64,000 nucleotides of DNA, taken from the NCBI RefSeq assembly GCF_030067675.1, contig NZ_JASJEV010000002.1:248001-312000 (forward strand), read 5' to 3'. The position numbers and the translations under genes were made by a program. Positions 1 through 64,000 of the stretch are shown here, in pieces; within the stretch, counting starts at the first letter, position 1; every line of letters begins with the position of its first letter. The notes under the pieces are model-generated. The model was given only the letters and a program-made list of their open reading frames with translations. It made no database searches and was not told the DNA's origin. This DNA is from Chelatococcus albus (GTDB taxonomy: Bacteria > Pseudomonadota > Alphaproteobacteria > Rhizobiales > Beijerinckiaceae).

Positions 1-1862
<1,862 letters not shown>

Positions 1863-2405
1863 TCAGGCAGCGAGTGCGGGCTGGCGACGCCGGGCACGCC
1901 CGAGCATGGTGGTGACATGCGGCAGGTAGCGGCCGTGCGCCTTGGAGAACTTCAGCCCCTCGCCCACGACGACGAAGCCGAGCCTCTCCTGGATGCGCAG
2001 CGACCGCCGGTTGTCGGCGAAGACGCCGGAGGTCATGTGCACGGCCTGCGTCTCGGCGAAGAAGGCGTCGACGTAAGTCTCCGCCGCTTCGCTCATCAGG
2101 CCCCGGCCCCAGAAGGACGGTCCCAGCCAGTAGCCGAGCTCCATCGCGCCGTCGGCCGGCATGAGGCTGATCAGGCCGGCGGTCCGCCCGTCGGCGAGGA
2201 CCACGTGATGGGCCGCCGCGCCGCGCCGCATGTCCTCAGCCGCGCGTGCGCAGAAGCCTCTCATCGCGGCGAGCGGCTGTGGCCAGGGCACGGGCGAGAG
2301 CCAGCGCACCACCTCCCAGGTCATCTCCCGATGCAGGGCGCCGGCATCTTCCAGCGCGATCGGACACAGGATCAGGCGGCTCGTGTCGAGCGTGCGGTTC
2401 AGCAT
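1863..2405 (-). CDS. GNAT family N-acetyltransferase
   Basis: 180-aa acetyltransferase of the RimJ/RimL-like group (Acetyltransf_3 type). The order is typical: an N-terminal TSRLILCPIALEDA strand-turn, a central ELGYWLGPSFWGRGLMSEA segment carrying the acetyl-CoA pyrophosphate-binding loop, and SLRIQERLGFVVVGEG near the C-terminus. The substrate cannot be told; ribosomal-protein N-termini or small amines are the family norm. Its start overlaps the end of the next acetyltransferase by 7 bp, so the two are cotranscribed and probably arose by duplication. Confidence 0.85.
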   Translation of the reverse strand: MLNRTLDTSRLILCPIALEDAGALHREMTWEVVRWLSPVPWPQPLAAMRGFCARAAEDMRRGAAAHHVVLADGRTAGLISLMPADGAMELGYWLGPSFWGRGLMSEAAETYVDAFFAETQAVHMTSGVFADNRRSLRIQERLGFVVVGEGLKFSKAHGRYLPHVTTMLGRARRRQPALAA

Positions 2406-3094
2406 GGCTCGTTCCCTATCATCGCCGTCATCGCCTCGGGTGAGCGGTCACTGGCTAGCATCGCGGCCATCGCCTCGCCTGTGCGCTCGCGCACGCCGAG
2501 GCCGACGAAGATCGGATCGATCCAGCCCTTGAGGCTCGCCCAGGTGCGCCGGTCGAGGCGCATGTGCTCGACCGGGAAGAGCCCGCCGCGGGCCGGAAAC
2601 TCGACGAGGCCCGAGCCCTCCGACCGGAAGCCGCACTTCTCGAGAACGCGCCGCGACGCCGGGTTGACGACGCGCACGCCCGCCGTCAGCGCCGGTGCCT
2701 CGGTATGATCAAACACCGTGTCAACGATCGCGCGCAGCGCCTCGGTGGCGAAACCCTGGCCCCAATGGGGCATGCCGAGCCAATAGCCGACGAAGGGCTC
2801 GCCATTGTTGCGCGAATGCACGGCAATGGCGCCCATCGCCTCGTGCGGCTTGCGCCGCGGCGTGACGACGAGGGTCAACGCCTCGCCCGTGGCGTTGGCG
2901 AGCCGTGCCGCGTAGATGAAGGTTTCCGCCGCCCGCGGTGGATAGGGATGCGGAATGAGGGCCGTCATCTCGGCTACGGCTTTCTCCCCCGCGAGTTGCT
3001 CGATGGCGCGGGCGTCGGCGAGACGGGGCCAGCGCAGGGCAAGGCGCTCGGTCTCGATGACGAAGGCGTCGTCGACGATATCGCGGGTGAACAT
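2399..3094 (-). CDS. GNAT family N-acetyltransferase
   Basis: 231-aa RimJ/RimL-type acetyltransferase. Visible family segments are FVIETERLALRWP near residue 12, FVGYWLGMPHWGQGFATEA (acetyl-CoA-binding Q/RxxGxG/A loop) near 100, and NPASRRVLEKCGFRSEG near 145. The C-terminal ~50 residues extend beyond the domain and include a repeated acidic/methionine-rich stretch. First gene of the acetyltransferase pair between rpmA and obgE; an acetyltransferase at this spot is common in Rhizobiales. Substrate unknown. Confidence 0.85.
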   Translation of the reverse strand: MFTRDIVDDAFVIETERLALRWPRLADARAIEQLAGEKAVAEMTALIPHPYPPRAAETFIYAARLANATGEALTLVVTPRRKPHEAMGAIAVHSRNNGEPFVGYWLGMPHWGQGFATEALRAIVDTVFDHTEAPALTAGVRVVNPASRRVLEKCGFRSEGSGLVEFPARGGLFPVEHMRLDRRTWASLKGWIDPIFVGLGVRERTGEAMAAMLASDRSPEAMTAMIGNEPC

Positions 3095-3157
3095 CGCTTC
3101 GCTCCGGTTCCGCGGGCCCGAATCGCCACTGGCGCGATGCGTAGCCCGAAACGACGA

Positions 3158-3183
3158 AGGGGAGATGGCATCCCATCTCCCCT
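3158..3183 (-). terminator. Hairpin downstream of rpmA, possible terminator
   Basis: A perfect 11-bp stem (AGGGGAGATGG with CCATCTCCCCT) closes a 4-base loop about 110 bp past the rpmA stop and before the acetyltransferase genes. No T-run follows on the minus strand, so it may attenuate transcription or stabilise the mRNA end rather than terminate fully. Confidence 0.45.
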
Positions 3184-3289
3184 GTCGCCTGGATCCGAAG
3201 CGAGACTTGGAAGGCCAAGACCTGGAGCTTCGTTTCCGCCGGGTTTCGGGATGCCGGCGGGAGCTCTTCGTCTGGCAGCTTCCGCCTCT

Positions 3290-3556
3290 TTACTCTGCCG
3301 CCTCGATGGCGGGTACCACGGACACGTAAGCTCGGCCGGCTTTCGTGCCGAACGTGACGCGGCCGTCCGTAAGCGCGAAGAGGGTATGGTCCTTGCCCAT
3401 GCCCACGTTGACGCCCGCGTGCACCTTCGTGCCGCGTTGACGGACGATGATGTTGCCGGCGACGACGGCCTGGCCGCCGAACTTCTTCACGCCGAGGCGG
3501 CGGCCGTCGGAATCGCGGCCGTTACGGGACGAACCGCCAGACTTCTTGTGAGCCAT
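3290..3556 (-). CDS. rpmA: 50S ribosomal protein L27
   Basis: 88-aa ribosomal protein near the peptidyl-transferase centre, whose N-terminus reaches towards the P-site tRNA. It starts [16 protein letters not shown] and contains the signature [11 protein letters not shown]. There is no cleavable N-terminal extension of the Firmicutes type. It follows rplU by 47 bp, the standard rplU-rpmA unit. Confidence 0.98.
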
Positions 3557-3603
3557 GATAGAACTCCTGAATTCCTGTGACGGGGCGCGCTAGGCAGCGC
3601 AGC

Positions 3604-4251
3604 TCACCGATCCTCACCCGACTTCTGCTCGGCCTGGTCGATCTTCGCGCGCGGCGGCTTGCCGGCGAGAAGCTCCTTGGCCTGAATGACCCATTCCTCG
3701 CGCGTGGCGCGGCCGCGCAGGCCAAGTTCCTCGTCGTACCTGGCGAGGTCCGCCTCGGTCCAGCCGGCGATCTGCTCCCAGGAATTGATGCCGGCCGCAC
3801 GCAGCTTCTTCTCGATCGTCGGGCCGATGCCCGAGATGAGGGAGAGGTTCGACGCATCGCTCGCGGCAGCGGCCGGAGCGGCAGCCTTGGCCTTGGCGGG
3901 CTTCGCGGCAGCGGCCTTCTTGCCGGAGGGCCTGGCGCCGCCCGTCAGGATCTCGGTGATGCGGACGACGGACAGCTCCTGCCGGTGGCCACGCTTGCGC
4001 TTGGAGTTCTGGCGACGACGCTTCTTGAAGGCGATGACCTTCGGCCCGCGCGCCTGTTCGACGAGCTCGCCCGCAACGGTGGCGCCGGCAACGAAGGGGG
4101 CGCCCACTTCCGCCGCGCCGTCCTTCACGAGCATCAGCACCTCTTCGAAGGCCACCACGTCGCCGGGCCCGCCCGCCAGGCGCTCGATGGTGATGACGTC
4201 GTCGGCGGCAACCTTGTACTGCTTGCCGCCGGTCTTGATGACTGCGAACAT
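3604..4251 (-). CDS. rplU: 50S ribosomal protein L21 with C-terminal helix-hairpin-helix extension
   Basis: The first ~103 residues are a normal L21 ([14 protein letters not shown] start, [15 protein letters not shown] signature), which binds 23S rRNA in the large subunit. The protein then runs to 215 aa. A lysine/alanine linker leads to [15 protein letters not shown] and [15 protein letters not shown], a helix-hairpin-helix fold like those in DNA-binding and other proteins annotated as predicted flap-endonuclease-like L21 fusions. Such tails occur in many Rhizobiales and their role is not established. Heads the rplU-rpmA-obgE-proB series. Confidence 0.95.
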
Positions 4252-4518
4252 CGTTCTTCTTCCCGTGTTCCTGCCGGCGCTCGGCGGCTGTCCCGCCGGG
4301 CCGGCTTCTTGGCAGCCCGTTTCCGGCTATCGATGCGGGCGGACGGCTCTGCTTGCGGCCGTGCCGCCGCCACGCGACACACAGGGCGCAAGTGTCCCCA
4401 CGCCCAAGGCGGCTGTCGATACAGCGCCCGACCGGGCCTGTCAACGCAACGACCGTGGGAAAGCCGCTTCGAGGCGCTTGATCTTTCGATACGCCTGCGT
4501 GTAAGACAGCGCCGCCGC

Positions 4519-4608
4519 GGAGAGGTGGCAGAGTGGTTGAATGCACCGCACTCGAAATGCGGCATACGGGCAACCGTATCGGGAGTTCGAATCTCCCCCT
4601 CTCCGCCA
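4519..4608 (+). tRNA. tRNA-Ser (anticodon CGA)
   Basis: A 90-base class II tRNA. The acceptor stem is GGAGAGG/CCTCTCC. The anticodon arm is CCGCA-CTCGAAA-TGCGG with CGA at the centre, reading UCG. There is a long variable arm (ATACGGG...CCGTAT), a T arm with GTTCGAATC, and an encoded CCA end. Phage-derived sequence begins within about 100 bp of its 3' end, which fits use as an integration site. Confidence 0.96.
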
Positions 4609-4611
4609 GCT

Positions 4612-4633
4612 AACCCTTTGAACAACAAGGGTT
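4612..4633 (+). terminator. Short hairpin after tRNA-Ser(CGA)
   Basis: AACCCTT and AAGGGTT form a 7-bp stem with an 8-base loop three bases after the tRNA CCA end. It could terminate the tRNA transcript, but there is no T-run. It also marks the last sequence before the phage-derived block. Confidence 0.4.
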
Positions 4634-4713
4634 CAGCATCTCGGCGAAGAAGCTCCGAAACACCCTGAAAATTCAGTCCGCCACAGCAACGCCACAGTGG
4701 CAGGACACATCAT

Positions 4714-4818
4714 GGCTACCCGGGCGCGAACATTCAGGCGCCGGTCGGGTTTCAGGACTTCGCTGTCCCGGACGGACATTTCGATCTTGCGATCGGCAAC
4801 CCGCCGGCGCGCGCGTGA
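4714..4818 (+). pseudogene. Fragment of phage polyvalent protein: N6-adenine methylase motif
   Basis: Frame 1 reads GYPGANIQAPVGFQDFAVPD and then GHFDLAIGNPP before a stop. The DLAIGNPP box is catalytic motif IV of N6-adenine DNA methyltransferases, in the form found inside the giant multidomain proteins of phages and conjugative elements. Only ~34 codons survive. The next recognisable piece belongs to the far end of the following helicase domain, so a large internal deletion has removed what lay between. No start or upstream methylase sequence is visible; the left junction with chromosomal DNA lies in 4634-4713. Confidence 0.6.
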
Positions 4819-5512
4819 TCGAGGACATCGCCGGCGAGGCTGCCAGCGCCGCCGAGATGAAGGCGGCGGCCTCGGGCAATCCGCTCATCCTCGAAGAGAT
4901 GGGCCTGCGCCAGAAGATCCGGCGCCTGGAGGGGGCGCGCATCGAGCACGAGCGCGAGCAGTTCCGCCTCCGCGGCCTGGTGCGCGCGCTCCGCCGGGAG
5001 GCCGACGGCATGTCCGGGCGCCTGCCGCTCGCGGAACAGGATGCGGCCCGCGCGGCCCTGGCGATCGAGCATGGCCTCGTGGCCGACTTCGGCAAGGAGA
5101 GGCTTGACAGGGCGAAGGACATCGGCGCGGCGATCATCAGGGCCGGGCGGGAGGTGCTGGCGGCCGGCAGGGACGCCGCCGACCTCGGGACGGTCGGCGG
5201 GTTCAAGGCGGCTCTGGAGCACGTGCACAGCAGGGCGTTCAGCCTGGTGCTCGCCGGCGCGCACCGGCACGATGTGCCCATCGACGACATCGACAACGCC
5301 GATCCGGCCGGCACCGGCATGCGCGTTCTCAACGCGCTGCGTCGCATGCCCGCCGAACCGGACCGGATGCGGGCCCGGCTCGCCGAGATCGAACGACAGA
5401 TCCCGGCACTTGAACGCCAGGCCGGCGCGTGGCCGGACGAGGCGGAGCTCGCCACGGCGCGCGCGCGCCACGCGGCGGTGATCGCCCAGCTGCGACTCCG
5501 GCAGGGGGGGCC
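4815..5512 (+). pseudogene. Fragment of phage polyvalent protein: end of the helicase module
   Basis: Frame 3 reads IEDIAGEAASAAEMKAAASG, NPLILEEMGLRQKIRRLE and then a long charged helical stretch. This matches the region after the DarB/strawberry-notch-like helicase in phage polyvalent proteins, where an AEMKA-ASGNPLI-E segment precedes coiled coil. The helicase motor itself is missing. The reading frame is lost near a run of seven G at 5504-5510, where homology continues in another frame. Family assignment rests on motif memory and is moderate. Confidence 0.55.
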
Positions 5513-5975
5513 GGGGCGGCGTCCGGGCCAAGGCTGTCGTTTCGCGCGCGCGAGCCCGTCGCGCGCCTGACCGGCACCGAGCTTGGCGTGGGGTTCCGCG
5601 GCGGGCAGGACATGCCGGCCCTGCGCGCCGCCGCCCAGCGCTGGTATGACGAGAACCTCGTTGGCTCGGCCGCGACGATGCGGGACGGCAGCGTGGTTCA
5701 GTTCAACAGGCGCGGCCTCAGGAAATCGACGTTCGGCGGCAAGGGCGATGTGCTTCTCCGCGCCGTGCCGGCCATCCGCGCCATCATCGAGACCGGGCAG
5801 GTCGTCCACCGCGAGCCGGGGAACAGGCCGGGGATCATCGAGCGCGCCATTGTCTCGGCCCCTGTCTCTCTGGCGGGGGAGACGCACAGGCTGGCCGTCT
5901 CGATCCATCGCAGGACGGACGGCAACTGGCACTACGACTTCACGTTCGACAGGAGCGCTGGGGGTCCGGGGGTTG
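5512..5975 (+). pseudogene. Fragment of phage polyvalent protein: LPD/nuclease-like domain
   Basis: Frame 2 continues from the preceding piece with a compact alpha/beta segment. It includes DGSVVQFNRRGLRKSTFGGK, a VPAIRAIIETGQ helix, and ETHRLAVSIHRRTDGNWHYD. This resembles the small domains (LPD3 or Barnase/EndoU/ColicinE5/RelE-like) that recur in polyvalent proteins. Which of these it is cannot be decided by eye. The frame drifts into low-complexity sequence after about 5975. Confidence 0.45.
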
Positions 5976-6132
5976 GTGTACCCGGCGAGACCACGGGTGC
6001 GCGTTCCATTCGCGGTGTGGAGACGGAGCGCTCGTTGGGCCGTTCGGCGGCAGAAAGCACCCCAGCCGCGTCGAGGAGCCGGGCGTCGACTCCGGGGGGC
6101 TTGCGACCGCCGCGAACGGCCCGCTACCCAGC

Positions 6133-8118
6133 TTGCCATTGCCACACCCCGACACGAAGACAAGCATAGCCGATCCCCCGGGCGGCCTCAACCTCTTCGC
6201 GTGGAGCGACGAGGCGACCGCCGCGGGCGATCTCCCCGCCGATCCCGCGGTTGCGGCCGGGACGATCGCGCAGGTCGAGGAGGCGCTTCGCACAGGCCCG
6301 GCCGGGCCGCTGATCGCGCCGCTGATGCGGTGGGGGCGGCTTCGCATCATCACGACCGCCGACCTGCCGGCCGGCATGCCGGACGGGGTGCAGGCCTGGG
6401 CCGACGGCGCGGGCAGGATCACGCTGATTGCGGACGCCATCGAGCCCGGCACGGAGACCGCCGTGCTCCTGCACGAGGCGTTCCACGCCGGCGTCCGCCC
6501 CCTGATCGGGGACCCCGCGTGGAACGGCCTGATGCGCGAGCTCGAAACCCTGCGCACCCAGGCGAGGCGGGGGAGCGCCCGCCTGCGCGGGCTCTACGAC
6601 GAGGCGCGCCGCAGCGTGGGCATCGCCCTGGCCGCCGGACAGGCGATGCCGGGCGACATCTCCGCCGAGGAGTTCGGGGCCTATCTCATCGAGCACTACG
6701 AGGCCGCTCCGCCGGCGATGAAGCGCTGGGTCGACAGGATCGCCGGACTGGTCAAGGCGTGGCTGCTGCGCACCTTCGGCCGCCAGTTCGGCGCGGTGAC
6801 GCCGGAGCAGCTGCGCGCGCTTGCCGCCGCCGCCCTGCGAGCTGCGGCGCCGCCAGCGCGCGCGGCGGGCGGAGCGGACGAGCGGGGCGCGGGGCGGCCC
6901 TCCCTCCGGCACGGCGGCGGGCAGGGCGAGGGAGCGCGGTTTGCGGCCGGGGTCCTCGTCGAGCTCACCGCCAACGACGACATCTTCCAGAACCCGCGTT
7001 CGCGGGCGCGGGACCTCGGCGGTGTCTTTGCCGACATCATGCCCGAGGTGACACTGATCGGCCCGGTCGACCTCTCCGAGGAGGACATCGCCCGTGACGC
7101 GGAGAAAAAGACCCTGCTGCGCACCGGGGCCGGGCGCGACTTCCATGTCTACGAGGGTGATGGCACCGTCTGGCTGGACGTGAGCCGCCTCGACGAGGGC
7201 CAGATGGGGAGTGCCGTCTATGCCGCCGTCGCCAACTATGCCTACAACACGGGCAGGGTGTTCATCGGCGACCCGGCCGGCCTGTCCGACCTCGCGCTGC
7301 GGCGCCGCACCGAGGCCATGCTGTCCTCGGCGCTGAAGTTCGGCACGACCGATCACCTCGCCCCCCACCCGCGGCAGGTGGCGGGGGACGCCCGGCTCGG
7401 CGTGCCGCCGTTGCGGTGGACGCCGGGCGACACCATGGGTAACATCGCCGCCCTGATCGACGCCTCGCTCGGCTCTCTCGCGCATGATGTGCCGGAGGTC
7501 AGACGTGCCTACTACGACTTCGAAACAGGAACCTTCCGAGATTCTCAGGGCGCACCCCTATCTGATGAGGTGCTGGACGGGTGGGCATCTCGATCTGGCC
7601 GAGTGCGAGCGGCGGGCGCGGGGCGCCGAACGCTTAAGAGAGGCATACTCCTCAATACCGTGGCACGCGCGGAGAGCGGCGCAGGACCCGGATTACTGGA
7701 GCTTGTTCTACGCCAGCAATCCAAACTGGTAGCACGCGGCGGCCTCGGGGGCCTGCTCTACTCCGTTCGCGGCGGTGCCGGTGGGCCGGCGCCTGCGGGC
7801 GCGCGCCGGCGCCTCGTCGACGGGCTCGCGGATCGGCTCACCGACCTGCAGCCGGCGATGCTTGCCACCGTGCCGCTGAACTACTTCAGCGAGCTGAAGC
7901 GGCCCAACATGGCGGCCGTCGACGAGTACCTGCGCCTCAAGCGCGCGATGGACGCCTACCGCGGCAGGAAGCACGACGCGGCCGACCAGGTTGCCCAGGC
8001 GTGGTTGCGCTACGCCCGGCTCGGCCTCGGCACGGACGGCAGGGCCAGGGCGCGCACGCTCGCGGACCTGATGCATGACGCCACCCTCGCCGGCATCGAC
8101 CCGTCGCTCTCACCCTGA
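6133..8118 (+). pseudogene. Fragment of phage polyvalent protein: zincin peptidase plus PLxRFG-type region
   Basis: A 661-codon open stretch. Near residue 113 is VLLHEAFHAGVRP, an HExxH zinc-peptidase site, with a glutamate-rich helix (SAEEFGAYLIEHYE) about 60 residues later. Next comes FQNPRSRARDLGGVFADIMPE, then YNTGRVFIGDPAGLSDLALR. The final third (PLNYFSELKRPNMAAVDEYL, then DLMHDATLAGIDPS) matches the middle of PLxRFG polyvalent proteins. The stop at 8118 comes from a deletion or frameshift, because the C-terminus continues in the next frame. The protein is encoded by virions or elements that inject it; here it is almost certainly inactive. Confidence 0.6.
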
Positions 8119-8624
8119 TCAGCGATGGCAGGACCCTTCGCGGCATCGAGATGCTGGCCCCGAAGTTCGCCAGGGACGCCATGCAGGCGTACCGCATGTG
8201 GAACGAGGGCCTGACCACGCGGCGCGGCGACGTCATCCTGGAGCGCGACCGGATCAGTGCGTGGGACCGGATCGCGAGGCTGATGGGCTTTACCTCGGCG
8301 CGCGTCGCCGAGACCCATGAGCGGAACAGGCGCCTCAGGGAGGCGGAGGGGACGGTGCTCGAGGAGCGGCGCGCGCTGGTGGACAGGTGGGCGACGGCGC
8401 GGATGGCGGGCGACGACGAGGGGCGCCGCGAGGCGCTCGAGCGGATCAGGGCGTGGAATGCCAGGCCCTACGCCAGGGGGGTGCGCATCACGCAGGAGAC
8501 GCTGCAGCGGTCCGCCCAGACCCGCCGGCGCAACGCGCGCCTGCGGGAGGACGGGGTTCAGATCCAGAACAGGCCGCTCGGACGTTACCTGCGCGGCTTG
8601 CAGCCCGCACCCGGCTACCGCTAG
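8118..8624 (+). pseudogene. Fragment of phage polyvalent protein: C-terminal end
   Basis: In a different frame from the preceding piece, ISDGRTLRGIEMLAPKFARD is followed by EGLTTRRGDVIL, a SAWDRIARLMGFTSARVAE helix and charged helices. It ends in LGRYLRGLQPAPGYR before a natural stop. This layout (two-helix linker, GF-P/SARVAE turn, RR-A-L closing) is the C-terminus of PLxRFG proteins. A GTG or ATG start at 8151 would allow a short 157-aa product, but it is best read as the tail of the broken gene. Confidence 0.55.
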
Positions 8625-8672
8625 GAATGGATGCGGCCCGCCCGGGCCGCATCGTTCATTGGGGGCTGGTTC

Positions 8673-9140
8673 ATGCTCAAGCACATGGCGGTTGCCGCCG
8701 TGGCCCTGGCGCTGGCGGCGTGCGCCGCAGCGCAGGCCACACGCACCTCGGCGAATACCATGATCATCGACGCCGAGGCCGACCCGGAATGCGGCGCGAC
8801 GGGCGCCAGCAGGGTGGCGGCCAGGGCGGCGGCCATCGAGACGATCAGGGCCGGGTTCGATCGCTACATCATCACCGGAGGTGCCGCGCAGAACAACGTG
8901 GGCGTGGCGACGGTCGGCGGCACCGCGACCACCTACGGCACCCGCCTTGGCGGCGGCACCTACAGCGCGACCACGACCTATACCCCGAACACGATCATCT
9001 ACGGCACTCACGACAGAATGTTGAAGGTCGTCATGTTCAGGAAGGGGGACCCCGGGTACGAACAGGCCCTGGACGCCAGGCAGGCGCTCGGGCCGGAGTG
9101 GCAGGAGCTGGTGAAGAGCGGCATCAGGACCTGTCTCTGA
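8673..9140 (+). CDS. Small predicted phage lipoprotein
   Basis: 155-aa product with a lipoprotein signal: MLKHMAVAAVALALAAC gives a lipobox LAAC with cysteine at residue 17. The body has GASRVAARAAAIETIRAGFD, then glycine/threonine-rich strands and one further cysteine near the end. The start at 8673 is preferred over an in-frame ATG 42 bases upstream because it begins exactly at the signal peptide. It lies 48 bp after the polyvalent gene ruin and before the muramidase, as expected for a phage lysis or virion-end module. Not recognised beyond this. Confidence 0.6.
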   Translation: MLKHMAVAAVALALAACAAAQATRTSANTMIIDAEADPECGATGASRVAARAAAIETIRAGFDRYIITGGAAQNNVGVATVGGTATTYGTRLGGGTYSATTTYTPNTIIYGTHDRMLKVVMFRKGDPGYEQALDARQALGPEWQELVKSGIRTCL

Positions 9141-9263
9141 GCGCCATCGCGCCCGCGACACGCGGGGCCAGGCGGCGGAAGGCGCCCCGTTCTTGCCCTG
9201 GTCGCGGTTCCCGCGTAGATAAGGTGTCTCCTCGCGCATGACGTGCTCACATGGGCTGCACGC

Positions 9264-9998
9264 ATGCGCGACAACTTCCCGACATCGCTGCGCTTCACCC
9301 TCGGGTTCGAGGGCGGCTTCGTGCACCACCCTGCCGACCCGGGCGGGGCGACCAACAAGGGCATCACGCTCGCCACGCTGCGCCGGCACCGGCCGGGGGC
9401 GAGCGTCGCCGACCTCAAGGCGCTTCCCGACGCGCTGGTGGCGCAGATCTATCGGGCGGACTATTGGGACGCGGTGCGCGGCGACGATCTGCCCGCCGGC
9501 GTCGACCTCGCCACCTTCGACTACGCCGTCAACTCCGGCCCCTCGGCGGCTCGCAAGGGTCTGCGGGCCGTGGCGGGTGGCCCGGACCACGAGACGGTCC
9601 GGAGGCTCTGTGCCCGCCGCCTCTCGATCTACCAGACGTTCCGGCACTGGAAGACCTTCGGCAGGGGCTGGGCGCGGCGCATCGCTGCGTGCGAGGCCCT
9701 CGGCGTCCGGATGGCGCTGGCGGCGGAGCGCGACGCGCCGCACGTCGCGGCGGCCCTCGGCGACGAGGCCCGCAGGGCGGCACGCGGGGCGAGGCGGAGC
9801 ACGGCCGGCGCGGCCGCGGCCACCGGAAGCGGTGCCGCCGCGGTGCCCCTCGAGGTCGCCGACCCGACTGCTCTCGCCCTGGCCGGGGCGCTCGCCGGCG
9901 CGGTCGTGCTGACCGGCCTCTACCTGGCCTGGCGCGCCCACGTGGATCGCCTGCGCGAGGAGGCCCTGCGCGCGGCCTTGCAAGAGGTGCAGGCGTGA
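9264..9998 (+). CDS. Phage endolysin, GH108 N-acetylmuramidase with C-terminal membrane segment
   Basis: 244-aa peptidoglycan-cleaving muramidase. The GH108 signature is complete: FTLGFEGGFVHHPADPGGATNKGIT, with the catalytic glutamate of the EGG box near residue 15 (written here as family knowledge), then the YWDAVRGDDLPAGVDLATFD and DYAVNSGP segments. The C-terminus has ALAGALAGAVVLTGLYLAW, a transmembrane helix, followed by a charged tail. The ATG at 9264 is used; an in-frame GTG lies at 9243. Intact and probably the only functional phage gene here. Confidence 0.8.
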   Translation: MRDNFPTSLRFTLGFEGGFVHHPADPGGATNKGITLATLRRHRPGASVADLKALPDALVAQIYRADYWDAVRGDDLPAGVDLATFDYAVNSGPSAARKGLRAVAGGPDHETVRRLCARRLSIYQTFRHWKTFGRGWARRIAACEALGVRMALAAERDAPHVAAALGDEARRAARGARRSTAGAAAATGSGAAAVPLEVADPTALALAGALAGAVVLTGLYLAWRAHVDRLREEALRAALQEVQA

Positions 9999-10057
9999 CG
10001 CGGGACGCGCTGGCCGAAGAGTGGCTCGGGCACCGCTGATCGAGCGGCAAACCGTCG

Positions 10058-10195
10058 AACAGATGATATCGGCCACGCCACGGCGGACGGGCAAGCCCCC
10101 TGCCACCAGCCCGCACGAGGGTCCGATAGATCGGTAGACGGGTCGGGTTGCCGAAGGCTTCGAGCAGCTTGTTCGAGATTCGCGGAAATAGATTG
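10058..10195 (-). pseudogene. ArsR-type regulator stub
   Basis: Reads SRISNKLLEAFGNPTRL and PIYRTLVRAGGRGL, the first helices of an ArsR/SmtB winged-helix repressor (L-ALGHPTRL-I-R-LV motif). A frameshift follows (VRRGVADII), then loss of the recognition helix where phage-side sequence begins. No start codon is visible. It lies just past the ACR3 gene, so a second ars regulator once ended the operon or the phage junction cut it. Confidence 0.5.
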
Positions 10196-10241
10196 GCCTC
10201 CGCCGGTCCGGGCGTCAGCGACTATTTCCACGATCATCGAA

Positions 10242-11300
10242 TTATCGTCCAGTCTCGTCTGCAACCCGGGCGGCGGTGTGCCCCGCCTCATACCAGCCTT
10301 TCGAGCGGTTCACGATCCAGACGACGGAGAGCATGACCGGCACCTCGATCAGCACGCCGACCACAGTGGCGAGCGCCGCGCCCGACTGGAAGCCGAACAG
10401 GCTGATGGCGGCAGCGACTGCCAGCTCGAAGAAGTTGGACGCGCCGATCAGCGCCGAGGGGCCAGCGACGCAGTGCTGCTCGCCGGTGAGGCGGTTGAGC
10501 AGATAGGCGAGCCCGGAATTGAAGTAGACTTGGATAAGGATCGGCACGGCGAGCAGCGCGATGACGAGCGGCTGCGCCAGGATCTGCACGCCCTGGAAGC
10601 CGAACAGCAGAACGAGAGTGGCGAGAAGCGCCAGCAGCGAAAGCGGCTGAAGCCGGTCGAGGAAGCGCTTCAGGGCCGGTTCTCCGCCCATCGCCAGCAG
10701 CCTGCGGCGCAGGAATTGCGCGGCGATCACCGGCACGACGATATAGAGCGCGACGGAGAGGACGAGGGTATCCCACGGCACGGTGATTGCGGAGAGGCCG
10801 AGCAGCAGGCCGACGATCGGCGCGAAGGCGAACACCATGATCGTGTCGTTGAGCGCGACCTGCGACAGCGTGAAATGCGGCTCGCCTCTCGTCAGGTTCG
10901 ACCAGACGAAGACCATCGCCGTGCAAGGCGCAGCCGCGAGGATGATGAGGCCGGCGATGTAGCTGTCGATCTGGTCGGCCGGCAGATAGGGTCGGAACAA
11001 GTCGCCGATGAACAGCCAGCCGAGCGCGGCCATCGAGAACGGCTTCACCGCCCAGTTGACGAAGAGCGTGATGCCGATGCCGCGCCAATGCTCTTTGACC
11101 TCGCCGAGCGCGGCGAAGTCGATCTTGACCAGCATCGGCACGATCATCAACCAGATCAGCGCCGCAACCGGCAGGTTGACCTTGGCAACCTCGGCAGCCC
11201 CGATGGCATGGAAGACGCCGGGCATGAGGTGGCCGAGAGCGACGCCGGCCACGATGCACAGCGCGACCCAGAGCGTGAGATAGCGTTCAAATGTGGACAT
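10242..11300 (-). CDS. acr3: ACR3-family arsenite efflux transporter
   Basis: 352-aa inner-membrane arsenite exporter of the bile/arsenite/riboflavin transporter family with about ten membrane helices. Family marks include MIVPMLVKIDFAALGEV, the AAPCTAMVFVWSNLTRGEP segment carrying the conserved cysteine that coordinates As(III), LVLLFGFQGVQI, and LIGASNFFELAVA. It is the last intact gene of the operon arsR-arsC-arsC-acr3 and starts 9 bp after the stop of the arsenate reductase gene. It removes the As(III) that the upstream reductases produce. Confidence 0.95.
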   Translation of the reverse strand: MSTFERYLTLWVALCIVAGVALGHLMPGVFHAIGAAEVAKVNLPVAALIWLMIVPMLVKIDFAALGEVKEHWRGIGITLFVNWAVKPFSMAALGWLFIGDLFRPYLPADQIDSYIAGLIILAAAPCTAMVFVWSNLTRGEPHFTLSQVALNDTIMVFAFAPIVGLLLGLSAITVPWDTLVLSVALYIVVPVIAAQFLRRRLLAMGGEPALKRFLDRLQPLSLLALLATLVLLFGFQGVQILAQPLVIALLAVPILIQVYFNSGLAYLLNRLTGEQHCVAGPSALIGASNFFELAVAAAISLFGFQSGAALATVVGVLIEVPVMLSVVWIVNRSKGWYEAGHTAARVADETGR

Positions 11301-11309
11301 GGCTCGCCC

Positions 11310-11735
11310 TCACGCCGTCGCCACACGGCGACCGTGCTCGTCCACCACCCGCTCTCCGTCTTCTTTGACGAACTCGCCACGCTGCGGCGGCAACAGGTCA
11401 AGCACTTCTTCGGACGGCCGGCAGAGCTTCACGCCCTTCGGACTGACAACGATCGGCCGGTTGATGAGGATCGGATGCGCCAGCATGGCGTCGAGAAGCT
11501 GATCGTCAGTGAGGCCCGGATTGTCGAGTCCCAGCTCGGCATAGGGCGTGCCCTTCTCGCGCAGCAGGGCGCGGACGGTGATGCCCATGCGGGCGATAAG
11601 CCGCGTGAGCATGGTCCGCGTCGGTGTCGTCTTGAGGTATTCGATGACGTGCGGTTCGACGCCGGCATTGCGGATCATCGCCAGCGTATTGCGTGAAGTC
11701 CCGCAGTCGGGGTTGTGGTAGATGATGACGTCCAT
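11310..11735 (-). CDS. arsC: Arsenate reductase, glutaredoxin-dependent (ArsC, Spx/YffB fold)
   Basis: 141-aa cytoplasmic enzyme reducing arsenate to arsenite with glutathione and glutaredoxin. It begins MDVIIYHNPDCGTSRNT, with the catalytic cysteine at residue 11 and the CGTSRNT box typical of the E. coli plasmid R773 type. HPILINRPIVVSPKGVKLCRPSEEVLDLL is the conserved C-terminal half with the arginines that position the oxyanion. The ATG at 11735 was chosen over longer in-frame starts because the family begins at this methionine. Confidence 0.95.
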   Translation of the reverse strand: MDVIIYHNPDCGTSRNTLAMIRNAGVEPHVIEYLKTTPTRTMLTRLIARMGITVRALLREKGTPYAELGLDNPGLTDDQLLDAMLAHPILINRPIVVSPKGVKLCRPSEEVLDLLPPQRGEFVKEDGERVVDEHGRRVATA

Positions 11736-11743
11736 GGCCGACC

Positions 11744-12271
11744 TCACGCGGCGCTCGGGCGCGGCCTGGTCGCGCCCTGCAACTGGCCGATCTCGATGAG
11801 TTTGGAACCGAGCGTCATGCGGTCGAGGCTGCCGACCGGTAGCGCCGTAAAGACGGAAATCCGGTTCTTGAGATAGCGGAATGCGGCGTTGAAGGCGGCT
11901 TCCTTCCGGACGTCCGTGCCCTCGACGGCGGCAGGGTCTTCGATCCCCCAATGCGCGGTCATGGGCTGGCCCGGCCACACCGGGCAGGCTTCCGCGGCGG
12001 CGTTGTCGCAGACGGTGAACACGAAATCCATGACGGGTGCGCCAGGCTTGGCGAACTCATCCCAGCTCTTCGAGCGGAAGCCCTCGGCCGGATAGTCGCA
12101 GGCCCGCAGCATCTTCAAGGCGAAGGGGTTGATCGCGCCCTTCGGCTGGCTGCCGGCGGAAAAGGCGCGAAAGCGGCTGGCTCCATCCCTGGTCAGGATG
12201 CTCTCGGCCAGGATCGAGCGCGCCGAATTGCCGGTGCAGAGAAAAAGGACATTGTAGATGCGGTCAGTCAT
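11744..12271 (-). CDS. Arsenate reductase, low-molecular-weight phosphatase fold
   Basis: 175-aa protein of the LMW-PTPase-type arsenate reductase family. The P-loop VLFLCTGNSARSILAE (CX5R) near residue 12 holds the catalytic cysteine and arginine, and FVFTVCDNAAAEACPVWPG has further cysteines used for relay to thioredoxin or mycothiol/glutathione systems. GIEDPAAVEGTD is the conserved aspartate loop. It overlaps arsR by 8 bp. The operon therefore carries two unrelated reductase folds for the same reaction. Confidence 0.92.
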   Translation of the reverse strand: MTDRIYNVLFLCTGNSARSILAESILTRDGASRFRAFSAGSQPKGAINPFALKMLRACDYPAEGFRSKSWDEFAKPGAPVMDFVFTVCDNAAAEACPVWPGQPMTAHWGIEDPAAVEGTDVRKEAAFNAAFRYLKNRISVFTALPVGSLDRMTLGSKLIEIGQLQGATRPRPSAA

Positions 12272-12635
12272 GGGCGGCCTCCCTGGCGGCGATCCTTTGT
12301 GGCGGGCAGCATGGAGAAAGGTCGGCGATCAGCGGCGCGCAGATCTCCGGCCGGCCACCGCAGCAATCCTTGACCAGGAAGCCAGCGAGCGCGCGGACGG
12401 CGTCCAGTCTTGCGCGATAGATGATCGACCGGCTCTGGCGCTCGGCCTCGATCAGCCCGGCGCGGGTCAGGATCGCCAGGTGCGTCGACATCGTGTTGTG
12501 CGGCACGTCCATGGCCTTTGCGATCTCGCCGGCCGGCAGGCCGTCGGGCTCGTGCTCCATCAACAGACGGAACACGTCGAGGCGGGTCGGCTGTGCGAGC
12601 GCGGCGAAGGCGAGGATGGCTTGCCTTGATTCCAT
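12264..12635 (-). CDS. arsR: ArsR/SmtB family arsenic-responsive repressor
   Basis: 123-aa winged-helix DNA-binding protein that releases the ars promoter on binding As(III). QPTRLDVFRLLMEHEPDGLP, GEIAKAMDVPHNTMSTHLAIL (recognition helix) and RAGLIEAERQSRSIIYRA (wing) are typical. Cysteines occur as KDCCGGRPEIC near residue 90 and again as SPCC near 108, a C-terminal sensing arrangement, rather than the R773 ELCVCDL site in the recognition helix. First gene of the operon; a dyad overlaps its start codon. Confidence 0.94.
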   Translation of the reverse strand: MESRQAILAFAALAQPTRLDVFRLLMEHEPDGLPAGEIAKAMDVPHNTMSTHLAILTRAGLIEAERQSRSIIYRARLDAVRALAGFLVKDCCGGRPEICAPLIADLSPCCPPQRIAAREAAHD

Positions 12636-12659
12636 GCGTCGAGACTAATCGACATATTG
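12632..12659 (-). promoter_or_regulatory. Candidate ArsR operator over the arsR start
   Basis: Imperfect inverted repeat: CAATATGTCGA and TCGACGCATGG (minus strand), 8 of 11 positions symmetrical, separated by six bases. It covers the arsR start codon and the 20 bp before it, so repressor binding there would give autoregulation. Only pattern evidence. Confidence 0.4.
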
Positions 12660-12844
12660 GGCTTTGCCAATCCGGAATGTTCATCCTGCGCGCGACGTTG
12701 GCGGTGCTCCGCCTCCGCCAGCGGCACCGAAGTCTCCTCCTTCGATGCGATCTGCAGCACTGGCAGCATCAGGGACTGACAGTCAGGTGTGCCCATCGGT
12801 CAAGGCTGGGATCTGCTGGAAACTCGGACATGGGATGGCCTGTG

Positions 12845-13345
12845 TGATCGGCCGGCCGCAATCCTCGCCGGTGGGGCCGGGCTCGGCTTTCCGCTCAACA
12901 GCCGGGCCCAGATGGTCTGGCTGGGGGAGGGACTGCCGCGCAGCCTCGCGCCGGGCAAACGCCCGCACCCGGCCGCCGCCGCCCTCGCTCGCGCTCGAGG
13001 GCGGCCAGCCGCGCCTCGTCTTCGGCATGCCGGGAGGCGACCAGCAGGACCGGTGGCAGCTCGTGCCCTTCCTGCGCCGCGTGCGCCATGGCCTGAACCT
13101 GCAGGAAGGCATCGACCTGCCGCTCTTCGACACGACGCACTTCCCCTCCTCGTTCTGCCCGTGCAAGGCCGAGCCCGGACATGTCGTCGTCGCGGAGAGC
13201 TTCGGCGCCGCCGCGATCGAGGAGCTGCGCGCACGCGGCCATGATGTCGAGGTGGCTCCGGCCTGGTCGGTCGGCTGCCTCACGGCGGCGGAGCGCGGCG
13301 ACGACGGCATCCTGCGCGGGGCGGGCCGGGCTGCGGTGACATGCC
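12845..13345 (+). pseudogene. Gamma-glutamyltransferase remnant
   Basis: About 165 codons match the C-terminal half of a gamma-glutamyltransferase. The segments are GRPQSSPVGPG, then in the next frame GFPLNSRAQMVWLGEGL, then back in frame SLALEGGQPRLVFGMPGGDQ, QLVPFLRRVRHGLNLQ and HDVEVAPAWSVG. Two frame changes (about 12880 and 12975), no N-terminal half and no clear end show that it is dead. Unrelated to the ars operon; probably debris brought with the accessory block. Confidence 0.7.
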
Positions 13346-13687
13346 GCATCAGCCGAAGGTGGGGACGTCGCTTGCAACTGCGAAGGCGTGTGGGGAGTGC
13401 GGGTGCACCAACGGAAAGCCCGTCTCTTCGCTCTGAGACGGGCTTTCTCGAGGCCCGGACGGCCAACAGCACGAAGGCTGAGGTCTACTGTATCTGTCCC
13501 GGCCTGGTTGCCGAGGCGGCCACAGGTCGCCGGCTCAACGGGGGAGATTCCACGCCGATTTTCACGGCACGTCAAGCTCGTATCGGGAAACCGCACGGCC
13601 TGCGCCGGCTTATCGGTGAATGTGACGGCGCCCGCGGCCATCGCTCCCCGGGGCGGCGCGCGGCCGGATTGCCTCGCAACGCGGCGG
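13346..13687. other. Non-coding gap with one strong hairpin
   Basis: Beyond the hairpin at 13415-13446 nothing recognisable is seen here: no coherent reading frame, tRNA or repeat. It separates the gamma-glutamyltransferase ruin from the convergent PAP2 gene. Confidence 0.5.
13415..13446. terminator. Strong 12-bp hairpin
   Basis: AAAGCCCGTCTC pairs perfectly with GAGACGGGCTTT across an 8-base loop. It has the A-stem-T form of a bidirectional terminator, ending with AAA/TTT, between convergent units. Likely once ended the gamma-glutamyltransferase transcript or another gene now lost. Confidence 0.6.
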
Positions 13688-14422
13688 TCAGTTCCCCGCC
13701 GCGCCGGACGGTTTCAGACGCCGCCCGATATAGGCCATGGCATACCAGCAGACGATCGACCAGGCCGAACCGATCGACCAGCCGGCGAGCACGTCCGACG
13801 GCCAATGCACGCCGATGTAGACGCGGCTCACGCCGACGAGAACGGTCATGGCCAGGGCAACCGCCGTCAGGTAGAGGCGCAGGCCCGCATGCGCATGCGC
13901 CCGGGCGACGAGCGCCCCGAGCGTCAGGAAGGTGATGGCCGAGAGCATCGCGTGGCCGCTCGGGAAGCTTGCGGTGAAAACCTTCGCTGCATGCGGCACG
14001 AGATCGGGCCGCGCCCTGTCGAAGCCCATCTTCATCAACGTGCCGAGCAGCGCGCCGCCGGCTACGGACACGAGCAGAAGGAGCGCCGCGGAGCGCTGGC
14101 GGATGACGAGGAAATAGCCGCTGGCGACGAGCACCGCGAGGACGAGGACGGGGGTGCTGCCGAGCCCCGTGATGTCGCGCGCCGCCTCGTGCAGCCACGG
14201 GGGCCCGATCAGGCTGCGCTCCGCATCGGGCCGACGGAGAGCGAGGAGGATCGCCTCGTCCCAGCCCTGCCGCTCGCCGCGCAGCACGTCGCTCGCGAGG
14301 ATCCCGAAGAGCCCGGCCGATCCGAGGGCGAAGAGCGCGAGCAGCGGCGCCGGTCCCTCGCGCAGCAGCGCGCGGAAGCGGGCGATGGGGCCAGAACCCG
14401 GCCTGGAAGGAGCGATGATCAT
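13688..14422 (-). CDS. PAP2 superfamily phosphatase
   Basis: 244-aa membrane phosphatase of the PAP2 / lipid phosphate phosphatase family. The three catalytic boxes are present: KMGFDRARP (KX6RP) near residue 139, FPSGHAM near 160 with the catalytic histidine, and SRVYIGVHWPSD (SRX5H) near 201. Five or six hydrophobic helices surround them. Start at 14422 gives MIIAPSRPG; longer in-frame starts add a low-complexity leader. The substrate may be undecaprenyl pyrophosphate, phosphatidate or another lipid phosphate. Confidence 0.88.
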   Translation of the reverse strand: MIIAPSRPGSGPIARFRALLREGPAPLLALFALGSAGLFGILASDVLRGERQGWDEAILLALRRPDAERSLIGPPWLHEAARDITGLGSTPVLVLAVLVASGYFLVIRQRSAALLLLVSVAGGALLGTLMKMGFDRARPDLVPHAAKVFTASFPSGHAMLSAITFLTLGALVARAHAHAGLRLYLTAVALAMTVLVGVSRVYIGVHWPSDVLAGWSIGSAWSIVCWYAMAYIGRRLKPSGAAGN

Positions 14423-14663
14423 GCGAAATGTCGCGACAATGGATGCGAGCGCGCGTCCGCAAGCGGGACCCCGTGCCGGTCCATGTGGTGTCGCCGCCGC
14501 ACGAGACCAAGCGGCATGCCGCATGGAGGCCGGTCCGGGATGCCCGGAAGGATCGGAAGGGCCGCGAGGGCGGAAGCATCCACTTGGATCACCTGACGAC
14601 ACATGACAGATTGTGCGCTTTGAGAGAAGCTATGTTGCTGGCCGCGACACGGGCGAATGAGAG

Positions 14664-15407
14664 ATGGCCATGACCGGACAATCCGTTGACTACGGTCGGG
14701 GTGCGTTCGAATTCATCGAGCGCGTCTGCGCTTTGAGGAGCGCCACCGACGTGGTGCGGCTCTTTCACGAAGCCCTGGGCCGCTTCGGCTACGAAACCTT
14801 CATCATCACCGGGCTTCCGAACGGCGGCCAGCGGTTCGAGCAGCTCGTCCTGCTCAAGCACTGGCCGGCCGGCTGGTTCGATCTCTACACCCGCGAGGGA
14901 TACATCCTCGACGATCCCGTCGCCGTGCAGTGCCGCAGGACGGTGGAGCCCTTCGAATGGGCCTCGGCGCCCTACGATCCGCAGCGCCACCCGCGCTCGG
15001 CCGAGATCATGAGGCGCGCCGCGGATTTCGGCATGACGAACGGCCTGTGCGTGCCGATCCACGGCTTCGTCGGACTGGAGGCCTGCGTTTCCGCCGGCGG
15101 AAGCGATCTCGACCTGTCGCCGCAGGCGAAGGCGGCCGTGCATCTCATGGCCATCTATGCCTGCAACCGCGCCCGCCAGCTGCTCGCGCCGCTCGCCGAG
15201 CCGCGCAAGCCGCTCCTGACCTCCCGCGAGCGCGAGGTGATGACCTGGACCGCGATGGGCAAGTCCGCCTGGGAGATCGGCTGCATTCTGCGGATCTCCG
15301 CACCGACCGTGAACAAGCATGTCGCGAGCGCCATGCACAAGCTCGGCGCCGCGAACAAGACCCACGCCGTTGCCCGCGCCATCGAGCGCCGCGAGGTGAA
15401 CATCTGA
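14664..15407 (+). CDS. luxR: LuxR family acyl-homoserine-lactone-responsive regulator
   Basis: 247-aa quorum-sensing transcription factor. The N-terminal autoinducer domain (to ~165) has the HWPAGWFDLYTREGYILDDP segment with the conserved Trp, Tyr and Asp of the acyl-homoserine-lactone pocket, and FGMTNGLCVPIHG. The C-terminal HTH (residues ~176-240) is REREVMTWTAMGKSAWEIG followed by ISAPTVNKHVASAMHKLGA. It lies 100 bp upstream of luxI in the same direction, with a palindrome between them. Confidence 0.94.
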   Translation: MAMTGQSVDYGRGAFEFIERVCALRSATDVVRLFHEALGRFGYETFIITGLPNGGQRFEQLVLLKHWPAGWFDLYTREGYILDDPVAVQCRRTVEPFEWASAPYDPQRHPRSAEIMRRAADFGMTNGLCVPIHGFVGLEACVSAGGSDLDLSPQAKAAVHLMAIYACNRARQLLAPLAEPRKPLLTSREREVMTWTAMGKSAWEIGCILRISAPTVNKHVASAMHKLGAANKTHAVARAIERREVNI

Positions 15408-15424
15408 CAGTCGCATGCCTGTCA

Positions 15425-15442
15425 ATGGTCAAGGTTGACCAT
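15425..15442 (+). promoter_or_regulatory. Candidate lux-box-like operator before luxI
   Basis: The 18-bp dyad ATGGTCAA-GG-TTGACCAT has perfect 8-bp arms. It ends 65 bp upstream of the luxI start and 18 bp after the luxR stop, the usual place for a LuxR-type site. Its sequence differs from the vibrio CTGT-N-ACAG core, as alphaproteobacterial boxes often do. Confidence 0.6.
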
Positions 15443-15507
15443 ACGTAACGGCGTCAATCTGGAGCAGGCTGTCCCCCGCTCGGCACAGGGTCGAGGGGCG
15501 AGACGAC

Positions 15508-16149
15508 ATGATCCATGTCATTACCGCTGGCAACCGGTCGCTCTATGCGTCCGAATTGGCCCAGCACCATCTCATTCGCCACGAGATATTCGTCAAGGAG
15601 CGCGGCTGGTCCGCGCTCGATCGTCCGGACGGGCGCGAGCTCGATGGTTATGACACGGACGAAACCATTTACCTGCTCGCCCTCGATGAGGGGCGCGTGG
15701 TCGGGGGCCACCGGCTCTTTCCGACGACGCGCCCCCACATGCTCAGCGAAGTCTTTCCGGCGCTCGTCGCACAGAAGGTGCCGTCCGCGCCCGACGTCTA
15801 CGAATGGTCACGCTTCTTCATCGTGCGCGAGCGGCGCTCGGGCCGGACCTATCTGCGCCTGATGGCCGCCGTGCAGCAGCTCTGCCTCGAGGAAGGCATA
15901 TCCTCCATCACCGCGGTCATCGAGATGTGGTGGTTGCCGCGCTTCCATGAGGCGGGTTTCGTCGTCCATCCCTTGGGCCTGCCGCAGCCCGTAGAAGGCG
16001 TGGCGACGGCGGCCGTGATGATCGAGATTCGGGAGGAATCGCTCGCCAGGGTGCGGCAGCTCGGCGACCTGCCCGCGAGCGTGCTGGTCAGGCGCGGCGA
16101 CTCGCCGCCGCTGGTGCGACGGGACGGATACCGCCTCCCGGTTCAGTGA
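15508..16149 (+). CDS. luxI: Acyl-homoserine-lactone synthase
   Basis: 213-aa LuxI-family enzyme that joins S-adenosylmethionine with an acyl-ACP (or acyl-CoA) to make an N-acyl homoserine lactone. Conserved residues are visible in order: R24, F28 and W34 in LIRHEIFVKERGW, the DGYDTDET acid pair near 47, HRLFPTTR near 68, and YEWSRFFI near 97 carrying the Glu and Arg. Starts with ATG at 15508 after GAGGGGCGAGACGAC. Makes the signal that the neighbouring LuxR should sense; the acyl chain cannot be read from the sequence. Confidence 0.95.
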   Translation: MIHVITAGNRSLYASELAQHHLIRHEIFVKERGWSALDRPDGRELDGYDTDETIYLLALDEGRVVGGHRLFPTTRPHMLSEVFPALVAQKVPSAPDVYEWSRFFIVRERRSGRTYLRLMAAVQQLCLEEGISSITAVIEMWWLPRFHEAGFVVHPLGLPQPVEGVATAAVMIEIREESLARVRQLGDLPASVLVRRGDSPPLVRRDGYRLPVQ

Positions 16150-16431
16150 TCGTCCGCACAGCCCCCGGGGCGATCGCATCGGTTGAACGTCGCGCCCTGG
16201 GGCAACCGAGCGGTTGCCAGCGCCGCTTGCGATATGCGCCAGCGCGCAGGGCCGGCGCAGCGAAGGGCTGCGTCGGGGAGGAAACGTCCTTCGGCGCCGA
16301 ACGGCGCCGCGCTCCGTCCGGCCGGCTCTCCCGCCGGATCGCCATCCCAGCCTGAAGCGGCCGGGCGGAGCGACGTGCTCGCCTGAATTCCGGCCAGGGA
16401 TAAGTTGGGTCCTTCGATCAGGAGAAGGACC

Positions 16432-17448
16432 ATGCGGCGCAGCCATTTCAGCGAGGAGCAGATCATTTTGGTGCTGAAGGAGCACGAGGCGGGGATTAAG
16501 ACCGCCGAGCTGTGCCGCAAGCACGGGATCTCGGACGCCACGCTGTACAAGTGGAAGGCGAAGTACGGGGGCATGACGGCCCCGGAGACAGCGCGGCTTC
16601 GCACGCTCGAGGACGAGAACCGGCGGCTGAAGAGGCTTTTGGCCGAGCAGATGCTCGACAGTGCGGTGCTAAGGACCTCCTCGGAAGAAACTGAGCTCGC
16701 CTGCGGCGCGGTTCGCGACGGTCAAGCGCGTGATCGGCGATCACGGCTCCTCAGAGCGAAGAGCCTGCAGGCTGGTCGGGGTGGATCGGTCGAGCTTCCA
16801 GTACCAGCGCGCGGCGGAGGGTGATGCGGCGATCCGCACGCGCCTGCGGGAGCTTGTTAATGACCGCCGCCGGTTCGGCTCCGGCGGCTGGCGATCCTGC
16901 CGAGGCGGGAGGGGTTGAGGATGAACCTGAAGAAGGTCTACCGCCTCTACCGGGAGGAGCGGCTTGTTGTGCGCCGGCGCGGCGGGCGCAAGCGAGCGCT
17001 CGGCACAAGGGCGCCTGCGGCCATCCCGCAGGGAGCGAACCAGCCCTGGAGCCTCGACTTCGTGTCGGATGCCCTGAACGACGGCCGGCGCTTCCGGGTG
17101 CTGAACATCGTCGACGAATTCGCTTCGCGGACCTTCGGTTCACCCGCGAGTACCGGGCGCTCGTCGTCGACACCTCGCGCTCCGGCGCCCGCGTGGTGCG
17201 CGAGCTCAATGAGGTCATCGCCCGCCGCGGCCGGCCCTGCATGATCGTCTCGGACAATGGCACCGAGCTGGTCAGCCGGGCGATCCTCGGCTTCTGCGAG
17301 GAGGCCGCCATCGAATGGCACTCCATCGCGCCGGGCAAGCCGATTCAGAACACCTTCGTCGAGAGCTTCAACGGCCGCCTGCGCGACGAGTGCCTCAACG
17401 AAGCACGCCTTCTCCTCGCTTGCCGAGGCGCGATGGATCATCGAGGCT
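16432..17448 (+). pseudogene. IS3-family transposase ruin (orfA and orfB)
   Basis: orfA starts MRRSHFSEEQIILVLKEHEA, has the KHGISDATLYKWKAKYGG helix-turn-helix, and is broken by a one-base loss near 16669 before KDLLGRN. orfB pieces follow in changing frames: [60 protein letters not shown] (first catalytic Asp), [16 protein letters not shown] (second Asp), [19 protein letters not shown] (Glu), [13 protein letters not shown]. At least four frameshifts. The sequence stops exactly at the CCA end of the tRNA-Ser next to it; the terminal inverted repeats were not identified. Confidence 0.85.
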
Positions 17449-17538
17449 TGGCGGAGAGAGAGGGATTCGAACCCTCGATACGGTTTCCCGTATACACGCG
17501 TTCCAGGCGTGCGCCTTCAACCACTCGGCCACCTCTCC
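17449..17538 (-). tRNA. tRNA-Ser (anticodon GGA)
   Basis: 90-base class II tRNA on the minus strand. The acceptor is GGAGAGG/TCTCTCC with one G-T pair. The anticodon arm CACGC-CTGGAAC-GCGTG has GGA, reading UCC/UCU. The long variable arm (ATACGGG...CCGTAT) and GTTCGAATC T loop are present, and CCA is encoded. IS3-derived sequence abuts the CCA. It faces the other serine tRNA 12.8 kb away. Confidence 0.96.
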
Positions 17539-17816
17539 GCATGCGCCTTGGCCTTGCGGGCATGCGCCGTCGTTCCTGCCGTCCGGTGCGTCGACCTGTG
17601 GCGCATCGTCGGGACATCCCGGCTGGGCCACGGTTTCGCGCAGAGGGCCTCAAGGGCGAGGCGGAACGACCGGCGCATGTATAGCCGAGGCGGCGTCGAG
17701 CGCAAGTCGGCGATCACGCTCTTTCGCGGCCTCGTGTCTTGCCCCGCCTCGCCGGGGCGGCTACCCCTTGCCGGCCGCTCCTCGCGGCAACCTTCTTTCC
17801 CGGCTTCACCCTTCGC

Positions 17817-18137
17817 ATGCGCTTCTTCCTTCGCATCCTGGGCTTTCTGCTGGTGGCCGGCGGCTTCGTGTCGCTCGTCATCGACGGCACGCGCGCCATC
17901 GCCAACAGCACCGTCGCCTTCACCCCGCTCGGGGCCACCCTCCTTGCGATCTTCCCCAAGACCTTTCCGCTGATCGAACCGGCGGTGGCGCGGCACGTGC
18001 ACCCCTTCCTGTGGGACCCCGTGCTCCTGTCGCTCTTCACCGCCCCGACCTTCGCCGTCGCCGCTGTCATCGGCTTGGCCTTCCTGTGGCTCGGCCGCCG
18101 CCCGGCCGAGCCCATCGGCTTCTCGACGAAGCGCTGA
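17817..18137 (+). CDS. Conserved hypothetical inner-membrane protein
   Basis: 106-aa protein with two membrane helices: residues ~3-24 ([20 protein letters not shown]) and ~78-97 ([20 protein letters not shown]). A polar loop between them contains [20 protein letters not shown]. The ATG at 17817 starts right at the first helix; an earlier in-frame start at 17739 would add a leader with no function seen. I recognise it only as a small conserved protein of Rhizobiales; function unknown. Confidence 0.6.
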
Positions 18138-18272
18138 CCGCGTCACCTTCCGGCAATCCTCCCGGGCTGCAATGGCAGACAGGCGGCCGAATTCGGCCGA
18201 TCGCGCCGATCCTGGGGTGTGCCGCAGTGCCGCGGGCCGCCTCGGGGCATCCTTCATAGCAGCGAGCCCGCC

Positions 18273-18707
18273 ATGCTCACCGTGGTCCTGATCCTGCAGC
18301 TTGCCACCCTCGGCTACCATCAGGTGACGACGGCCTGCGATCTCTTCCCCTTCAACGATGCGCGCAGCGAGTCGCCACGCGACATCGTGGCGGAGTGCCT
18401 CATCAACGGCCTGCTCATGGGACTGCCGCCGCTGGGATTCGTTCTTGGGCAGGCAGCGCTGATGGGCCTCGGCCTCGCGGTCTACGCCCTGCTGCTCGTC
18501 ATGATGGTCAGGATCTGGTGGCTGCCCTACTGGTTCGGCGCGGGGGAGGCGTGGCTCGCGGTGCATCGGCGGCAGTTCGCCCGCACCATCAAGCTCGTGC
18601 CCTACCGCGGCCCGCGGCATCCGCAGCCCGATCTCAACCACACCCTGCTGCATCTGCTGACGCTCATGACTTTCATCGTCTCGGCGGTCTATTATTTCGG
18701 CCGCTGA
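18273..18707 (+). CDS. Hypothetical membrane protein
   Basis: 144-aa protein with helices near residues 1-15, 50-78 ([20 protein letters not shown] and [18 protein letters not shown]) and 125-142. [20 protein letters not shown] near the end carries three histidines. The ATG at 18273 is used. It is followed by msrA 55 bp downstream and may be cotranscribed. No family recognised. Confidence 0.6.
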
Positions 18708-18762
18708 CGGGCCGATCGCGAATCGACGGCACGGGCGCCGGACGGGAAGCGAGGATCGGGCC

Positions 18763-19416
18763 ATGCTCTTTGCGAAAAAGCCGCTCACCCTGCCGACCGC
18801 GGCCGAAGCCCTGCCCGGCCGGGCAGGGCCGATCCCCACGGCGGAGCGCCACTTCGTCAATGGCCGCCCCCTGAAGGGACCCTATCCGGACGGTCACGAG
18901 CAGCTCATCGTCGGCATGGGCTGCTTCTGGGGCGCCGAGCGCAAGTTCTGGACGGTGCCCGGCGTCTGGGTGACGGCTGTCGGCTACGCCGGCGGGCTCA
19001 CGCCCAATCCGACTTACGAGGAGGTCTGCACGGGGCTTACCGGCCACACCGAGGTGGTGCTGATCGTCCACGATCCCGAGGCGGTGAGCATCGAGGCGCT
19101 CCTCAAGGTCTTCTGGGAGAATCACGACCCGACCCAGGGCATGCGCCAGGGCAACGACGTCGGCACGCAATATCGCTCCGCCCTCTACGTGACGGGCGAG
19201 GCGCAGCGGCAGGCGGCGCTCGCCTCGCGGCAGGCCTACGGGGCGGCGCTCGCGGCGGCGGGGCACGGGGCGATCACGACGGAGATCGGCGACGCGCCCG
19301 TCTTCTTCTTCGCCGAGGACTACCACCAGCAGTATCTCGCCAAGAACCCGGCGGGCTACTGCGGCCTCGGCGGCACGGGCGTGGCCTGTCCCCTCGGCAC
19401 CGGCGTGACGGCCTGA
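18763..19416 (+). CDS. msrA: Peptide-methionine (S)-S-oxide reductase
   Basis: 217-aa repair enzyme reducing methionine-S-sulfoxide in proteins. The active site is [13 protein letters not shown] near residue 51, with the nucleophile Cys. [28 protein letters not shown] and [24 protein letters not shown]-type segments follow, and two further cysteines ([13 protein letters not shown]) near the C-terminus serve the thioredoxin-linked disulfide relay. An N-terminal ~45-residue extension before the catalytic box is typical of proteobacterial enzymes. Confidence 0.96.
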
Positions 19417-19429
19417 GGCGGGGGCGGCC

Positions 19430-19819
19430 TTGGGCCTTGCCCGTTTCGACGCGACCTGCGGCGCCCTGCCGGCGGCAACCCTGACCATCCAGTGGGGAGA
19501 TGCGCATGTCTGGAAGGTCGGCGGCAAGATGTTCGCCATCGGCCGGGTTGAGAAGGAGGGGCCGGCCTCCGTCTCCTTCAAGGCGTCCGAGATGGCCTTC
19601 CGCCTGCTGCCGGAAACGACCGCGGGCATCGGACCGGCGCCCTATCTCGCCCGGGCCGGCTGGCTGAGGGCGGCTCCGGGCGCACTGCCCCCGGAGGCCC
19701 TCGCGGCCTATCTCGCCGAGGCGCACCGGCTCGTGGCAGGAGGGCTGCCGCGCAGGCTGCGGCACGAGCTCGGGCTGCACGGGACCGCGCGCCCGTCCTC
19801 TGCCTTGTCTTGCTCATGA
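19430..19819 (+). CDS. MmcQ/YjbR family DNA-binding-like protein
   Basis: 129-aa small protein of the MmcQ/YjbR fold (CyaY-like). IQWGDAHVWKVGGKMFAIG near residue 20, VSFKASEMAFRLL and PAPYLARAGWLR are family segments. It uses a TTG start 13 bp after msrA, so the pair is likely one transcript. Members are uncharacterised and often lie near stress genes. Confidence 0.75.
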   Translation: MGLARFDATCGALPAATLTIQWGDAHVWKVGGKMFAIGRVEKEGPASVSFKASEMAFRLLPETTAGIGPAPYLARAGWLRAAPGALPPEALAAYLAEAHRLVAGGLPRRLRHELGLHGTARPSSALSCS

Positions 19820-19887
19820 CGCGAACGCGTGGCAATCAACGCGTCCCACCTCATCACCCGACCGCCTTCCGAGACTGCATATCCACC

Positions 19888-20400
19888 ATGATCGAGCGGG
19901 TCCTCGAACGCTTCCTCTTCGCCAGCCGCTGGCTGCTCGCGCCGTTCTACGTCGGCCTCGTCGTGTGTCTCGTCGTGCTGATGCTCAAGGCGCTGCAGGA
20001 GCTCGTGCACTTCGTCGAACAGGCGTTCACGGCGACGGAGGCGGACATCATCCTCGGCGTGCTGACGCTCGTCGACCTCACCTTTACGGGCTCGCTCATC
20101 GTCATCGTCATCTTCTCCGGCTACGAGAACTTCGTGTCGAAGATCGACGAGGCCGAGCACAAGGACTGGCCCGACTGGATGGGCAAGATCGACTTCTCGG
20201 GGCTCAAGCTCAAGCTTCTGTCCTCGATCGTCGCCATCTCGGCCATCCAGGTGCTGAAGGCCTTCATGAATGTGCAGAAGACGACGGACCGCGACCTCAC
20301 CTGGCTCGTGCTGATCCATCTCGTCTTCGTCGGTTCCGGCGTGCTGCTCGCGCTCACCGACCGCATCGCCGAAGGCAAGAACGGCCACAGGAGCCACTGA
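19888..20400 (+). CDS. YqhA/UPF0114 family membrane protein
   Basis: 170-aa inner-membrane protein with four hydrophobic segments: residues ~10-34, 51-77, 108-127 and 143-160. The family marks ERFLFASRWLLAPFYVGLVV, GSLIVIVIFSGYENFVSKID and the WPDWMGKIDFSGLKLKLLSS loop match the TIGR00645/YqhA family. Function unknown. The ATG at 19888 is preferred over an upstream in-frame ATG at 19810 because the family begins there. Confidence 0.8.
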   Translation: MIERVLERFLFASRWLLAPFYVGLVVCLVVLMLKALQELVHFVEQAFTATEADIILGVLTLVDLTFTGSLIVIVIFSGYENFVSKIDEAEHKDWPDWMGKIDFSGLKLKLLSSIVAISAIQVLKAFMNVQKTTDRDLTWLVLIHLVFVGSGVLLALTDRIAEGKNGHRSH

Positions 20401-20435
20401 CGGCATCGGTGCCTGCCGCGGGCGGCCCGCGCCCG

Positions 20436-21395
20436 TCAGCGCGCCACCAGCACGCTGCGGCATTCGTTGGGCAGGTCGGCGAGGGTCAGCGGCGGGCGCG
20501 GCGGCGTCGGCTTCGGACGGCGCGCCTCCTCCGTGAACCACCAGTCGAGCTCCTTGCCGCAGCCGTCCCCGGAAGGCGGCGGTGCCTGGTCCTCGCAGCC
20601 GTCCTCGCCCCGCGGACAGGCGAGGCGGACATGGAAATGGTAGTTGTGCCCGTAGGTTGGGCGGATCTTGTTGAGCCATGCCCGGTCGGTACCGGCCTCG
20701 CGGCACAGGGCCCTCTTGATCGCCGGATTGACGAAGACGCGCGCCACCTCCCGCTCGCGTGCCGCCGCCCGGAGGAGGGCGGTGTGCGCCGGCGTCCAGG
20801 CGGCCGGGTCGACGTCGTTCCAGTCCGCCGCCACCACATTCGTCGCCGGCATGTCCTCGCGTTCGCTGCCGTTGACGCGCCGTTGCGGCATCGGCGTCAG
20901 CCAGATGTCGACGTCGAGGCCGATCTGGTGCGAGGCGTGCCCGGTGAGCATCGGCCCGCCGCGCGGCTGCGCCATGTCGCCGACGAGCAGGCCGGGCCAG
21001 CCGTTGATGCGCGGCACCTTGGCGGCGAAACGCTCCAGGAAGGCGACGAGGGCCGGATGCCCCCAGTTGCGGTTGCGCGTCAGGCGCATGACCTGCCACG
21101 TCTCGCCATCGACCGGCAGGGCCACCGCCCCGGCGAGACAGCCCCGGGCGTAGGAGCCGAAGGCGCGTGCGGCCAGGGGGGCAGGGGCTGTCTCGCTGCC
21201 GAAGAGGCGCTTGGCGGCGTCCCTGGGCAGGCCGTCCAGGGCCGCGGCGCGCCGGGCGGCCTCCTGCGCGCCGTTCTCCTGGGCCGCGACCGGCGCCGGA
21301 GGGGCGAGGGCGGCGAGCACCGCGAGCGCCGTGGCAGTCCATGCCCGGAAGAAGCCGCGTGAACCTTCCCCTTCGCGCCGCGAGCGCGCCATCAT
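20436..21395 (-). CDS. mepA: Penicillin-insensitive murein endopeptidase
   Basis: 319-aa periplasmic zinc peptidase (LAS/M74) that cuts D-Ala-meso-DAP crosslinks. Signal peptide at residues ~1-38 (TATALAVLAALAPPAPVAAQ). Zinc and catalytic motifs: GHASHQIGLDVDIWLTP near 158 (His and Asp ligands) and KIRPTYGHNYHFHVRLACP near 250. Six or more cysteines fit its disulfide-rich form. Start at 21395 gives the signal peptide directly; longer frames add a charged leader. Convergent with the YqhA-type gene. Confidence 0.92.
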   Translation of the reverse strand: MMARSRREGEGSRGFFRAWTATALAVLAALAPPAPVAAQENGAQEAARRAAALDGLPRDAAKRLFGSETAPAPLAARAFGSYARGCLAGAVALPVDGETWQVMRLTRNRNWGHPALVAFLERFAAKVPRINGWPGLLVGDMAQPRGGPMLTGHASHQIGLDVDIWLTPMPQRRVNGSEREDMPATNVVAADWNDVDPAAWTPAHTALLRAAAREREVARVFVNPAIKRALCREAGTDRAWLNKIRPTYGHNYHFHVRLACPRGEDGCEDQAPPPSGDGCGKELDWWFTEEARRPKPTPPRPPLTLADLPNECRSVLVAR

Positions 21396-21665
21396 CGCCT
21401 GTCTCCGTTCCTCCCCCGGGGCGAAGACGCTACCCGAGACCCTGCGCCGAGGCCATATGTGGGCCGTCCGGCCGCCGCTGCGGGAGTTCCTGCGGCACCG
21501 AATCATCTAGGAGAGGCGGCGTCCGCTCCCCCGGCATCCCTGGCGGCGGCCGCCGGCGATTCGCGGAGGGCCTGCCAGCCTTCAAGGATCAGAGGTTGAA
21601 GGATCAAAGGTTGCGCTTTCCGCTCGGCGGGCATCGGAAAGCCATCTGAAAGGCGGAAGGGAGCG

Positions 21666-22766
21666 ATGGCCTGGTCCCCCCAGCAGAACGACGCGCTGAC
21701 GGCGGTCGCGGAGTGGCTGCGCCGCGGCGACCGGCAGGTCTTCCGCCTGTTCGGCTATGCCGGCACGGGCAAGACGACGCTCGCGCGCCACATCGCCGAG
21801 GGCATCGACGGCGAGATCGTCTTCGCCGCCTTCACGGGCAAGGCCGCCTCCGTCCTGCGGCAGAAGGGCTGCGCCGGCGCCACCACCCTGCACAGCCTCA
21901 TCTATCGGGCGCGCGGCACGGATACCGACAGCCCCTCCTTCGTGCTCAACCGCGAGAGCGCCGCAGCCACGGCCGAGCTCGTCATCATCGACGAGTGCTC
22001 GATGGTGGATGAGGAGCTCGGGCGCGATCTCCTGTCCTTCGGCACGCCCGTGCTGGTGCTCGGCGACCCGGCGCAGCTTCCGCCGGTCAAGGGCGGCGGC
22101 TTCTTCACCGAGGCCGAACCCGACATCATGCTCACGGAGGTGCATCGGCAGGCGCAGGACAACCCCATCATCCGCCTGTCGATGATCGTGCGCGAGGGCG
22201 GGCGGCTCGACAGGGGCGATTACGGCGCGGCCCGCGTCGTGCCGAAGGGCGACATCGACGCCGCGCTCGTCATGCGGGCCGACCAGGTGCTCGTCGGGCT
22301 CAACAAGACGCGCCGCGCCTACAACCAGCGCATCCGCAACCTCCTCGGCTACCGCGATCCGATGCCTGCGGCGGGCGAGAAGCTCGTCTGCCTGCGCAAC
22401 GACAAGAGCAGGGGGCTCCTCAATGGCGGCACCTGGACGATCAAGGCCGTACGCGGCGAGGCGAAGGGCTGCGTCAAGATGGACGTGGTGCCGGAGGAGG
22501 CGGGCCACGACGGGGGACGCAGCGCGGTGTCGATCGCCGTGCCGCGCGTCTTCTTCGAGGGCGGGGAGGAGGAACTGCCCTTCAGCAAGCGCCGCGAGGC
22601 GGATGAATTCACCTACGGCTATGCCCTCACGGTGCACAAGGCGCAGGGCTCGCAGTGGAACGAGGTGGTGCTGTTCGACGAATCCTACGCCTTCCGCGAG
22701 CACCGCAGCCGCTGGCTCTACACCGGCATCACCCGCGCCGCGGAACGCCTGACCGTGGTGGTTTGA
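21666..22766 (+). CDS. RecD-like SF1B ATP-dependent helicase
   Basis: 366-aa helicase of the RecD/Dda/UvrD-like exonuclease V family. Motifs: GYAGTGKTTLARH (I) near residue 30, FTGKAASVLRQKG (Ia), LVIIDECSMVDEEL (II), VLVLGDPAQLPPVKGGGFF (III), GYALTVHKAQGSQWNEVVLF (V) and RWLYTGITRAAERLTVV (VI). Single short helicase without an N-terminal RecD domain; likely a repair or recombination role. Starts with ATG after AAGGCGGAAGGGAGCG. Confidence 0.9.
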   Translation: MAWSPQQNDALTAVAEWLRRGDRQVFRLFGYAGTGKTTLARHIAEGIDGEIVFAAFTGKAASVLRQKGCAGATTLHSLIYRARGTDTDSPSFVLNRESAAATAELVIIDECSMVDEELGRDLLSFGTPVLVLGDPAQLPPVKGGGFFTEAEPDIMLTEVHRQAQDNPIIRLSMIVREGGRLDRGDYGAARVVPKGDIDAALVMRADQVLVGLNKTRRAYNQRIRNLLGYRDPMPAAGEKLVCLRNDKSRGLLNGGTWTIKAVRGEAKGCVKMDVVPEEAGHDGGRSAVSIAVPRVFFEGGEEELPFSKRREADEFTYGYALTVHKAQGSQWNEVVLFDESYAFREHRSRWLYTGITRAAERLTVVV

Positions 22767-22862
22767 CGAGCACGGCACCGCCCCGTTTCGCGGCGCCGCG
22801 CCGCCGGTTATGAACGCCGCCACACGCCGGTCATGCTCACCTGCCGATCGCCTTCGCCCGCC

Positions 22863-25337
22863 ATGCGCCGCTTTGCCGAACCGCTGCCCATCGACGTTGT
22901 GCTGGACGAGCTCGCGCAGGCGCTCGCCGCCCGGCCGAGCGCGGTGCTGGTGGCGCCGCCCGGTGCCGGCAAGACGACGCGCGTGCCCCTCGCGCTCCTC
23001 GACGAGCCTTGGGTCGGGGGCGGCAAGATCATCCTGCTCGAGCCGCGGCGGCTCGCGGCGCGCAGCGCCGCCGACCGCATGGCGCGCACGCTCGGCGAGG
23101 AGGTGGGCGAGACGGTGGGCCTGCGCGTGCGTCTCGGCTCCAGGATCGGCCGCCGCACGCGCATCGAGGTCGTGACCGAGGGCGTCTTCACGCGCATGAT
23201 CCTTGACGATCCGGAACTCACCGGCGTCGCGGCCGTGTTCTTCGACGAATTCCACGAGCGCTCGCTCGACGCCGATTTCGGCCTCGCGCTCGCGCTCGAC
23301 GCGCAGGGGGCGTTGCGGCCGGATCTGCGCCTGATCGTCATGTCGGCGACCCTCGACGGCGCGCGCGTCGCGCGTCTTCTCGGGGATGCGCCCGTCATCG
23401 CGAGCGAAGGCCGCGCCTTTCCCGTCGACACCCGCTACGTCGGCCGCGATCCGCGCCAGCGCCTCGACGAGCAGGTCGCGGCGGTGGTGACCGCGGCGCT
23501 CCGCGCCGAGCCCGGCTCGCAGCTCGTCTTCCTGCCCGGCCAGGGCGAGATCCGGCGCGTGGCGGACCTGCTCGACAGGCGCATTGCCGATCCGGCGGTC
23601 GAGATTGCGCCGCTCTACGGCGCCACGGACCGGGCGGAGCAGGACCGCGCCGTCCTGCCGGCTCCGCCCGGACGGCGCAAGGTGGTGCTCGCCACCTCCA
23701 TCGCCGAGACCTCGCTGACCATCGAGGGGGTGCGCGTCGTCGTCGATTCCGGGTTCGCCCGCGTGCCGCGCTACGAGCCCGACATCGGCCTCACGCGGCT
23801 CGAGACCGTGCGTGTGTCGCGCGCTGCCGCCGACCAGCGCCGCGGGCGCGCCGGGCGCACCGAGCCGGGCGTCTGCTACCGCCTGTGGGAGGAGGCGGCG
23901 ACGGGGGCGCTCGAGCCCTTCGCCAAGCCCGAGATCCTTGCCGCAGATCTCGCGCCCCTCCTGCTCGACTGTGCCGCCTGGGGCGTTGCCGATCCGACGA
24001 CGCTCGCCTTCCTCGACCCGCCGCCCAGGGCGGCGCTCGCGGAAGCGCGGGCGCTCCTCGCGGAGCTCGACGCCATCGACGCCGACGGGCGCCTGACGCC
24101 AATGGGCCGGCGCCTGCAGGCCCTGCCCCTGCCGCCGCGGCTCGCGCGCATGATCCTCTCCGCGGCCGGGCAGGGGGCGGCAGGCACGGCGGCCGAGATC
24201 GCGGCCCTCCTGGTGGAGCGCGGCCTCGGCGGCGATTCGACCGATCTCGGCGAGCGCCTGGAGCGTTTCCGCCGCGACCGCTCGCGCCGCGCCGAGGACA
24301 TGCGCCGCCTTGCCGCCGGATGGGCCCGGCAGGCGGGAGAGGGCGCTGTCGGGCCGGTGTCCACCGACACGAGTCCCGGTGCCCTCCTCGCGCTCGCCTA
24401 TCCCGACCGCATCGCCAAGGCCCGTGGCAGGGCCGGCGAGTTCCTCATGGCGAACGGCCGCGGCGCGGCGCTCGAGGCGAGCGACCGGCTGGCGCGCGAG
24501 CCCTTCCTGGCGGTGGCGGAAATCGCGGGCGCGGCTGCCGCGGCGCGCATCCTCATCGCCGCGCCGCTGACGTCCGCCGAGGTCGAGGCGGTGGCCGGCG
24601 CGCATGTCGAGGAGGTGCAGGAGGTCACCTTCGACAGGGCCGCGCGAGCCCTGCGTGCGCGGGCGCTGCGCCGCTACGAGGCGCTGGTGCTCGCCGAACG
24701 GCCGCTTGCCGTTCCGGCGACCGGGGAGGCGGCCGAAATCCTCGCCCGCGGGCTCGTCTCGCTCGGGCTCGACGTGCTGCCCTGGAGCAAGGCCCTGTCA
24801 CAATGGCGCGAGCGCGTCCTCTTCCTGCGCCGGGCCGAGGGGGAGGAGTGGCCCGACCTGTCGGACGAGGCGCTCGTCCGGACGGCGGCGGACTGGCTCG
24901 CCCCGCATCTCATCGGGCGGACGGGCCTGGCTGCCATCGATGCCGGCACGCTCGATGCGGCTCTCAAGGCACTCCTGCCCTGGGCCCTGCAGCGTCGCCT
25001 CGATGTCGAGGCGCCGACGCATTTCGAGGTGCCGACGGGATCGCGCATCCCGATCGACTACGGCGGCGAGGAGGGGCCGGTGCTCGCCGTGCGCGTGCAG
25101 GAGCTCTTCGGGCTCGACGAGCATCCGGCGCTCGCCGGCGGGCGCGTGCCCCTCGTGCTGCATCTCCTCTCCCCGGCGCACAGGCCGATCCAGATCACGC
25201 AGGACCTGCCGGGCTTCTGGCGCGGGTCGTGGGCGGCGGTGAAGGCCGACATGCGCGGACGCTACCCCAAGCACCCCTGGCCGGACGATCCGCTCGCGGC
25301 GCCGCCGACCACGCGCGCCAAGCCGCGGGCGCGGTAG
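22863..25337 (+). CDS. hrpB: ATP-dependent helicase HrpB (DEAH-type)
   Basis: 824-aa SF2 helicase of the DEAH-box family. VAPPGAGKTTRVPLALL (I), EPRRLAARSAADRMA (Ia), FFDEFHERSLDADFGLAL (II), RLIVMSATLDG (III), VLATSIAETSLTIEGVRVVV (V) and QRRGRAGRTEPGVCYRLW (VI) are in order. The HA2-like middle (ADLAPLLLDCAAWGV) and the HrpB C-terminal domain (PTHFEVPTGSRIPIDYG, QELFGLDEHPALAGGRVPL) complete it. Full length for the family; the RNA target in bacteria is not well defined. Confidence 0.95.
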   Translation: MRRFAEPLPIDVVLDELAQALAARPSAVLVAPPGAGKTTRVPLALLDEPWVGGGKIILLEPRRLAARSAADRMARTLGEEVGETVGLRVRLGSRIGRRTRIEVVTEGVFTRMILDDPELTGVAAVFFDEFHERSLDADFGLALALDAQGALRPDLRLIVMSATLDGARVARLLGDAPVIASEGRAFPVDTRYVGRDPRQRLDEQVAAVVTAALRAEPGSQLVFLPGQGEIRRVADLLDRRIADPAVEIAPLYGATDRAEQDRAVLPAPPGRRKVVLATSIAETSLTIEGVRVVVDSGFARVPRYEPDIGLTRLETVRVSRAAADQRRGRAGRTEPGVCYRLWEEAATGALEPFAKPEILAADLAPLLLDCAAWGVADPTTLAFLDPPPRAALAEARALLAELDAIDADGRLTPMGRRLQALPLPPRLARMILSAAGQGAAGTAAEIAALLVERGLGGDSTDLGERLERFRRDRSRRAEDMRRLAAGWARQAGEGAVGPVSTDTSPGALLALAYPDRIAKARGRAGEFLMANGRGAALEASDRLAREPFLAVAEIAGAAAAARILIAAPLTSAEVEAVAGAHVEEVQEVTFDRAARALRARALRRYEALVLAERPLAVPATGEAAEILARGLVSLGLDVLPWSKALSQWRERVLFLRRAEGEEWPDLSDEALVRTAADWLAPHLIGRTGLAAIDAGTLDAALKALLPWALQRRLDVEAPTHFEVPTGSRIPIDYGGEEGPVLAVRVQELFGLDEHPALAGGRVPLVLHLLSPAHRPIQITQDLPGFWRGSWAAVKADMRGRYPKHPWPDDPLAAPPTTRAKPRAR

Positions 25338-25352
25338 GGCGCCGGGGGCGCC

Positions 25353-25736
25353 TCAGCGCCGTGCCAGCGCGCCGACGAGGATTTCCGCCGTCGCCCGGTT
25401 GAGGGCCACGGGGATGTCGTAGACGAGGGCGAGCCGCGTCAGGGCCTTCACGTCCACGTCGTGCGGATGCGGCGAGAGGGGGTCGACGAAGAAGAACAGG
25501 GCACCGATGCGGCCCTCGGCGATCATGGCGCCGATCTGCTGGTCGCCGCCGAGCGGCCCGCTCTTGAGGCGGGTGATGGCGAGTTCCGGGCAGCGCTCCA
25601 TCACGCGTCCGCCGGTGGTGCCGGTGGCGTAGAGGGTGCAGGCGGCGAGGACGGACCGGTGCGCCACGGCAAAGGCGGCCATCTCGTCCTTCTTGGCATC
25701 ATGGGCGACGAGGGCGACGGCGGTGCGGTCGGGCAT
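25353..25736 (-). CDS. mgsA: Methylglyoxal synthase
   Basis: 127-aa enzyme converting dihydroxyacetone phosphate to methylglyoxal and phosphate, a bypass when phosphorylated sugars build up. [13 protein letters not shown] near residue 5 holds His and Lys of the phosphate site, [10 protein letters not shown] near 35 binds phosphate, and [13 protein letters not shown] carries the catalytic Asp. [21 protein letters not shown] closes the domain. Start at 25736 (MPDRTAV) chosen from the family's short N-terminus. Confidence 0.95.
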
Positions 25737-25844
25737 GGGCGAGACTCGCGGCGATTCGGTCACCCACAAACATGACCGATGGCGGGGGAGCTGTCCCCGT
25801 CCGCGCGCACGATCCGTTCCGCGTCTGCGGTGGGGCGAGGCCGC

Positions 25845-26675
25845 TCAGTTGCCCATCCGCTCGTTCCATTGCCGCTCGCCGACGAGGCAGGAGACGCGCG
25901 GCTGTGTCGCCTGGGCGCGGACAATCTCGGCCGCCGGCGGCGCATGGCCCGCGACCTCGAGGATGAGCTTGGTGCGGATGACATCGGTGAACTGATGCTG
26001 CTCGCGGATCGGCACCATGAAGGCGCCCTGGCCGCCGATGACGCAGTCCCGGAAGTAGTCGTCGAGCTCGACGATGTCCATGTAGCCGGGGCGCTTGAGC
26101 ATGATCGGCAGGCCGTTGATGGTGATGCCGCGGGCCACCGCCTCGTCGCGTGCGGCGGTCACCGCCCGGCCCTGGTTGTTCGGCCCGTCACCCGAGACGT
26201 CGATGACGCGCTTCAGCGGCTTGAACGGGATATCGGTGAAGAGCTTCGCAGCGAAGTCGATGCCGCCGGAGACGGACGTGCGGTAGGCCCGCCGGATCGG
26301 CGCGGCCTTGAGCTTGTCGATGAAGGCGTCGGCGCTTTCCGGCCCCTCGATGATCTGCCAGGGCACGATCACGTCCTGGGTGGCGGTGCCTGCCCATTCG
26401 AGATAGGTGACGGCGATGCGCCCGACGGCGCCGCGCCGCACGGCGTCGAGGAAGGGGAAGGAGCGCAGCGCCTCGACATATCCCTGTCGCTGGAGCTGCT
26501 GTTCCTCCTCGTCCATGGAGTAGGAGATGTCGACCGCCAGCACGAGCGCCACGTCGACCTCCTGCTGGGCCTGCGCCGGTCCGGCCAGGAACAGGGCCAC
26601 AGAGACGATACCTGCGCTGGCCACGCCCCTGATCCAGCGCCCGCCTCGCAAGAGCCTCGACATCCCGACGACCAT
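25845..26675 (-). CDS. DUF1194 family secreted von Willebrand A-like protein
   Basis: 276-aa exported protein. Signal peptide ends in GPAQAQQ near residue 37. VDVALVLAVDISYSMDEEEQ near 39-58 is a MIDAS-type metal site (DxSxS, here DISYS), then GRIAVTYLEWAG and SGDGPNNQGRAV complete the vWA fold. DUF1194 members occur widely in Alphaproteobacteria; role unknown. A second in-frame Met is at residue 5. Cysteines at DCVIGG and VSCLVGE. Confidence 0.75.
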   Translation of the reverse strand: MVVGMSRLLRGGRWIRGVASAGIVSVALFLAGPAQAQQEVDVALVLAVDISYSMDEEEQQLQRQGYVEALRSFPFLDAVRRGAVGRIAVTYLEWAGTATQDVIVPWQIIEGPESADAFIDKLKAAPIRRAYRTSVSGGIDFAAKLFTDIPFKPLKRVIDVSGDGPNNQGRAVTAARDEAVARGITINGLPIMLKRPGYMDIVELDDYFRDCVIGGQGAFMVPIREQHQFTDVIRTKLILEVAGHAPPAAEIVRAQATQPRVSCLVGERQWNERMGN

Positions 26676-26756
26676 CGCCGCCTCCCGCCATTCAAGGAGA
26701 GGACGGGAGACAGTGTGACACCGGTGTTCCCTCAGGCCAACGGCGCCGCGACCGCC

Positions 26757-27395
26757 TCACAAGGAGTTGTAGGCCGCGATCCTGCTTTCCACGAGTTGTA
26801 GTGCTGCCTGGAAGGCCTCTTCGATCGTCAGGCCGGTTGTGTCGAGGATGACCGCGTCCGGCGCGGGCAGGAGGGGGGCCGTGGCGCGCCCGGAGTCGCG
26901 CGCGTCGCGGCGGCGGATGTCGGCGAGGATCGCGGCTTCGTCGGCGGGCTCGCCGCGCCCCACGAGCTCCAGCGTGCGGCGGCGAGCGCGCTCCTCGGCG
27001 CTTGCCGTGACGAAGAGCTTCACCGGCGCGTCCGGGCATATGACGGTGCCGATGTCGCGTCCGTCGAGCACCGCGCCGGCGGGCTGGGCCGCGAAGCTGC
27101 GCTGCTGGGCGAGGAGGGCCGCGCGCACGTCCGGGAAGGCGGCGACGATCGAGGCGGCCTCGCCCATGGGCCGCCCGCGCAGGGCATCCTCGTCCAATGT
27201 CGCCACGTCGAGCGTGGTGGCGGCCGCGACGGCATGGTCGCGCGCGTCGAGAGGCAGGCCCGCGTCGAGGAGGCGTTTCGCCACCGCGCGGTAGAGCAGG
27301 CCCGTATCGAGATGCGGCAGGCCGTAGTGGGCGGCGAGCCGCTTGGCGAGCGTTCCCTTGCCCGAGGCGGCGGGGCCGTCGATGGCGATGATCAT
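26757..27395 (-). CDS. cmk: Cytidylate kinase
   Basis: 212-aa P-loop kinase turning CMP and dCMP into the diphosphates. [21 protein letters not shown] is the Walker A start, [17 protein letters not shown] the family NMP lid, [23 protein letters not shown] the CMP-binding and Walker B part, and [21 protein letters not shown] the arginine lid. It follows aroA by 11 bp and both run on the minus strand, so they form one unit. Confidence 0.96.
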
Positions 27396-27406
27396 GGGCG
27401 CGGGTC

Positions 27407-28750
27407 TCACGCGATGTCGGCGCCGAGCCCGCGCATCAGCGGGACGAAGGTCGGGAAGCTCGTCGCGATCATCGTGCCGTCGTCCACCTTCATGGGCTTC
27501 TCGGTGGCGAGGCCCATGACGAGGAAGGCCATGGCGATGCGATGGTCGAGGTGCGTCGCCGCCGTGCCGCCGCCGCGCACGCGCCCGCCGGTCCCGTGCA
27601 CGATGAGGTCGTCCGCCTCGATGGTGCTGTCGACGCCCGCCGCCGCAAGCCCGGCGGCGACCGCGGCGAGCCGGTCCGACTCCTTGACGCGCAGCTCGTG
27701 CAGGCCGCGCATGCGCGTGTCGCCGCTGGCGAAGGCCGCCGCGACCGCGAGGACCGGATATTCGTCGATCATCGACGGCGCCCGGGCCGCCGGCACGTCG
27801 ACGCCCCTGAGCGCCCCCGCGCGGATGCGCAGGTCGGCGACCTCCTCTCCGCCCTCCTCGCGGCGGTCGAGGAAGGTGATGTCCGCGCCCATCTCGACGA
27901 GGGTGGTGAGCAGGCCGCTGCGCAGCGGATTGATCATCACACCCTCCAGCACGAGGTCCGAATCGGGCGCGATCAGCGCCGCCACCAGCGGGAAGGCGGC
28001 AGAGGAGGGATCGGCCGGGACGACGACCACCGCCGGCCGCAGCTCCGGCTGGCCGACGAGCGTGACGCGCCGCCCGTGCTCGCCGGCCGGTTCGACCGCG
28101 ACCTCGGCGCCGAAATGGCGCAGCATGCGTTCGGTGTGGTCGCGCGAGGCCTCGCGCTCGATGACCGTCGTCGTCCCCGGGGCGTTGAGGCCGGCGAGGA
28201 GGACGGCGGACTTGATCTGCGCCGAGGGCACGGGCGTCTCGTAGGTGATCGGGATCGTCTCGCGCGCGCCGCGGATGGTCAGGGGGCAGCGGCCGCCCTC
28301 GGCCTCGCTCACGATCTCCGCTCCCATCCGGACGAGCGGATCGAGGATGCGGCGCATCGGGCGCTTGCGCAGCGAGGCGTCGCCGTCGAAGGTCGCAGTG
28401 ACGGGATGGCCGGCGACGACGCCCATCATGAGGCGCGATCCCGTGCCGGCATTGCCGAAGTCGAGAACGTCCCGCGGTTCGACGAGACCGCCGATGCCGA
28501 CGCCCCGCACGCGCCAGGATCCCGGGCCGGTACGCTCGACCATGGCGCCGAGCGCCCTGGCGGCATCGGCCGTGCGCAGAACGTCCTCGCCCTCGAGCAG
28601 GCCCTCGACGCGGGTCTCGCCGACCGTCAGCAGGCCGAGAATCATCGCGCGGTGGGAGATCGACTTGTCGCCTGGTACGCGGATGCGGCCCGACAGCTTC
28701 TCCGAGCGGCGGGCGGTGAGGGGCGCGGGGGCTTGAGCGTGGGCGGACAC
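27407..28750 (-). CDS. aroA: 3-phosphoshikimate 1-carboxyvinyltransferase (EPSP synthase)
   Basis: 447-aa shikimate-pathway enzyme joining shikimate 3-phosphate with phosphoenolpyruvate. Family motifs: [15 protein letters not shown] near residue 28, [14 protein letters not shown] near 99, [17 protein letters not shown] and [15 protein letters not shown] with the catalytic Asp. The layout looks like the class II group used by Rhizobiales. At the site where strongly glyphosate-tolerant CP4 has alanine this one reads Gly (NAGT). A GTG at 28750 is chosen because upstream residues have no homology. Confidence 0.93.
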
Positions 28751-28930
28751 GGGCGTTCGTCTCGGCGGCAGGGATGGACCGCCGCCTCCTAGCACGCGCT
28801 CGCGCGAGCGTCATCCCGCCGCAGCCCGCGGCGGCAGGCGGGTGGCGCCGACTCGGATTTCGCATTTGACAGGTGCGGGGCACGCGACTAACGGGAGCGC
28901 TCACCCCTATTTCTGCGAGAGTGCGAACCC

Positions 28931-29311
28931 GTGGCGAAACCGGAACTCGGCACCAAGCGCCAATGCCTGAGCTGCGGCGCCAAATTCTACGATCTCAACA
29001 AGGATCCCATCGTCTGCCCCAAGTGCGGCACGGTCTTCCAGGCCGTCGCGCTGGCGATGCGCGGACGGCCCGAGGCGGTCGCGGCACACGGCGAGGACGA
29101 GGAATCCGAGATCGAGACCGGCGCTGCCGAGCTCGTGTCGCTCGACGAGGTCGAAGCTGGCGACGACGGCAAGGAACTGCCGGGCGACGAGGACATCGAC
29201 GTCGGCGAGGATATCGGCGACGACGACACGTTCCTCGAGGAGGACGAGGAGTCCGAGGACGATGTGTCCGGACTTATCGACAGCGATCTCGAGGACGACG
29301 AAGAGGCTTGA
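28931..29311 (+). CDS. TIGR02300 family zinc-ribbon protein
   Basis: 126-aa protein: a two-CxxC zinc ribbon ([25 protein letters not shown] shape near residues 10-33) followed by an acidic tail where nearly every other residue is Asp or Glu. It begins with GTG at 28931 after TCTGCGAGAGTGCGAACCC. A conserved uncharacterised alphaproteobacterial family near aroA/cmk/rpsA. Divergent from aroA. Confidence 0.85.
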
Positions 29312-29407
29312 AAGCCCGATCGAGGGAAGCTATAGACCCGGCCGTCGCCGCGTCGCGGTTTCGACGGCCGACCCCGGTGCTCCCCAAGGCGCCGGCATGA
29401 GTTGAGT

Positions 29408-29483
<76 letters not shown>

Positions 29484-29656
29484 AACCCGCGGCGCTCACC
29501 CGGCAGGTGAACAGTCAGCGATCGTTGCCGGAAGCGGCATCATTGCCGCGTTCGCCGCTCTTCCTCCGAGAGGCGGAGGGGCGGCTTGAAGACGACCGCG
29601 GGGCCGCCGCGGCATCCGCAGGTGTGGCGCTCCCCAAGGCGCCGCGCGATTTGAGT

Positions 29657-29732
<76 letters not shown>

Positions 29733-29980
29733 ACTCTCCCAAAGAACACAGCTCTGCCAAAGAACCTGGCGTGACGTGATCGGGGTGCAGCCGGGGGGCT
29801 CCGGCGGGCAAGCACCCGATGCCGGCGATCCCTGGTGAAGGCGCCATTTTTCGGCCCCGGCCGATGAATCATGGCGTCGAGGGGCATGGCTGACCGCGCC
29901 GGCAGGGGACATCGCCAGCCCGGGGACGGCGCCGTCAGGACGAGGCGGGTCGGGAAGCGCCGGCCGGCCGGCGCTCCCCG

Positions 29981-30490
29981 TCAGACAAGCGCGTGCATGA
30001 GCTCCGCTACGACGGCGGCCGACCGGCCGTCGCCGTAGTCGGGGATTTCGCGCCGCGGCTTGTAGCGATCCTCGGTCCACAAGCGATTCCAGCCCGCTTC
30101 GATGGTCTCGACCCATTCGGTCTCGTCGCGCAGCGTCACGCACGGCACGCGATGGAAATAGGCTTCCTTCTGCAGCCCGCCCGAATCGGTGAAGACGCTC
30201 GCGGCGTGATGCACGAGCTGGGTCATGTCCAGATATCCGAGGGGGTCGACGAGCCTCAGTCCGCGCGGCGCAATGCCGTTGCGTTCCAGCAGCTTGCGCG
30301 TCCGCGGATGAACGGCCATCACCACCGGCTGCGTCAGAGCGGCCTCCTCCAGCCACGCCACGACGCGCGCCAGCCGCTCCGGGTCATCGGTATTCTCGGC
30401 GCGGTGGATCGTGGACACCGCGTAGGTGCGCGGCGTCAGCTCCAGGATGTCGAGGATTCGCGAGCGTGCGGCTGCGCGCTCGACGGCGGC
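29981..30490 (-). pseudogene. UDP-N-acetylglucosamine 2-epimerase, C-terminal remnant
   Basis: About 170 codons match the C-terminal half of WecB-type epimerases: YAVSTIHRAENTDDPERLA, VVMAVHPRTRKLLERNGIAP, RLVDPLGYLDMTQLVHHAA, FTDSGGLQKEAYFHRVPCVT, LRDETEWVETIEAGWN. A normal enzyme is 360-390 aa, so the N-terminal half with the first Rossmann domain is missing. The frame is open upstream to 30634, but that part has no homology. Likely dead after deletion. Confidence 0.75.
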
Positions 30491-30607
30491 CGGAAGCTTC
30501 GCGCGGCGGCACGGGCTTGCGCAAGGCGTGGCGCTAGCTGCCCTATATCCTGGCCCCTGGCAAGGGGCGCGCAACAGGGCCGGGCGAAGGCGCGGCGCCT
30601 TGGGTCT

Positions 30608-30636
30608 CTTGAACGGAGCACGGAACGTCGTCATAT
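30608..30636 (+). promoter_or_regulatory. Possible heat-shock-type promoter for hsp20
   Basis: CTTGAAC at 30608-30614 and TCATAT at 30631-30636 are separated by 16 bases and lie 80 bp ahead of the hsp20 start. The first hexamer resembles the CTTGAA of RpoH promoters. The second is a weak match. Pattern only. Confidence 0.35.
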
Positions 30637-30715
30637 CAATGGCGGCAGCACAGGCTGCCCAGGGTGCCGCGTGAGGCGGGCCCGCCTACGAAGTGCCTGA
30701 ACGAGGGCTTCGCAC

Positions 30716-31144
30716 ATGTCACGAGTACCGTCTCTGTCTTCCCCCTTCCTGCTCGGGTTCGACGAGATCGAGCGCGCTCTCGACCGGGTCGCGAAGGCCG
30801 CGTCGGACGGCTATCCGCCCTACAACATCGAGCGGATCGCCCGCACTGCCGACGAGCCCGAGAGGCTCCGCATCACGCTCGCGGTGGCCGGTTTCACGCG
30901 CGACCAGCTCGAGATCACGCTCGAGGAGAACCAGCTCGTCATCCGCGGGCGGCAGGTGGAGGACAAGACGCGCCAGTTCCTGCACCGCGGCATCGCCGCG
31001 CGGCAGTTCCAGCGCGCCTTTCTCCTCGCCGACGGCATGGAGGTGCTCGGAGCGGATCTCTCGAACGGCCTGCTCTCCGTCGATCTGGCAAGGCCGGAAC
31101 TCGAGCGCATCGTGCGCAAGATCGACATCCTGGCGCGCGACTGA
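30716..31144 (+). CDS. Hsp20/alpha-crystallin family small heat-shock protein
   Basis: 142-aa ATP-independent holdase. The alpha-crystallin domain spans ~38-128: YNIERIARTADEPERLRITL, AVAGFTRDQLEITLEENQL, then GIAARQFQRAFLLADGMEVLGADLSNGLLSVDL. The C-terminal I-x-I/V-type tail reads IVRKIDIL. Followed after 39 bp by a DUF1150 gene, a conserved partner in Alphaproteobacteria, so it is probably an operon. Confidence 0.92.
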   Translation: MSRVPSLSSPFLLGFDEIERALDRVAKAASDGYPPYNIERIARTADEPERLRITLAVAGFTRDQLEITLEENQLVIRGRQVEDKTRQFLHRGIAARQFQRAFLLADGMEVLGADLSNGLLSVDLARPELERIVRKIDILARD

Positions 31145-31183
31145 TCGCGGCCGGTTTCGCCACCGCTTCAGAAGGAGGGTGCG

Positions 31184-31450
31184 ATGAACGACGATGTCTT
31201 CGAATTCAAGGGCAATGTGACCGACCGCGCCGCGCTCGTGCTCGCGGGCGAAGGCAAGGTGGCCTATGTGAAGCAGATGCGCTCCGAAGACGTGAAGCGC
31301 GTCTTCCCGCAGGCGCCCGACATCCAGCCGGGCCTCGAACTCTTCGCGTTGCTCGCGGCGGACGGCACGCCGATCCTGCTCACCGATTCCCGTGACGCGG
31401 CCATCGCCAACGCCTGGGTGAACGACCTCGAAACGGTGAGCGTGCATTGA
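31184..31450 (+). CDS. DUF1150 family protein
   Basis: 88-aa conserved alphaproteobacterial protein: AALVLAGEGKVAYVKQMRSE near residue 15 and ELFALLAADGTPILLTDSRD near 52, with AIANAWVNDLETVSVH at the end. It sits directly after hsp20. No known activity; regulation with heat shock is inferred from context. Confidence 0.85.
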   Translation: MNDDVFEFKGNVTDRAALVLAGEGKVAYVKQMRSEDVKRVFPQAPDIQPGLELFALLAADGTPILLTDSRDAAIANAWVNDLETVSVH

Positions 31451-31498
31451 AGACGGCTCGGCCCGCGGGCCATCGCCCGGACCGGGGGATGCGCGGGC

Positions 31499-32308
31499 TC
31501 AATCGTCGGCCCGGGCGACGGCGCCGATGAGGAGAGCAAGGTCCTGCGGCCGCGACAGGCGATGTTCGCCGTCCTTGACGAGCGTGATCGTCGCCGCCTC
31601 TCCAGGCAGGTGTTCGATGAGCGTCATGGCGTGCCGCCACGGCACGTCGGGGTCCTGCATGCCCTGCAGGATGTGCACCGGGCAGCCCGGCTCGATCGGT
31701 GCGCCGAGGAGGAGATGGGCGCGCCCGTCCTCGATGAGGGCGCGCGTGATCGGATAGGGATCGGCCGAATAGAGGGACGGGCGCATGAACACGCCCGTTT
31801 CCCCGATGGCGCGCCGCGCCTCGGCCGGAAAGGCATCCCACATCAGGCGCTCGGTGAAGTCGACTGCGGGCGCGATGAGGACGAGCCGCAGCGGGCGCCG
31901 GTCCGGCGCGCTCTGGCGGAGGGCCCGTGCCGCGAGCAGCGCGAGCCAGCCGCCCATCGACGAGCCGACGATGATGGGGCGGCCGGGCGCGTATCGCGCA
32001 AGGACGGCGAGGCTCTCCTCCAGCCAGCGGGAGATGGTGCCCTCCTCGAAGCGCCCGTCCGACTCGCCGTGCCCGGAATAGTCGAAGCGCACGTAGGCGC
32101 GGCCGTGCTCGGCCGCCCAGGCATCGAGGGCTTCGGCCTTGGTTGCGCGCATGTCCGAGCGGAAGCCGCCCAGCCAGACCACCGGGGGGCCTGCGCCCGG
32201 GCGGGCGAGGACGGCGATGCGGCGGGCTTCGGCGCCCTTTCCGACGTCGAGAAATTGCGGTTTCGGCGCGCTCACCCTAAACACTCCAGAAGAAGCGAGT
32301 CCGTGCAT
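31499..32308 (-). CDS. Alpha/beta hydrolase
   Basis: 269-aa hydrolase of the alpha/beta fold. The oxyanion strand VVWLGGFRSDM is near 44, then VRFDYSGHGESDG, the nucleophile elbow IVGSSMGGWLAL near 113 with Ser, PVHILQGMQDPDVPW with the acid Asp near 221, and KDGEHRLSRPQD with the catalytic His. Substrate unknown. It diverges from the glycosyltransferase, and the two start regions overlap, so they likely share control. A GTG 33 bases inside is an alternative start. Confidence 0.85.
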   Translation of the reverse strand: MHGLASSGVFRVSAPKPQFLDVGKGAEARRIAVLARPGAGPPVVWLGGFRSDMRATKAEALDAWAAEHGRAYVRFDYSGHGESDGRFEEGTISRWLEESLAVLARYAPGRPIIVGSSMGGWLALLAARALRQSAPDRRPLRLVLIAPAVDFTERLMWDAFPAEARRAIGETGVFMRPSLYSADPYPITRALIEDGRAHLLLGAPIEPGCPVHILQGMQDPDVPWRHAMTLIEHLPGEAATITLVKDGEHRLSRPQDLALLIGAVARADD

Positions 32309-32339
32309 GGTGACTCGCCGCAGGAGGCCTCATACACCG

Positions 32340-33587
32340 GTGATCTCGTCGATGCGACCCGGCGCACCCGTCCATTTCCCCGCCACCGGGGCGCATCCGC
32401 TCGCGGGCCGGACGGTGCTGCAGATCGTGCCCGAACTCGAGACGGGCGGGGCGGAACGCACGACGGTCGATGTCGCGGCGGGGCTCGCGGCGGTCGGCGC
32501 GCGGGCCCTCGTCGCGACCGAGGGCGGGCGGCTTGTCGGCGAGCTGCAGGCGAAGGGCGGGGTATGGATCCCCTTTCCGGCTCGAACGAAGAACCCCTTC
32601 GTCATGCTTCTCAACGTCCGGCGGCTCATCAGGCTCTGCCTCGACGAGGGGGTCGGCATCGTCCACGCGCGCTCGCGCGCCCCGGCCTGGTCGGCGCTCG
32701 CGGCGGCGCGCACCCTCGACCTGCCCTTCGTCACCACCTACCACGGCAGCTATGCCGGCCGCTCGGCCGTCAAGATCAGGTACAATTCGGTCATGGCGCG
32801 AGGCGACGTGGTCATCGCCAATTCGCACTACACGGCCGATCTCATCCTCAAGGCGCACCCTTTCGCGCGCGACCATCTGCGCGTCATCCACCGCGGCACC
32901 GATCTCGCCGCCTTCTCGCCGGCGGCCGTGGCACCGGAGCGGGTCGAGGCGCTGCGCCGGGCCTGGTCGATCGCGCCGCACGAGCGCATCGTCCTTCTGG
33001 CGGCGCGGCTCACCGGCTGGAAGGGGCAGAAGGTGCTGATCGAGGCGGCGAAGCTGCTCGTCGAGCGGGGCCTGCGCGACGTCGTCTTCGTGCTCGCCGG
33101 CGACCATCAGGGACGCGACGCCTACGTCAAGGAGCTCGACAGCCTCATCGCCGGCAACCGGCTCGAGGGCGTCGTGCGCCGGGTCGGCCATTGCGCCGAC
33201 ATGCCGGCGGCCTTCCTCGCCGCCTCCGTGGTGACGGTGCCGTCGACCGAGCCCGAGGCCTTCGGCCGCGTTGCGGTCGAGGCGCAGGCCATGGGCACGC
33301 CCGTCGTCGTCTCCGATCTCGGCGCGGTGCCCGAGACGGTGCTCGCGCCCCCGCAGGTGCCGCCGGGCGAGCGCACGGGCTGGCACGTGCCGGCAGGGGA
33401 TGCGGTCGCGCTCGCCGCAGCCCTCGGCGAGGCGATGGCGCTCGGCGCCACCGCCATGGACGCGCTGACGGCGCGGGCGCGGGCCCATGTCGAGCGGTAT
33501 TTCTCGCTCGAACGCATGGTGTCGGACACGCTCGACGTCTATTCGGCCCTCGTCGAACGGGGCGCGCGGGCAACAATCGCGCCGTAG
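32340..33587 (+). CDS. GT4-family glycosyltransferase
   Basis: 415-aa retaining glycosyltransferase of the GT-B fold. TVLQIVPELETGGAERTTVD near the start is the N-terminal acceptor domain, VTTYHGSYAGRSAVKIRYNS the middle, and VLLAARLTGWKGQKVLIEAA with VPSTEPEAFGRVAVEAQAMG the nucleotide-sugar domain (EX7E). GTG at 32340 follows AGGAGG at 32322-32327 with 12 bases between; ATGs at 32307 and 32352 are alternatives. Likely a cell-envelope polysaccharide or lipid glycosylation role. Confidence 0.88.
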   Translation: MISSMRPGAPVHFPATGAHPLAGRTVLQIVPELETGGAERTTVDVAAGLAAVGARALVATEGGRLVGELQAKGGVWIPFPARTKNPFVMLLNVRRLIRLCLDEGVGIVHARSRAPAWSALAAARTLDLPFVTTYHGSYAGRSAVKIRYNSVMARGDVVIANSHYTADLILKAHPFARDHLRVIHRGTDLAAFSPAAVAPERVEALRRAWSIAPHERIVLLAARLTGWKGQKVLIEAAKLLVERGLRDVVFVLAGDHQGRDAYVKELDSLIAGNRLEGVVRRVGHCADMPAAFLAASVVTVPSTEPEAFGRVAVEAQAMGTPVVVSDLGAVPETVLAPPQVPPGERTGWHVPAGDAVALAAALGEAMALGATAMDALTARARAHVERYFSLERMVSDTLDVYSALVERGARATIAP

Positions 33588-33732
33588 CCCTTGGTTAGCC
33601 GCGCGAAGCTGTTGACTTCTCGGGGCGTTCTGCAAATGTCGCTTGTCCAGCGAGCATGTGCGTCGTCGTGAGGGTGCATCGGGCCGGATCGAGCCGGCCG
33701 GTTTGCCGAAGCCGCCTCGCGCACCGGCGCTT

Positions 33733-33752
33733 GAGAGGAGATACGAACCATT
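33733..33752 (+). promoter_or_regulatory. infC ribosome-binding site and ATT start
   Basis: GAGAGGAG at 33733-33740 sits nine bases before an ATT at 33750. The first ATG in frame (33762) would be 21 bases away, too far. infC genes are known to use ATT so that IF-3 limits its own synthesis. Confidence 0.7.
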
Positions 33753-34292
33753 CGCAGGCCTATGAGATCGCTTGCGGTTCCGCAGAAGGAGGGACCGCGC
33801 GCCAACCGAGACATTCGCGGTGTCCGTGAGGTTCAGCTCATCGACGAGAACGGGCAGAACCGGGGGATCATGTCATTCTTCGACGCGCTGCGCGTCGCCG
33901 AGGAGGCGGGCCTTGACCTCGTCGAGATCGCACCGAACTCGACGCCGCCGGTGTGCAAGATTCTCGATTACGGCCGCTACAAGTTCCTCGAGCAGAAGAA
34001 GGCCGCCGAGGCGCGCAAGAAGCAGAAGACCGTCGAGGTCAAGGAGATCAAGCTGCGCCCCGGCATCGACACGCACGACTACGACGTGAAGATGAAGGCG
34101 ATGCGCCGCTTCTTCGAGGAAGGCGACAAGGTCAAGGTGACCCTGCGCTTCCGCGGCCGCGAGATGGCCCACCAGGACCTCGGCTACAAACTGCTCATGC
34201 GCGTGCAGGAGGAGGCGGCCGACATCGCCAAGGTCGAGAGCGCGCCGCAGCTCGAAGGCCGCCAGATGATCATGATCCTGGCGCCGCGGTAA
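33750..34292 (+). CDS. infC: Translation initiation factor IF-3
   Basis: 180-aa factor that blocks 50S joining and proofreads start codons on the 30S subunit. The N domain begins (I)[20 protein letters not shown], then [20 protein letters not shown]. The C domain has [15 protein letters not shown] and [20 protein letters not shown] (family signature). ATT at 33750 is preferred because of the ribosome-binding site. A terminator follows 27 bp after the stop, unlike the usual direct run into rpmI. Confidence 0.95.
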
Positions 34293-34319
34293 GGCGCCGG
34301 TCGCGCGGGACGCGTTCAG

Positions 34320-34346
34320 GCCGCCGGCGTTGTCCGGCGGCTTTTT
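34320..34346 (+). terminator. Rho-independent terminator after infC
   Basis: GCCGCCGG / CCGGCGGC form an 8-bp stem with a 6-base loop, followed directly by TTTTT at 34342-34346. It closes infC and cuts it off from rpmI-rplT, so the latter need another promoter. Confidence 0.85.
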
Positions 34347-34606
34347 GTGTCGGGCGTTTGCGAGGCTTCCAGCGGAGGTGCCCCGTCTGAGCGCACATCG
34401 GTCAAAGGTGAGCTTCGGGGCGAAGTCTGCCACAACCGGACCTTCATCGTGCGTCTCGACAGACGACCTTCACGCTGCGGCGGAATTCGACGCCGAGCAG
34501 TCATTCGCGGCAAACGCAACGAAGGGATCGATCCTGTCCGAAGGCGACACTGGCCTCGCGCCTGAAAGTGCGGGCAGCCGTTCGGGGGCGACCCGAGAGG
34601 ATCGGC
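34347..34606. other. Non-coding gap between infC terminator and TetR gene
   Basis: No coherent reading frame, repeat or RNA was seen here. The bases before the convergent regulator gene look like random GC-rich sequence. Confidence 0.4.
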
Positions 34607-35287
34607 TCAAAGGCGGTGTTCGATCAGGGCAAAGAAGCCCTGGGCAAACTGATCCAGGGGCTCGGGACCGCGCTCCAGCTTGGCGCGCAGGACCGCGCCC
34701 TCCCAGCCAATCCAGAAAAAGGCGGCAAGGCGCGCGCAATCGACACGGGGATCAATCTCCCCAGCGCTCTTCGCTGCCTTGAGGCAGCGCGCGGTGCGCG
34801 CCTCCCAATCGGCAAAGACGGCGGCCAGGCGGTCGCGGAACGGGTCCGGGAGAGTGCTGATCTCCTGTCCGAGGTTTCCCACCAGGCAGCCCCGCTGATA
34901 GTCGAAGCGCGCCATGCCAGCGCGGGCGTCTTCGACGAAGGCGCGCAGGCGGGCCAGGGGCGAGAGGCTCTCATCCAGGAACCAGCGATCGAGCTTGTTC
35001 GCAAAATAGGCGGCGTACGTGTCGACCAGAGCCAGGCCGAACTCTGCCTTGCTGCCGAAGTAGTGGTAAAATGAGCCTTTAGGGACGCCTACAGCGCTCA
35101 GGACCTCATCCAGGCCCACGGCACTGAAGCCCCGCTCGGTCAATATGGCCACGCCCGCGCGCAACAGCTGCTCGCGCGCGGCGGCCAGCCGCGCCTCTCC
35201 CCGAGGCGGGCGGCCGCGACGGCGCGGGGCTGCCAGCCCGGTGGAGACGGAGCGAAGGTTCACGCTTTCCCTGCTCCTGCTTCCCAT
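34607..35287 (-). CDS. TetR family repressor, AcuR-like
   Basis: 226-aa repressor. The N-terminal HTH (residues ~34-80) reads AREQLLRAGVAILTERGFSA, then VGLDEVLSAVGVPKGSFYHY, then FGSKAEFGLALVDTYAAYFA. The C-terminal ligand domain includes RGCLVGNLGQEISTLPDPFR and AFFWIGWEGAVLRAKLER. This CLVGNLG pattern is that of AcuR/NemR-type regulators that sense electrophiles such as acrylate. Last gene of a three-gene unit with an AhpD-like gene and acuI; a palindrome lies before acuI. Confidence 0.85.
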   Translation of the reverse strand: MGSRSRESVNLRSVSTGLAAPRRRGRPPRGEARLAAAREQLLRAGVAILTERGFSAVGLDEVLSAVGVPKGSFYHYFGSKAEFGLALVDTYAAYFANKLDRWFLDESLSPLARLRAFVEDARAGMARFDYQRGCLVGNLGQEISTLPDPFRDRLAAVFADWEARTARCLKAAKSAGEIDPRVDCARLAAFFWIGWEGAVLRAKLERGPEPLDQFAQGFFALIEHRL

Positions 35288-35302
35288 GATCCTCCGGCGC
35301 GC

Positions 35303-35881
35303 TCAGTCGCGCCCCATGGTGTAAAATTCGCGATTCGGGCGCATGCTGGTGACGTTCGCCAGCCGGTTCGACATGCCGAAGAAGGCCGCGATGGCCGCGA
35401 TGTCCCAGGCGTCCTCCTCGTCGAAGCCATGCGTCTTGAGTGCCTCGAGATCGGCCTCTCCGACCAGGTGCGCAGACTGGCTGACCTTCATCGCGAAGTC
35501 GAGCATCGCCTTCTGCCGGTCTGTGATGTCAGCCTTGCGGTAATTGATCGCGACCTGGTCGGCGATCAGCGGGTCCTTGGCACGGATGCGCAGGATCGCG
35601 CCATGGGCGACGACACAATACTGGCACTGGTTCACGTTCGATGTCGCCACGACGATCATTTCGCGTTCGGCCTTGGTCAGGTTGCCGGGCTTGTCCATCA
35701 GCGCATCGTGGTAGGCGAAAAAGGCGCGGAACTCCTCCGGGCGATGGGCCAGCACGAGGAACACGTTGGGGATGAAGCCGGACTTCTCCTGCACGGCCTC
35801 GATGCGCTCGCGGATGTCGGCCGGCATGTCGGCGAGGCTGGGGACAGGGAAGCGGCTGACCGGAAGGTCTTGGGCTGACAT
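35303..35881 (-). CDS. AhpD/carboxymuconolactone-decarboxylase-like peroxidase-related protein
   Basis: 192-aa protein of the peroxidase-related (TIGR01926) branch of the AhpD-like fold. The active site VNQCQYCVVAHGAIL near residue 88 has two cysteines spaced C-x2-C and a histidine. FRAFFAYHDALMDKPGNLTKA and DEEDAWDIAAIAAFFGMSNR are family segments. Starts with ATG at 35881 after AAGGAGAACACCC. Between acuI and the tetR gene, 15 bp from the latter, so it likely detoxifies or scavenges with the reductase. Confidence 0.88.
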   Translation of the reverse strand: MSAQDLPVSRFPVPSLADMPADIRERIEAVQEKSGFIPNVFLVLAHRPEEFRAFFAYHDALMDKPGNLTKAEREMIVVATSNVNQCQYCVVAHGAILRIRAKDPLIADQVAINYRKADITDRQKAMLDFAMKVSQSAHLVGEADLEALKTHGFDEEDAWDIAAIAAFFGMSNRLANVTSMRPNREFYTMGRD

Positions 35882-35966
35882 GGGTGTTCTCCTTGAAATC
35901 CGCGGTTGGCGACGACCGGCGTCGCGACGTGGATAAGACAGGCATCGTGACGCGGGCGACATCCGC

Positions 35967-36956
35967 TCATCCGGTGCCGTCCAGGGGGACGATCACGCGC
36001 CCCCGGACCTGTCCCGCCAGCAAGCGGCTGGCGGCGGGAATGCACTCGGCGAGTGTCACGGTCTCGCAGAGCCCGTCGAGGATCGTTGGGTCGAGATCCT
36101 TGCCCAGGCGCCGCCAGGCCTCGCGCCGCTCGGGCTGAGGGCACATCACGCTGTCGATACCCGCCAGCGTCACCCCGCGCAGAATGAAGGGCGCGACGGT
36201 GGCGGGCAGCGACATCCCTGCCGCCAGCCCGCAGGCCGCCACCGTGCCACGGTAGCGCATGGACGCGCAGACATTGGCCAGAACCGGGCCGCCGGCGACA
36301 TCCACCGCCCCGGCCCACTGCTCCCTGCCGAGCGGGCGGCCGGGCTCCGAGAATCGAGAGCGTGGGAGGATGTCGGAAGCGCCGAGGCCCTTGAGGTAGT
36401 CAACTTCCTCGGGGCGGCCCGTGACCGCAACGACCTCATGGCCCAACTTTGACAGGAGCGCGACCGCGATGCTCCCGACGCCGCCGGCGGCGCCTGTGAC
36501 CAGCACCGGGCCATCGCCCGGCGTCACGCCGTGCTTCTCGAGCGCCATAATGCAGAGCATGGCGGTATAGCCGGCGGTGCCGATCGCCATCGCCTGGGCC
36601 ATGGAAAAGGCGGATTCCAGCGGGACGAGCCATTCGCCCTTCAGCCGGGCCTTCTGCGCGAGGCCGCCCCAATGCGTCTCGCCGACGCCCCAACCGTTCA
36701 GCACCACCTTGTCGCCTGGCTTCCAGTTTGGGTGGTCCGAGGCCTCGATCACGCCCGCGAGGTCAATGCCCGGGATCATGGGGAAGCGGCGAACCACGGG
36801 GGCCTTGCCGGTGATCGCCAGCGCATCCTTGTAGTTCAAGGTGGACCACGCAACCCGGACCGTCACGTCACCCTCGGGCAACGCATGTTCGCCGACGTTC
36901 GTCAGGCGGGCGGTCTGCCCCGTCTCATTCTTCTCGATCAGGATCGCTTCGAACAT
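35967..36956 (-). CDS. acuI: Acrylyl-CoA reductase-type oxidoreductase (MDR family)
   Basis: 329-aa NADPH-dependent medium-chain reductase without zinc. [20 protein letters not shown] near 35, [20 protein letters not shown] near 58, [22 protein letters not shown] (nucleotide loop) near 150, and [19 protein letters not shown] follow the AcuI/YhdH order. The family reduces acrylyl-CoA to propionyl-CoA and protects cells from reactive acrylate. First gene of its operon; a TetR-like operator and promoter lie just upstream. Confidence 0.9.
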
Positions 36957-37514
36957 TCCGAGTTTACCTCTGCCAAGTCGCCGGCTGCAGCTACAAAATA
37001 GACTGATTGGTCTATTAATTGCAAGCGGTATGCCATCCTCGGTCGAGGATCATGGCGCGTAGACGAGGACAGGAGTCCGCGCGGCGCGGCTCCACCGCCC
37101 GCACCGAGATCCTGAATGGCTCGTGCGCCGTCCTCGGAGTGCGGCGGCCGGTGAAACTGATGGTCGCTTGCGGCGGACGATGGTCGGCTGCATCAGGAAG
37201 GCGTCTGCATGGCGGGCGGGCGTCCGATATCCCACCGGCATCCGGCAAGAGCCGCCATCGGTCCAACGTCAGTCACCGGCGCATCGTTGGGCCGCCCCAT
37301 TCCAGCCGCTCCCCCCATTGCCTTTATCCCCCATGTCTGGCATAAGCCCGGCCTCGTTCAGATCGCCCGGCTTATGAAGGGCTGCCGTGGCGGTCTGCAG
37401 CGCTTTCGAGCAGATGGGCCGCAGGTTGCGCCGTTCGGGAAGCGGGCTCCGCGGAATTTTCCGCAGGGACAAGGCTTCGTGAAGGGGTCGGCTGCGGCGG
37501 ACAAGGGAAGCAAA
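36957..37514. other. Intergenic region between acuI and rpmI
   Basis: Holds the acuI promoter and operator at its left end. Beyond about 37025 I see no gene; short open frames look like chance. The promoter for rpmI-rplT-pheST must lie here. Confidence 0.4.
36995..37024 (-). promoter_or_regulatory. acuI promoter overlapping a TetR-type operator
   Basis: On the minus strand TTGCAA (37019-37024) and TATTTT (36995-37000) are 18 bases apart, a plausible -35/-10. Between and over the -10 lies AATAGAC-tgattg-GTCTATT (36997-37016, plus-strand reading), a perfect 7-bp dyad like the TAGAC-N6-GTCTA boxes bound by AcuR/NemR regulators. It is 41 bp before the acuI start. Confidence 0.65.
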
Positions 37515-37715
37515 ATGCCCAAGCTGAAGACGAAGTCGGGCGCCAAGAAGCGCTTCAAGATCACTGGGACCGGCAAGGTGCTGGCCGCGCAGGCCGGCAA
37601 GCGCCATGGCATGATCAAGCGGACCAACAAGCAGATCCGCAACCAGCGCGGCACGACCACGCTGTTCGAGGGCGACGCGAGGAACGTCAAGAAGTTCTTC
37701 CTCCCCAACGGCTGA
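37515..37715 (+). CDS. rpmI: 50S ribosomal protein L35
   Basis: 66-aa protein: [38 protein letters not shown] and [12 protein letters not shown]. Standard rpmI length and end. It starts after AAGGGAAGCAAA and is followed 41 bp later by rplT, as in most bacteria. Confidence 0.97.
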
Positions 37716-37756
37716 GTTGCGCCGACCGCAGTTTTCAAGTTCCCAGGAGAACGATC

Positions 37757-38119
37757 ATGGCCCGCGTCAAGCGCGGCGTGACCGCCCACGCCAAGCATAA
37801 GAAGGTTCTGAAGGCCGCGAAGGGCTACTACGGCCGTCGCAAGAACACGATCCGCACCGCCAAGGCGGCCGTGGATCGCGCGATGCAGTACGCCTACCGC
37901 GACCGCAAGAACAACAAGCGCAACTTCCGCGCCCTCTGGATCCAGCGCCTCAATGCCGCGGTCCGCGAATACGGCCTGACCTACAGCCGATTTATCGACG
38001 GCCTCGGCAAGGCCGGGGTCGCGGTCGATCGCAAGGTCCTCTCGGACATCGCCATCCGCGAGCCGGAGGCCTTCAAGGCGATCGTCGAGAAGGCCAAGGC
38101 CGCGCTTCCGGCGGCCTGA
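37757..38119 (+). CDS. rplT: 50S ribosomal protein L20
   Basis: 120-aa RNA-binding protein that assembles early onto 23S r[64 protein letters not shown]20 also represses its own operon in other bacteria. Downstream pheS-pheT share the transcript in many Rhizobiales. Confidence 0.98.
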
Positions 38120-38121
38120 CG

Positions 38122-38144
38122 CGCGGGCGGCCCGGCCGCCCGCG
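38122..38144 (+). terminator. GC-rich hairpin after rplT
   Basis: CGCGGGCGG and CCGCCCGCG form a 9-bp stem around a 5-base loop, starting two bases past the rplT stop. No T-run follows, so it may be only a partial terminator or mRNA-stability element before pheS. Confidence 0.45.
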
Positions 38145-38276
38145 ACACCCCCGCCCTTCCGAGGCTGACTGCGCCCGGCGGCTCCCGCATGGAGCTGCCG
38201 TGCGCTTCGTCGTGGCCGGAGGGCTTGACGGTCCTGCGGCCTTTGCCGACAAGCGCATGGAACGCTTGAGGGACCG

Positions 38277-39359
38277 ATGACCGACATTCCCACCCTCGAA
38301 CAGACCCTCCTCGGCGCCGTGCGGGCGGCCGAGAACGAAGCAGCGCTCGAAGCGCTGCGCATCTCGGCGCTGGGCAAGAAGGGCTCCGTCTCCGAACTCC
38401 TGAAGTCGCTCGGCGCCATGACGCCGGAGGAGCGCAAGGAGAAGGGACCGCTCATCAACGGCCTGCGCGACCGCATCGCCGCCGCCATCGCCGCCCGTCG
38501 CGAGGCGCTGCAGGAGGCGGCGCTCGCCGAACGGCTCGCCGCCGAGCGCGTCGACGTGTCGCTGCCGGTGCAGGAAGGACCCGAGACGCGCGGGCGCATC
38601 CATCCGATCAGCCAGGTCATCGACGAGCTGACGGCGATCTTCGCCGACATGGGCTTCTCGGTGGCCGAAGGCCCGGACATCGAGACCGACTTCTACAACT
38701 TCACGGCGCTCAACTTCCCCGTCGGCCATCCGGCGCGGGAGATGCACGACACCTTCTTCTTCCCGCCCGATCACCGGGGCGAGCGCAAGCTCCTGCGCAC
38801 GCACACGAGCCCGGTGCAGATCCGCACCATGCTCGGGCAGAAGCCGCCGATCCGCGTCATCATCCCGGGGCGCACCTACCGCTGCGACTCCGACCAGACG
38901 CACACGCCGATGTTCCACCAGGTGGAGGGGCTCGTCATCGACAGGTCCTCCAACATCGGCCACCTGAAGTGGATCCTCGAGGAGTTCTGCAAGGCCTTCT
39001 TCGAGGTCGACCAAGTGAAGATGCGCTTCAGGCCGTCGTTCTTCCCCTTCACCGAGCCGTCGGCGGAGGTCGACATCCAGTGCTCGCGCAAGGGCGGCGA
39101 GATCCGCTTCGGCGAGGGCGACGACTGGCTGGAGATCCTAGGCTGCGGCATGGTGCATCCGAACGTGCTGCGCAACTGCGGCCTTGATCCCGACGAGTAC
39201 CAGGGCTTCGCATGGGGCATGGGCATCGACCGCATCGCCATGCTGAAGTACGGCATGCCGGACCTGCGCCCCTTCTTCGAGGCGGACGTGCGCTGGCTCG
39301 CGCACTACGGCTTCCGCCCGCTCGACCTGCCGACGCTGGCCGGCGGCCTGAGCGCGTGA
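38277..39359 (+). CDS. pheS: Phenylalanyl-tRNA synthetase alpha subunit
   Basis: 360-aa class II synthetase subunit. The N-terminal coiled coil (residues 1-95) binds tRNA. The catalytic domain has motif 1 region [21 protein letters not shown], motif 2 [28 protein letters not shown], then [17 protein letters not shown] and motif 3 [20 protein letters not shown]. Forms a heterotetramer with PheT, whose gene starts 115 bp further on. Confidence 0.97.
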
Positions 39360-39474
39360 GCCCCTTCCCGGGGCGGGCGGCTGGCCCCCCCCTCCGGGAA
39401 GCACTGCGAATCCGACTGCGATACCGATCCGGGGTGCCATCGCGCCCCGAGATGTCGATTGAAGGACGTCCGGG

Positions 39475-41898
39475 ATGAAGTTCCCCCTTTCGTGGCTCAA
39501 GGACCATCTGGAGACCGACGCCTCGGTCGAGGAGATCGCCGAGACGCTCAACCGCATCGGCCTCGAGGTCGAAGGCGTCGAGGACAAGGCGAAGGCGCTC
39601 GCGCCCTACATCATCGCCCACGTCGTCTCCGCCGAGCAGCACCCCAACGCCGACCGCCTGCGCGTCTGCAGGGTGGACATCGGCACGGGCGAGTCCATCC
39701 AGGTCGTCTGCGGCGCGCCGAACGCGCGCACCGGCATGAAGTCGGTCTTCGCCGGCCCGGGCACCTACATCCCGGGCAAGAACATCACGCTCGGCGTCGG
39801 CAATATCCGCGGCGTCGAGAGCCGCGGCATGCTCTGCTCGGCCTTCGAGCTCGAGCTGTCGGACGACCACGAGGGCATCATCGACCTGCCCGAGGACGCG
39901 CCGGTCGGCACGCCCTATGCGGCCTATGCCGGGCTCGACGATCCGGTGATCGAGATCGCCGTGACGCCGAACCGGGCGGATGCGCTCGGCATTGCGGGCA
40001 TCGCCCGCGACCTGGCCGCCGCCGGTCTCGGCCGGCTGAAGACGCCGGAGGTCGCGCCGGTGAAGGGGCAGGGGCCGTGCCCCGTGTCGGTGAAGCTCGA
40101 CTTCGCCGCGGGCGACGAGAAGCTCTGCCCCGCCTTCGCGCTGCGCCTCGTGCGCGGCGTCAGGAACGGTCCCTCGCCGGAGTGGTTGCAGCGCCGCCTG
40201 AAGGCCGTGGGCCTCCGGCCGATCAATACCCTCGTCGACATCACCAACTACATCACCTACGACCGCGGCCGGCCGCTGCACGTCTTCGACGCCGCCCAGG
40301 TCGCCGGCGACCTCGTGGTGCGCCGCGCGAAGGAGGGGGAGGAACTCCTCGCCCTCGACGGCAAGGTCCATCCTCTCGACGACGGCATCGTCGTCATCGC
40401 CGACGACCGGGGCGTGGAGTCGATCGCCGGCATCATGGGCGGCGAACATTCCGGCTGCTCCGAGGCCACGATGGACGTGCTCATCGAGTCGGCCCTGTGG
40501 GATCCGCTCAACGTCGCGCAGACCGGGCGCCGTCTGGGACTCCTGTCGGACGCGCGCTACCGCTTCGAGCGCGGCGTCGATCCGGAGTTCATGGTCAAGG
40601 GGCTCGACCTCGCCACGCGCATGGTCGTGGAGCTGTGCGGCGGTACGCCGAGCGAGACGGTGGTCGCCGGGGCCGTTCCCGACACCGGCCGCGTCATCGA
40701 TTTCCCCTGGACGGAGGTGAAGCGCCTCACCGGCCTCGACCTGCCGCAGCCGGAGATGAAGCTCACCCTCACGGCGCTCGGCTTCCACGTCTCGGGCACG
40801 GGCGAGCGCGTCAAGGTCTCGCCGCCGTCCTGGCGCGCCGACGTGGAGGGCAAGGCGGACCTCGTGGAGGAAATCGTGCGCATCGCGGGCCTCGACCGCG
40901 TGCCGTCGCAGGCCTTCCCGCGGCTCGAGGCGACGGTGGGCAAGCCGGTGCTGACGCTCCTGCAGCGGCGCACGCGCCTCGCCAAGCGTCTCTTCGCCTC
41001 GCGCGGCCTCGTCGAGGCCGTCACCTGGTCCTTCATCTCCAGGGGCGAGGCCGAACTCTTCGGTGGCGGCGACAAGCGCCTGGCGCTCGCCAACCCGATC
41101 GCAGCGGAACTGTCGGACATGCGGCCGAGCCTCGTCCCCGGCCTCGTCAGGGCGGCGCAGCGCAACGCCGACCGGGGCTATGCCGACGTGGCGCTGTTCG
41201 AGGTGGGGCAGGTCTTCTCCTCCGACGAGCCGGAGGGCCAGGCAATCGTGGCGGCGGCGGTCCGCCGCGGCACGGCCCGGGCCCAGGGCGTCGGCCGGCA
41301 CTGGGACGGGGGCGCCAGCGAGGTGGACGCCTTCGACGCCAAGGCCGACGCCATGGCGCTCTTTGCGGCGCTGGGCATTCCGACCGGCGGGCTGCAGGTC
41401 GTCCCCGGCGGTCCGGTCTGGTATCACCCCGGCCGCTCGGCGACGCTGCAGTTCGGCCCCAAGACGGTCGTCGGCGCCTTCGGCGAGCTGCATCCCAAGG
41501 TGCTCAAGGCGCTCGACGCCAAGGGGCCGCTCGTCGCCTGCGAGATCGTGCTCGATCTGCTGCCGCCGCCCAGGGCGAAGCCCACGAAGATGAAGCCGCG
41601 CCTCGTGCTGCCCGAGCTGCAGCCGCTGACGCGCGACTTCGCCTTCGTAGTCGACAGGGCGGTCGCCGCCGGCGACATCGTCAAGGCCGCCACGGGGGCG
41701 GAGCGCAACCTCGTCGCCGACGTCACGGTCTTCGACGTCTACGAGGGGCCGCACGTGGGCGAGGGCAGGAAGTCGGTCGCGGTGGCGGTGACGCTGCAGC
41801 CGACCGAGAAGACGCTGACCGACGCCGAGATCGAGGCAATATCGCAGCGCATCGTCGAGGCGGTCGCCAGGAAGACGGGCGCGACCCTGCGCGCCTGA
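39475..41898 (+). CDS. pheT: Phenylalanyl-tRNA synthetase beta subunit
   Basis: 807-aa subunit. Starts [20 protein letters not shown]. The EMAP-like tRNA-binding domain lies at ~40-150 ([26 protein letters not shown]), B3/B4 editing domain at ~215-380 ([25 protein letters not shown]), B5 at ~405-475, and the C-terminal FDX-ACB domain ([20 protein letters not shown]) at ~700-805. Full length for the bacterial family. Confidence 0.97.
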
Positions 41899-42063
41899 GA
41901 GCGGTACCGGGGTGGAAGGGGAGCGGCGCCAGCGCCCGGGCGACGGGGCGCCCCGGTGGCGCCGGCTGCCCGTCGATCCGGCCGCAAGACGGCGCTTGTT
42001 CTCGACCGCCGGCCCTGCCACATTTCCGCGCGGCACCGGCCGTCGTCGCAAAGGCCACAGGCG

Positions 42064-42414
42064 TTGAAAGTCCTTCTCGCTCTCTTTCTGACCGTCGTTC
42101 CCGCCGCCGCCCTCGCGCAGGCGAAGCCGCGCACGCTCGCGGATTGCGAGAAGATCGAGGCCGCGCTCGCCTACAACGCCTGTCTCGCCTCCTTCGGGCC
42201 GAGGCGGGGCGAGCGGCCGGCGCCGGGCACGATGCCGCAGGCGGAGGAGGGCGAGCCCGGGGCGCGCCCCGCCCGCGCCGCGGCCGGACGGCAGGCCATT
42301 CCCGGCGCCGTCGCTTCCGGGAAACGGGCGGGAGGGCGTTCCTTCGCGGTCTTTGACGTGACGCCCGCAAAGGGGGCTGCCCAGGGCGGGCGCCCGCGCC
42401 GCGAGACGCGATAG
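42064..42414 (+). CDS. Hypothetical secreted protein
   Basis: 116-aa protein with a signal peptide (KVLLALFLTVVPAAALAQAK) from a TTG start at 42064. Then LADCEKIEAALAYNACLASF carries two cysteines and the rest is proline/arginine-rich. The LADC-E-I-NACLA shape with ~15 residues between cysteines is seen in small uncharacterised Rhizobiales proteins. No function assigned. Confidence 0.6.
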   Translation: MKVLLALFLTVVPAAALAQAKPRTLADCEKIEAALAYNACLASFGPRRGERPAPGTMPQAEEGEPGARPARAAAGRQAIPGAVASGKRAGGRSFAVFDVTPAKGAAQGGRPRRETR

Positions 42415-42460
42415 GCGACCGGCGGGGCGGACTAACGGATGCGGCGCTCGCGCCGCCGCC

Positions 42461-43234
42461 TCACTTGCCGCCGCTCAGCGGATTGTCCGGATCCCACCTG
42501 TAGCGCAGCGTCTCGAAACGCATCGACATGGCGTCGATGAGCAGGAGGCGGCCGACGAGGCTCTCGCCGAAGCCCACGATGGCGCGGATGACCTCCATCG
42601 CCATCAGCGAACCCATGACGCCGGCGAGTGCGCCGAGCACGCCCGCTTCCGCGCAGGTCGGCACCAGGCCGGGCGGCGGCGGGGCGGGGAAGAGGCAGCG
42701 GTAGGTCGGATTGGGCTTGCCATCCGCGCCGCGTTCATGGGCGCGGATCGTCGTGAGCGAGGCGTCGAAGGCGCCGAGGGCCGCCGTCACCAGGGGCTTG
42801 CCCTCGAAATAGCAGGCGTCGGAGACCGTGTAGCGTGTGGCGAAATTGTCCGACCCGTCGGCCACGATGTCATACCCGCGCACGAGCGCGCGGGCGTTGT
42901 CCTCCGTCAGGCGCAGGCGGTGCTGCTCGACCGTGACGTGCGGGTTGAGGCGGGCGATGGCGTCCGCCGCGCTCTCCACCTTGGGGCGGTCGACGTCCGG
43001 CGTGCCGTGGATGACCTGCCGCTGCAGGTTGGAGAGGGATACGACATCGTCGTCGACGACGCCCAGCGTGCCGATGCCGGCCGCGGCGAGATATTGCAGC
43101 AGGGGCGCGCCGAGCCCGCCGGCGCCGATCACGAGGACCCGGGCGGCCTTGAGCCTTGCCTGACCCGGGCCGCCGACGTCGCGCAGCACGAGATGACGGG
43201 CGTAGCGTTCGATTTCTTCCGACGAGAGCATCAT
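42461..43234 (-). CDS. moeB: MoeB/ThiF-type sulfur-carrier adenylyltransferase
   Basis: 257-aa E1-like enzyme that adenylates the C-terminal glycine of a sulfur carrier such as MoaD or ThiS. MLSSEEIERYARHLVLRDVG is the helix start, RVLVIGAGGLGAPLLQYLAA the ATP loop near 33, QRQVIHGTPDVDRPKVESA near 72 carries the conserved Arg, and ADGSDNFATRYTVSDACYFE near 126 is the catalytic region. TCAEAGVLGALAGVMGSL holds the later cysteine. No rhodanese domain. Divergent from the nucleoside operon. Confidence 0.88.
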   Translation of the reverse strand: MMLSSEEIERYARHLVLRDVGGPGQARLKAARVLVIGAGGLGAPLLQYLAAAGIGTLGVVDDDVVSLSNLQRQVIHGTPDVDRPKVESAADAIARLNPHVTVEQHRLRLTEDNARALVRGYDIVADGSDNFATRYTVSDACYFEGKPLVTAALGAFDASLTTIRAHERGADGKPNPTYRCLFPAPPPPGLVPTCAEAGVLGALAGVMGSLMAMEVIRAIVGFGESLVGRLLLIDAMSMRFETLRYRWDPDNPLSGGK

Positions 43235-43435
43235 GGCCTCGGCTGTCGTGGCGGGAGCTTAGGTGGTAAGCGCGGGGCGTGGAAGCCAAGGTACCATGGT
43301 CTGTGCCATAGCTGTGGACGCCCTCCGTGCCTTTGCGCCGCGAGCGCTTGGAATCCGCCGGCAAGCCGTGCCATGGTTTCGTCAAACGGGCGCGCGGCCG
43401 CGATGACGCCCGGGATTGCGGAAGGGGAGCGTTCG

Positions 43436-44437
43436 ATGCGCGCAAAGAGCTTTGGTCTGGCCCTCGCGGGGCTCGTCGCCGCCACCGCGATGGCGGCGGC
43501 ACAGGAGTTCAAGCCGGCGGTCGTCTACGACCTCGGCGGCAAGTTCGACAAGTCCTTCAACGAAGGCGTCTACAACGGCGCGGAACGCTTCAAGAAGGAA
43601 ACCGGCGTCGCCTACCGCGACTTCGAACCGCAGAACGACGCGCAGCGCGAGCAGGCGCTCCGCCGCTTCGCCCGCGACGGCTATTCGCCGATCGTCGCGG
43701 TCGGCTTCAGCCAGGCGAGTGCGGTGGAGAAGGTCGCCAAGGAGTTCCCCAAGCTGCAGTTCGCCATCATCGACATGGTGGTCGAGCAGCCGAACGTGCA
43801 GTCCATCGTCTTCAAGGAGCAGGAGGGTTCCTTCCTCGTGGGGCTGCTGGCCGCCAGGGCCTCGAAGACCGGCAAGGTCGGCTTCGTCGGCGGCATGGAC
43901 GTGCCGCTCATCCGCGCCTTCGCCTGCGGCTACGTGCAGGGCGTCAAGTACGCCAATCCCAAGGCCGAGGTGTTCCAGAACATGACGGGCACCACGGGCG
44001 CCGCCTGGAACGACCCGGTGAAGGGCGGCGAGCTCGCCAAGAGCCAGATCGACCGTGGCGCCGACGTCGTCTATCACGCCGCGGGCGGCACGGGCATCGG
44101 TGTGCTCAGGGCGGCGGCGGATGCCGGCAAGCTCGGCATCGGCGTCGATTCGAACCAGAACGGCCTGCACCCCGGCAAGGTGTTGACCTCCATGCTGAAG
44201 CGGGTCGACACGGCCACCTACAAGACCTTCATGGACGCCAAGAACAAGGCCTGGAAGCCGGGCGCCACCTCGCTCGGCGTCAAGGAGGAAGGCGTCGCCT
44301 GGGCGCTCGACGAGAACAACAAGGCGCTCATCACCGCCGAGATGAAGGCGGCCGTCGACAAGGCCGCGGCCGACATCGTCGCCGGCACCATCAAGGTGCA
44401 CGACTATCGCGTCGACGCGAAGTGCCCGACGAACTGA
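43436..44437 (+). CDS. BMP-family ABC transporter substrate-binding protein, nucleoside type
   Basis: 333-aa periplasmic binding protein of the basic-membrane-protein (PnrA/Med) family. Signal peptide ends at MAAAQ (about residue 22). EFKPAVVYDLGGKFDKSFNE, SPIVAVGFSQASAVEKVAKE, FKEQEGSFLVGLLAARASKT, and GVDSNQNGLHPGKVLTSMLK follow the order of nucleoside-binding members. The start follows GGAAGGGGAGC. Leads the operon with ATPase, two permeases and salvage enzymes, which indicates nucleoside uptake. Confidence 0.93.
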   Translation: MRAKSFGLALAGLVAATAMAAAQEFKPAVVYDLGGKFDKSFNEGVYNGAERFKKETGVAYRDFEPQNDAQREQALRRFARDGYSPIVAVGFSQASAVEKVAKEFPKLQFAIIDMVVEQPNVQSIVFKEQEGSFLVGLLAARASKTGKVGFVGGMDVPLIRAFACGYVQGVKYANPKAEVFQNMTGTTGAAWNDPVKGGELAKSQIDRGADVVYHAAGGTGIGVLRAAADAGKLGIGVDSNQNGLHPGKVLTSMLKRVDTATYKTFMDAKNKAWKPGATSLGVKEEGVAWALDENNKALITAEMKAAVDKAAADIVAGTIKVHDYRVDAKCPTN

Positions 44438-44566
44438 GCGGACCTTGTCAGCTGCCCGCGAGGCCGCGCCCGGGTGCGGCCGCGGACGACGGTGGCGGGC
44501 CCGCGGCGCACCGGCTGTCGCCGGCGCCGAGGGCCACCGCCCCGGGATGACACCAGCCGGGATCGC

Positions 44567-46126
44567 ATGAACGCCTACGGCAAGACCTCAGCCCCCGCGG
44601 CCTCCGCGCCCGCCATCGAACTCGTCGGTATCGACAAGCGCTTCGGCGCCGTTCACGCCAACAAGGCCGTGCACCTGACCGTCGAACGCGGGTCCATCCA
44701 TGGCATCGTCGGGGAGAACGGCGCCGGCAAGTCGACGCTCATGTCGATCGTCTACGGGTTCTACGAGGCGGACGCCGGCGAGATCCGCGTCGGCGGGCGG
44801 CCCATGGCCATCCGTTCCTCGGCGGACGCCATCCGCGCCGGCATCGGCATGGTGCATCAGCACTTCATGCTGGTGGAGCCGCTCAGCGTGCTCGACAACG
44901 TGATGCTCGGGGCGGAGGGCGGCGCCCTCCTCGAGAAGGGCGAGGCGCAGGCCCGGCGCGAGCTCGCCAGGCTCGAACGCGAATACAACCTCGTCGTCGA
45001 TCCCGATGCGATCGTGGGGGAACTCTCGGTCGGCCTGCAGCAGCGCGTCGAGATCCTGAAGGCGCTCTACCGCGGCGCCGACATCCTCATCCTGGACGAG
45101 CCGACGGCGGTCCTGACCCCGGCGGAGGCGAGCGCGCTCTTCAGCCTGCTCAGGGCCCTCAAGGAGCAGGGCAAGACCGTCATCCTCATCACCCACAAGC
45201 TCAACGAGATCATGGCCGTGACTGACCGGGTGTCGGTGATGCGCCGCGGCGAGATGGTGGCGACGCTGCCGACGGCCGAGACCTCGCCGCCCGCGCTCGC
45301 CGAGCTCATGGTGGGGCGGCGCGTGCTCCTGCGCGTCGAGAAGAAGGAGCACGTGCCCGGTGACGTTGCGCTTGCGGTCGAGGGCCTGTCGGTGGTCGAC
45401 GAGCGCAACTGCCTGCGCGTCGCCGACGTGTCCTTCGCCGTGCGCGCGGGTGAGATCGTGGGCATCGCCGGCGTCGCCGGCAACGGCCAGAGCGAGCTTC
45501 TCGAGGCGATCGCCGGCATGCGCCGGCCGACGCTCGGCCGCATTGCCCTCGACGGCCGGGCGCTCGACCCGGCCGAGCACGGGCCGAGGACCCTGCGCCG
45601 GCTCGGCCTCCTGCACGTGCCGGAGGATCGGCTGCGCACCGGGCTCGTGCCGGCTTTCGAGGCCTTCGAGAGCGCGGCGCTGGGCTTCGCCGACGATCCC
45701 GCCTACGGCAAGGGGGCACTCTTCGACCGGCAGGCGATGGTCGCCGATCTGGCGGCGAAGATGGAGGCCTACGACGTGCGCCCGCGCGACCCGCGCCTCA
45801 GGACGTCGAAGTTCTCCGGCGGCAACCAGCAGAAGATCGTGCTCGCCCGCGAGATCGAGAGGGATCCCAGGGTGCTGCTCGTCGGCCAGCCGACGCGCGG
45901 CGTCGACATCGGCGCCATCGAGTTCATCCACCGCCGCCTCGTGGCCCTGCGCGACGCGGGCGTCGCCATCCTGCTCGTTTCGGTCGAGCTCGAGGAGATC
46001 ATGAGCCTGTCGGACCGCATCCTCGTCATGTGCGGGGGCCGCATCACCGGCGAGCGCCGGCCGCACGAGACGGACGAGCGCGACCTCGGCCTGCTCATGG
46101 CGGGCGTTACGGAGCGCGCCGCATGA
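44567..46126 (+). CDS. ABC transporter ATPase with two nucleotide-binding domains
   Basis: 519-aa ATPase with two tandem ABC domains. First domain: Walker A GIVGENGAGKSTLMSIVYGF near 48, Q loop VHQHFMLVEPLSVLDNV, signature LSVGLQQRVEIL and LILDEPTAVLTPAE. Second domain: GIAGVAGNGQSELLEAIAGM near 305, then FSGGNQQKIVLAREIERDP and LLVGQPTRGVDIGA. Same shape as RbsA/NupB-type proteins. Coupled to the permease by a 4-bp ATGA overlap. Confidence 0.94.
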   Translation: MNAYGKTSAPAASAPAIELVGIDKRFGAVHANKAVHLTVERGSIHGIVGENGAGKSTLMSIVYGFYEADAGEIRVGGRPMAIRSSADAIRAGIGMVHQHFMLVEPLSVLDNVMLGAEGGALLEKGEAQARRELARLEREYNLVVDPDAIVGELSVGLQQRVEILKALYRGADILILDEPTAVLTPAEASALFSLLRALKEQGKTVILITHKLNEIMAVTDRVSVMRRGEMVATLPTAETSPPALAELMVGRRVLLRVEKKEHVPGDVALAVEGLSVVDERNCLRVADVSFAVRAGEIVGIAGVAGNGQSELLEAIAGMRRPTLGRIALDGRALDPAEHGPRTLRRLGLLHVPEDRLRTGLVPAFEAFESAALGFADDPAYGKGALFDRQAMVADLAAKMEAYDVRPRDPRLRTSKFSGGNQQKIVLAREIERDPRVLLVGQPTRGVDIGAIEFIHRRLVALRDAGVAILLVSVELEEIMSLSDRILVMCGGRITGERRPHETDERDLGLLMAGVTERAA

Positions 46127-47250
46127 GCGCCCCCATCGAGCTGCCGAAATGGGCGGACGTGGTGCTCGTGCCGCTCGTCAGCGTCACGGCGGCCTTCGTC
46201 GTCGCCGGGCTCGTGGTGCTGTCGATCGGCGAGAATCCGGTGGAGGCGACGCGGCTGCTCCTCGCCGGCAGCCTCGGCTCGGGCGAGGGGCTCGGCTTCA
46301 CCCTCTACTACGCGACGGACTTCATCTTCACCGGCCTTGCGGTCGCCGTGGCCTATCACGCCGGGCTCTTCAACATCGGCGGCGAGGGGCAGGCGACGGT
46401 GGCGGGCATCGGGGCGGCGCTTGTCTGCCTCTATCTCGACTTTCTTCCCGGTGTCCTCCTCCTGCCGCTCGGCATCCTCGGCGCCGCCGCCTTCGGCGCC
46501 GCCTGGGGCTTCGTGCCCGGCTGGCTGCAGGCGCGGCGCGGCAGCCACGTCGTCATCACGACGATCATGTTCAACTTCATCGCTGCGACGCTGATCGTCC
46601 ATCTCGTCGTCAACGTCATCGGCGAGCCGGGGCTCACCGAGACGCGCGCCTTCGCCGCCAAGGCGACGATCCCCTACGTGCACGAGCTCCTGGCACCGCT
46701 TGGCATCGCCCTGCCGACGTCGCCGCTCAACCTGACCTTCCTCCTCGCGCTCGCCGCCTCATACGGCATCTGGCTCCTCGTCTACCGCTCGCGCCTCGGC
46801 TATGCGATCCGCACGGTCGGCGCCAATCCGGGCGCCGCCGTCTATGCCGGCATCTCGCCGGCGCGCGTGATCATGATCGCCATGGCGCTCTCGGGCGCGC
46901 TCGCCGGCGGCCTCGCCGTCAACGAGATCATGGGCGTGCAGCATCGCCTGCTGCTCGAATTCACGAGCAGCTACGGCTTCGTCGGCATCGCGGTGGCGCT
47001 CATGGGGCGCTCGCATCCCGGCGGGGTCGTCCTCGCTGCCGTGCTCTTCGGCATCCTCTACCAGGGCGGCGCCGAGCTCGCCTTCGAGACGCCGACCATC
47101 ACCCGCGACATGGTGGTGGTCATCGGCGGCGTGGTCATCCTCTTCGCGGGGGCCCTTGAAGGGCTGTTCCGACGCCTCGTGGCGCGGGGCCTCGGTGTCC
47201 TGCGCCGCGTGCGGGCGGCCGCGCCGCGGCGCGCGGCGGCGGAGGGCTGA
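46123..47250 (+). CDS. Nucleoside ABC transporter permease (NupP-like)
   Basis: 375-aa inner-membrane permease of the BPD_transp_2 family with about nine membrane helices: VVLVPLVSVTAAFVVAGLVV near 14, AYHAGLFNIGGEGQATVAGI near 82, HVVITTIMFNFIAATLIVHL near 145, and RTVGANPGAAVYAGISPARV near 232. The G-N-GGEGQ loop is typical of the inner-membrane EAA-like coupling segment. Overlaps the ATPase stop and precedes the second permease by three bases. Confidence 0.92.
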   Translation: MSAPIELPKWADVVLVPLVSVTAAFVVAGLVVLSIGENPVEATRLLLAGSLGSGEGLGFTLYYATDFIFTGLAVAVAYHAGLFNIGGEGQATVAGIGAALVCLYLDFLPGVLLLPLGILGAAAFGAAWGFVPGWLQARRGSHVVITTIMFNFIAATLIVHLVVNVIGEPGLTETRAFAAKATIPYVHELLAPLGIALPTSPLNLTFLLALAASYGIWLLVYRSRLGYAIRTVGANPGAAVYAGISPARVIMIAMALSGALAGGLAVNEIMGVQHRLLLEFTSSYGFVGIAVALMGRSHPGGVVLAAVLFGILYQGGAELAFETPTITRDMVVVIGGVVILFAGALEGLFRRLVARGLGVLRRVRAAAPRRAAAEG

Positions 47251-47253
47251 GCC

Positions 47254-48222
47254 GTGGACTACACGACCCTGCTCACCATCGCCGACTCGACGGTACGGCT
47301 CTCGATCCCGCTGCTCTGCGCCTGCCTCGCGGGGCTGTGGTCGGAGCGCTCCGGCGTCGTCGACATCGGCCTCGAGGGCAAGATGCTGGCGGCGGCCTTC
47401 GCCGCGGGGGCCGCGGCCCACGCCTCCTCCTCGGCCGTGCTCGGCCTCCTCGCGGCGATCGCGGTCTCGATGGCCTTCGCCCTGGTGCACGGCTTCGCCG
47501 CCATCAGCCAGCGCGGCAACCAGATCGTTTCCGGCGTCGCCATCAACATGCTGGCGGCGGGCCTGAGCGCCATCATCGGCAATGCCTGGTACGGCCAGGG
47601 CGGACGCACGCCGCCGGTCGACGGGGCGGCGCGCTTCGGCGAACTCGTGCTGCCGGGGGCCGAGAGGCTCGCCGCCGCGCCGGTTCTCGGCCCGTTCTAC
47701 GCCGAGGTCGTCTCTGGCCATTCCCTCCTCGTCTATCTGGCGCTCGCGGCGGTGCCGGTGACGTGGTTCGTACTGGCGCGCACGCGCTTCGGGCTCAGGC
47801 TGCGCGCCGTTGGCGAGAACCCGGCCGCCGTCGATACGGCGGGCATCTCGGTCGCGGCGCTGCGCTATGCGGCGGTCACCATCTGCGGTGCCCTGTGCGG
47901 CCTTGGCGGCGCCTATCTCGCCATCGCCCAGTCGGCCGGCTTCCTGCCGCTGATGACGGCCGGCAAGGGCTTCATCGCCCTCGCCGCCCTCATCTTTGCC
48001 AAGTGGCGGGCGTGGCCGGCGCTCGGCGCCTGCCTGCTCTTCGGCCTCCTCGATGCCGTCGCCATCCGCCTGCAGGGGGTCGTCGTGCCCGGCATCGGCC
48101 AGGTGCCGGTGCAGGCGATCCAGGCCCTGCCGTATGTCATGACGGTGGTGCTGCTCGCCGGCTTCATCGGGCGCGCCGTGCCGCCGCGCGCCTCCGGCAT
48201 CCCCTATGTGAAGGAGCGCTGA
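47254..48222 (+). CDS. Nucleoside ABC transporter permease (NupQ-like)
   Basis: 322-aa second permease, GTG start at 47254. SLPLLCACLAGLWSERSGVV-like opening (SIPLLCACLAGLWSERSG), DIGLEGKMLAAAFAAGAA near 38, RGNQIVSGVAINMLAAGL near 88, RLRAVGENPAAVDTAGISVA near 186, and YLAIAQSAGFLPLMTAGKGF near 223. Paired with the preceding permease to form the membrane channel. Confidence 0.92.
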   Translation: MDYTTLLTIADSTVRLSIPLLCACLAGLWSERSGVVDIGLEGKMLAAAFAAGAAAHASSSAVLGLLAAIAVSMAFALVHGFAAISQRGNQIVSGVAINMLAAGLSAIIGNAWYGQGGRTPPVDGAARFGELVLPGAERLAAAPVLGPFYAEVVSGHSLLVYLALAAVPVTWFVLARTRFGLRLRAVGENPAAVDTAGISVAALRYAAVTICGALCGLGGAYLAIAQSAGFLPLMTAGKGFIALAALIFAKWRAWPALGACLLFGLLDAVAIRLQGVVVPGIGQVPVQAIQALPYVMTVVLLAGFIGRAVPPRASGIPYVKER

Positions 48223-48223
48223 G

Positions 48224-48628
48224 GTGACGGAGGTCGACCGCCTGTTCGAGGCCGCGCGCGCCGCACAGGCGCGCGCCTATGCCCCGTATTCGCGCTTTCG
48301 CGTGGGGGCCGCGGTCATAACCCCCGCCGGCACGGTCTTCGCCGGCTGCAACGTGGAGAACGCGGCCTATCCCGTCGGCACCTGCGCCGAGGCCGGGGCC
48401 ATCTCGGCGATGGTGGCGGCGGGGGAGACGCGCATATCCGCCATCCTCGTGCTCGGCGACGGCGAGGCGCTGGTGACCCCCTGCGGCGCCTGCAGGCAAC
48501 GCATCCGCGAGTTCGCCGCGCCAGACGCGCCGGTCCATGTCGCCGGTCCCGGGGGCCTGCGGCGCAGTTTCACCCTCGAAGAGCTGTTGCCCTCGTCCTT
48601 CGGACCGGACAATTTGGCGCCGCGTTGA
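48224..48628 (+). CDS. cdd: Cytidine deaminase
   Basis: 134-aa zinc enzyme turning cytidine and deoxycytidine into uridine forms. AYAPYSRFRVGAAVITPAG near 18, FAGCNVENAAYPVGTCAEAGAIS near 39 with the catalytic Glu and first zinc Cys, and VTPCGACRQRIREFA near 84 with the other two zinc cysteines. GTG start directly after the permease stop; same transcript. Confidence 0.96.
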   Translation: MTEVDRLFEAARAAQARAYAPYSRFRVGAAVITPAGTVFAGCNVENAAYPVGTCAEAGAISAMVAAGETRISAILVLGDGEALVTPCGACRQRIREFAAPDAPVHVAGPGGLRRSFTLEELLPSSFGPDNLAPR

Positions 48629-48658
48629 CAGGACAGGCGAAGGACCGGACGGGCGAAC

Positions 48659-49477
48659 ATGGCCGAACCCATTCTCGATCAGGCGCTGCAGACCCTCGTG
48701 GACCGCGGCATCACCGGGCCCTTCGACTATGCGCTCGTCCTCGGCACGGGCCTCGGCAAGCTCGCCGAGGATCTCGAGGATGCGATCACCATTCCCTATG
48801 CCGAGATCCCGGGCTTTCCCGCGAGCGGTGTGTCCGGCCACGCCGGCAGCCTGCATGCCGGCCGGCTCGAGGGCCGCAACGTCCTCATCTACGGCGGCCG
48901 CGCCCATTACTACGAGACCGGCGATGCGCGCGTCATGCGCGTGCCGATCGCGCTGCTCGCCGCCCTCGGCAGCCCGAAGCTCGTGCTCACCAATGCCGCG
49001 GGCTCGCTCAAGCAGAGCATCCGCGTCGGCAGCCTCGCCCTCATCACCGACCACATCAACTACTCCGGCCTCAACCCGCTCATCGGCGACACGGGCGACG
49101 GCCGTTTCGTGTCGATGACGGACGCCTATGACGCGCGCCTGCGCAAGCGCTTCAAGCTCGCGGCCATCGCGAGCGGCATCACGCTCAACGAAGGCATCTA
49201 CATGTGGTTCTCCGGGCCGAGCTTCGAGACGCCGGCGGAGGTGCGCATGGCCCGCATGCTCGGCGCCGACCTCGTCGGCATGTCGACGGTGCCCGAGGTG
49301 ATCCTGGCGCGGCGCTACCGGCTGCGCGTGGCGGCGGTCTCGGTCATCACCAATCTCGCCGCCGGCATCGAGGGGGCGGCCCCCTCGCACGGGGAAACGA
49401 AGGATGTCGCGGCCGGCGCCGCCGCCGGCCTGCGCCGCATCATCCGCGCCTTCATCGCGAGGCCCGACGATGTCTGA
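48659..49477 (+). CDS. Purine nucleoside phosphorylase
   Basis: 272-aa trimeric-type PNP (PunA/MTAP-like family) cleaving purine nucleosides with phosphate. YALVLGTGLGKLAEDLEDA near 21 binds phosphate, GFPASGVSGHAGSLHAGRL near 50, VLIYGGRAHYYETGDARV near 74, VLTNAAGSLKQSIRVGSL near 106, WFSGPSFETPAEVRMARMLG near 186 and STVPEVILARRYRL. Overlaps deoC by 8 bp. Confidence 0.94.
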   Translation: MAEPILDQALQTLVDRGITGPFDYALVLGTGLGKLAEDLEDAITIPYAEIPGFPASGVSGHAGSLHAGRLEGRNVLIYGGRAHYYETGDARVMRVPIALLAALGSPKLVLTNAAGSLKQSIRVGSLALITDHINYSGLNPLIGDTGDGRFVSMTDAYDARLRKRFKLAAIASGITLNEGIYMWFSGPSFETPAEVRMARMLGADLVGMSTVPEVILARRYRLRVAAVSVITNLAAGIEGAAPSHGETKDVAAGAAAGLRRIIRAFIARPDDV

Positions 49478-50234
49478 TGTGACCGTCGCGCGTCGGGCGC
49501 TGTCGCTGCTCGATCTCACCGACCTCACCGACAACTGCTCGCAAGCCGCGGTCGGCCGGCTCGTCACCGCCGCGAAGGGCGATGCCGGCCACGGGCCCGT
49601 CGCGGCGGTCTGCGTCTGGCCGCAGTTCGTGCGGCAAGCGAAGGAGGGCCTCGAAGGCTCGCCCGTGCGCGTCGCGACCGTGGTCAACTTCCCCGGCGGC
49701 GAACAGGACGTCGAGCGCGTCGTGGAGGACACGAAGGAGGCGCTCGGCGACGGGGCGGACGAGATCGACCTCGTCCTGCCCTACAAGGCCTTCCTCGCCG
49801 GCGACACGGCCATGGCGCGCGCCATGGTGGAGGCCGTGCGCGAGGTGGTGCCGCAGGGGCGGCTCCTCAAGGTCATCCTGGAGACGGGGGCCTATCCCGA
49901 CCGGGAGGCCATCGCCGCGGCGAGCCGCCTCGCCATCGAGTGCGGCGCCGACTTCATCAAGACCTCCACCGGCAAGACCGCCGTCTCCGCCACCCTCGCC
50001 GCGGCGGAAGCCATGCTCGAGGCGATCCGCATGAGCGATCGCGTCGTCGGGCTGAAGCCCTCGGGCGGCATCCGCACGCTTGCCGACGCCGCGGCCTATC
50101 TCGCCCTCGCCGACCGCATGATGGGCGCCTCATGGGCGGACGTACGCCACTTCCGCTTCGGCGCGAGCGGCCTCCATGCCGCCCTCGTCGCCGCCATCGA
50201 GGGGCGGGAGGAGGAGGGCAGGGCGGGCTATTGA
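49470..50234 (+). CDS. deoC: Deoxyribose-phosphate aldolase
   Basis: 254-aa class I aldolase splitting 2-deoxyribose 5-phosphate to glyceraldehyde 3-phosphate and acetaldehyde. VAAVCVWPQFVRQAKEG near 44, VATVVNFPGGEQDVERVV near 66, EIDLVLPYKAFLAGD near 94, RLLKVILETGAYPD near 132, CGADFIKTSTGKTAVSATLA near 158 with the Schiff-base Lys in IKTSTGK, and GLKPSGGIRTLADA near 196. Downstream of PNP so that released sugar is consumed. Confidence 0.96.
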   Translation: MSDVTVARRALSLLDLTDLTDNCSQAAVGRLVTAAKGDAGHGPVAAVCVWPQFVRQAKEGLEGSPVRVATVVNFPGGEQDVERVVEDTKEALGDGADEIDLVLPYKAFLAGDTAMARAMVEAVREVVPQGRLLKVILETGAYPDREAIAAASRLAIECGADFIKTSTGKTAVSATLAAAEAMLEAIRMSDRVVGLKPSGGIRTLADAAAYLALADRMMGASWADVRHFRFGASGLHAALVAAIEGREEEGRAGY

Positions 50235-50321
50235 GCGCTCCTCGATCGGCCCACCCGGACGAGACACCGAGCCGCGCCGCGCAGCCCGCGGGCGCGGCCG
50301 CAAGATGACGGATCGAGACTC

Positions 50322-51638
50322 ATGGCCTTTCTCCCGCAGGAGATCATCCGCAAGAAGCGCGACGGCGGCCGCCTGGAGGAGGCCGAGATCGCATTCCTGA
50401 TCGAAGGCCTGACCTCGGGCCGCGTCAGCGAGGGGCAGGCGGCGGCCTTCGCCATGGCCGTCTTCTTCCGCGGCATGGAGCGCGACGAGCGCGTGGCGCT
50501 GACGCGCGCCATGATGCGCTCCGGCACGGTGCTGACGTGGGACCTGCCGGGCCCGGTGCTCGACAAGCATTCGACCGGCGGCGTCGGCGACACGGTGTCG
50601 CTCGCGCTCGCCCCCGCGGTCGCCGCCTGTGGCGGCTACGTGCCCATGATCTCAGGGCGCGGCCTCGGCCACACCGGCGGCACGCTCGACAAGCTCGACG
50701 CCATCCCGGGCTACGTCTCGCAGCCCGACGCCGATCTCTTCCGCCGGGTGACGGGCGAGGTGGGCTGCGCCGTCATCGGCCAGACCGCGGACCTCGCCCC
50801 CGCCGACAAGCGCCTCTACGCCATCCGCGACGTGACGGCGACGGTGGAATCGATCCCGCTGATCACCGCCTCCATCCTGTCGAAGAAGCTCGCGGCCGGC
50901 CTCGAGGGCCTCGTCATGGATGTGAAGGCCGGCAACGGCGCCTTCATGGCCTCGGCCGAGGAGGCGCGCGCCCTCGCCGAGAGCCTGGTGGCGGTCGCGA
51001 ACGGCGCCGGCCTGCCGACGACGGCGCTCATCACCGACATGAACGAGCCGCTCGCCTCCGCCGCCGGCAATGCCGTCGAGGTCGCCTATGCGCTCGACTA
51101 TCTCGCCGGCCGGCGCCGGGAGGCGCGCTTCCACGAGATCACCGTGTGCCTCGGCGCGGAGATGCTCGTGCTGGGCAAGCTCGCCGCCGACCTTGCCGAG
51201 GCGCGACGGCGCGTGGAGGAAGCGATCGCGAGCGGTGCCGCGGCGGAGCGCTTCGCCCGCATGGTGGCGGCGCTCGGCGGCCCGGCGGACCTCGTCGAGC
51301 GTCCCGAGAAGCACCTTTCGGCCGCGCCGGTCGTGCGGCCGGTCGAGGCCGGGACGGCGGGGATCGTGGCGGCGATCGACACGCGCGCCGTGGGCCTCGC
51401 CGTCGTCGCTCTCGGCGGCGGGCGCACGCGCCCGCAGGACGGCATCGATCACGCGGTGGGCTTCACCGCGCTCGCCGGGCTCGGGCAGATGGTGGGGCAG
51501 GGCCGTCCGCTGGCGCTTGTTCACGCCAGGGACGAGGCACAGGCCGAGGCGGCGGGCGAGGCGCTGCGCCGCGCCTACCGTGTCGGTACGGGGGCTCCCC
51601 CTTCCCATTCCCTCGTCTCGCACCGCATTGCGGAGTGA
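50322..51638 (+). CDS. deoA: Thymidine phosphorylase
   Basis: 438-aa phosphorylase acting on thymidine and deoxyuridine. [20 protein letters not shown] start, [24 protein letters not shown] near 66 is the signature that binds phosphate and the pyrimidine, then [20 protein letters not shown] and [42 protein letters not shown] is the C-terminal domain. Follows deoC by 87 bp in the nucleoside operon. Confidence 0.96.
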
Positions 51639-51642
51639 CCTG

Positions 51643-52587
51643 ATGACGCTTCTCGTCGCGCTTACCGGCTGGCATGTCGAATCCTGGGTGGAGCGCTTCG
51701 CCCGCCTCCTGCCCGAACGGCGCGTCGTCCATCTCGGGGAGGAGTACGATCCGGGCGAGATCGTCTACGCCGTGTCGTGGAAGCATCCGCACGGCATCTT
51801 CCGCCGGCTGCCGAACCTGAAGGCGATCTTCTCGCTCGGGGCGGGCGTGGACCACATCCTCGAGGATCCCGACCTGCCCGACGTGCCGATCCTGCGCGTG
51901 GTCGACAACGACCTGACGAACCGCATGAGCGAGTATGTCGTGCTGCACGCACTCGCTCACCTGCGCCAGTTCCGGCGTTACGAGGCGCAGCAGCGCGAAC
52001 GGCTGTGGGAGGACGACCGCTACCAGCCGGCGGCCGCCGACGTGCGCGTCGGTGTCATGGGCCTCGGCGTGCTGGGGCAGGATGCGGCACGCAAGCTCGC
52101 GGTGATGGGCTTCGACGTCGCCGGCTGGAGCCGCACGCCGAAGACGATCGCGGGCCTCATCACCTACGCCGGGGACGACGGGCTTGGGCCCTTCCTGGCG
52201 CGGACCGACATCCTCGTCGTGCTGCTGCCGCTCACCGAGGACACGCGCGGCATCATCGATCACGCGCTCCTGTCTGGCCTCGCCCGCGACGGGCGCCTCG
52301 GTGGCCCGGTGCTCATCAACGCCGGGCGCGGCGGCCTGCAAAGGCAAGCGGACATCCTGCGCGCGCTCGACGAGGGCGTGCTCGCCGCCGCGAGCCTCGA
52401 CGTCTTCGAGAGCGAGCCATTGCCCGTGGACTCGCCCCTCTGGGCGCATCCGCGCGTCGTCGTCACGCCGCACAATGCCGCCATGAGCGATCCCGACGCG
52501 GTCGGTCGCCTCATCGTGCGCCAGATCCGCCGGCACGAGGACGGTGGTGCCTTCGACCACGTGGTCGACCGCTCGCGCGGCTACTGA
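51643..52587 (+). CDS. D-2-hydroxyacid dehydrogenase, GhrA-like
   Basis: 314-aa NAD(P)-dependent dehydrogenase of the glyoxylate/hydroxypyruvate reductase A type. LKAIFSLGAGVDHILEDPDL near 58, VGVMGLGVLGQDAARKLAVM near 136 is the nucleotide loop, NAGRGGLQRQADILRALDEG near 226 and VFESEPLPVDSPLWAHPRVV near 252 with catalytic Arg, Glu and His. Starts 4 bp after deoA; a link with nucleoside sugar breakdown is only inferred. Confidence 0.88.
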   Translation: MTLLVALTGWHVESWVERFARLLPERRVVHLGEEYDPGEIVYAVSWKHPHGIFRRLPNLKAIFSLGAGVDHILEDPDLPDVPILRVVDNDLTNRMSEYVVLHALAHLRQFRRYEAQQRERLWEDDRYQPAAADVRVGVMGLGVLGQDAARKLAVMGFDVAGWSRTPKTIAGLITYAGDDGLGPFLARTDILVVLLPLTEDTRGIIDHALLSGLARDGRLGGPVLINAGRGGLQRQADILRALDEGVLAAASLDVFESEPLPVDSPLWAHPRVVVTPHNAAMSDPDAVGRLIVRQIRRHEDGGAFDHVVDRSRGY

Positions 52588-52656
52588 GGCGCGGGGCGCT
52601 CTGCCTCCGGCCCGCCCTCGCCGGCCGCCGAGGCCGCCGGCTCGCGCGTTCCGGCG

Positions 52657-53520
52657 TTAGAGCCGCCTGACGCTGGTGATCGGCCCGCCGTTCCTGGCGA
52701 GGATGCGTGTCGCGGCCTCGGCAAGCGGCTCGGCGACGACGAGCATGTGGTGGCCGTTGGCGTGCAGGAGACGCACCGCGTCGAGCATGATGCCGACGTG
52801 GCTCTTCCAGAAGACGAGGTCGCCGCGCTTCAGGCCTGCGAGGTCGGGAGCGATGTCCATCGGACGGCCGAGGCCGGCTTCCTGCATGTCGCTGTCGCGC
52901 GGGGCCGCGATGCCGGCGGCCGCGAGTGCCACCTGCACGAGACCCGAGCAGTCGATGCCGAGGCTCGTCTTGCCGCCCCACAGGTAGGGCACGCCGAGGA
53001 AGCGCTCGGCCACCGCCACGAAATCCGGGGCCTCGGTATCGAGCGGCGAAAGATGCGCGGCGTAGACGAAGCCGCCCGTCGCGAGGACGGCAAAGTCGCC
53101 CTCCGTCCGCGCGACGGCGAAGCCGCTGTTGACGGACACTGCGGCGAGCGGCGGCAGCTTGATGCTCGGTCCGGGATAGACGAACGTGCGCTGGACGGTG
53201 ACGCGATGGGTGGGGGCAGGGTCGGCAGGGCCGAGGGCCGCGGCCGGCAGGTACCCCACATAGCCGTCGCCGGCGAGCTGCCCCCAGGCCCAGCCCTCGT
53301 GTTCGTCGTAGACCGTGACCGCCTCGCCGGCGAGCGCCTGGGTGTCGAGGGGGGCGTCCGGACGCGGCTCGCGGCGCAGGTCGGCGACGGGATCGACGAC
53401 GCGGCGCAGGAAGCCCTGCGCATAGCGCGGGGCGTCCACCAACCCGCGCAGCGCCTCGGCGGCGAGATCGGAGCGGGCGGCAGTCAGGCGGCGGTCGAGC
53501 GTGGTTGCGGGGGCGTTCAT
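52657..53520 (-). CDS. NlpC/P60 family cysteine peptidase with SH3-like domains
   Basis: 287-aa C40 peptidase. Two SH3b-like segments (residues ~45-160: PVADLRREPRPDAPLDTQAL, EHEGWAWGQLAGDGYVGYLP) precede the catalytic domain: RFLGVPYLWGGKTSLGIDCSGLVQ near 180 with Cys, and KSHVGIMLDAVRLLHANGHH near 240 with His. No signal peptide seen. Cleaves peptidoglycan peptides in the family. It overlaps the marR gene by 4 bp, so both are one operon. Confidence 0.9.
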   Translation of the reverse strand: MNAPATTLDRRLTAARSDLAAEALRGLVDAPRYAQGFLRRVVDPVADLRREPRPDAPLDTQALAGEAVTVYDEHEGWAWGQLAGDGYVGYLPAAALGPADPAPTHRVTVQRTFVYPGPSIKLPPLAAVSVNSGFAVARTEGDFAVLATGGFVYAAHLSPLDTEAPDFVAVAERFLGVPYLWGGKTSLGIDCSGLVQVALAAAGIAAPRDSDMQEAGLGRPMDIAPDLAGLKRGDLVFWKSHVGIMLDAVRLLHANGHHMLVVAEPLAEAATRILARNGGPITSVRRL

Positions 53521-53867
53521 CTCGGCAGGTTCCTGGCGTGGGCGACGACGAGGTCGCCCAGACGTTCGACGGCGAGCGCGCCCTTGACGGTGCGCTGCAC
53601 GATGACGTTGCGGCGGTCGGCCTCGTCGCGCCGGCGCGAGACGAGATCGAGCCTGCCCATGGTGTCGAGCGCCCGCGTGATCACCGGCTTGGTCACGCCC
53701 AGCTTGCGGGCGAGGCCGCGCACGGTGTGCGGCGGCGTCTCCAGGTAGATGGTGAGCAGTATCGCCATCTGCCGGGCGGAGAGGTCATGCTGACCGTCGC
53801 GCACGAGGTCGAGCGTGACACCGTGCCAAAGGATCAGGGCCTGCAAGGGGCGCAGCTCGATGGACAT
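53517..53867 (-). CDS. MarR family transcriptional regulator
   Basis: 116-aa winged-helix protein. LSARQMAILLTIYLETPPHT, VRGLARKLGVTKPVITRALD (recognition helix) and RLDLVSRRRDEADRRNVIVQ (wing with DxRR-N-V/I) match MarR. It lies between the peptidase and aminopeptidase on the same strand, with a perfect 10-bp dyad 22 bp ahead of its start. Ligand unknown. Confidence 0.85.
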   Translation of the reverse strand: MSIELRPLQALILWHGVTLDLVRDGQHDLSARQMAILLTIYLETPPHTVRGLARKLGVTKPVITRALDTMGRLDLVSRRRDEADRRNVIVQRTVKGALAVERLGDLVVAHARNLPR

Positions 53868-53889
53868 GGGCAGGGAGGGGCAGGGAGCG

Positions 53890-53916
53890 TACGGGTCCGT
53901 TCGTTTCGGACCCGTA
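53890..53916. promoter_or_regulatory. Perfect 10-bp inverted repeat ahead of the marR gene
   Basis: TACGGGTCCG and CGGACCCGTA are separated by seven bases (TTCGTTT). It lies between the aminopeptidase stop and marR start. It could be an operator for MarR, or a terminator for the aminopeptidase; an AATAAT-type sequence next to it on the minus strand may be a -10. Confidence 0.5.
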
Positions 53917-53953
53917 TTATTCTCGCAGGCCGCGCCGGCGGCAAGCGGTGCGG

Positions 53954-55345
53954 TCAGGCGGCGGTTCCATAGCGCTGCTTGAGGAGGGCGTAGACGAGGC
54001 GGGCGGCCTGCACTTCGCCACCCTCCGGCCGTCCCGGCTTCGTCGAGGGGTTCCAGGCGAAGATGTCGAAATGCACGTAGGCGCGGGCCTTCTCGACGAA
54101 GCGGTGCAGGAATAGCGCGGCCGTGACGGACCCGGCGAAGGGGCCGCCGGAGGTGTGGTTCACGTCGGCGATCTTCGAATCGAGCATGCTGTCGTAAGGC
54201 GCCCAGAGGGGCAGGCGCCAGACCGGATCGTTCACCGCCCGGGACAGCCGCGCGAGATCGTCGGCGATGGTCTCGTCCTGCGTGTAGAAGGGCGGCAGGT
54301 CGGGGCCGAGCGCGACGCGGGCGGCGCCGGTCAGGGTGGCGTAGTCGACGATGAGGTCGGGCGCCTCCTCGTCGGCGAGCGCCAGCGCATCGGCGAGCAC
54401 GAGGCGGCCCTCCGCATCCGTATTGCTGATCTCGACGGAGAGCCCCTTGCGGCTCCTGAGCACGTCGCCCGGCCGATAGGACGAGCCGGAGATGGCATTC
54501 TCGACGGCGGGAATGAGCACGCGCAGGCGCACCGGCAGCTGCGCGTCCATGACCAGATGCGCGAGGGCGAGCGCGGCAGCCGAGCCGCCCATGTCCTTCT
54601 TCATGAGGGCCATGGCGCTCTCGGGCTTGATGTTGAGGCCGCCGGTATCGAAGGCGACGCCCTTGCCGACGATCGTCACCTTCGGGTGGGAGGGCTCGCC
54701 CCAGGTCACGTCGACGAGGCGCGGCGGCACCGCCGAGGCGCGGCCGACGGCGTGGATCATCGGGAAGTTCTTGGCGATGAGCGCATCGCCGACGATGGCG
54801 CTCACCTCTGCGCCGTGGCGCGCCGCGAGGTTGCGGGCGGCCGTCTCGATGCCGTCCGGACCGAGGTCGTTCGTCGGCGTGTTGACGAGGTCGCGGCCGA
54901 GCGTCACGGCCTCCGCGAGGCGCGAGACCTCGAGGCCGTCGACGCCCGGTGGCAGCACGAGCTTCACCCCGACCGTCTTCGGCTTGCGGTAGCGGTCGAA
55001 GCGATAGGCGCCGAGGAGGAAGGCGAGAGTGGCGAGCGTGACGTCCGGCAGGCCGTCGGCGAAGCGGTAGGTGCCGTCGGGCAGGAGCGTCGGCAGCTTG
55101 CCGGGCAGGAAGGGGTCGGGATGCCTGGCGTCGGCGTTGTCGAGGCAGAAGACGACGCCGGCGATGCCGCCGCCCGCATCCGGCAGCAGGAGGTGCTTGC
55201 CCGCCGCGGGCTCGAAGTTCTGCGCCCCGGCGAAGCCGCGCGCGAGCGGCGACAGGCGTTCCGAGATGTCGGCCCAGGTCTCGGCGGTGGTGAAGTGAAC
55301 AGGGATCGCGGGCGCGGACGGGTCGTTGACGAGAAGCGGATGCAC
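53954..55345 (-). CDS. Leucyl aminopeptidase family (M17) protein
   Basis: 463-aa zinc aminopeptidase. Metal motif VTIVGKGVAFDTGGLNIKPE near 236, then ALMKKDMGGSAAALALAHLV near 258, then NTDAEGRLVLADALALADEE near 321 and DYATLTGAARVALGPDLPPF near 347 make the M17 catalytic domain; the N-terminal half is the regulatory fold. Slightly shorter than PepA of E. coli. Context with an NlpC/P60 peptidase suggests a shared peptide-recycling role, inferred. Confidence 0.92.
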   Translation of the reverse strand: MHPLLVNDPSAPAIPVHFTTAETWADISERLSPLARGFAGAQNFEPAAGKHLLLPDAGGGIAGVVFCLDNADARHPDPFLPGKLPTLLPDGTYRFADGLPDVTLATLAFLLGAYRFDRYRKPKTVGVKLVLPPGVDGLEVSRLAEAVTLGRDLVNTPTNDLGPDGIETAARNLAARHGAEVSAIVGDALIAKNFPMIHAVGRASAVPPRLVDVTWGEPSHPKVTIVGKGVAFDTGGLNIKPESAMALMKKDMGGSAAALALAHLVMDAQLPVRLRVLIPAVENAISGSSYRPGDVLRSRKGLSVEISNTDAEGRLVLADALALADEEAPDLIVDYATLTGAARVALGPDLPPFYTQDETIADDLARLSRAVNDPVWRLPLWAPYDSMLDSKIADVNHTSGGPFAGSVTAALFLHRFVEKARAYVHFDIFAWNPSTKPGRPEGGEVQAARLVYALLKQRYGTAA

Positions 55346-55503
55346 GGGCCGTCGTCCTCCAGGAATGACGAGCTCTCGCTTAGCACGGCGCGGTTCGGGC
55401 GGGGAGCCGGCGGCGGCGCGGAGCAGGGATGCTTAACGCTCCGTTAGGGTTAACGCTTTACGAAGATCGGTGAGGCTTCTTCCGAGATTCCGCGGGTATT
55501 CTC

Positions 55504-56388
55504 ATGATCTCCGCCGTTGTTCCCCGTCTTTCCGAGGTTCGGCCTGCATGGCGGGCGGCCGGCCGCGTGCTCATGGTGGGGCTCTCGGCGCTCACCCTCG
55601 CCGGGTGCCTGTCGCGCGGCGGATCCGCCGACGTGACCGGCTCGATCGGGGGGCGCCAGGCTGCGCCGACAAGCGAGGAGGGCTGGCGTGCGGCGGCCGA
55701 CAGCTGGGGCAAACGCTACGAGGCCAATCCCGCCGACAAGCAGGCGGCGCTCGCCTATGCGCAGGCACTGCGCGCCCTCGACCAGCGCGCCCAGGCGGTG
55801 GCGGTGCTCCAGACGGTTGCGATTCGGGCGCCGAAAGACACCGAGATCCTGGCGGCCTACGGCAAGGCGCTCATCGATGTCGGCCGCTTCAAGGAGGCTG
55901 CGGAAGTGCTGGCGCGGGCGCACACGCCCGACCGCCCGGACTGGCGCATCCTGTCCGCCCAGGGCATCGTGGCCGACCAGCTCGGCGAGCCGGAGACGGC
56001 GCGGCGCTACTACGAGGCCGCGTTGAAGATCGCGCCCGGCGAGCCGTCGGTGATGTCGAACCTCGGGCTCTCCTATGCGCTGGCGAAGCGCCTGCCGGAG
56101 GCCGAGCGCACCCTGCGTCAGGCCGCCGAGGATCCGCGCGCCGACGCGCGCGTGCGGCAGAACCTCGCTCTGGTGCTCGGCCTGCAGGGCAAGTTCGGCG
56201 ATGCGGAAACCGTCCTGCGCCGCGACCTGCCGCCGGCGGAGGCGGCGGCCAATGCTGCCTATCTCAAGCAGGTCGTGTCACAGCCCAACAGCTGGAACGC
56301 CATCCGCAGCCTCGACGGCCAGGGCAAGGCGGCTCCCCGCCGCACCGCCCAGTCGGACACGGGGCTGCGCGTCGCGACGAGCGATTGA
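55504..56388 (+). CDS. TPR lipoprotein, TadD-like
   Basis: 294-aa protein with a lipoprotein signal (VLMVGLSALTLAGCLSRGG, cysteine at residue 35) and about five tetratricopeptide units: AALAYAQALRALDQRAQAVA, ILAAYGKALIDVGRFKEAAE, ILSAQGIVADQLGEPETARR, VMSNLGLSYALAKRLPEAER, VRQNLALVLGLQGKFGDAET. The Flp-pilus TadD family has this form; no other pilus genes are in the window. ATG at 55504. Confidence 0.82.
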   Translation: MISAVVPRLSEVRPAWRAAGRVLMVGLSALTLAGCLSRGGSADVTGSIGGRQAAPTSEEGWRAAADSWGKRYEANPADKQAALAYAQALRALDQRAQAVAVLQTVAIRAPKDTEILAAYGKALIDVGRFKEAAEVLARAHTPDRPDWRILSAQGIVADQLGEPETARRYYEAALKIAPGEPSVMSNLGLSYALAKRLPEAERTLRQAAEDPRADARVRQNLALVLGLQGKFGDAETVLRRDLPPAEAAANAAYLKQVVSQPNSWNAIRSLDGQGKAAPRRTAQSDTGLRVATSD

Positions 56389-56620
56389 GCGGCCCTTCCG
56401 CCCGCCCGACGGCGGCGCGTCTTTCTCCCTGCTGCGACGGTCAGCGTCATTCCGTCTCCGCCCGTTCCTCGACGCGCCGCGCCAGCCGCGCGGTCGATCA
56501 CGGGCCCGTGACGGAATGATGCCGGCCGCGACGGTGTCTGCCGCTGCGTGTCCCGTCGGCGCCGCGCGCCACGGGACGTCCTTGCACGAGGCCGTGCAGG
56601 CGCAGCCCTGAAGAGGCACC

Positions 56621-58045
56621 ATGAACCGAGCCCCCCGTACACCAGACGCTCCCGCTCCTGCCGTCCCCCTGCCGACGCGGCGCACGCTCCTCAAAGGCGC
56701 AGCCGGCGCCGCCGCGGCCGCGGCGGCAACCGCCCTGTCGCTGGGTCCCGCGCAGGCCGAGACCACGGCCGGCGGTCCGATGGCCGGCGATGCCGTCATC
56801 CTCTGCAACGAGGATTCGAACACGCTGTCCGTCATCGATCCGACGACGAATTCGGTTGCGACGACCATCAATCTGACGAGTTTCGACGAGGACCCGCGGC
56901 CGCCCTTTCGCTTCGTCACCGGCGGCGTGACGCCCACGCATGGCGGCATGGTGCAAAAGCCTCTCTACCACGGCGCCATCTCCATCCACGGCTGCGTGCC
57001 CTCGCCGGATTCGCGGTTCGTCGCGGTGACCGGCCGGGGATCGAGCAACGTCTATCTCGCCGATACGACGACCCGGCGCGTCGTCGGCAACGGGCCAAAC
57101 CCGCAAGCCACGGAGAAGACCAATCCGGACCGCATCACGAGCGGCATCCTCGTCGGCCGCGAGCCGCACGAGCCGACCTTCACGCGCAACGGTCGGGAAC
57201 TCTGGGTATGCGTGCGGGGCGAGGACCGCATTGCCGTGCTCGACGTCGAGAAGGCCATCGCCGAATCGCATGGCGCCGGGCGCGGCTCGGCCCTGCGCGG
57301 TTTCGTGCCCAGCCTGCCGGGGCCGGCGCACGTCTGGTTCTCCAAGGACGGGCGGCTCGCCTTCGTCGTCTCGCAGAAGACTGCGGCCGTGGATGTTCTC
57401 GAAGTGAGCTACGGCGGCGAGGGTTTCAGCACCGTCGGCCGGCGCAAGCGGCTCGACATCACCGCGGCCGACCGCTTCGGCTTCAGCCCCTTCCTCAAGC
57501 TCAGCCCCGACGGCGAGGAGATGTGGATCTCGCACAAGCTGGCGGATGCCGTCTCGGTGCTGTTGCCCGGCGCGCCCCAACGTCTCGGCGAGACTGTGGC
57601 CCTCGGGGAGGGGGCGCGTCCCAATCATGTCGAATTTGCCGAGAACGCGCGCGGGCGGGTCGCCTACGTGAGTTGCGCGCGCGTCGACGACGGAGGCCCG
57701 GGCGACGTGGCCGCGAGCCGCATCGCCATCGTCGACCGGTCCGCCCCCGTGGGGCGCCGGAGGGTCGTCGGCAGCTTCTTCAGCCATGGCCGGGAGGCGC
57801 ACGGCCTGTGGACCGACCCGGCCGCGACGCGCCTCTATGTGGCGCACGAACAGGACGAACTGCCCGGCACACCGAACGCGGGGCAGACCGTCTGCACGGT
57901 CTTCGACATCGACTATCCGCTGCAGCCAGGCTTCCTCGCCCAGATCCCGCTCGGCGCCCTCGGCCTGCCGTCCGGACAACTGCGCAATCGCAAGAGCATC
58001 AATCTCGTCTATGTCCGTCCGGGCAGCCGGAGCGCCAGCGCATGA
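56621..58045 (+). CDS. Tat-exported YncE-like beta-propeller protein
   Basis: 474-aa protein with a twin-arginine signal (TRRTLLKGAAGAAAAAAATAL near residues 19-39) ending near AQAE. The rest is a seven-bladed propeller of YVTN/YncE type: ILCNEDSNTLSVIDPTTNSV near 60, FVAVTGRGSSNVYLADTTTR near 128, LWVCVRGEDRIAVLDVEKAI near 191, FSPFLKLSPDGEEMWISHKL near 289 and GRVAYVSCARVDDGG near 345. Substrate or partner unknown. Coupled to a DUF305 gene by an ATGA overlap. Confidence 0.8.
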   Translation: MNRAPRTPDAPAPAVPLPTRRTLLKGAAGAAAAAAATALSLGPAQAETTAGGPMAGDAVILCNEDSNTLSVIDPTTNSVATTINLTSFDEDPRPPFRFVTGGVTPTHGGMVQKPLYHGAISIHGCVPSPDSRFVAVTGRGSSNVYLADTTTRRVVGNGPNPQATEKTNPDRITSGILVGREPHEPTFTRNGRELWVCVRGEDRIAVLDVEKAIAESHGAGRGSALRGFVPSLPGPAHVWFSKDGRLAFVVSQKTAAVDVLEVSYGGEGFSTVGRRKRLDITAADRFGFSPFLKLSPDGEEMWISHKLADAVSVLLPGAPQRLGETVALGEGARPNHVEFAENARGRVAYVSCARVDDGGPGDVAASRIAIVDRSAPVGRRRVVGSFFSHGREAHGLWTDPAATRLYVAHEQDELPGTPNAGQTVCTVFDIDYPLQPGFLAQIPLGALGLPSGQLRNRKSINLVYVRPGSRSASA

Positions 58046-58455
58046 GCGGCCGGAGCACGCACGCCGGTGCGTGCGGCGGGGCGGGCGCCATTCCGCCGCA
58101 TCACGCGGTCCCCGGCGCCCGCACACCAGCCGTCGCCGCGGCGAGCGACGCCTTCATGGCTGCGATGCACGCGATCATGGCGCGCATGGACGAGGAGATG
58201 CACTGCGGCCCCTTCGCGGGCGATCCGGACCACGACTTCCTGGTGATGATGATCCCGCACCACCAGGGCGCGGTCGACATGGCGGAACTGGTGCTGCGCG
58301 AGGGGCGCGATGCGCTCGTGCGTCAGCTCGCCGAGGGGATCCTGGCCGCCCAGCGCGTCGAGATCGCCGCCATGCGCGGGCGGCGCGATGCGCTGGCGTC
58401 GGGCGGCGACGCCCGCGACCCGTTCCCGGCCCTCAGCGGCACGCGAGGCGAATGA
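58042..58455 (+). CDS. DUF305 family protein
   Basis: 137-aa protein. The family mark is FMAAMHAIMARMDEEMHCGP and DHDFLVMMIPHHQGAVDMAE near 66-85, with an M-x2-H-x6-H metal-binding pattern, then AAQRVEIAAMRGRRDALASG. Family members bind or sense copper or other metals. It begins with an ATG overlapping the stop of the propeller gene; the pair may make an exported metal-handling unit. No clear signal peptide is seen. Confidence 0.85.
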   Translation: MSGRSTHAGACGGAGAIPPHHAVPGARTPAVAAASDAFMAAMHAIMARMDEEMHCGPFAGDPDHDFLVMMIPHHQGAVDMAELVLREGRDALVRQLAEGILAAQRVEIAAMRGRRDALASGGDARDPFPALSGTRGE

Positions 58456-58733
58456 CGCCAGCGCCGTTTCCTCGCGGCCCGCGGTCATTCGAGCTTCCCG
58501 GGAGGAGCCGCGGCGTCGAGCGTCGAGGCCGCGAGCGGTGCCTGGCGCTTGTTCGTCCTCGCGAGGCTCTCCGGCCCGCCCCGGGTCGGAGGCCCGGGCC
58601 CAGCCGGAGGAGGGGCCAACTGCAAGGGACGCCGCTGCACCCGGCTTCGCGCTACTATCGTCCCTGGCTCCACAATCAATGCTGCGGCCTCGGCCACGGG
58701 ACGCGAGGTCGTCCATGGGAGGAGAGGCGAGCC

Positions 58734-59903
58734 ATGAGTGACGAGAAAGGCCAAGCGCTGCCCTCGCCGTTCAATGCGGCGGACATCAGCGCCCTCGCGC
58801 ACCTCTACCGAGGCGAGCAGTATCGAAGCACCGTCTGGCGGACGCGCCTCGACACGACAACCAACTGGGCCGTGGTCACCACCGGCCTCGCCCTGTCGCT
58901 GACCTACAGCAGCCCGTCCGCCTCGCCGCTGCCGCTGGTCCTGGTGGGCCTCGTGGTGACCGTGTTCCTCTACATCGAGGCGCGGCGCTATTGCTTCTTC
59001 GATTTCTGGCGCCTGCGGGCGCACGTGCTGGAACTCTACTTCTTCGGGCCGATCCTGCGCGGCCAGGGCGTGCGGGTCGACAACGGCTGGAACGAGGTTC
59101 TCTATCGCGACTACCAGACACCGCGCCTGCACATCACGCTTTTCGAGGCGATCGGCCGTCGCATCCGCCGGAACTACAGCTGGATCTTCCTCATCCAGGT
59201 GATCGCCTATGTCGGCAAGCTGCTCATCCACCCGGCGCCGATCACGGGCCTCGAGGACGTCTGGACGCGGGCAGCGATCGGCCCGGTGCCCGGCCAACTC
59301 GTGCTCGCGGCAGGGTTCGTCTTTCACGCCACCTGGGCGACCTTGGCCATGTTGACCTACAGAAGCCGGCGGGGCGCCGGCCGGGCGCGGCCGCCCCGCC
59401 CGGTGAAGGACGACCTGTTGGAGCTCGCTCGCGGGGGGGGGACCCCCGATCGGCCCCCGGGGTCAGCGATCGCGCAGGCCGTAGCTGCGGAAGCCCTCGC
59501 GCACGCGCGCGATCTCCTCGTCCGGCAGAAGCACGGGGGCCGCCGATCAGGAGGCTGTAACAGTACTGCCTGGCGATGGTCTCGAGCTCGACGGCAAGCC
59601 ACATTGCCTTGTCGAGGCTCGGTCCGATGGCGACCTGGTCGTGGTTGGCGAGCAGGCAGCCGTTGCGGTCGCGGAGCGCTTCAAGAACGTTGTCCGACAG
59701 GGCCTCCGTGCCGTAGGTGGCATAGTCGGCGCAGCGGATGGTCGGGCCGTCGAAGGCGGCGATCATGTAGTGGCGGGCCGGGATGTCGCGGCGCGCGATC
59801 GGCCGGGTGGTCGCGAAGGTCGAGTGCGTGTGCACCACCGCACCGGTATCGCTGCGCGCCCGCAGGATGGCGCGGTGGAACGGCCATTCGGTCGAGGGCT
59901 TGA
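58734..59903 (+). CDS. DUF2270 membrane protein, probably extended by read-through
   Basis: 389 codons open. Residues ~1-235 match DUF2270: FNAADISALAHLYRGEQYRS, TRLDTTTNWAVVTTGLALSL, LVVTVFLYIEARRYCFFDFW, RRNYSWIFLIQVIAYVGKLL, LVLAAGFVFHATWATLAMLT (about four membrane helices). The family normally ends soon after the PRPVKDDLLELARGG stretch. Here a long run of G at 59431-59439 is followed by sequence antisense to a decayed aldolase gene, so the last ~150 residues are likely not native. ATG at 58734 after GGAGAGGCGAGCC. Confidence 0.75.
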   Translation: MSDEKGQALPSPFNAADISALAHLYRGEQYRSTVWRTRLDTTTNWAVVTTGLALSLTYSSPSASPLPLVLVGLVVTVFLYIEARRYCFFDFWRLRAHVLELYFFGPILRGQGVRVDNGWNEVLYRDYQTPRLHITLFEAIGRRIRRNYSWIFLIQVIAYVGKLLIHPAPITGLEDVWTRAAIGPVPGQLVLAAGFVFHATWATLAMLTYRSRRGAGRARPPRPVKDDLLELARGGGTPDRPPGSAIAQAVAAEALAHARDLLVRQKHGGRRSGGCNSTAWRWSRARRQATLPCRGSVRWRPGRGWRAGSRCGRGALQERCPTGPPCRRWHSRRSGWSGRRRRRSCSGGPGCRGARSAGWSRRSSACAPPHRYRCAPAGWRGGTAIRSRA

Positions 59904-60113
59904 GCGGACCCGACCAGCTGGCATCGTCGCCTGCGAGCGGCATCATGGCGATATCGGCCGGCGTCATGCTGTCACAGGGCGCGCGCTCGGCGTGATCAGC
60001 ATCACGTCCTTGTAGCGCGCGCTGATATTGCCGGACGTGCCCTGGTTCAGGCCGCTCGCGTTCATCTGGCGGCACAGGGCGACGATCGCCTGGCGGAGGT
60101 CGTGCTCGCTCAT
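59463..60113 (-). pseudogene. Class II aldolase/adducin-type gene, frameshifted
   Basis: A full-length but broken L-fuculose-phosphate-aldolase-like gene. The start at 60113 reads MSEHDLRQAIVALCRQMNAS, GLNQGTSGNISARYKDVMLI. After a base change near 59985 the frame moves: CDSMTPADIAMMPLAGDDAS, then STEWPFHRAILRARSDTGAV, VHTHSTFATTRPIARRDIPA, LANHDQVAIGPSLDKAMWLA. A second shift near 59540 gives VLLPDEEIARVREGFRSYGL before the natural stop. Histidines of the zinc site (VHTHS) are intact but two frameshifts kill it. Confidence 0.8.
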
Positions 60114-60181
60114 GGAATGCTCCGATCGAACGTGCGAGGCTGCCAGACCCGTCGGCGGCCTCGCAACTGTCGGCTCGCCCG

Positions 60182-60802
60182 TCAGCCGCGCCGGGGCAGG
60201 GGGATCCAGCCGGGGACGATCACGTCGGCATGTTCGAACTGCGGCATCTTCCGGCCGAGTTCCCGCATGTTGGTGATGTTCTTGTCGATAAGGTCCTGCC
60301 GGGGATCGGCGTCGGCGGCACGATCACCTGCCGGCCGGGCAATTCGCCGGTCATGTGCAGGGCGAGCGCCCTCACGCAGACCTCGCCGACAACGGCCGGG
60401 TTGGTCGCCGCCGTTGCCGCCTAGGCGCTGTCCGGCTCGCGCATGGCCTGGATGTCAGCGGTGGAGATATCGGCCGGATAGATCTTGATGTCCCTGTTGC
60501 GGCCGGCCTCGTCGACGGCGATCTTCACGCCCTTGGCGAACTCGTCGTACGGCGCGAATACCACCTTGATATCCGGATTGGCACGCAGGACGGCGGCCGT
60601 CTGGTTCGCGACCGCATTCGCGATCGGATTGTCCATCGTGCCCCAGCGCGCCACCTCCTTGATCCCGGCATTGGCGGCTTTGAGCTTCGGCCAGGTCCGT
60701 CGCGGCGATCGAGCGGAGCGATGCCGGCGACATGGACATGGCCGGCGGCGAAGGCCTTGCCGTCCAGGGCGATGCGCAGGCCCCCCTTGTCGAAGGGCTT
60801 CG
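60182..60802 (-). pseudogene. Sugar ABC transporter substrate-binding protein, C-terminal remnant
   Basis: Reads DGKAFAAGHVHVAGIAP, then in another frame TWPKLKAANAGIKEVARWGT, MDNPIANAVANQTAAVLRAN and FAPYDEFAKGVKIAVDEAGR. A TAG stop at 60421 (probably from TGG) is followed by more native sequence: NPAVVGEVCVRALALHMTGE, then after a frameshift near 60290 DKNITNMRELGRKMPQFEHA and WIPLPRRG. This is the C-terminal half of a RbsB/RhaS-type periplasmic binding protein. Signal peptide and N-terminal lobe are gone, deleted up to the permease. Confidence 0.7.
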
Positions 60803-61454
60803 GGGCGCCGGCGAGCCGCGCGGCCTGCTCGTTGCCCCCGATCGCATACATCATCCGCCCCCAGCGCGTGCGCTCCAGAAAGACCCGGGTGACGACCGCG
60901 AGCACGGCCACGACGACAACGAGGACGGGGACGACATCGGCGATGCGGTAACGGCCGAGCATCAGGAACGGTGCCGCGAAGCTGCCGTCGGCGATGGCGC
61001 TGGAGAGCAGTTGCATGCCGCTTGCAATGGACCGCCCCCCGGTCGGGATGAGCTGCAGGCCGACGATGAGGAACATCATGCCGAGCGTGGCGAGCAGGTC
61101 GGGAATGCGCAGCCGCACGATGAGGAAGGCGTTGATGGCCCCGGTCGCGAGGCCGATGGCGAGGCAGAAGAGGATGGCCTCGACGGTGCCGAGCTTCCAC
61201 ACGACCATGGCACAGGCGGGGGCCATCAACGAGGCGGCCGCCACGCTGCCGATCGACAGGTCGAAGCCGCCGACGACCATCGAGGTGGTGACGCCGAGCG
61301 CCAGCAGCGCCACGATCGAGACCGACTGCAGGATGATGAAGACGTTGCCGACCCTGAGGAACGACGGCTCGAGGAGCGCGAGCAGGCCGGTCATGCCGAC
61401 GAGAATGACGAGCAGGCCGTAGCGGATCATGCTGTCGCGGCTGTACGAGGTCAT
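60803..61454 (-). pseudogene. Sugar ABC transporter permease, truncated
   Basis: Starts MTSYSRDSMIRYGLLVILVG and keeps the first ~215 residues of a RbsC-like permease: GVTTSMVVGGFDLSIGSVAA (family signature), INAFLIVRLRIPDLLATLGM, VTRVFLERTRWGRMMYAIGG, then NEQAARLAGAP. At that point the frame runs into binding-protein sequence. The last ~110 residues with final helices are missing through an internal deletion, so it should not be functional. Confidence 0.7.
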
Positions 61455-61495
61455 GGCCGGCGTTTCCCGCAGTGTTCGTTGCCTGGCAGGGCGGC

Positions 61496-62038
61496 TCAGG
61501 CCGCTTCCTGGCACTCGATGGCGGCGAACAGCCGCTCGGCCTCGGCCTCCGACAACGACGAGGACGTCGCGGTCTGCTGGCCGTGGGCTGCCGACGTATC
61601 GTAGATGAGCGCCAGATCGACGCGCCCGCTCGCCAGCCATTCCAGGATGTGGCTGCTGAGGGCTTCGACCAGCCGCACGCGCATGTGCGGCACCCTTTCC
61701 GCCAGAGTCCGCACCACCAGCGCCGAAATGAAACGCAAGAAGGTCGGCGTCAGGGCGATGATGCATTGGTTGCTGCCGACCTTGCCCAATTCGCGCCGGG
61801 CGCTCTGCAGGTTCTCGTGCACGTCGCGGGCGCGCTCGTGGAACAGCCGCCCCTGTTCGGTGAGCCGCACGCCGCGGCCGTTGCGGTCGAACAGCTGGCC
61901 CCCGAGGTCGCCTTCCAGCGCCTTGATGTGCCGGCTCAAAGCCGACTGGGTGACGCCGAGCACGATCGCCGCGCGCGAAAAGCTTGCGGCGTCGCCGACG
62001 CCGAGAAAGCACTCGATCCGGCGGAAGGTCAGCGACAT
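61496..62038 (-). pseudogene. LysR-type regulator fused to an ATPase scrap
   Basis: Residues 1-~155 are the LysR HTH and start of the effector domain: FRRIECFLGVGDAASFSRAA, VTQSALSRHIKALEGDLGGQ, RNGRGVRLTEQGRLFHERAR, QCIIALTPTFLRFISALVVR. Then the frame enters SSSLSEAEAERLFAAIE, the segment after Walker B in sugar ABC ATPases (RbsA type). The product would be 180 aa instead of ~300. A deletion has joined the regulator to the tail of a lost ATPase gene; the DNA-binding domain may still be made. Confidence 0.7.
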
Positions 62039-62313
62039 GGCGCCCCGCAGAGGTTTGGTCCCTCACGCAGGCATGGCATTCGGCACGATCGGCCCGTGTC
62101 CATGATGGAACACAATGCTTGCCCCCTCCCTGGACCTGCGAATCCGGCCCGAGCGCAAAATCTACGGCGCCTCGCGCTGGCGGGGGAAGCGGCGGCAGAG
62201 TCCGGGAGGGGGCTGCAGGTCCAGCCTTGGCGCGAAGGGCGGCAGGGACGGGGCGGTGGGGCCCGGCGACGGAGGGCGCCCGCGCGGTCGACAGGCCCCC
62301 CGAGACGGGGGAC

Positions 62314-62470
62314 GGGCGGCCGTCGATCGTCGTTCTGCCCTTCGAGAATCGATCGGGCGATCCCGCCTGTCGATCCCTTGGTGGACGGCCTCGTGGAGGA
62401 GGTCACGGCTATGCTTTCGCGCATCCGCAGCGGCAGTCGAGGCAGCTTTCACTGGCGAGGATCTGCGTGA
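62314..62470 (+). pseudogene. Adenylate/guanylate-cyclase-type TPR protein scrap
   Basis: Frame reads DGRPSIVVLPFENRSGDP, then in the next frame PLVDGLVEEVTAMLSRIRSG to a stop. This P-SI-VLPF-N-SGD...GL-ED-T--LSRI pattern marks the middle of cyclase-type TPR proteins. About 50 codons only, with one frameshift near 62365. A leftover of a larger gene. Confidence 0.55.
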
Positions 62471-62562
62471 TCCCGAGAGCGGCGACCACCACCCGCCGAT
62501 CGGGGGTCGGCGTTGTCGGGACTTTCGTCCCCGATCGGCGCGTGGGGGAGCACGCGCCGACC

Positions 62563-64000
62563 TCAACAGCAGCCGACGGGTGCCGAAACCCTGTCGGGAG
62601 TTGTCCGGTCGGCGGGAGCCGCGCAGCCGCAGCCGGCTGCACCCTTCGCCTTGGCCTCCGCATCGGCGGCGCAGCAGGCGTCGGCCGTCGCGGGAGCCGG
62701 GCCGCCGCAGCAGCCGGAGGGGGGCGTCGGGCCGTCGGGGCCGATGGCGCTTGCGCAGATGCCCGTTTCCGGAAGGACGAGGCGGAGGTCGTCGGCGGCG
62801 GCGAGATCGCCTGCGATCGCCGCCACCACCGACCGGACCTGTTCGTAGCCGGTGAGCATCAGGAAGGTGGGCGCCCGTCCGTAGCTCTTGATGCCGACAG
62901 TGTAGAAGCCCGGTTCCGGATGCGCGAGTTCGCGGTGACCGTGCGGCGGAACGGAGCCGCAGGAATGCAGGTTCGGATCGATCAGCGGGCCGAGTGCCTT
63001 CGCGCTCTCCAGCCACGGATCGAGGTCGAGCCGCAGCTCGCGGGTGAGTGCGAGATCGGGCCGCTGGCCCGTGGCGACGACGATGCGGTCGACGGGGCCG
63101 AGTTCCCGGGGGCCATCCGCCGTGTCTCCAAGGACGAGGATCCGGCTGCCCGATGACCGGACGGCGGTCGCATTGAAGTGCGGCACCAGGGTAATCCGGC
63201 CGCTGTCGACCAGCACCTTCAAGCTGGAGCCGAGTTCGCCGCGGGCAGGAAGCTGGTCGGCCCGTCCGCCGCCGTAGATCCGCCTCAGGTCCGTGCCGCG
63301 CGTGGCCCACAGGATCGAGGTCGTGGGATCCTGCTCCGCGAGGCGTGCGAGATCGAGGAGGACATTGGCCGCCGAGTGTCCGCCGCCCACGACGAGCACC
63401 GTCCGGCTCGCATAGGTCAGCCGATCGCGACCGAGCACGTCCGGGATGCCATAGGCGATGCGGTCGGCGTGCGCGGCCTCGCCCGCCGCGGGGATCCCGC
63501 CCGCGCCGAGCGGATTGGGGGTGGTCCAGGTGCCCGAGGCGTCGATGACGGCGCGCGCCAGGTCGTGGCGGATGGCGCCGTTGGCATGCGCCACGGCGAG
63601 CGCGAACGGCCGCGATCCGCGATCCCTGCTCGACACCTTGTCGGCGCCGAGCCGGGTGATGGCCGTGACCCTGGCCCCGGTCTCGATCGCCGTGGCCATC
63701 TCGGGCGTCTCGGCGAGCGGTTTCAGGTAGGCATCGAAGAGGTCAAACCCGCTGGGCAGCGCATCGCCGGGCGGTTCCCGCCAGCCCCGCGCCTTCAGGA
63801 GCGCCCGGGCCGCGGTATCGGTATTGTACTTCCACGGGGAGAACAGCCGGACATGGCCCCAGTCGCGGACATTGGCGGCGACGGTGGCGCCGGCCTCGTA
63901 CACCCGTACGGGAAGGCTGCGACGGACCAGATGGGCGGCGGCGGCGAGGCCGACGGGGCCTGCTCCGATGACCGCGACGGGAAGTGTGTCGAGTGTGCTC
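62563..64000 (-). CDS. FAD/NAD(P)-binding flavoprotein with cysteine-rich tail, partial (5' end outside window)
   Basis: At least 479 codons. Just inside the window edge PVAVIGAGPVGLAAAAHLVR is the FAD loop, then WGHVRLFSPWKYNTDTAARA. RTVLVVGGGHSAANVLLDLA is the NAD(P) loop, and DRIVVATGQRPDLALTRELR follows. The C-terminal 65 residues have many cysteines: PSGCCGGPAPATADACCAAD, GCGCAAP, and a final VGCC. Similar flavoproteins are found beside arsenic genes (ArsO-type or thioredoxin-reductase-like). Arsenic function is inferred from the tail and from family context, not from neighbours here. Confidence 0.8.
   Translation of the reverse strand, partial: STLDTLPVAVIGAGPVGLAAAAHLVRRSLPVRVYEAGATVAANVRDWGHVRLFSPWKYNTDTAARALLKARGWREPPGDALPSGFDLFDAYLKPLAETPEMATAIETGARVTAITRLGADKVSSRDRGSRPFALAVAHANGAIRHDLARAVIDASGTWTTPNPLGAGGIPAAGEAAHADRIAYGIPDVLGRDRLTYASRTVLVVGGGHSAANVLLDLARLAEQDPTTSILWATRGTDLRRIYGGGRADQLPARGELGSSLKVLVDSGRITLVPHFNATAVRSSGSRILVLGDTADGPRELGPVDRIVVATGQRPDLALTRELRLDLDPWLESAKALGPLIDPNLHSCGSVPPHGHRELAHPEPGFYTVGIKSYGRAPTFLMLTGYEQVRSVVAAIAGDLAAADDLRLVLPETGICASAIGPDGPTPPSGCCGGPAPATADACCAADAEAKAKGAAGCGCAAPADRTTPDRVSAPVGCC

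Follow-up and report, generated by a model that had tools for sequence, protein, structure and literature searches.

Whether the short inverted repeat between the luxR and luxI genes of Chelatococcus albus serves as the operator of the adjacent LuxR receptor is the question raised by this locus, which we analyzed within a stretch of 64,000 nucleotides, hereafter called the window. The receptor gene (luxR, 14664-15407, plus strand) encodes an acyl-homoserine-lactone receptor and transcription factor with the recognition helix SAPTVNKHVASAMHKL and two domains (PF03472 and PF00196; Autoind_bind, 107.5 bits, and GerE, 61.3 bits), and is followed on the same strand by the acyl-homoserine-lactone synthase gene luxI (15508-16149; Autoind_synth, 72.8 bits), the proposed target gene, with all scores above the Pfam cut-offs. 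This LuxR is the sole Autoind_bind protein of the genome, which is 99.87% complete, and its relatives with solved structures, found by sequence, include chains of LasR, RhlR, CviR, SdiA, and TraR. Overall, our analysis indicates that the element in the window is a probable LuxR operator, well placed, with letters of its own and of a kind already known.

The 18-mer ATGGTCAAGGTTGACCAT occupies positions 15425-15442 (plus strand), 17 bp past the luxR stop codon and 65 bp before the luxI start codon, and consists of two perfect 8-bp arms, ATGGTCAA and TTGACCAT, separated by the spacer GG, exactly as the first-pass annotation had described both the flawless arms and their place between the two genes. 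The conserved element reaches past the 18-mer, whose left end is overlapped by a GTCAAT motif, and the proposed LuxR box is a 20-bp element at 15424-15443 (plus strand) with the half-sites AATGGTCAAG and GTTGACCATA, complementary in 8 of 10 pairs and centered 74 bp before luxI. In keeping with a lux-type box, this element is an inverted repeat within the range of 18-22 bp, stands upstream of luxI and beside a two-domain luxR, and shares its position with the dyads of related luxR-luxI gaps. When the 100-bp gap was shuffled with its dinucleotides preserved, 117 of 20,000 sequences contained a perfect dyad with 8-bp arms and a spacer of 0-4 (about 0.6%), and 8 of 5,000 contained one with a spacer of exactly 2. 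Arm length by itself is unremarkable, since the whole window holds 42 perfect 8-bp-arm dyads with spacers of 0-4, some of them nested in one another; the palindrome is thus unlikely within this particular gap, and the arms on their own prove nothing. No second site within 3 mismatches of the 18-mer was detected in the window, its own reverse reading aside. Two further dyads flank the gene pair, namely a near-perfect one, CCAAGCGGCATGCCGCATGG, with 9 of 10 pairs at 14507-14526, about 137 bp upstream of luxR, and a perfect one with 8-bp arms, GGCAACCGAGCGGTTGCC, at 16201-16218, 51 bp past the luxI stop codon.

The position of the dyad was compared with that in related luxR-luxI gaps, which were collected from 298 genomes of the family (best 30 places), genome contigs (57 loci), 385 genomes of the class, 397 genomes of the order, and 198 genomes of a neighboring family searched with the LuxR of L086. 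This yielded 150 loci in which luxI follows luxR at a distance of 60-230 bp, with several places represented twice; once gaps that were alike at 80% or more had been removed, 84 remained, one of them that of the window, so that 83 others were compared. A 20-bp dyad with at least 6 of 10 pairs was centered 60-76 bp before luxI in 51 of these 83 gaps (mean 23.5, sd 3.7, and maximum 35 in 200 shuffled sets of the 83 gaps), a zone that was picked post hoc, once many gaps had shown dyads near 66. Moreover, the best dyad of the gap fell in this zone in 41 of 83 cases, against 26.1 after shuffling (sd 4.2, maximum 39), and when the loci with a QRTAEEH helix were removed the dyads in the zone numbered 37 of 68, against 19.2 (sd 3.7, maximum 32). 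Among the same 68 gaps, the equally wide zones at 27-43 and 43-59 bp held 26 and 20 dyads, while the zone at 10-26 bp, into which the hairpins over the luxI ribosome site fall, was as rich (36 of 68) as that at 60-76 bp. From the counts relative to shuffles and to the adjoining zones, the region 60-76 bp before luxI is a preferred place for dyads, about half of the single dyads being expected by chance; the window dyad, at 74 bp, stands at its long end. The gaps of the nearest LuxR relatives, L034 and L084, lack a good dyad.

The comparison also showed that the dyad letters vary between receptors with different recognition helices. The half-sites of the window are paired with the helix APTVNKHV and those of Bradyrhizobium, TACTGGGAAA and TTTCCCAATA, with TQRTAEEHL, while a Methylobacterium-like group with the helices ERTVTAH and ERTITAH carries CCTGTAATTTCCTACAATA (in L012, CCCTGTAGGA and TCCTACAATA), boxes that resemble the lux box (CCTGTA..TACA). 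This group was so labeled because a Microvirga contig (L035) shares the gap of L008 and because the best LuxI matches include a plasmid record of Methylorubrum. In L147, from the neighboring family, the helix SERTVTYH accompanies TCCTGTAATT and TCTTACAGGC, and four loci with the helices AGTAEAH or PGTAEAH (L021, L022, L025, and L026) have dyads of the TTCCGGAA type. Similarity between helices was correlated with similarity between half-sites (Mantel r 0.587, reached in 0 of 2000 permutations) over 52 rows with a dyad, 14 of them of the QRTAEEH type, a value that is uncorrected for phylogeny.

The nearest helix group is defined by TVNK or TVEK and comprises 20 distinct loci, the window included, although several of its rows are close relatives (L177, L179-L182). 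GTCAAT is present in the same register in 15 of the 19 other loci, being absent from L024, L034, L084, and L171, and corresponds in the window to TGTCAAT at 15420-15426 (plus strand; ATTGACA on the minus strand). Fourteen of these 15 anchored boxes also share with the window AT at box positions 18-19, extended to ATA in nine. Inside this frame the letters diverge, with CC at positions 5-6 in 14 of the 15 and GG at positions 15-16 in 11 of the 15, against GT and AC in the window; the anchored relatives (L086, L167-L170, L172-L177, and L179-L182) mostly have an inner half-site of the form ATnCC..GGnAT and imperfect arms. The inner letters of the window, ATGGTC..GACCAT, therefore differ from those of its nearest helix group while the outer flanks are common to both, and the shared frame of GTCAAT and right-end AT is the best evidence that the window element descends from the same operator. 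The closest inner half-site among all relatives matches at 4 of 6 letters (L136 and L161). The first of these, L136, has the helix TERTVNFH, with N at the corresponding place of the window helix, and CTGTCAG half-sites that carry GTCA at positions 5-8 as in the window, an agreement that offers a lead; two cases prove nothing.

Known systems place the element in a familiar context. The Bradyrhizobium genes of the compared loci (e.g., L036-L088), which we take to be BjaR/BjaI, have the same order of luxR then luxI and the same right-end ATA in the same register, with a dyad centered 64-68 bp before luxI, but differ in the half-site (TACTGGGAAA rather than AATGGTCAAG) and in the helix (QRTAEEH rather than APTVNKH). 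In Rhodopseudomonas palustris, rpaR, the repeat, and rpaI share one orientation as in the window, and the rpaI start codon is preceded by lux-box-like inverted repeats at -76 and -35 (PMC10305029); the repeat of the rpaI promoter is counted among the sites that LuxR homologues are known to bind (PMC10470506). The first-pass annotation had called the palindrome unlike the vibrio lux box, which is true of its letters, since only 5 of 20 agree with the Aliivibrio fischeri sequence and the Methylobacterium-like boxes of L012 are far closer to it, but not of its geometry, given that both are 20-bp dyads before luxI with GT and AC at positions 5-6 and 15-16.

Based on these comparisons, we consider it quite likely that the repeat is the operator, of the lux-box type, of the adjacent LuxR, although we infer four parts of this reading, namely that LuxR binds here, in which direction it regulates, the promoter, and which signal is involved. 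Once the cells are dense, LuxR would bind the signal that LuxI makes, and a LuxR dimer would then occupy the 20-bp dyad at 15424-15443 immediately before the luxI promoter, with each subunit on one half-site, recruit RNA polymerase, and establish a positive feedback on luxI. LuxR binds lux promoters at about -42, and by analogy with them luxI transcription might begin some 30 bp upstream of the ATG. A search of both strands of 14500-15700 revealed no sigma-70-like promoter; this is often so where a promoter depends on an activator, and it does not count as support. The earlier proposal that the palindrome is the best candidate for the LuxR target at this locus is thus favored by the sequence comparison, because of the position of the dyad, where dyads are enriched, and of the register that matches the nearest helix group.

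The further suggestion that the 18-mer could be used to find other members of a regulon gained no support, yet there is no strong case against it. The 4.0-Mb genome contains a single exact site, and with a free spacer and up to 3 mismatches the 18-mer occurs at 12 sites, against 2 for a reversed-pattern control, while the 16-bp core within 3 mismatches occurs at no fewer than 110 sites, against 56 for the control, in a scan that is complete for sites within 2 mismatches; we put the excess down to a putative coding preference. Apart from the exact site, nine places match the core with at most 2 mismatches, and all of them lie under frames of at least 200 amino acids with third-position GC of at least 0.75, and a long frame also covers each examined site among the other free-spacer sites (10 of 11, C11:766163 being left out) and the three-mismatch core sites (4 of 100: L206, L207, L208, and L210). 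Such high-GC3 frames cover 71% of the window, so that the lack of an intergenic second site within 2 mismatches of the core in the genome is a weak test; the site of the palindrome itself is outside them, and it is included in the frames of at least 80 amino acids, which extend over 99.6% of the window. The test is further weakened because genuine sites of a regulon often show more degeneracy than this. Among 397 genomes of the order, a site with at most 1 mismatch was found in 38, the own genome included, and tblastn revealed no LuxR or LuxI match at 29 loci from other genomes (L099-L127).

Other explanations of the repeat have to be weighed against the LuxR operator. The palindrome could have arisen by chance or could serve some unrelated regulator, with LuxR binding elsewhere, as might be argued from the abundance of equally perfect dyads in the window, from the 9/10 dyad upstream of luxR, and from inner letters that come close to no relative's box; however, the rarity of a perfect dyad in shuffles of this gap and the agreement of its position and flanks with those of relatives make this explanation rather unlikely. 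Alternatively, the repeat could act in the luxR-luxI transcript as a terminator, an attenuator, or a processing site, and its arms can indeed pair over 7 bp around a 4-nt loop, a hairpin that appears in both the minimum-energy and the centroid fold of the gap. An intrinsic terminator would combine a G+C-rich stem with a T-run, but no T-run follows the repeat and no terminator-like site was detected in 14500-15700; besides, the gap folds no better than its shuffles (z -0.69, 57 of 200 folding at least as well), Rfam gave no match in 14400-16400, and the dyad of the Bradyrhizobium gap, TTTCCC/GGGAAA without a spacer, suits a protein-DNA contact better than a hairpin. RNA readings of the repeat are therefore disfavored, and we regard them as very unlikely. 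A separate observation concerns the last 45 nt before luxI (15470-15505 in the window), where in many of the 84 gaps a hairpin can form with the ribosome-binding purines in its 3' arm, as in CCCCCATTGAGGCTCAATGGGGG of Bradyrhizobium; the mean fold z over the 84 gaps is -1.8, falling below -4 in several TVNK-type loci, with -0.7 in the window, and control of luxI translation by such a hairpin is possible.

The flank of the box invites one more explanation, in which the box works both ways and LuxR also fires a leftward promoter that yields RNA antisense to luxR, its -35 element being ATTGACA (15426-15420, minus strand). The window and 14 of the 15 anchored relatives have TTGACA next to the box on the minus strand (L086 has TTGACT), a sequence well suited as the -35 of a promoter that reads back into luxR; for R. 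palustris, a review describes asrpaR, an antisense RNA of rpaR that is induced by RpaR and its signal (PMC3652290). Nevertheless, at a spacer of 15-19 the best match to TATAAT reaches 3 of 6 letters for the window and 0-3 of 6 for the 12 relatives that were tested, and this lack of a good -10 makes the antisense promoter a minority reading; furthermore, no promoter-like site appeared on either strand of 14500-15700, and R. palustris was not identified among the compared loci. We hold it highly improbable that LuxR drives such an antisense RNA here, and give as little credence to the broader idea of a BjaR/RpaR-like branch in which one LuxR box would serve two opposed promoters (luxI to the right, antisense luxR to the left) and the inner letters of the window would have changed with the helix. 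If the two-promoter arrangement were true, a single dyad would link a positive feedback loop for the signal to a negative one for the receptor.

The neighborhood and the relatives of the pair would fit its acquisition. The closest LuxI matches are L034 (61%) and those of Bradyrhizobium, Tistrella, and others (about 53-57%), the closest whole-protein LuxR relatives are L084 (58%) and L034 (57%), and no LuxI with at least 60% identity was found in plasmid records. Among genomes of the same genus, the LuxI match reaches 38% in G058 and 55% in G090, none being found in G018, and the LuxR of G090 (L011) is 36% identical to that of the window and has a different gap, with equal identities in L058 from Chelatococcus caeni. 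Apparent broken frames of an IS3-type transposase, recognized by eye, lie downstream of luxI at about 16432-17450, and these, together with the absence of a close luxRI pair in the listed congeners, would be consistent with an acquired pair.

Our literature searches found no published study of this LuxR receptor, and the one paper they gave on quorum sensing and luxI that involves Chelatococcus names a C. sambhunathii synthase among homologues; the present analysis makes a candidate operator concrete for this receptor. Besides, the collected gaps allow recognition helices and operator letters to be set side by side within one family, which is relevant to the choice of DNA by LuxR proteins and to the search for receptors free of cross-talk.
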